The translations under genes and the position numbers were made by a program. A stretch of DNA of 18,068 nt from Candidatus Latescibacterota bacterium (lineage in GTDB: Bacteria; JAAXHH01; JACQVL01), in assembly GCA_016209865.1 (NCBI GenBank), contig JACQVL010000294.1:1-18068 (forward strand), given 5' to 3'. The notes under the pieces were generated by a model. The model ran no database searches. It had not been told where the DNA came from and saw only the letters and a list, made by a program, of their open reading frames with translations. The stretch's first letter is position 1; every line of letters starts with the position of its first letter. This document shows, piece by piece, positions 1 to 18,068 of this stretch.

Positions 1-65
1 ACCTGAAGCTCCGGGTCGCGTTGTTGGTCGGGAACCGTCTGGGGGGCGAGAGTCGGGACAGACAT
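1..65 (-). CDS. N-terminal fragment of a gene running off the left edge
   Basis: Reading the minus strand from an ATG at 65-63 gives an open frame of 21 codons to the window edge, beginning MSVPTLAPQTVPDQQRD. The product cannot be identified from so few residues. Support comes mainly from the promoter-like sequence 60-100 bases upstream (133-161) that points towards it. There is no convincing Shine-Dalgarno site before the ATG, so the true start could lie elsewhere. Confidence 0.35.
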   Translation of the reverse strand, partial: MSVPTLAPQTVPDQQRDPELQ

Positions 66-132
66 CGCACGCTCGCTTCAACAGGAAGAACACCGGGCAA
101 GACGTAAGATTGTCGATCACGGGTCTATTTTT

Positions 133-161
133 AAATTACGAAAACATGGCTCTCTTGTCAA
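133..161 (-). promoter_or_regulatory. Sigma70-type promoter for the left-edge gene
   Basis: On the minus strand a perfect -35 box TTGACA (161-156) is followed by a 17-base spacer and an AT-rich -10 region beginning TAATTT (138-133). Transcription would start near 126, about 60 bases before the ATG at 65. It lies downstream of the hydrolase gene that ends at 211, so it would start a new transcript. The -35 box and spacing are strong; the -10 matches only three of six consensus bases. Confidence 0.5.
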
Positions 162-210
162 GCGAGTTTTTGCCGGATATCCTGTTGGAAGGACGCCAGA
201 TGGTGCATCC

Positions 211-1365
211 TTACGTCCGGAGAAAGCCGGCCACTTCGTCGATGAACCGACCGAACGCCTCCCGGTACGATTCCCCGATCCGGGAGCTGTTATGCGCGCC
301 GCTGATCGCCGCTTTCGTGGCCTTGTCATGCCGGTCGTACGTGTCGGGGAGCGGGCCGGGGAGCGTGAACGGGAGTTCGTGGATGCCGAGCGCGAAGTGC
401 CGCACGTCGAGCCGGTCTAAATTCCGGACCATCCCCTCCGCGGTGATGACCTCATCCCCGATGTTGGCGATGGCGCGGAGACGGGTCTGAAGCGCCTCGA
501 TCCGCGCCGCAAGGCGAGGACCGTGGAAGAAGACCTCCGTGAGCCACCGTTCAGGCTCCGACGTCAACGCGGCGACGGCCGGGTCGAAGGCGACCTGCTC
601 ATACTGCCTCGTCCGGAAAAACTCGATCATCCGATGATCCGCGTGGGCATCGAGGATGAAGATGCTGGCGGGATGGACGCCGTCGAGGTCGGCGCCGGAG
701 GCGAACAGGATGCACCGGCTGTCGCCAAACCGCCCGCCGGGGTCGGCCAGCATCAGGACGAGAGCCAGGTACCCGCCCGCCGAATAGCCGAGACAATGCG
801 GCCGCGCTCCTGGACGGCATCCTGGATGGCTGCCGGATCGGATGTGATCGCAGAGCGTGAGCACGTCGTAGTACGTCTGGAGTCCGCCACGGAAGAGGCG
901 GTCGGGCGCCTGCGCGAACCGTTCGCTGATTGTGGCGTTGAACGGACTGACCTTGTGGATGTCCGGCGTCCGGCGGCGGAGGTTATACAGCCGGAGCTGG
1001 TTGGAGAACCCCCAGGCGTTCGACCGGCGGTTGATGTGGAACGCCATCGGGAAGATGAGGACGGGCATCTCCGCCAGGCAGGCCAGGTTGTACGCCCAGG
1101 GAACGAGCTTCGCATAACTCCCTTCGTTCAGGCCATGAAAGATGAGCAGGATGTCAGCATACGCCCGCGGGGTCGAGGCGGCCGGCTCGACCATGACGTA
1201 CGTGAACCGCCGGTTTTCCTCGATGTCGCGGTCTTCCGGTCTCAAGAAGCCCGCGTGGCGCGATTCGAACGGGAGCGTGAACACCCGGCATCGACCATCA
1301 TCCATGGGCACGCCCTTACTGATGGCCTGAACGAGCGGTTCGGTGTCGAACACGAGATCGTGCAT
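211..1365 (-). CDS. DUF6051 family alpha/beta hydrolase
   Basis: The 384-residue protein has an alpha/beta-hydrolase layout. HGLNEGS (about 77-83) after a hydrophobic strand is the oxyanion-loop region, and the following PWAYNLA segment matches the DUF6051 pattern as I remember it. The nucleophile elbow is GYSAGG (193-198, Ser195). Asp304 in IGDEVI and His329 in GIHELPF are the likely acid and histidine of the triad. No signal peptide is visible, so it is probably a cytosolic esterase- or peptidase-like enzyme of unknown substrate. The start at 1365 is supported by GAGGGAG a few bases upstream. It diverges from the membrane protein gene at 1488 with 122 bases between them. Family assignment is fairly firm; the function is not known. 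Confidence 0.85.
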   Translation of the reverse strand: MHDLVFDTEPLVQAISKGVPMDDGRCRVFTLPFESRHAGFLRPEDRDIEENRRFTYVMVEPAASTPRAYADILLIFHGLNEGSYAKLVPWAYNLACLAEMPVLIFPMAFHINRRSNAWGFSNQLRLYNLRRRTPDIHKVSPFNATISERFAQAPDRLFRGGLQTYYDVLTLCDHIRSGSHPGCRPGARPHCLGYSAGGYLALVLMLADPGGRFGDSRCILFASGADLDGVHPASIFILDAHADHRMIEFFRTRQYEQVAFDPAVAALTSEPERWLTEVFFHGPRLAARIEALQTRLRAIANIGDEVITAEGMVRNLDRLDVRHFALGIHELPFTLPGPLPDTYDRHDKATKAAISGAHNSSRIGESYREAFGRFIDEVAGFLRT

Positions 1366-1385
1366 TGTCTCCCTCGGTGGTCGGT

Positions 1386-1414
1386 TGTTTATTCATCATC
1401 AAACCATACGACAA
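1386..1414 (-). promoter_or_regulatory. Possible promoter of the DUF6051 hydrolase gene
   Basis: The minus strand has TTGTCG (1414-1409), a 17-base spacer and TAAACA (1391-1386). Transcription would start near 1380, leaving a short leader that carries the GAGGGAG site. Both hexamers are imperfect, so this is a weaker call than the facing plus-strand promoter at 1452-1480. Confidence 0.3.
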
Positions 1415-1451
1415 TTTGCTTCGATGCACAAGCCCTTTGTCTGATTTCCTC

Positions 1452-1480
1452 TTGACGACGTCGGGGAACGGGTGTATAGT
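1452..1480 (+). promoter_or_regulatory. Sigma70-type promoter giving a probable leaderless mRNA
   Basis: TTGACG (1452-1457), a 17-base spacer and TATAGT (1475-1480) match the consensus at five of six positions each. The -10 box ends seven bases before the ATG at 1488, so the A of that ATG is the expected first transcribed base. No Shine-Dalgarno sequence lies between promoter and start codon. Confidence 0.75.
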
Positions 1481-1487
1481 CTATCAC

Positions 1488-3407
1488 ATGACTCTTCGCT
1501 CCCTCGTCATCGGTCTGCTGCTGACCGTGTTTATGAGCGTGTGGATCCCGTATAACTCCTGGATCATCCACTCTTCCCCCCTCGATTTTGAGCACCTGTC
1601 CGCCGGTCTGCTGGTTCCGTACCTGTTCATCGTCATCGTCGTTAACGGCTGTTTACGGCGGGTGGCGCCCCGGCGAGTGCTCACCGCCTCAGAGCTGATC
1701 GTCATCCTCTCGATCGGCCTCGTCGCGTCAGCCATCCCGTCCAACGGCGGGTTCATGGGGTATTTCATCGCCACGATCTCGACGCCATACTACTTTGCCT
1801 CCCCGGAGAACCAGTGGGCTGAGGTGTTCTTTCGGTACTTGCCATCCTGGCTGGTGGGGGACAACACCCACCGGGCGATGCAGTGGTTCTATGAAGGTCT
1901 CCCGACCTGGCGGGCGATTCCCTGGAGAGCGTGGGTGGTGCCTCTGTTCTGGTGGGGGAGCTTCGTCGTCGTCCTGTTCTTCGTCGGCTCCTGTCTGATC
2001 GTCATCCTGCGGAAACAGTGGATCGTGCATGAAAAGTTGGCCTTCCCCCTGGCCCAGGTGCTCCTGCAGCTCGTCGATGACACGCCGACACGGTCGTTCT
2101 GCCCGCCGTTCATGCGCGGCCGGTTGTTCTGGATCGGGTTCGGCGTACCCCTGTTCATCATCGGCTGGAATATCCTCAATTATTTCACGCCCCTCGGCGT
2201 CATCCCCATCGGGGCACAACACGCCACGACATTGCTCATCGGACGGGTCTTCCCGGCGATCACCATCAAATTAAACCTGTACCTGTTCTGCTTTGCCCTG
2301 TTTTCTCCGGTGGATGTATTGCTGAGCATCTGGCTGTTCCATGTGATGGCGGTCCTTGAGACGGGCGGCATGAACGCCATCGGGCTGGTCGAGACCGGGG
2401 GCTCGCCCGATGCGGCGGTGCGGGCCCAGGAGATCGGCGGGCTGATCGTTTTCGTCCTGTGGAGCTTTTGGATGGCGCGCCGGCATCTGCGGGGCGTCTG
2501 GCGGAAAGCGATCGGCCGGGCATCCGATGTGGAGGATGCGGACGAACTCTTCTCCTACCGGGCAGCGGTGTTTGGGATCATCTTTGGGGTGATCTACATC
2601 GCCTGCTGGCTCCACACCGCGGGGATGAGTTATGGGATCATGATCCCCTTCCTGATGCTGTTATTCATCTTCTACATCGGAGTCGCCCGGATCGTCGCGG
2701 AGACGGGGATCGTGGCCCTCGACCTGCCCCTCAACTCCCACGAATTCCTCGTCCGGTTCGTCGGGTCATCACGGATCGATGCCGCGTCCCTGACCACCTT
2801 CGGACTCTCGAACACGTTTGCCCGGAACTGGAAGACGTTTACGATGGTGTCCGTCTCCCATATCGCCAAGATCGGGGAGCGCGTCTGGTCGAACAAACGA
2901 CGGATGTTTTTCGTCATCTGCGCCACGTTCGCCGTCGGGATCGTCATCAGCGCGGTGTTCACGATCTACGCCGGGTACAAGACCGTCGGGGCCTATCATT
3001 TCGGACAGTTCGCGTTCGGGACTGGTAATATCTATTTCTTCGAAAGCGTGAAGACCTGGATCAACAACCCGACGACACTCTCTCGGTTGGAGTCGATCTG
3101 GTTTGTGTTAGGCGGGGTCGTGATGTCAGGACTGATCGTCTTGCGCTACCAATTCCCCGGCTGGCCGCTGCATCCGGTCGGGTTTACGATCGCGCGGGGG
3201 GTGGCCGTCGACAACGCGGTCTTTACGGTGTTCTTAGCGTGGCTGGTCAAAGCGGTGGTACTCCGGCTGGGCGGGATCGGGCTGTACCGCCGGACACAGC
3301 CGTTCTTCCTCGGCCTGCTCGTCGGGTTTGCGACCGGTCTGGCGGTCGCCAGTCTGGTCGACATCCTCTGGTTCCCCGGCCAGGGACACCCGATCCATGG
3401 GTGGTGA
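1488..3407 (+). CDS. DUF6785/DUF6784 polytopic membrane protein
   Basis: This is a 639-residue protein with about 14 hydrophobic segments, probably a transporter in the inner membrane. The N-terminal half matches the DUF6785 pattern I know: an ASELIVILSIGL helix, LPSWLVGD (118-125), FYEG (134-137), IPW..W (144-149) and HEKLAFPLAQ (181-190). A conserved-looking ARIVAETGI follows at 400-408. The C-terminal part has GWPLHPVGF (558-566), typical of DUF6784. The fold has been likened to oligopeptide (OPT) transporters, but no substrate is established. I chose the ATG at 1488 because the frame upstream is low-quality sequence and a near-consensus promoter ends only seven bases before it, implying leaderless translation. 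A second membrane protein gene follows 58 bases downstream, after a palindrome. Confidence 0.85.
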   Translation: MTLRSLVIGLLLTVFMSVWIPYNSWIIHSSPLDFEHLSAGLLVPYLFIVIVVNGCLRRVAPRRVLTASELIVILSIGLVASAIPSNGGFMGYFIATISTPYYFASPENQWAEVFFRYLPSWLVGDNTHRAMQWFYEGLPTWRAIPWRAWVVPLFWWGSFVVVLFFVGSCLIVILRKQWIVHEKLAFPLAQVLLQLVDDTPTRSFCPPFMRGRLFWIGFGVPLFIIGWNILNYFTPLGVIPIGAQHATTLLIGRVFPAITIKLNLYLFCFALFSPVDVLLSIWLFHVMAVLETGGMNAIGLVETGGSPDAAVRAQEIGGLIVFVLWSFWMARRHLRGVWRKAIGRASDVEDADELFSYRAAVFGIIFGVIYIACWLHTAGMSYGIMIPFLMLLFIFYIGVARIVAETGIVALDLPLNSHEFLVRFVGSSRIDAASLTTFGLSNTFARNWKTFTMVSVSHIAKIGERVWSNKRRMFFVICATFAVGIVISAVFTIYAGYKTVGAYHFGQFAFGTGNIYFFESVKTWINNPTTLSRLESIWFVLGGVVMSGLIVLRYQFPGWPLHPVGFTIARGVAVDNAVFTVFLAWLVKAVVLRLGGIGLYRRTQPFFLGLLVGFATGLAVASLVDILWFPGQGHPIHGW

Positions 3408-3413
3408 AGGGCA

Positions 3414-3441
3414 GTAGGGGCGCAGAATTCTGCGCCCCTAC
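3414..3441. repeat. Perfect 28-bp palindrome between two membrane protein genes
   Basis: Every base from 3414 (GTAGGGGCGCAGAA) pairs with its mirror in the second half (TTCTGCGCCCCTAC), with the centre in an EcoRI-like GAATTC. It starts six bases after the stop at 3407 and ends 14 bases before the Shine-Dalgarno site of the next gene. It is followed by AAAACCCC rather than a T-run, so it does not look like an intrinsic terminator for the plus strand. It resembles the dispersed GTAGGGGCG-type palindromes found between genes in many environmental genomes. Confidence 0.8.
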
Positions 3442-3465
3442 AAAACCCCTTCAACAGGAGGTCCT

Positions 3466-4311
3466 ATGCACCACACCTTCGGACTCGCGTACCTCTTCTT
3501 CAGCCAATTCGCCGTCGGGGGGACGTACGCCCTGTTGTTCAGTCCACCGGAGAAGACGGTCGGGACGGGGTATTACCAGATGAACGCCGGCCTCTACCTG
3601 GTGATGGGGGTGATCGGGATGTCTCTGGCGGTACCGAACGGGACGAGCGACCTGGTCGCGGCGTTCGCGTTCGATTCGTGGCAAGATCGGAGTCTGGCGA
3701 GTTTCGCCATCACGCTGGTCTGCTTGTTCATCTATAACATCCCGCTCTGGATGGGAGGACCGAGTACCCACCGGTCAGGCCCCCTGATCCTGTCTGCGGT
3801 AACGGGCACCCTGAGCCTGATCGCCGCCGGGCTGAGCTATCGGGCACCCGGCTCGTCCCCCTGGATCGGGGTGTTGCTGCCCTTCAACTTCGTAATCGCT
3901 GCCCTGTCCCTGGGGACAGTCCTGACCGGGATGCTGCTCGGTCACTGGTACCTCGTGCGCCCCAGGATGGCCATCACCGCGTTCCGCCGGTTTGTGGCGG
4001 TGCTCGGCTTCTCGCTCCTGGCCCAGGCGGCCGTGCTCGGCACCGGCCTGCTCGCGTCCTATTACGGCGGCCATCCGGATGTGATCATCCCGCTCGTCAC
4101 CCGGTTCACGTTCCAGGCGATCTGTTTCTGGAGCCGGATCGGGATTGGGATCGTGGGGACGATCGTCCTGGCGGGTCTGACCTGGCACATCCTGAAGACG
4201 CCGACTGCGACCCAGCCAGCGACCGGGGTGCTGTATGTGGCCGTCGTCTGGGTGTTGATCGGGGAGTTAGCGGGACGATTCCTCTTGCTGGCGACCCAGC
4301 TTCCCTTGTGA
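3466..4311 (+). CDS. Conserved multi-pass membrane protein with GHWYLVRP motif
   Basis: The 281-residue protein has about eight hydrophobic helices and little soluble sequence. The most distinctive motif is GHWYLVRPRM (159-168) at the end of the fifth helix. Other polar residues inside or next to helices are Gln14, His160, Arg224 and Glu267. I do not recognise a named family. The helix count and buried histidine would fit a small respiratory or quinone-linked membrane subunit, but that is only a guess. The ATG at 3466 has a near-perfect AGGAGGT at 3456-3462. It is probably co-transcribed with the DUF6785 gene upstream. Its last 45 bases overlap the end of the convergent zinc-ribbon gene on the other strand. 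Confidence 0.75.
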   Translation: MHHTFGLAYLFFSQFAVGGTYALLFSPPEKTVGTGYYQMNAGLYLVMGVIGMSLAVPNGTSDLVAAFAFDSWQDRSLASFAITLVCLFIYNIPLWMGGPSTHRSGPLILSAVTGTLSLIAAGLSYRAPGSSPWIGVLLPFNFVIAALSLGTVLTGMLLGHWYLVRPRMAITAFRRFVAVLGFSLLAQAAVLGTGLLASYYGGHPDVIIPLVTRFTFQAICFWSRIGIGIVGTIVLAGLTWHILKTPTATQPATGVLYVAVVWVLIGELAGRFLLLATQLPL

Positions 4312-4767
4312 CCGCAGGGCTTTTCCGATCTGCTCGTACTTTTCCGCTAACGCCAGCTCATACGCCTCGTGCGCCGGGTTCTTCGCCGTCTTGCGGTATT
4401 CCGCCTGGCAGACGTAGCAGATCGTCATCGAGGGCAGCGTCCAGTACAGCAAAAAGTCCACGACAACCGCGCCGAACAACACCCCGAACGACCACACCAC
4501 CTGATCCCGCCCGTACAGCCAGAAGCTCACGATCCCGGCGACCGCCACGATCGCCAGGCCGAGATTCCGGTTAAAATCCCGCTGGACGTACAGCTTGTCC
4601 TCCCGGCACAGCGCGCACCTCTCGACCACGCCGGTCTGGAGGAGGGAGTCCGAGACATCGAGGGAGACTGCCGTCCCGCAGTGCGGACAGGCCGTCTGCC
4701 GGCTGGCTTCACTTCCCTTAGCCTGGTTTGTTCCCTGACAGGATGGACATCGAAAACGGATCGTCAT
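4267..4767 (-). CDS. Membrane-anchored zinc-ribbon protein
   Basis: This 166-residue protein has four CxxC pairs. Cys7/Cys10 and Cys27/Cys30 form a first ribbon near the N terminus. Cys51/Cys54 and Cys117/Cys120 lie on either side of two membrane helices (about 70-86 and 92-109). If the helices form a hairpin, the last two pairs can meet on the cytoplasmic side to make a second zinc site. The segment KLYVQRDFNRNLGLAIV resembles uncharacterised zinc-ribbon proteins I have seen in several phyla; no function is established. The C-terminal 45 residues are charged and probably helical. A GGAGGG sits just upstream of the ATG at 4767. It is the last gene of the minus-strand group, separated from the PLP enzyme gene by a repeat-filled gap. 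Confidence 0.7.
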   Translation of the reverse strand: MTIRFRCPSCQGTNQAKGSEASRQTACPHCGTAVSLDVSDSLLQTGVVERCALCREDKLYVQRDFNRNLGLAIVAVAGIVSFWLYGRDQVVWSFGVLFGAVVVDFLLYWTLPSMTICYVCQAEYRKTAKNPAHEAYELALAEKYEQIGKALRSQGKLGRQQEESSR

Positions 4768-4809
4768 TGACCCTCCTACCCCCCAGACTCCCTACCCTAC
4801 CGGGCAGGT

Positions 4810-4902
4810 GGGCAATGGGCAGTGGGCAGTCGAAGCCATTCCCCCGTCCACTGCCTACTGCCCGGTGGGGCCGGGGGGCTGTGCGGGGACTGCCTACTGC
4901 CC
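4810..4902. repeat. Heptamer repeats with inverted arms, between PLP-enzyme and zinc-ribbon genes
   Basis: Three direct heptamers GGGCAAT, GGGCAGT, GGGCAGT occupy 4810-4830. Their reverse complement occurs twice as the pair ACTGCCT ACTGCCC, at 4850-4863 and 4889-4902. The 4817-4830 arm can pair with either downstream copy over 14 bases with one G-U wobble in the plus-strand RNA (an A-C mismatch in the minus-strand RNA), so two alternative hairpins are possible. The block lies between the stop at 4930 and the start at 4767 of two minus-strand genes. Confidence 0.75.
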
Positions 4903-4929
4903 AGGAGAGGGGCCGGGGGTTAGGACTCG

Positions 4930-6018
4930 TCACCGCACCTTGCCCCGCGCGGCGACCGGCCAGACCGTCTCCAGCCGCCCGTTGCGCACCCCGTAGAGCC
5001 GGTCGTGAAGGTTGATCGTCGTGCAGACGTGGCTGGGCAGGATGTGGATCTTGTCGCCGGGACGCAGGCTCACGCTCGCGCCGTCGAGCCGAAGCTTCCC
5101 GTGTTCCTCGGACTGGCCGATGAGCGTCGCCCCGGCGATGTCCCGCACCGACGGGAGGCCGAATTCATTCGTCATCGTCTTCAGCCCGGCGTCCACGATG
5201 GCCAACTCGTCGCCCGGCCGGCTGACGACCGTGGCGTAGACGGTCAGGGCGCAGTCGAACTCCGGGATGATCTTATGGTACGTCGCGTCCATGAACAGGT
5301 ACGACCCGGCCTGGACTTCCGTCACCCCGGGAAACGTCCCGGTGATGTTGTACGTGCCGGTCCCGCCCCCGCTCACGATGTCGACCGGCAAGCCCGCCTG
5401 GGTGACGTACGCCGCCGCCTCGGTCAGGAGTGTCATCGACTTCCGGCATTCCCGTTCCCGCACCGCCTGGTCGGGGTTGGCGATGATATGGCCTTCGTAG
5501 CCCATCAGGCCGGCGAACCGGACGCCCGGCAGCCGGTCGATCAACCGGGCCAGCTCCAGGGTCGGCTCCCCTGGCTCGACCCCGCAGCGGTTCATCCCGA
5601 CGTTGACCTCGATGAGCATTCCGACCGTCGCCCCGACCGTCTGCGCCGCCGCTGCGATCTCACGGACGTTGTCCGGGTTGTCGACCGCCACGAGGATGTC
5701 CGCATGGCGGGCGAGGGCGACCAGCCGGTCGATTTTCGTCCGGCCGACGACCTGGTTGGCGACGAGGAGATCGCGGATGCCGCTGGCCGCCATCACCTCC
5801 GCTTCACCCAGCTTGGCGCAGGTCACCCCTTTCGCCCCCGCCGCGATCTGCTTGTGGGCGAGCGCGGGCGTCTTATGCGTCTTCGTGTGGGGACGCAGGG
5901 TCGCCCTCACCCCCGCGAAGAAGTCTGCCATCCGGGCGATGTTCCCTTCCATCAGGTCGAGATCGATGACGAGCGCGGGGGTATCGATATCTTCGAGCAG
6001 GATGCCGGGGGTTTCCAT
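4930..6018 (-). CDS. D-serine dehydratase / D-threonine aldolase-like PLP enzyme
   Basis: This 362-residue protein is a fold-type III PLP enzyme of the alanine-racemase-like superfamily. It opens with DTPALVIDLDLMEGNI (12-27), followed by LRPHTKTHKT (41-50); Lys46 is the expected PLP lysine. SGGGTGTYN (216-224) should bind the cofactor phosphate. Near the C terminus PSHVCTT carries His330 and Cys332, matching the zinc-binding His and Cys of eukaryotic-type D-serine dehydratase; D-threonine aldolases have His and Asp there. It may therefore act on D-serine, D-threonine or a beta-hydroxy D-amino acid. The start at 6018 has AGGA upstream. The gene follows the Gfo/Idh oxidoreductase by 28 bases and is probably in the same operon. 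Confidence 0.85.
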   Translation of the reverse strand: METPGILLEDIDTPALVIDLDLMEGNIARMADFFAGVRATLRPHTKTHKTPALAHKQIAAGAKGVTCAKLGEAEVMAASGIRDLLVANQVVGRTKIDRLVALARHADILVAVDNPDNVREIAAAAQTVGATVGMLIEVNVGMNRCGVEPGEPTLELARLIDRLPGVRFAGLMGYEGHIIANPDQAVRERECRKSMTLLTEAAAYVTQAGLPVDIVSGGGTGTYNITGTFPGVTEVQAGSYLFMDATYHKIIPEFDCALTVYATVVSRPGDELAIVDAGLKTMTNEFGLPSVRDIAGATLIGQSEEHGKLRLDGASVSLRPGDKIHILPSHVCTTINLHDRLYGVRNGRLETVWPVAARGKVR

Positions 6019-6046
6019 AGATGATCCTTTGTGTGGAGGTGAGGCC

Positions 6047-7048
6047 TTATCTGACCGTCACGACCTGCCCCGTTTCTGCCGACTTGCGTGCCGCTAAGAC
6101 GAGCTGCAGGGATCGCGCCCCTTCGGAGATGGGGGTACGCGTCCGGCCGCCGGTCCGGATGGCGGTGAGCAGGTCGCGCGTCTCCGCCAGGAAAAGGTCC
6201 TTCTGCGAGGCGATGGTCGTCGTGCGGAGCCAGGACAGGTTCGTGTGGTGCAGAGTCGCGTTATTCGAGTCGGTAAACGAGACCGTCAGATGGTCGGTCA
6301 CCAACTCGGCCTGGCTGATCCACTGGCCAGGGATTGCCCCATTCGTGGCGGAGATCGTGGCGATCGCCCCGTTGGCGAACGTCACGACCGTGCCGCTGAC
6401 GTCTTCTGCCGTGTACCCGTCGACGTCCTGGTGGAACTGGTTTCGCATCCGGCTGAAGACCGTCGCCGGTTCTCCTAAGAGATACCGGGCCAGGTCGAAG
6501 GTATGGATGATCTGCTCCACGATCTGGCCGCCGCTCTTCGCCCGGTCGCGCCACCAGGGGCTGTGGAGGGAATTGCACAGATACCGGCCGATGAACAGTC
6601 CCGGCGGGCCTGCCGCGCCGCTCTGGAGCATCTCGGCGACCGTTTCCACGGCTTCCCCGAACCGGAACATGAACCCGACCTGCGACTTGACCCCGGCCGT
6701 TTCGACCGCCCGGAGCATCCGGTTGGCGGTGTCGGTGTCGAGCGCGATCGGTTTTTCGATGAGGAGATGGACACCGTGCGCGGCGGCGAGGTCGACTTCA
6801 TCCGCGTGGGCAAACGGCGGCAGGCAGATGAAGACGAGGTCGAGCGGGACCTCCTCGAACATCCGCCGGTAGTCGAGGTACACGCGGGCAGACCCGTTCG
6901 CGTACTTCTGGGAGAACCCGTCCGCCCGTTCCTGGATCGCATCGCAGCAGGCGACGAGCCGGAGGTCGTCCGTGAGCTGGGTGATGGTCGTAGCGTGCCG
7001 GTTGGCGATCCCTCCGCAGCCGATGATCGCAGTCCGGAATGGGGTCAT
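6047..7048 (-). CDS. Gfo/Idh/MocA family oxidoreductase
   Basis: The protein has 333 residues. The N-terminal Rossmann fold starts at AIIGCGGIANRH (7-18), the nucleotide-binding glycine motif. The family EKP motif is at 98-100 and QVGFMFRF follows at 123-130. GGQIVEQIIHTFDLARYLLG (173-192) contains the usual catalytic His182 and Asp185. These enzymes oxidise or reduce sugars, cyclitols and related compounds with NAD(P); the substrate here is unknown. An in-frame frame extends upstream to 7132, but I use the ATG at 7048 because it has AGGAG six bases before it and the Rossmann strand begins directly after. It leads a probable operon with the PLP enzyme gene. Confidence 0.88.
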   Translation of the reverse strand: MTPFRTAIIGCGGIANRHATTITQLTDDLRLVACCDAIQERADGFSQKYANGSARVYLDYRRMFEEVPLDLVFICLPPFAHADEVDLAAAHGVHLLIEKPIALDTDTANRMLRAVETAGVKSQVGFMFRFGEAVETVAEMLQSGAAGPPGLFIGRYLCNSLHSPWWRDRAKSGGQIVEQIIHTFDLARYLLGEPATVFSRMRNQFHQDVDGYTAEDVSGTVVTFANGAIATISATNGAIPGQWISQAELVTDHLTVSFTDSNNATLHHTNLSWLRTTTIASQKDLFLAETRDLLTAIRTGGRTRTPISEGARSLQLVLAARKSAETGQVVTVR

Positions 7049-7078
7049 GAGGGCTCCTTGGGTGAGAAGATTATTCGC

Positions 7079-7108
7079 TTGCCTCATTCCTATCGTCCCG
7101 TGTATATT
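7079..7108 (+). promoter_or_regulatory. Promoter of murT-gatD
   Basis: TTGCCT (7079-7084), an 18-base spacer and TATATT (7103-7108) point to murT. Transcription would begin near 7115-7117, close to an ATG at 7117 that is in frame with murT. The -10 region is shared with an oppositely directed promoter at 7104-7132. Confidence 0.55.
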
Positions 7109-7132
7109 ATGACTTTGTGCTCGATGACGCAA
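7104..7132 (-). promoter_or_regulatory. Promoter of the Gfo/Idh-PLP enzyme operon
   Basis: On the minus strand TTGCGT (7132-7127), a 17-base spacer and TAATAT (7109-7104) lead to a start near 7097, about 50 bases before the ATG at 7048. Its -10 box overlaps the -10 box of the plus-strand murT promoter, so both polymerases would need the same few base pairs. Confidence 0.55.
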
Positions 7133-7200
7133 GTGTATTTCATGCTGAGCGGAGACAGCCTGATTCCTTCCCGTTCGACGCGGAGGACGTCCGGAGAAGC

Positions 7201-8583
7201 ATGGAACCCCAACTCTTGCGGACCGCCGCCATCACCTTAGGGAAGACGATCACCCGAACCGTCCAGACCTTGCGGATCGGTGGGGGGAGTGCGGCGCCCG
7301 GCTATTTCGCCTCCAAGCTCTACCCGCGTCTGACGACTGACCTCATCCGGCAATTCCCTGACGGGTGCGTGATCGTGACCGGGACGAACGGGAAGACGAC
7401 GACGAGCGCCTTGCTCGCCGGGATGCTCCGCCAGGCGGGGCATGTGACACTCCATAACTTCACCGGGTCGAATATGATGCAGGGCGTGGCGTCCGTCCTC
7501 GTCCAGGCCGCCAGTCTCAGCGGGGAGATCGACGCGTCCCTCGGTCTGTTTGAGATCGATGAAGCGACGTTGCCGCGGGCGATCGCGGAGCTCTCTCCCC
7601 GTATGGTCGTCATGAATAACCTGTTCCGGGACCAGCTCGACCGGTACGGGGAGATCGACACGGTGGCCCGGCACTGGAGACGCTCGTTCGAGAAGATGCC
7701 GGCCGATCACGTCCTGATCGTCAACGCGGATGATCCGCTGCTGAGCGGACTGATCAACGGGGCTCACGGGCGTCTCTTCTATTTCGGGATCGAGGACGAC
7801 CGGCTCGCCATGACGAAGGTCCCCCGAAGCGCCGATTCGATGTTCTGCCAGCGCTGCGGCTCATCCCTGACGTACCGGCGGATCATCCTGTCCCATCTGG
7901 GGGATTACCACTGCCCGGCCTGCGGTTGGGAACGGCCGAAGCCGTCGGTGTACGCGATCAATATCGAAGCGACGCCGGTCTCCTCGCGATTCCGGATCGT
8001 CACCCCCGTCGGGCCGCTCGACGTTCACCTGAACCTGCCGGGGGTGTATAACGTGTACAACGCGGTCGGAGCCGTGACCGCCGCCCTCGCCATGGGCGTA
8101 AACCCGGCGACGATCCGGGCGTGCTTAGAACTGGCCACCACCCCGTTCGGCCGCGGGGAACAGATTAAGACCGGCGACCGGACGGTCCGGCTGATGCTGG
8201 CGAAGAACCCGACCGGGTACAACGAAGTCCTGCGGACGGTGTTGTTCGACCCGCTCCCGCAGCATTACTTCCTGTTGCTGAACGACCGGATCGCCGACGG
8301 ACGGGATGTGTCGTGGATCTGGGACGTGGACTTTGAGAGCCTGGCCGGGCGGACGAAGTCGGTCGTCGTCTCCGGCACACGGGCGGCTGACCTCGCCCTG
8401 CGCCTCAAACACGCCGGGGTGGATGTCACCGCGGTTGATTCTCACGTCGAAGACGCGTTCCACCGGGCGCTGGAGTTTGTCCCCACGAAGGGACGCCTGT
8501 GGACGCTGGCGACCTACACCGCGATGCTCGACTTCCGCCGGGTGATGTTGCGACTGGGACTGGTGAAGGGATTATGGGAGTGA
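7201..8583 (+). CDS. murT: Lipid II isoglutaminyl synthase, Mur ligase subunit MurT
   Basis: MurT is the ATP-dependent Mur ligase subunit that, with GatD, amidates the alpha-carboxyl of D-isoglutamate in lipid II. The 460-residue protein has the Mur P-loop TGTNGKTTT (60-68). A MurT-type zinc ribbon (Cys216, Cys219, Cys238, Cys241) is inserted in the central domain. The C-terminal MurT domain (formerly DUF1727) has AKNPTGYNE (334-342) and DGRDVSWIWDVDF (366-378), the conserved region thought to hold the catalytic aspartate. I chose the ATG at 7201 because GGAG precedes it and the protein then begins like other MurT proteins. An in-frame ATG at 7117, close to the predicted transcription start, would add 28 residues. 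gatD starts three bases after the stop. Confidence 0.93.
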   Translation: MEPQLLRTAAITLGKTITRTVQTLRIGGGSAAPGYFASKLYPRLTTDLIRQFPDGCVIVTGTNGKTTTSALLAGMLRQAGHVTLHNFTGSNMMQGVASVLVQAASLSGEIDASLGLFEIDEATLPRAIAELSPRMVVMNNLFRDQLDRYGEIDTVARHWRRSFEKMPADHVLIVNADDPLLSGLINGAHGRLFYFGIEDDRLAMTKVPRSADSMFCQRCGSSLTYRRIILSHLGDYHCPACGWERPKPSVYAINIEATPVSSRFRIVTPVGPLDVHLNLPGVYNVYNAVGAVTAALAMGVNPATIRACLELATTPFGRGEQIKTGDRTVRLMLAKNPTGYNEVLRTVLFDPLPQHYFLLLNDRIADGRDVSWIWDVDFESLAGRTKSVVVSGTRAADLALRLKHAGVDVTAVDSHVEDAFHRALEFVPTKGRLWTLATYTAMLDFRRVMLRLGLVKGLWE

Positions 8584-8586
8584 ACG

Positions 8587-9348
8587 ATGTCTTTATCGAA
8601 CCTTGACCTTCGCATCGCCGTGCTCTACGCGGACCGGATGAGCATCTACGGGGATTACGGCAACCTCCTCGCTTTAACGAATCGCTGCCACTGGCGGGGT
8701 ATCGATGCGCAGACGGCGCTGATCTCGGTGGGGGACCCGCTCGAGCCGGGGCAGTACGACTTGTTTCTGTTCGGCGGCGGGCAGGACCGGCAGCAGGTGC
8801 TCGTCGCTGACGATCTGCACCGGGGGAGGGGCAAAGCGCTGATCGAATCCGCCGAAGCCGGGGCGGTCATCCTGGCGATCTGCGGCGGGTATCAGCTCCT
8901 CGGCCATTACTACCAGCCGGCAGACGGGCCGCGTATCCCCGGCATCGGGCTGCTCGACGTGTGGACGGTCGCGGGCAACCGCCGCATGATCGGGAATGTG
9001 ATCATCGAATGTGACTGGCTCGAACCGGATACCCTGGTCGGGTTCGAGAACCACAGCGGGAAGACATACTTAGGCAAGACCGGAGAGCCGATGGGACGGC
9101 GCGTCGTGGGGTGTGGGAACAACGGGGAGGATACGTTCGAAGGGTGCCGGTACAAGAACGTCTTCGGCTGCTATCTCCACGGGCCGATCATGCCCCGCAA
9201 CCCGCATTTCGCGGACCTCCTGATCCGGCTTGCTCTCCGGCACCGGTATGGAGACGTTCCGCTTGCCCCCCTGGACGACGCGCTCGAATGGGAAGCCCAC
9301 CGGGCGGCGCTCGCTCGCGCCGGAATCAAGAAGGAGGCGGCGGCGTAA
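8587..9348 (+). CDS. gatD: Lipid II isoglutaminyl synthase, glutaminase subunit GatD
   Basis: GatD is a class I glutamine amidotransferase of the cobyric-acid-synthase-like group. It releases ammonia from glutamine for MurT at the cytoplasmic face of the membrane. The 253-residue protein shows YGDYGNLLAL near the N terminus, FGGGQDR (62-68), the nucleophile elbow AICGGYQLLG with Cys99, GFENHSG (152-158) and the histidine motif YLHGP with His198. These match the Cys and His of characterised GatD. The start is supported by GGGAG six bases upstream, at the end of murT. The gene forms a tight two-gene operon with murT, the usual arrangement. It converges on a PhyH gene 97 bases away. Confidence 0.93.
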   Translation: MSLSNLDLRIAVLYADRMSIYGDYGNLLALTNRCHWRGIDAQTALISVGDPLEPGQYDLFLFGGGQDRQQVLVADDLHRGRGKALIESAEAGAVILAICGGYQLLGHYYQPADGPRIPGIGLLDVWTVAGNRRMIGNVIIECDWLEPDTLVGFENHSGKTYLGKTGEPMGRRVVGCGNNGEDTFEGCRYKNVFGCYLHGPIMPRNPHFADLLIRLALRHRYGDVPLAPLDDALEWEAHRAALARAGIKKEAAA

Positions 9349-9351
9349 ATT

Positions 9352-9365
9352 CAGTGACCAGTGAC
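9352..9365. repeat. Direct heptamer pair CAGTGAC after gatD
   Basis: Two adjacent copies of CAGTGAC occupy 9352-9358 and 9359-9365, three bases after the gatD stop. This is a minimal member of the short tandem repeat class seen at other junctions here. Confidence 0.55.
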
Positions 9366-9396
9366 GAGTAGAACCATCCATAGACTTGCTTTTTCT

Positions 9397-9444
9397 CTCC
9401 TCTGCTCCCCAACTCCTTTGCCCCTTTTCTCCTTTTCGCCCCCC
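9397..9444. repeat. Six octamer units between convergent genes
   Basis: The pyrimidine-rich stretch reads as six consecutive octamers: CTCCTCTG, CTCCCCAA, CTCCTTTG, CCCCTTTT, CTCCTTTT, CGCCCCCC. It fills most of the gap between gatD (ends 9348) and the PhyH gene (ends 9446, minus). No hairpin plus T-run terminator is evident in the gap. Confidence 0.6.
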
Positions 9445-9445
9445 T

Positions 9446-10225
9446 TTACACCCACGGAGCCCGGTCACACCCGCGGAACGGGTAATGGTCGCTGGGACGG
9501 AACTTGGGCAACGGCGGGTAGTAGTTGAGGTTTTCACGCTTCCGGCCCCGGCACAGGTAGACGGGAAACTTCTCCCGTTTGACGCGAGTCGTGGTGGGAA
9601 TGTACCGGAGGGTCAGCCCGCCCCGCCGTCTGTCGGACGTATTGGCCTCGGAGCCGTGGATGATGTACGGGTCGTGCAGAGACACACCTCCAGCGGGCAC
9701 GATGACATCGACCGCCTTCGACTCGTCCACGTACTGTGGGTCGATCCGCGAACTGAGCACGTTCGGACGAGACCGGTCCTCCTGGTGCGGGTACGTGACC
9801 CGGGGCTGATGGGTGCCGGGAATGACGCGCATACAGCCGTTCTCCGGGGTGGAATCGTCCACCGCCAGCCAGATGGTGATGACCTCCATCGGTTCGAGCG
9901 GCCAGTAGTGGCCGTCCTGGTGCCACAGGACGGGATGGCCCGTCCGTGGCGGCTTGCTGATGTAGTGGGCGGCAAACAGCGCGATATCCGGCCCCAGGAA
10001 GGGCTCGATCACGTCGATCAACCGGCTGTCGGTGCAGAGCCGGATCCAGAACGGGTCATCGATGATCAGATGATGGTGGTACTGCTCCGGCCGGATGTCC
10101 GGGTGTTTTTGTCCCAGCCAATCGATGTGGCCGCGCGTTTCCTCGGCCAACTCCTGGTCGATCACGTCCGGAATGACGACACAGCCGTCTTCTTTGTACC
10201 GTGCGACGATGTCTGAACCGTTCAT
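9446..10225 (-). CDS. Phytanoyl-CoA dioxygenase family protein (PhyH 1)
   Basis: This 259-residue Fe(II)/2-oxoglutarate oxygenase has the double-stranded beta-helix iron motif. WHQDGHYWPL supplies His102 and Asp104, and IIHGSEANTSDRRRGG supplies the distal His190 with arginines that bind 2-oxoglutarate. CMRVIPGTHQ (131-140) is the typical PhyH turn before the second half of the barrel. Bacterial members hydroxylate varied small molecules; the substrate here is unknown. I start at 10225 because AGGAG lies nine bases upstream. An ATG at 10246 that overlaps the preceding stop is the alternative and would add seven residues. It is the last gene of an operon with another PhyH and an unknown gene. 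Confidence 0.87.
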   Translation of the reverse strand: MNGSDIVARYKEDGCVVIPDVIDQELAEETRGHIDWLGQKHPDIRPEQYHHHLIIDDPFWIRLCTDSRLIDVIEPFLGPDIALFAAHYISKPPRTGHPVLWHQDGHYWPLEPMEVITIWLAVDDSTPENGCMRVIPGTHQPRVTYPHQEDRSRPNVLSSRIDPQYVDESKAVDVIVPAGGVSLHDPYIIHGSEANTSDRRRGGLTLRYIPTTTRVKREKFPVYLCRGRKRENLNYYPPLPKFRPSDHYPFRGCDRAPWV

Positions 10226-10241
10226 CGAAGGAATCTCCTTA

Positions 10242-10270
10242 TTCATCGTTCATCATTACATCGTTCATCA
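10242..10270. repeat. Heptamer repeats at a gene junction
   Basis: TTCATCG (10242-10248), TTCATCA (10249-10255), TTACATCG (10256-10263) and TTCATCA (10264-10270) follow each other directly. A further TTCATCG at 10221-10227 contains the start codon of the downstream PhyH gene. On the minus strand these words encode the last residues and the stop codon of the upstream PhyH gene. Confidence 0.7.
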
Positions 10271-11067
10271 CTGCTCTTCTCCCGTTCCAGATGCGCCCGG
10301 AGTTCCCGGCCGACCACTCCGATCTGGTGCTTGAAATCCTGGAAGGTATAACTCCGATGGAATTGCCAGTAGCTATTCCAGACTGCGTCCCGTTCGTCGC
10401 GGGCTTCGGCGTACACGGTAAGCGCCCGGCCCAACTCGGTCCGCCTGAAGTTGCGGGACGCCGCCCCGGTCAGGTAATAGCCGTATTTCGGGTTGGCGAC
10501 CTCGTACCCGTACTTGATCATCGAGCGGGGCTTCTCGGAGAGGTGGGCGGCGCGGGCATGGAGAAGCGACGGATAGCAGATCGCTAACGCCCCGGCCTCG
10601 ACGATCAACTTCTGCTGTCCCCGGATCCAGCCCAGCTTGCTCGTCTGGGGCGGCGTGTACAGCCTCCGGTGACTCCCCGGCAGCACCATCGTCGGCCCCA
10701 TCTCCTCCGTGACGTCCTGAGGATAGAACATGCATAGGATTTCCGTCAGCTTCCGGTCCGCCATCCACGTGTCATCGACGTGCCACCCGCCGCCGTCGCT
10801 GAACCCGCCCTTGCTCAGATGATTCCAGAACCGGAACGGACTGATGGCGACATCGAGGGTTTCGAGTAGAAAGGAGATCAGGCGGACGACGCGGGGATGG
10901 CAGAGCAGGTCGCCCACGCTCTCGCGCTCGAAGATGGAAATCCCTTCGTGGCGGCAGGCTTCCGCGTGGATCCGTTCCACCAGCTCCGGCTCGATCCAGC
11001 CGTGCAGGACGATGTACCCGGCGTCGTGGAATTCTTTCTTCAGCGCCTTCAGATCATCATCGTTCAT
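10243..11067 (-). CDS. Phytanoyl-CoA dioxygenase family protein (PhyH 2)
   Basis: The 274-residue protein has the PhyH iron-binding motif GGGWHVDDTW (His96, Asp98). GPTMVLPGSHRR (124-135) is the usual following turn, and SLLHARAAHLSEKPRSMIKY (167-186) provides the distal histidine (His170 or His175) and the 2-oxoglutarate arginine. It is clearly different in sequence from the PhyH protein encoded next to it, so the pair is not a recent duplication. The C-terminal SSDERCNDER tail is encoded by the heptamer repeat at 10242-10270 and is probably not functional. The start at 11067 has AGGAG eight bases upstream. It sits 47 bases after the unknown 134-residue gene and overlaps or nearly touches the following PhyH gene. 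Confidence 0.82.
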   Translation of the reverse strand: MNDDDLKALKKEFHDAGYIVLHGWIEPELVERIHAEACRHEGISIFERESVGDLLCHPRVVRLISFLLETLDVAISPFRFWNHLSKGGFSDGGGWHVDDTWMADRKLTEILCMFYPQDVTEEMGPTMVLPGSHRRLYTPPQTSKLGWIRGQQKLIVEAGALAICYPSLLHARAAHLSEKPRSMIKYGYEVANPKYGYYLTGAASRNFRRTELGRALTVYAEARDERDAVWNSYWQFHRSYTFQDFKHQIGVVGRELRAHLEREKSSDERCNDER

Positions 11068-11114
11068 GTTCTCTACTCCTCCATCAGATGGACAACGAGC
11101 GTGCGTTCGAACGG

Positions 11115-11519
11115 CTACCGCCGGTGTCCGTGTGGAGTGTACGTGAGGCCGTCCCCCTGCGAAAAGAACCGCTCTAAGATGAACTCATGGCCGAGCTGGT
11201 TGTGGGTGTTCTCGGCGGGATACTCGATCGACGGGAACGCGATCACCCGCCAGCCGTCCGCCATCGCCTCCTTGATGTTCTTGTACGGGCATTCGTGCTT
11301 CGGGTCGAACCCGTACTCACTCTCGAACGGCCCGAAGTAATTCCAACTGATCACCCCGGCATCCACCCGGTCCGCCTCCGCCCAGATGTACAGGAGATGC
11401 TGCTGGCGTTCGCCGTCGAGCAACCGCCGCAGCGCCTGGATAGCCTCGGCGGAGACGGCTTCGCCCCTGGCGATCGTCTCTTCGGCCTGACGAAACCAGG
11501 CCTCGACTATGTTGACCAT
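11115..11519 (-). CDS. Unidentified 134-residue protein, first gene of the PhyH operon
   Basis: I do not recognise this protein. It is soluble and small, with a helical N-terminal third (EAWFRQAEETIARGEAVS) and a middle rich in aromatics, including VISWNYFGPFESEYGF (56-71). A short region with WRVIAFPSIEY (89-99) looks like a beta strand followed by a turn. His76/Cys77 and His105/His110 are scattered and do not form an obvious metal motif. GGAGG lies nine bases before the ATG at 11519, and a TTGACA-containing promoter lies further upstream. Its position ahead of two PhyH genes in one transcription unit suggests a related task, but this is only inference from context. Confidence 0.7.
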   Translation of the reverse strand: MVNIVEAWFRQAEETIARGEAVSAEAIQALRRLLDGERQQHLLYIWAEADRVDAGVISWNYFGPFESEYGFDPKHECPYKNIKEAMADGWRVIAFPSIEYPAENTHNQLGHEFILERFFSQGDGLTYTPHGHRR

Positions 11520-11589
11520 GCGTGCTGACCTCCACCCTCTTGCCTGATGCTACTCCTCCATGAAAGCTTTCCACAGAGCGTTGCTACGG

Positions 11590-11618
11590 AAAATGCGATG
11601 CTCCCTGCAATCTGTCAA
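11590..11618 (-). promoter_or_regulatory. Promoter of the unknown-PhyH-PhyH operon
   Basis: The minus strand has a perfect TTGACA (11618-11613), a 17-base spacer and CATTTT (11595-11590), three of six matches. Transcription would start near 11583, leaving a 60-base leader before the ATG at 11519. It diverges from the APC permease promoter at 11656-11684. Confidence 0.45.
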
Positions 11619-11655
11619 GACCGATTCCTGAATCAGCCTCGTTCGATGTTTCTGC

Positions 11656-11684
11656 TTGACAGTCCGCTCAAGTTGTGGTAGTGT
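11656..11684 (+). promoter_or_regulatory. Promoter of the APC permease gene
   Basis: TTGACA (11656-11661), a 17-base spacer and TAGTGT (11679-11684) lie about 80 bases before the ATG at 11766. The -35 is perfect; the -10 matches three of six positions. The leader it would produce contains the repeat at 11701-11727. Confidence 0.5.
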
Positions 11685-11700
11685 GGAATTCCAGATTTGT

Positions 11701-11727
11701 GAGACCCTTCGCTTCGCTCAGGGTGAC
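11701..11727. repeat. Dispersed CCCTTCGCTTCGCTCAGGG-type repeat in the permease leader
   Basis: The element starts GAGACCCTTCGCTTCG and ends CTCAGGGTGAC; ACCCT (11704-11708) and AGGGT (11720-11724) can pair. Read on the minus strand it encodes CHPERSEGS, a chance peptide I know from spurious translations of intergenic repeats in many genomes. It lies between the permease promoter and its Shine-Dalgarno site. Confidence 0.6.
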
Positions 11728-11765
11728 ATGTGGGAAGCGGTTTGAGGGATTCTGAGGAGACCGGT

Positions 11766-13247
11766 ATGGCATCCAACCTGTTCCGCACGAAGAAGCTGGA
11801 TGAGTTGTTCGATGAGACGGAAGGCGTCGAGCGGCTCAAACGCGCGCTCGGCCCGATTGACCTGATCGCCTTAGGCATCGGGGCGATCATCGGCGCGGGG
11901 ATCTTTACGACGACCGGGACGGCGGCGGCGGGGAGCCTGGATCGCTTAGGGGCCGGGCCGGCGCTCATCCTGTCGTTCGTCATCACCGGGGTGGCCTGCG
12001 GGTTCGCCGCCCTTTGCTACGCCGAACTGGCGTCGATGATCCCCATCGCCGGGAGTGCGTACACGTACTCGTACGCGACGTTGGGGGAGCTGATCGCCTG
12101 GATCATCGGATGGGACCTCGTCTTAGAGTACGCGGTCGGGAACGTCGCGGTCGCCATCGGGTGGTCGGGGTATTTCGTCGTGCTGCTGGAGGGGTTCGGG
12201 ATCACCATCCCGCCCTGGCTGACGACCGAATACCAGGCCGGGCTGGCCAACCCGGCGATCCTCAGCGCCGCCCCGCGGCTGTTCGGCTTTCCCGTGCTCG
12301 TCAACCTCCCGGCCGCGTTCAGTGTCGCGGCCATCACCATCATCCTCGTCATCGGGATCAAAGAGAGCGCCCGGTTTAACACCGTGATGGTGGCCATCAA
12401 GCTGGTCATCCTCCTGATGTTCATCGGCGTCGGCGTCTCGTACGTCAGGCCGGAGCACTGGCACCCGTTCATGCCGAACGGCTGGGCCGGCGTCCAGGCG
12501 GGCGCGGCGATCGCGTTCTTCTCCTACATCGGGTTCGACGCCGTCTCGACCGCGGCGGAGGAGGTCAAGAACCCCAGCCGCGACCTGCCCATCGGGATGA
12601 TCGGGTCGCTGGTCATCTGTACCATCCTGTACATCGTGGTCGCGGCCGTGCTGACCGGCCTCGTCCCGTACACCCAGCTCAACACCGCCGACCCGCTGAC
12701 GACCGCCTTACAGGTGCTGCACATCGACTGGGCGGTCGGCCTCGTCGCGTTCGGGGCGGTCATCGCCACCACGGCGGTGCTGCTCGTGTTTCAACTCGGT
12801 CAGGCTCGAATCTGTTACTCGATGGCCCGGGACGGCCTCCTGCCCAAAGTCTTCATGCGGCTGCACCCGACGTTTAAAACTCCTCACGTCAGCACGATCC
12901 TTATCGGTATCTTCGTCGCCCTGCCGTCGGCGTTCTTCGGGATCGCCGAGGTGGTCGAGTTGACGAACATCGGGACGCTGTTCGCGTTCATCCTCGTCTG
13001 CATCGGAGTGATCGTCCTCCGGCGCAAAGACCCCGACCGGCCCAGGCCGTTCCGGTGTCCGCTCGTCCCGGCCGTCCCCATCATCGGCATCGGCTTCTGT
13101 CTTTATCTGATGCTCGGCCTGCCACGGATCACCTGGGAGCGGTTCGGCATCTGGCTGGTTGTCGGATTGCTCCTGTACTTCCTGTACGGACGGAAACGGA
13201 GTGCGTTAAAAGATTCGGGGTTAGGGGTTCGGGAAAGAACAGGATAA
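11766..13247 (+). CDS. APC superfamily amino acid permease
   Basis: This 493-residue inner-membrane transporter has about 12 helices and belongs to the amino acid-polyamine-organocation superfamily, close to the cationic amino acid transporter (CAT/YfnA-like) group. The first helix carries the substrate-binding motif GIGAIIGAGIF (37-47). Helix 6 with its following loop reads FFSYIGFDAVSTAAEEVKNP, the strongest family signature. The likely substrate is an amino acid imported with protons or by exchange. The ATG at 11766 has AGGAG six bases before it; an in-frame GTG at 11730 lies in the repeat and has no such site. The last residues, DSGLGVRERTG, come from a heptamer repeat at 13214-13234. The gene ends four bases before a convergent PhyH gene. 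Confidence 0.9.
   Translation: MASNLFRTKKLDELFDETEGVERLKRALGPIDLIALGIGAIIGAGIFTTTGTAAAGSLDRLGAGPALILSFVITGVACGFAALCYAELASMIPIAGSAYTYSYATLGELIAWIIGWDLVLEYAVGNVAVAIGWSGYFVVLLEGFGITIPPWLTTEYQAGLANPAILSAAPRLFGFPVLVNLPAAFSVAAITIILVIGIKESARFNTVMVAIKLVILLMFIGVGVSYVRPEHWHPFMPNGWAGVQAGAAIAFFSYIGFDAVSTAAEEVKNPSRDLPIGMIGSLVICTILYIVVAAVLTGLVPYTQLNTADPLTTALQVLHIDWAVGLVAFGAVIATTAVLLVFQLGQARICYSMARDGLLPKVFMRLHPTFKTPHVSTILIGIFVALPSAFFGIAEVVELTNIGTLFAFILVCIGVIVLRRKDPDRPRPFRCPLVPAVPIIGIGFCLYLMLGLPRITWERFGIWLVVGLLLYFLYGRKRSALKDSGLGVRERTG
13214..13234. repeat. Three heptamers forming the permease C-terminal codons
   Basis: TTCGGGG (13214-13220), TTAGGGG (13221-13227) and TTCGGGA (13228-13234) are consecutive. 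They lie inside the reading frame of the APC permease and supply part of its final residues before the stop at 13247. Confidence 0.6.
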
Positions 13248-13251
13248 ACAG

Positions 13252-14094
13252 TTACGCTGAATCCCACAGCTCCAATCCCAATAACTTCTTTCCCAGTTCC
13301 GTCAGGTCGGCGGTCTTGCCGTATTGCTGTTCGAGGCCGCGCGGGTCGCCCGGAAACGCTGCGCCGGTGGGGGACAGGCGATCCCGCCACATCCGGATCC
13401 GGTGCTGTCGCGCTTCCTCATTCTTCTCATCCGCAGGATACATGGTGACGTACTGGGCCAGGCGCGGCCGGTCCGAGGTGTTCCGGCCGTTCCCGTGCGG
13501 CAGGAGGCTGTGCCAGATCAGCAGGTCTCCGGCCCGGCCAGGAATCCGTTTCACCGTCAGGTCTGTCAGGTCGGGCCGGTGAGGATGACGATCCGCCGGC
13601 TGGGTTTTCACCCATTCCTCGAACTGCCGGTGGAAGCCGGGGACGCACTGGAACCCGCCCTGGTTCTCGGCGGTGTCGGTCAGGTAGAGCACCCCCTGGA
13701 CTTTGAACGGGATCGGCCGCGCCGCGGTGTCGAGGTCCCAGTGGACCATCCCGGGATGGTCCCATTCCGGCTTGTCCGGCCGGGCGGGAGGCTTCATGTT
13801 CGCCCGATCCATCGAGACCCAGAGTTTTTCTGTCCGCCAGATTTCCGTGAACGCCTGATGAACTCGGGGGTACTGGCGGTTGTTCCACAGCGCCTGGTGC
13901 TGGTAGAGCTCCACCATTCCGCCCTTCCGGTGGGGTTCGCGGTACCAGTCATCCGGGTCGTTCGGGTCCATCCCTAAGAACGTCCAGATCGTGTCGATCA
14001 CCGCATCCAGGTTCGCTTGCGGTACCGCCTGATGGACGATCACGTACCCGTTCTCTTCCCAGAACCCGCGGTCTTGTTCGCTCAGCACGGACAT
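13252..14094 (-). CDS. Phytanoyl-CoA dioxygenase family protein (PhyH 3)
   Basis: The 280-residue protein is a PhyH-type Fe(II)/2-oxoglutarate oxygenase. MVHWDLD supplies His118 and Asp120. GVLYLTDTAENQGGFQCVPGFHR (134-156) is the characteristic strand and turn, and LLIWHSLLPHGNGRNTSDRPRLAQY carries the distal His200 and Arg209/Arg211. GDLLIWHSLLPHGNGRN is a form common in larger bacterial PhyH proteins. The substrate is unknown. GGAGG lies 11 bases before the ATG at 14094, rather far but the best site. It follows a Gfo/Idh oxidoreductase gene on the same strand, 63 bases away with a palindromic repeat between, and probably belongs to the same transcript. Confidence 0.87.
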   Translation of the reverse strand: MSVLSEQDRGFWEENGYVIVHQAVPQANLDAVIDTIWTFLGMDPNDPDDWYREPHRKGGMVELYQHQALWNNRQYPRVHQAFTEIWRTEKLWVSMDRANMKPPARPDKPEWDHPGMVHWDLDTAARPIPFKVQGVLYLTDTAENQGGFQCVPGFHRQFEEWVKTQPADRHPHRPDLTDLTVKRIPGRAGDLLIWHSLLPHGNGRNTSDRPRLAQYVTMYPADEKNEEARQHRIRMWRDRLSPTGAAFPGDPRGLEQQYGKTADLTELGKKLLGLELWDSA

Positions 14095-14125
14095 GGCTCA
14101 GGATACCTCCGCAATAAAGAAATGG

Positions 14126-14145
14126 ATTCCCGCTTTCGCGGGAAT
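14126..14145. repeat. Palindromic repeat between oxidoreductase and PhyH 3 genes
   Basis: ATTCCCGC (14126-14133) and GCGGGAAT (14138-14145) form an 8-bp stem with a TTTC loop, followed by GACAAA. It is the familiar dispersed repeat whose minus-strand translation reads CHSRESGNP. Its right half recurs at 17011-17025 with one mismatch. It lies between two genes transcribed on the minus strand. Confidence 0.7.
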
Positions 14146-14157
14146 GACAAAGACCTC

Positions 14158-15390
14158 TCACGCAATCCCCAGCGCCTCGTCGATCTCGGCCTGGTACGCG
14201 TACACCTGGCAGGTCTCCACTTCACTCATCGTCACCGCTCGATCCGCTTTGGACGACTCGAACATCGCGTAGACCAGGGCCACGTCCTTCAGCCCTTCGA
14301 CCTCGTCCACCTCGATTTTCCGTCCGTTCAGGATGGCCTCGGCCAGTTCGTGATACTCTAAGGCGATCAGCTTCCAATCCACCGCGTCGTCCGCGATGCG
14401 ATCCGGGAAGAAGTGGGCGGCGAGCGGTTCCAGGTCGAACCCTTCGACAATCTTCAGGATCTCCTCGTGGCCGATTTCCTCCTGGCCTGCCAGTCTCATC
14501 CGGGCCCGGCCGCCGCGGGTTCCGTAGCTCTCCAGGCACCCTTGAGTCCCCGCGATGAGTTCCCGACCGCCGCTGGCGTGTCCGCCGATCGTGACGAGCC
14601 AGTTGACGACCACCCCGCTCTCCATCGTGAACAGGGCGAGCGATGTGTCTTCCGCGTCCGCCGGGACGGTCTGTTCCATCGCCTGAAACCGTTTCTGGTA
14701 GAACGTGTACGTATTCCCGATGGCGGAGGGTTTTGTCCTGACCGGCTCGATCAGGCGCACGTTTCCGTAGACTTCCGTGGCATCGCCGAGCTGGTACCGG
14801 ATCAGGTCGGTGTAATGGACGCCCATATCAACGAGCGGCCCGCCCTTCGTCTTGAGGTGCCGCCAGGGGGTGATGAAGATCTCGTTGCCCGGGCTCATCG
14901 AGTGGAGCAGCGCCATGTACGGCGTGCCGATCGCGCCCGTCGCGAGGAGATGATGGACGAGACGGGCGGAGGGGTCTCGACGGTAGTTCTCGGCGACCGA
15001 GAGGACGCGATGGTTGCGGCGTGCCGCGTCGAGCATCATCTGGCAGGCCCCGACGGTGATGGCCATCGGCTTCTCCACCATCACGTGCAGCCCTAAGTCG
15101 AGCGCCTGGCAGGCGACGGTATGGTGGACGGAGGGGTCGGTTACGACGTCGACAGCGGCGAGGTCGGGCGTGTGGCGGGTCATCGTTTCCAGGTCGGTGA
15201 AGATGGCTGGCCGGATGCCCAACAGCTTCTCCGCTTCCGAAGCGGCCAGCTCCGCGTTCTCCCGACGGATGTCGCACAGGGCGCACAGCTCGACGGTGTT
15301 GAACGGACTCTGCGCCAGTTCCCGCAGCCCGTAGAGATGCCGCGTCCCCATCCCGCCGCAGCCGACCAGTCCGATTCTGATGGTGTCCAT
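14158..15390 (-). CDS. Gfo/Idh/MocA family oxidoreductase, 410 residues
   Basis: The Rossmann motif is IGLVGCGGMGTRH (6-18) and the family EKP motif is at 106-108, with AENYRRDP (133-140) after it. GGPLVDMGVHYTDLIRYQLGD (183-203) holds the catalytic His192 and Asp195. It is about 75 residues longer than the other Gfo/Idh protein here; the extra length is in the C-terminal domain, including an acidic VEGFDLEPLAAHFFPDR segment. It should oxidise or reduce a sugar-like compound with NAD(P); the substrate is unknown. GGAGG four bases before the ATG at 15390 sets the start. The gene heads a unit with PhyH 3 and diverges from the methyltransferase gene. Confidence 0.88.
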   Translation of the reverse strand: MDTIRIGLVGCGGMGTRHLYGLRELAQSPFNTVELCALCDIRRENAELAASEAEKLLGIRPAIFTDLETMTRHTPDLAAVDVVTDPSVHHTVACQALDLGLHVMVEKPMAITVGACQMMLDAARRNHRVLSVAENYRRDPSARLVHHLLATGAIGTPYMALLHSMSPGNEIFITPWRHLKTKGGPLVDMGVHYTDLIRYQLGDATEVYGNVRLIEPVRTKPSAIGNTYTFYQKRFQAMEQTVPADAEDTSLALFTMESGVVVNWLVTIGGHASGGRELIAGTQGCLESYGTRGGRARMRLAGQEEIGHEEILKIVEGFDLEPLAAHFFPDRIADDAVDWKLIALEYHELAEAILNGRKIEVDEVEGLKDVALVYAMFESSKADRAVTMSEVETCQVYAYQAEIDEALGIA

Positions 15391-15400
15391 GTGGCCTCCG

Positions 15401-15421
15401 GTAGTCGGTGGTCGGTGATCG
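15401..15421. repeat. Three heptamers upstream of the oxidoreductase gene
   Basis: GTAGTCG (15401-15407), GTGGTCG (15408-15414) and GTGATCG (15415-15421) are consecutive. They begin directly behind the Shine-Dalgarno site of the minus-strand oxidoreductase. Their outer end coincides with the drop in GC content that marks the methyltransferase segment. Confidence 0.65.
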
Positions 15422-15424
15422 GTA

Positions 15425-15453
15425 AAAATCAGCTATGACAGAAAGGTTGACAA
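15425..15453 (-). promoter_or_regulatory. Weak candidate promoter for the 410-residue oxidoreductase gene
   Basis: On the minus strand TTGTCA (15453-15448), a 17-base spacer and GATTTT (15430-15425) point at the oxidoreductase. The -35 box overlaps the TTGACA used on the other strand. The -10 match is poor. Confidence 0.25.
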
Positions 15454-15475
15454 TACATCTGTTTGATTGTACTAT
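15447..15475 (+). promoter_or_regulatory. Sigma70-type promoter of the methyltransferase gene
   Basis: A perfect TTGACA (15447-15452) is separated by 17 bases from TACTAT (15470-15475), a four-of-six -10 box. Transcription should begin near 15482, about 100 bases before the chosen ATG at 15580. Confidence 0.65.
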
Positions 15476-15579
15476 TGAATCGAGCAATTCAGGCTCTAGA
15501 AAATCTCGCTATGAACGACAATTATAGAAGATGGCTTTACATCTGTGTATTTGCTTTTCTCTGTCATGGAAAGAGGACA

Positions 15580-17112
15580 ATGGCACCAACCTCAGACCTT
15601 GAATTAGTCACACTGGCAGAAGCGGCACGAATTGTAGGGAAAAGCCCTCACAATATCCGCGACTATATTCAACGTCAGCGAATCGGCAAATACAACACCC
15701 AGGGCGAGCAAATCAAACGTGCCCGTAATGGTGAATTGTTTGTATCGCTCAAAGAACTCAGAATTTTTTTAGCGTTAATCGAGCAAGGCGATGCAAAGCA
15801 TCACCACGCAGGCTTACATCCCGAATTAGGTTTTCACGGCCTTCCCGAATACAAAAGAACAAAGCATGTTCATCGTTTACATCCGTATCTCGGGAAATTT
15901 ATCCCACAACTGGTCGAGTGGTTTTTATCGCGTTACTTCAAGCCTGATGACGTCATTCTCGACCCCTTTATGGGGTCCGGCACGACGTTAGTGCAGGGCA
16001 ATGAAATGAACATGCACACAATCGGCATTGACATTTCACCCTTCAATTGCCTGATTGCGCGCGTCAAGACGGCCAAGTATGACGTGGTTCAAGCACGCTC
16101 AGAAATCCTGGAAGTTGAAAAACATGTCGCAAATTTTTCCAAGCAACTCACTGGCTCACAGGACGTAAGATTGCCGCTTTTTCCTGAAGACAAAATGGAA
16201 GAACTCAACGCAGGATTACTTGCTGAATGCCAGGGTGAGTATCTCAAGACGTGGTTTGCTCCACGTGCTTTATTAGAAATGTTGTACTACCGTCGGCTCA
16301 TTCCCTATTACAAGTATCAAGACTTGCTGCGCGTCGTTCTGAGTCGGGCAGTACGTTCTTCGCGGCTTATACCGCACTATGATTTGGCGACACCCACAGT
16401 TCCCATTCCCATTGGGGAAAAATATTGGTGCAGAAAGCATAACCGCTATTGTGTGCCGATTGATAACTGTCTGGTAAAAATTCATGCGTATAGCGAAGAT
16501 ACCGCACGGCGACTCGCGGAGTTTGACAAGTTGAGCTCTGATAAGACCGTCACCATCGTGCAGGGCGACGCACAGGAAGTAAACCTGAAAGCAGAGTTAT
16601 CAAAAACTTCAATCGCTGACCGTCTCGTTGACGGCATTTTTACATCACCGCCCTATGTGGGACAGATTGACTACCATGACCAGCATGTTTACGCTTACGA
16701 ACTTTTTGGGCTTCCTCGACAAGACGACTTGGAGATAGGACCCAAAAAACGTGGGAAGTCCAAGCAAGCGCAAAAGGACTATATTAAAGGGATTGCGGCA
16801 GTGTTTCGCAATGCGCGTTCAATGCTCAAGCAGGATGCCAAAGTCTTTGTGGTGGCCAATGACCGTTTTCAACTCTATCCTGAAATTGCTCAATTAAGTG
16901 GATTGAGAATCGTAGAGCAGTTTCATCGTGCGGTCACGAAACGCACGGAGCAAGGTGACGACCCTTACCAAGAGACAATTTTTATGATGGTCAAAGGAAG
17001 CGAGGACAAGTTTCACGGGAATGACAACCGGGGGTCCTTCATTCCGCAATCCTCATTTCGCATTCCGCAATCGAAAGAGGTGTTCTATGGTGCGACCTGC
17101 TGGCCCCACTGA
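15580..17112 (+). CDS. Solitary DNA methyltransferase with N-terminal HTH domain
   Basis: The 510-residue protein is a SAM-dependent DNA amino-methyltransferase (N4-cytosine or N6-adenine). An N-terminal MerR/excisionase-like helix-turn-helix (about 9-65, TLAEAARIVGKSPHNIRDYI) precedes the SAM-binding motif I DPFMGSGTTL (128-137) and then the catalytic motif IV TSPPY (355-359). A Cys/His cluster at 284-297 may bind zinc. The ATG at 15580 has GAGG close upstream; earlier in-frame starts (15463 TTG, 15511 ATG) have no such site. The natural family end is near ETIFMMVKG (465-473). The last 35 or so residues read through a repeat and into the next gene. Base composition is in the mid-40s% GC in sampled lines against 60-70% around it, which suggests recent acquisition. 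No restriction endonuclease gene is beside it. Confidence 0.85.
   Translation: MAPTSDLELVTLAEAARIVGKSPHNIRDYIQRQRIGKYNTQGEQIKRARNGELFVSLKELRIFLALIEQGDAKHHHAGLHPELGFHGLPEYKRTKHVHRLHPYLGKFIPQLVEWFLSRYFKPDDVILDPFMGSGTTLVQGNEMNMHTIGIDISPFNCLIARVKTAKYDVVQARSEILEVEKHVANFSKQLTGSQDVRLPLFPEDKMEELNAGLLAECQGEYLKTWFAPRALLEMLYYRRLIPYYKYQDLLRVVLSRAVRSSRLIPHYDLATPTVPIPIGEKYWCRKHNRYCVPIDNCLVKIHAYSEDTARRLAEFDKLSSDKTVTIVQGDAQEVNLKAELSKTSIADRLVDGIFTSPPYVGQIDYHDQHVYAYELFGLPRQDDLEIGPKKRGKSKQAQKDYIKGIAAVFRNARSMLKQDAKVFVVANDRFQLYPEIAQLSGLRIVEQFHRAVTKRTEQGDDPYQETIFMMVKGSEDKFHGNDNRGSFIPQSSFRIPQSKEVFYGATCWPH
17011..17025. repeat. Half copy of the 14126 palindromic repeat
   Basis: TTTCACGGGAATGAC matches TTTCGCGGGAATGAC at 14134-14148 with one mismatch, and the shared CGGGAATGACAA continues for two more bases. 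Only the loop and right arm are present. It begins where the AT-rich methyltransferase segment ends. Confidence 0.6.
17041..17075. repeat. Five heptamer units ahead of PhyH 4
   Basis: ATTCCGC, AATCCTC, ATTTCGC, ATTCCGC and AATCGAA run consecutively. The 11-base word ATTCCGCAATC occurs at 17041 and again 21 bases later. The block is translated as the tail of the methyltransferase (IPQSSFRIPQS) and ends just before the Shine-Dalgarno site of PhyH 4. Confidence 0.7.
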
Positions 17113-17812
17113 GGCGCAACGCACACAATGGAACGAGCAAGGCTATCTCGTCATCGAACAGGCGATCCAGGGCGACGAGCTGCACCGGCTCCAGGACGCG
17201 TTCAACGACTGGGCTGACCGGTGCAAGTCGAACTGGCTCGACCGGGTCGCGGCGGGGGAAGTCGCGGCCACGTACTACGACATCCCGAACGTCCTTGAGA
17301 AGGATGAACTCTTCATCAACCTGGTCGACCATCCCAGCTACTACGGCCTCCTGAAAGCCTTCACAGATGATCAGCTCCTCTTCCAGGGCCCCCAGGCCCG
17401 GACCGTCCCGCCCTGGCCGGTCAGTTATTCAGGATGGCATCCCGACGTGCCGCGCAGCAACCCGCTCCACATCAAAGTCCAGGTGTACGTGACCGACGTC
17501 GAGCCCCGGACGGGCGAGTTCGCGTACGTGCCGGGGAGTCACAAGCCCGATGCGGGGCCATATTTCAAAGTCCACCGATCGGAGAGCATGCCCGGTCATA
17601 AGACGTTCCCCGGCACAGCGGGAACGGCGATCATCTTTAATTCGTACGGCTGGCATGCCGCGATGGACAACCACACCGACATCCCCAGAAAATCGATCAT
17701 CCTGATCTACGAGAAACGGACGCCAGGGCGGGTCGACCCGAGCAGGTTTGCGTCGATCGCCCATTCCTGCACGACGCCGGAACGCCGAGCGCTCTTCTGT
17801 CTGGAGGCCTGA
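17087..17812 (+). CDS. Phytanoyl-CoA dioxygenase family protein (PhyH 4)
   Basis: The 241-residue protein is a short PhyH-type Fe(II)/2-oxoglutarate oxygenase. YSGWHPD supplies His118 and Asp120. GEFAYVPGSHKPD (143-155) is the typical turn, and FNSYGWHAAMDNHTDIPRKSI carries the distal His190 and Arg201. N-terminal WNEQGYLVIEQAI is the standard PhyH opening. The ATG at 17087 is preceded by GAGG and lies inside the reading frame of the methyltransferase, overlapping it by 26 bases in a different frame. I see no promoter of its own in the 75 bases upstream, so it may now depend on methyltransferase transcription. The amidohydrolase gene starts on its stop codon (TGATG), so the two are translationally coupled. 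The substrate is unknown. Confidence 0.87.
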   Translation: MVRPAGPTEAQRTQWNEQGYLVIEQAIQGDELHRLQDAFNDWADRCKSNWLDRVAAGEVAATYYDIPNVLEKDELFINLVDHPSYYGLLKAFTDDQLLFQGPQARTVPPWPVSYSGWHPDVPRSNPLHIKVQVYVTDVEPRTGEFAYVPGSHKPDAGPYFKVHRSESMPGHKTFPGTAGTAIIFNSYGWHAAMDNHTDIPRKSIILIYEKRTPGRVDPSRFASIAHSCTTPERRALFCLEA

Positions 17813-18068
17813 TGCCCCGCATCGACGCGCATCTGCACGTGTTTGCCAAACTCTCCGCTGAGTTTCCGAGGGAGACGGGTGAGGTGTTTCCGGCGGACCG
17901 GGAAGAGCCGGTTGAAAAACTCCTGAGCGAGATGGAAGCCCACCGCATCGACCAGGCGGTGCTCACCCAGATCGGCGGAACCAGCCTCGAACACCACGCC
18001 TACCTCCTGCACTGCCTGAAGACGTACCCCGACCGGTTCTTGGGCATCGGCCTCGTCCCCCCGGAGAC
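17812..18068 (+). CDS. Amidohydrolase-family protein, N-terminal part
   Basis: The open frame runs 85 codons to the window edge and starts MPRIDAHLHVFAKLS. The HLH of IDAHLHVF is the first metal-binding motif of TIM-barrel amidohydrolases of the amidohydrolase_2 type. AHRIDQAVLTQIGG and YPDRFLGIGLVPPE are the expected second and third strand regions of that fold (substrate class: carboxylates, lactones, decarboxylase-type substrates). GGAGG lies four bases before the ATG, and the ATG shares one base with the stop of PhyH 4. The C-terminal part lies outside the window. Confidence 0.82.
   Translation, partial: MPRIDAHLHVFAKLSAEFPRETGEVFPADREEPVEKLLSEMEAHRIDQAVLTQIGGTSLEHHAYLLHCLKTYPDRFLGIGLVPPE

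Follow-up and report, generated by a model that had tools for sequence, protein, structure and literature searches.

Heptamer repeats at gene junctions of a Candidatus Latescibacterota bacterium are probably arms of swappable, palindromic MITE-like elements

The stretch of DNA analyzed here, hereafter the window (18,068 nt, contig C246), belongs to a metagenome-assembled genome (MAG) of Candidatus Latescibacterota comprising 3.75 Mb in 356 contigs and estimated to be 83% complete. Its gene content is rich in PhyH-like genes. At least six of its gene junctions have been described as carrying runs of 7- or 8-base words, each junction with a word of its own. The locus raises the question of whether a replication or repair process expands any word that happens to lie between genes, as was proposed in an earlier note on this sequence, or whether the repeats have another origin. 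Heptamer repeats have been known from many bacteria since 1990 and are not known to have an agreed cause.

A genome-wide count of the periodicity against shuffled sequence had been suggested as a check, and it was performed on an 856-kb sample of the window's genome in which genes were called with a simple codon-usage script. Loose scoring of the intergenic DNA retrieved 192 arrays at period 7, compared to 20 at period 8; each of the remaining periods, multiples of 7 excepted, gave 0-10, and next to none came from dinucleotide shuffles. In the 118 kb of intergenic DNA, exact matches spanning 12 nt or more numbered 41, 47 and 14 at offsets 7, 14 and 21, respectively. Offset 8 had one and offset 15 four, and at most of the remaining offsets, multiples of 7 excluded, the count was 0-2; dinucleotide shuffles of the same DNA produced 0.0-0.1. 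The picture was unchanged when contigs chosen for GGGCAGT were excluded (33, 37 and 12 matches at offsets 7, 14 and 21). Given the excess over shuffles at period 7 and the near absence of matches at offset 8, period 7 is real and stands far above shuffles, while period 8, with a single exact run versus 41, is ruled out as a second repeat class; of the two unit lengths first proposed only the former is retained. In the intergenic DNA of the window itself, two period-7 arrays reached a score of at least 10 (none in 300 shuffles) and four were detected at a looser threshold (0.16 expected, shuffle maximum 2). At period 8 and a threshold of 7, one array was found, and shuffles reached two. The earlier comparison with the STRR elements of cyanobacteria was apt, as tandem 7-nt units of equal length and with several words are found in intergenic DNA at many sites of the genome. 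Arrays were found at contig ends of the MAG eight times versus 4.1 expected, a weak enrichment.

The repeats reported at the junctions are thus real at period 7, and they are strong for GGGCAGT (4802-4830) and CGGTGGT (15399-15423). The former belongs to the sole two-armed element of the window (4802-4907), single arms or remnants being found at the other junctions. Its G-rich 5' arm of GGGCAGT units at 4802-4830 (plus strand, 4.0 copies by TRF, period-7 score 12) is followed on the same strand by an inner C-rich 3' arm of complementary ACTGCC words at 4847-4863 (inverted repeat 4817-4833/4847-4863, 88% complementary) and by an outer, second 3' arm at 4887-4907 (inverted repeat 4816-4831/4888-4903, 94% complementary). 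The minus-strand Ala_racemase_N/D-ser_dehydrat gene (4930-6018) has its stop codon 22 bp away from the outer arm, which in a fold of positions 4770-4935 forms with the 5' arm a 16-bp stem within a larger structure. The CGGTGGT family is represented by a single G-rich arm at 15397-15423 (plus strand, period-7 score 12), just upstream of the start of a minus-strand oxidoreductase gene (14158-15390). A probable remnant of another CGGTGGT arm is CGGTGGTCGGTTG at 1375-1387 (plus strand), read directly in the sequence and too short for scoring, which adjoins the minus-strand gene 211-1365 at its start.

Three further blocks are present, short or degenerate as they are, with words that also occur at other places in the genome. 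A single TTCATCG array at 10242-10269, of the GATGAAC/GATGAAT family on the minus strand (TRF period 7, 3.9 copies, 9% indels), lies between two PhyH-like genes, and other members of the family were found at L043:13484, L070:1955 and L078:827. A short 5' arm of the CGGGGTT family at 13215-13233 (plus strand, array 13217-13233, 17 bp, period-7 score 7) lies at the end of a permease gene. A degenerate C-rich CATTCCG arm at 17040-17069 (plus strand, TRF period 7, 4.3 copies, 73%) precedes the ribosome-binding site of a PhyH-like gene and belongs to the AATCCGC family, which has six arrays in the 856-kb sample. The C-rich CTCCTTTT-like stretch at 9413-9437 (plus strand, TRF 3.1 copies) was the weakest of the blocks described; at period 8 and with a score of 9 it is not clearly above shuffles, and it could have arisen by chance or by decay of a 3' arm. 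Two observations had been missed, namely the pairing of arrays as inverted arms and a single 5' arm of the GAGTGAC family, CAGTGACCAGTGACGAGT at 9352-9369 (plus strand, period-7 score 8), which begins 3 bp past the TAA (9346-9348) of a GatD-like gene. A search of the window against Rfam returned zero matches above the gathering score.

The description of one word per junction holds locally but not across the genome, where the junction words belong to about a dozen families and are not arbitrary local words. Every block of the earlier note except the weak CTCCTTTT block could be placed in such a family. In the whole genome, the pattern AGTGACNAGTGACNAGT of the largest family, GAGTGAC, has 556 sites (0 for the reversed-pattern control), and the exact double unit of GGGCAGT, GGGCAGTGGGCAGT, has 30 (1 for the reversed control). 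Within the 856-kb sample, GAGTGAC accounts for 64 arrays, CGGTGGT for 26, GATTTTG for 23, GGGCAGT for 15, CAGGGGT for 13, CGGGGTT for 12, AAGGACG for 11, GAGTGAA for 10, CAGTGGT for 9 and GCGGATT for 6, with rarer families beyond. The triplet GGG is absent from the main words GAGTGAC, GATTTTG, AAGGACG and CGGTGGT, and present in CAGGGGT, CGGGGTT and GGGCAGT.

Moreover, many of the arrays are arranged as hairpins. Of the 192 arrays, roughly half have an inverted partner no more than 300 bp away whose score exceeds the control maximum. Among array pairs of the window's genome at most 200 bp apart, the G-rich array precedes the C-rich one in 53 cases and the reverse order occurs in none, the 5' arm always carrying the word with at least as many G as C. 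The same word is found on both arms in 77% of cases, compared to 19% with permuted partners (permuted maximum 37%). Arm lengths cluster at 31-33 and 24-25 nt, corresponding to about 4.5 or 3.5 units. The two arms of an element did not co-vary in the two largest families: their match was not closer than that between arms taken from separate members of the family. Loops in the window's genome are mostly unrelated, nested hairpins of the CATTCCCGCGAAAGCGGGAATG type excepted.

The position of these hairpins relative to genes is also constrained. The outer edges of two-armed elements are mostly found from -6 to +12 bp relative to a stop codon, about 4-5 bp after it, and mostly with a gap of 5-25 bp to a start codon, which leaves room for a ribosome-binding site. 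The elements are flanked by an A-rich stretch ahead of the 5' arm and a T-rich one behind the 3' arm: at least three T in 7 nt occur at 62% of arm ends versus 18% of random intergenic 7-mers, and TTT at 40% versus 4%. This T-run is not merely the stop codon TAA, since it is also found on the sides away from genes. In the GAGTGAC family, the first AGTGAC is preceded by a C and the arm is bordered by A-runs on its outer and inner sides, both in the window's genome and in acidobacteria. A stable hairpin followed by a T-run is reminiscent of a terminator, although stems and loops are far longer than those of classical terminators. As the transcribed unit would consist of a long hairpin and a short T-run, a putative role at gene ends, either in terminating transcription in both directions or in protecting 3' ends, appears, judging from the sequence, to be the likeliest side effect or selected use of the elements.

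The fate of the junction words over time was followed in three acidobacterial species belonging to a single genus (G059, G060 and G061), all represented by MAGs; the word turnover, empty sites, loop inversion and 7-nt indels reported below thus come from genomes of another phylum and not from the window's species. The sister species G059 and G060 have more than 600 GAGTGAC sites each. In approximately 110 kb aligned at about 95% identity, around 25 array-bearing junctions were counted by hand; about 16 carry the same word in both species, and seven carry a different word on both arms. Swaps of GAGTGAC and GCGGATT were found at L239:2434 and L239:10697, and a swap of GAGTGAC and GTCCGTC at L239:4977. 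At L238:18456 the element is present in only one of the two species, at L238:1086 the loop is inverted (alignment score 37 as reverse complement, -6 directly, shuffled maximum 7), and at L237:15515, the one case of this kind, a same-word array differs by exactly 7 nt. The more distant G061 (about 87% identity) shares the word with G059 at only 2 of 11 slots. At slots 41214, 42427 and 44971 of contig C7 (three of these 11) and at slot 50679, three species have three words between the same borders. Slot 49587 consists of a 5-bp stop-start gap in two species and of a hairpin of about 150 bp in the third. Flanking genes are collinear in all species compared, so that simple misassembly is an unlikely source of the swaps, yet all these genomes are MAGs. 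No unambiguous target-site duplication was recognized at the two empty/filled pairs inspected.

Some slots also hold one element inside another. At slot 13507 of one species a GTCAGTT hairpin is nested in a GGATGAA hairpin, and at slot 41687 decayed GGATGAG arms enclose a GTGAATC hairpin in two species, the third having a plain GGATGAG hairpin. The latter slot is plausibly an intermediate, i.e., a swap caught half-way. The GTGAATC hairpin further occupies the loop of at least five GAGTGAC hairpins, and in this acidobacterial material loops are alike within word families, beyond what is seen for shuffled loops. Nesting was also observed in the window's genome (L034:6734, L037:6344, L040:18786 and L102:4921). 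Similarly to MITEs, the elements have terminal inverted repeats, are non-coding and are dispersed; their presence/absence variation was seen in the acidobacterial genomes only.

Word families, paired arms, swaps, empty sites, nesting and loop inversion, taken together, are best read as the outcome of MITE-like element families. We thus believe that the junction repeats are probably whole or decayed arms of swappable palindromic elements of this type, in which slippage only tunes the copy number. Such an element would be a non-coding palindrome of about 60-180 bp, in which a loop separates a 5' arm of approximately 3.5-4.5 copies of a G-rich heptamer from its complementary 3' arm, and one genome would harbor many families with one word per family. 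The units would spread to gene junctions, where they may do little harm, and into each other's loops. As outer elements decay, the word of the junction would be replaced and the architecture retained. Copies could later be edited by slippage in 7-nt steps, which would alter the copy number and leave the word unchanged, and by recombination between the arms, which would invert the loop. As for the mode of movement, we infer a transposition-like copying.

A different reading is that the elements are conserved functional RNA or DNA hairpins maintained by selection, as bidirectional terminators or stabilizers of mRNA 3' ends, in which any heptamer works, so that words can freely drift or give way to others. 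The hairpin with its T-run, the location directly past stop codons and the replacement of the word with the architecture retained in three species would all agree with this, and the counterparts in Xanthomonas are transcribed (PMC4692102). However, two-thirds or more of the elements lie between co-directional genes, approximately as in the background, some lie between divergent genes, empty slots are tolerated, and selection alone leaves the dispersed word families and the nesting unexplained. We therefore regard this reading as unlikely.

Slightly less credit is given to the proposal from which the question started, i.e., that replication slippage or repair expands whichever 7-base word sits between genes, which resembles the hypothesis that relates heptamers to a polymerase footprint (referred to in PMC4692102 and PMC4679880). 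The strict 7-nt period across several phyla, the exact 7-nt indel between sister species and a single array that switches word in register (L072:8371) speak for it. On the other hand, words are common to a whole genome and to multiple phyla, arrays are inversely paired with fixed polarity, and arm lengths are bunched at 31-33 and 24-25 nt instead of being freely spread. Local expansion of a word is insufficient, because dispersed families, complementary arms, concerted swaps of both arms and nesting need the insertion of whole units, and the gains, losses and swaps of whole units at orthologous junctions oppose it as well. Slippage as the sole cause is largely refuted by the word families and the concerted two-arm changes, and the claim that any local word is expanded finds no support as the main explanation. 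Finally, elements of the REP/REPIN type moved by RAYT (Y1) transposases are similarly small, palindromic, intergenic, dispersed and inversely paired, but this origin is very improbable here, as the Y1 transposase domain PF01797 was detected in none of three genomes (the window's, 83% complete, and two acidobacterial ones), with the control positive in E. coli and four others, and the elements have no fixed GTAG foot and arms made of heptamer arrays.

Hairpins of this design are not confined to the window's genome. Assembled contigs contain at least 114 AGTGACNAGTGACNAGTGACNAGTGAC loci in many phyla, and these loci, chosen for one period-7 word, in many cases hold additional words too. Acidobacteriota, Chloroflexota, Cyanobacteria, Verrucomicrobiota, Bacteroidota, Nitrospirota, Omnitrophota, Proteobacteria and others are represented among the matches listed, in which the order G-rich then C-rich occurs 83 times and the opposite 13 times. 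Relatives of the window's genome have few arrays: none in 52 kb of G001, one in G012, two in G011 and four, of another word, in G013. It is conceivable, and we put it forward as a tentative idea, that STRRs, GGGAATC, TAACTGA, GAGTGAC and other repeats form one super-class of tiny mobile hairpins with heptamer arms, which would occupy junction slots, replace one another by nested insertion and be made or moved by a putative enzyme stepping in seven nucleotides.

Whole two-armed word swaps at fixed slots between sister species turn a vague idea of slippage into a testable picture, that of mobile hairpins whose design is fixed and whose words can vary. If true, mobile hairpins would explain both the words shared by distant phyla and the location next to stop codons. 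Material for finding the machinery is at hand in the sister genomes, in which slots are filled, empty or nested. In the searchable literature, subscription papers being outside it, no description of words being exchanged at orthologous junctions was found, and the novelty of this observation is thus provisional. Small dispersed repeats (SDRs) of Nostoc reportedly occur as insertions within heptamer arrays and within one another (Elhai et al., 2008); the nesting and the association with heptamer arrays are shared with the present elements, from which the SDRs differ in being 21-27 nt long.

Several other known systems resemble these elements in part. Intergenic heptamer repeats were described as GGGAATC in Xanthomonas and GGGGA(C/T)T in Nostoc (Rehm et al., 2015; PMC4692102). 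Xanthomonas has more than 70 inverted heptamer pairs per genome, of about four units each and of unknown function, with the G-rich strand within 50 bp downstream of stop codons or, ahead of start codons, on the non-coding strand; 83% of sites were common to two species, and 16% were without a recognizable G-rich repeat (PMC4692102). The 7-nt unit, the number of about four units, the intergenic location, the position and the polarity are all shared, and here too convergent inverted pairs with the G-rich strand near stop codons were found. However, the work on GGGAATC-type repeats considered one word per genome and explained it by G-quadruplex potential, whereas a dozen words were found here, most without G-runs, and the main words lack G-tracts capable of forming a quadruplex. 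The exchange of words at orthologous slots, the nesting and the inverted loops seen here were not found reported for GGGAATC (PMC4692102). The TAACTGA heptamers of Beggiatoaceae, cyanobacteria and Bacteroidetes (MacGregor, 2015; PMC4679880) are likewise intergenic 7-mers by start codons, with a patchy distribution across phyla and suspected horizontal spread, but they are nearly all direct repeats, with one inverted case, and related heptamers are rare in that genome (PMC4679880). REP/REPIN elements and MITEs (PMC3733652; PMC3116915) are also small, dispersed intergenic palindromes, nested or paired; the present elements differ from them by the absence of a detected RAYT and of a GTAG foot, by arms made of heptamer arrays and by many unrelated families of one design. 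In the P6b region of the Nostoc trnL intron, stems are built of heptamers of the interchangeable classes TDNGATT and NNTGAGT (PMC4476775). As in the present elements, complementary heptamers form both sides of the stem and two word classes can be exchanged at one site, and TDNGATT matches the GATTTTG family described here (as TTGGATT). P6b is, however, one intron site with two classes, whereas the elements reported here occupy hundreds of gene junctions with many classes.

A change of word was found inside a single array of tandem 7-nt words between genes in the window's genome, where GATTTTG words give way to GGACTGG words and the 7-nt register is kept (stretch L072, 8371-8421). In a relative of the same order, TTTGTAC arrays occur as an inverted pair (stretch L236, 1813-1914); this word was not seen in the window's genome. 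Comparison of the sister acidobacterial species G060 and G059 revealed a stretch of ~550 bp present in only one of them (L252, position 9344), which adjoins junctions with arrays.

The window also carries an AT-rich DNA methyltransferase ORF (N6_N4_Mtase, 15463-17112), whose composition is unlike that of the flanking DNA and which was probably acquired.

Regarding other palindromes, the perfect 28-bp GTAGGGGCGCAGAATTCTGCGCCCCTAC lies between two genes at 3414-3441 and is adjoined by GGGCAGTAGGGG; the motif GAGACCCTTCGCTTCGCTCAGGGTGACAT at 11701-11730 looks like a further dispersed intergenic palindrome. Finally, the dispersed hairpin CATTCCCGCGAAAGCGGGAATG (14125-14150) is located at a junction of the window and also within many heptamer-hairpin loops (stretches L024, L034, L040, L085, L092, and L102); it is similar to the Neisseria dRS3 word.
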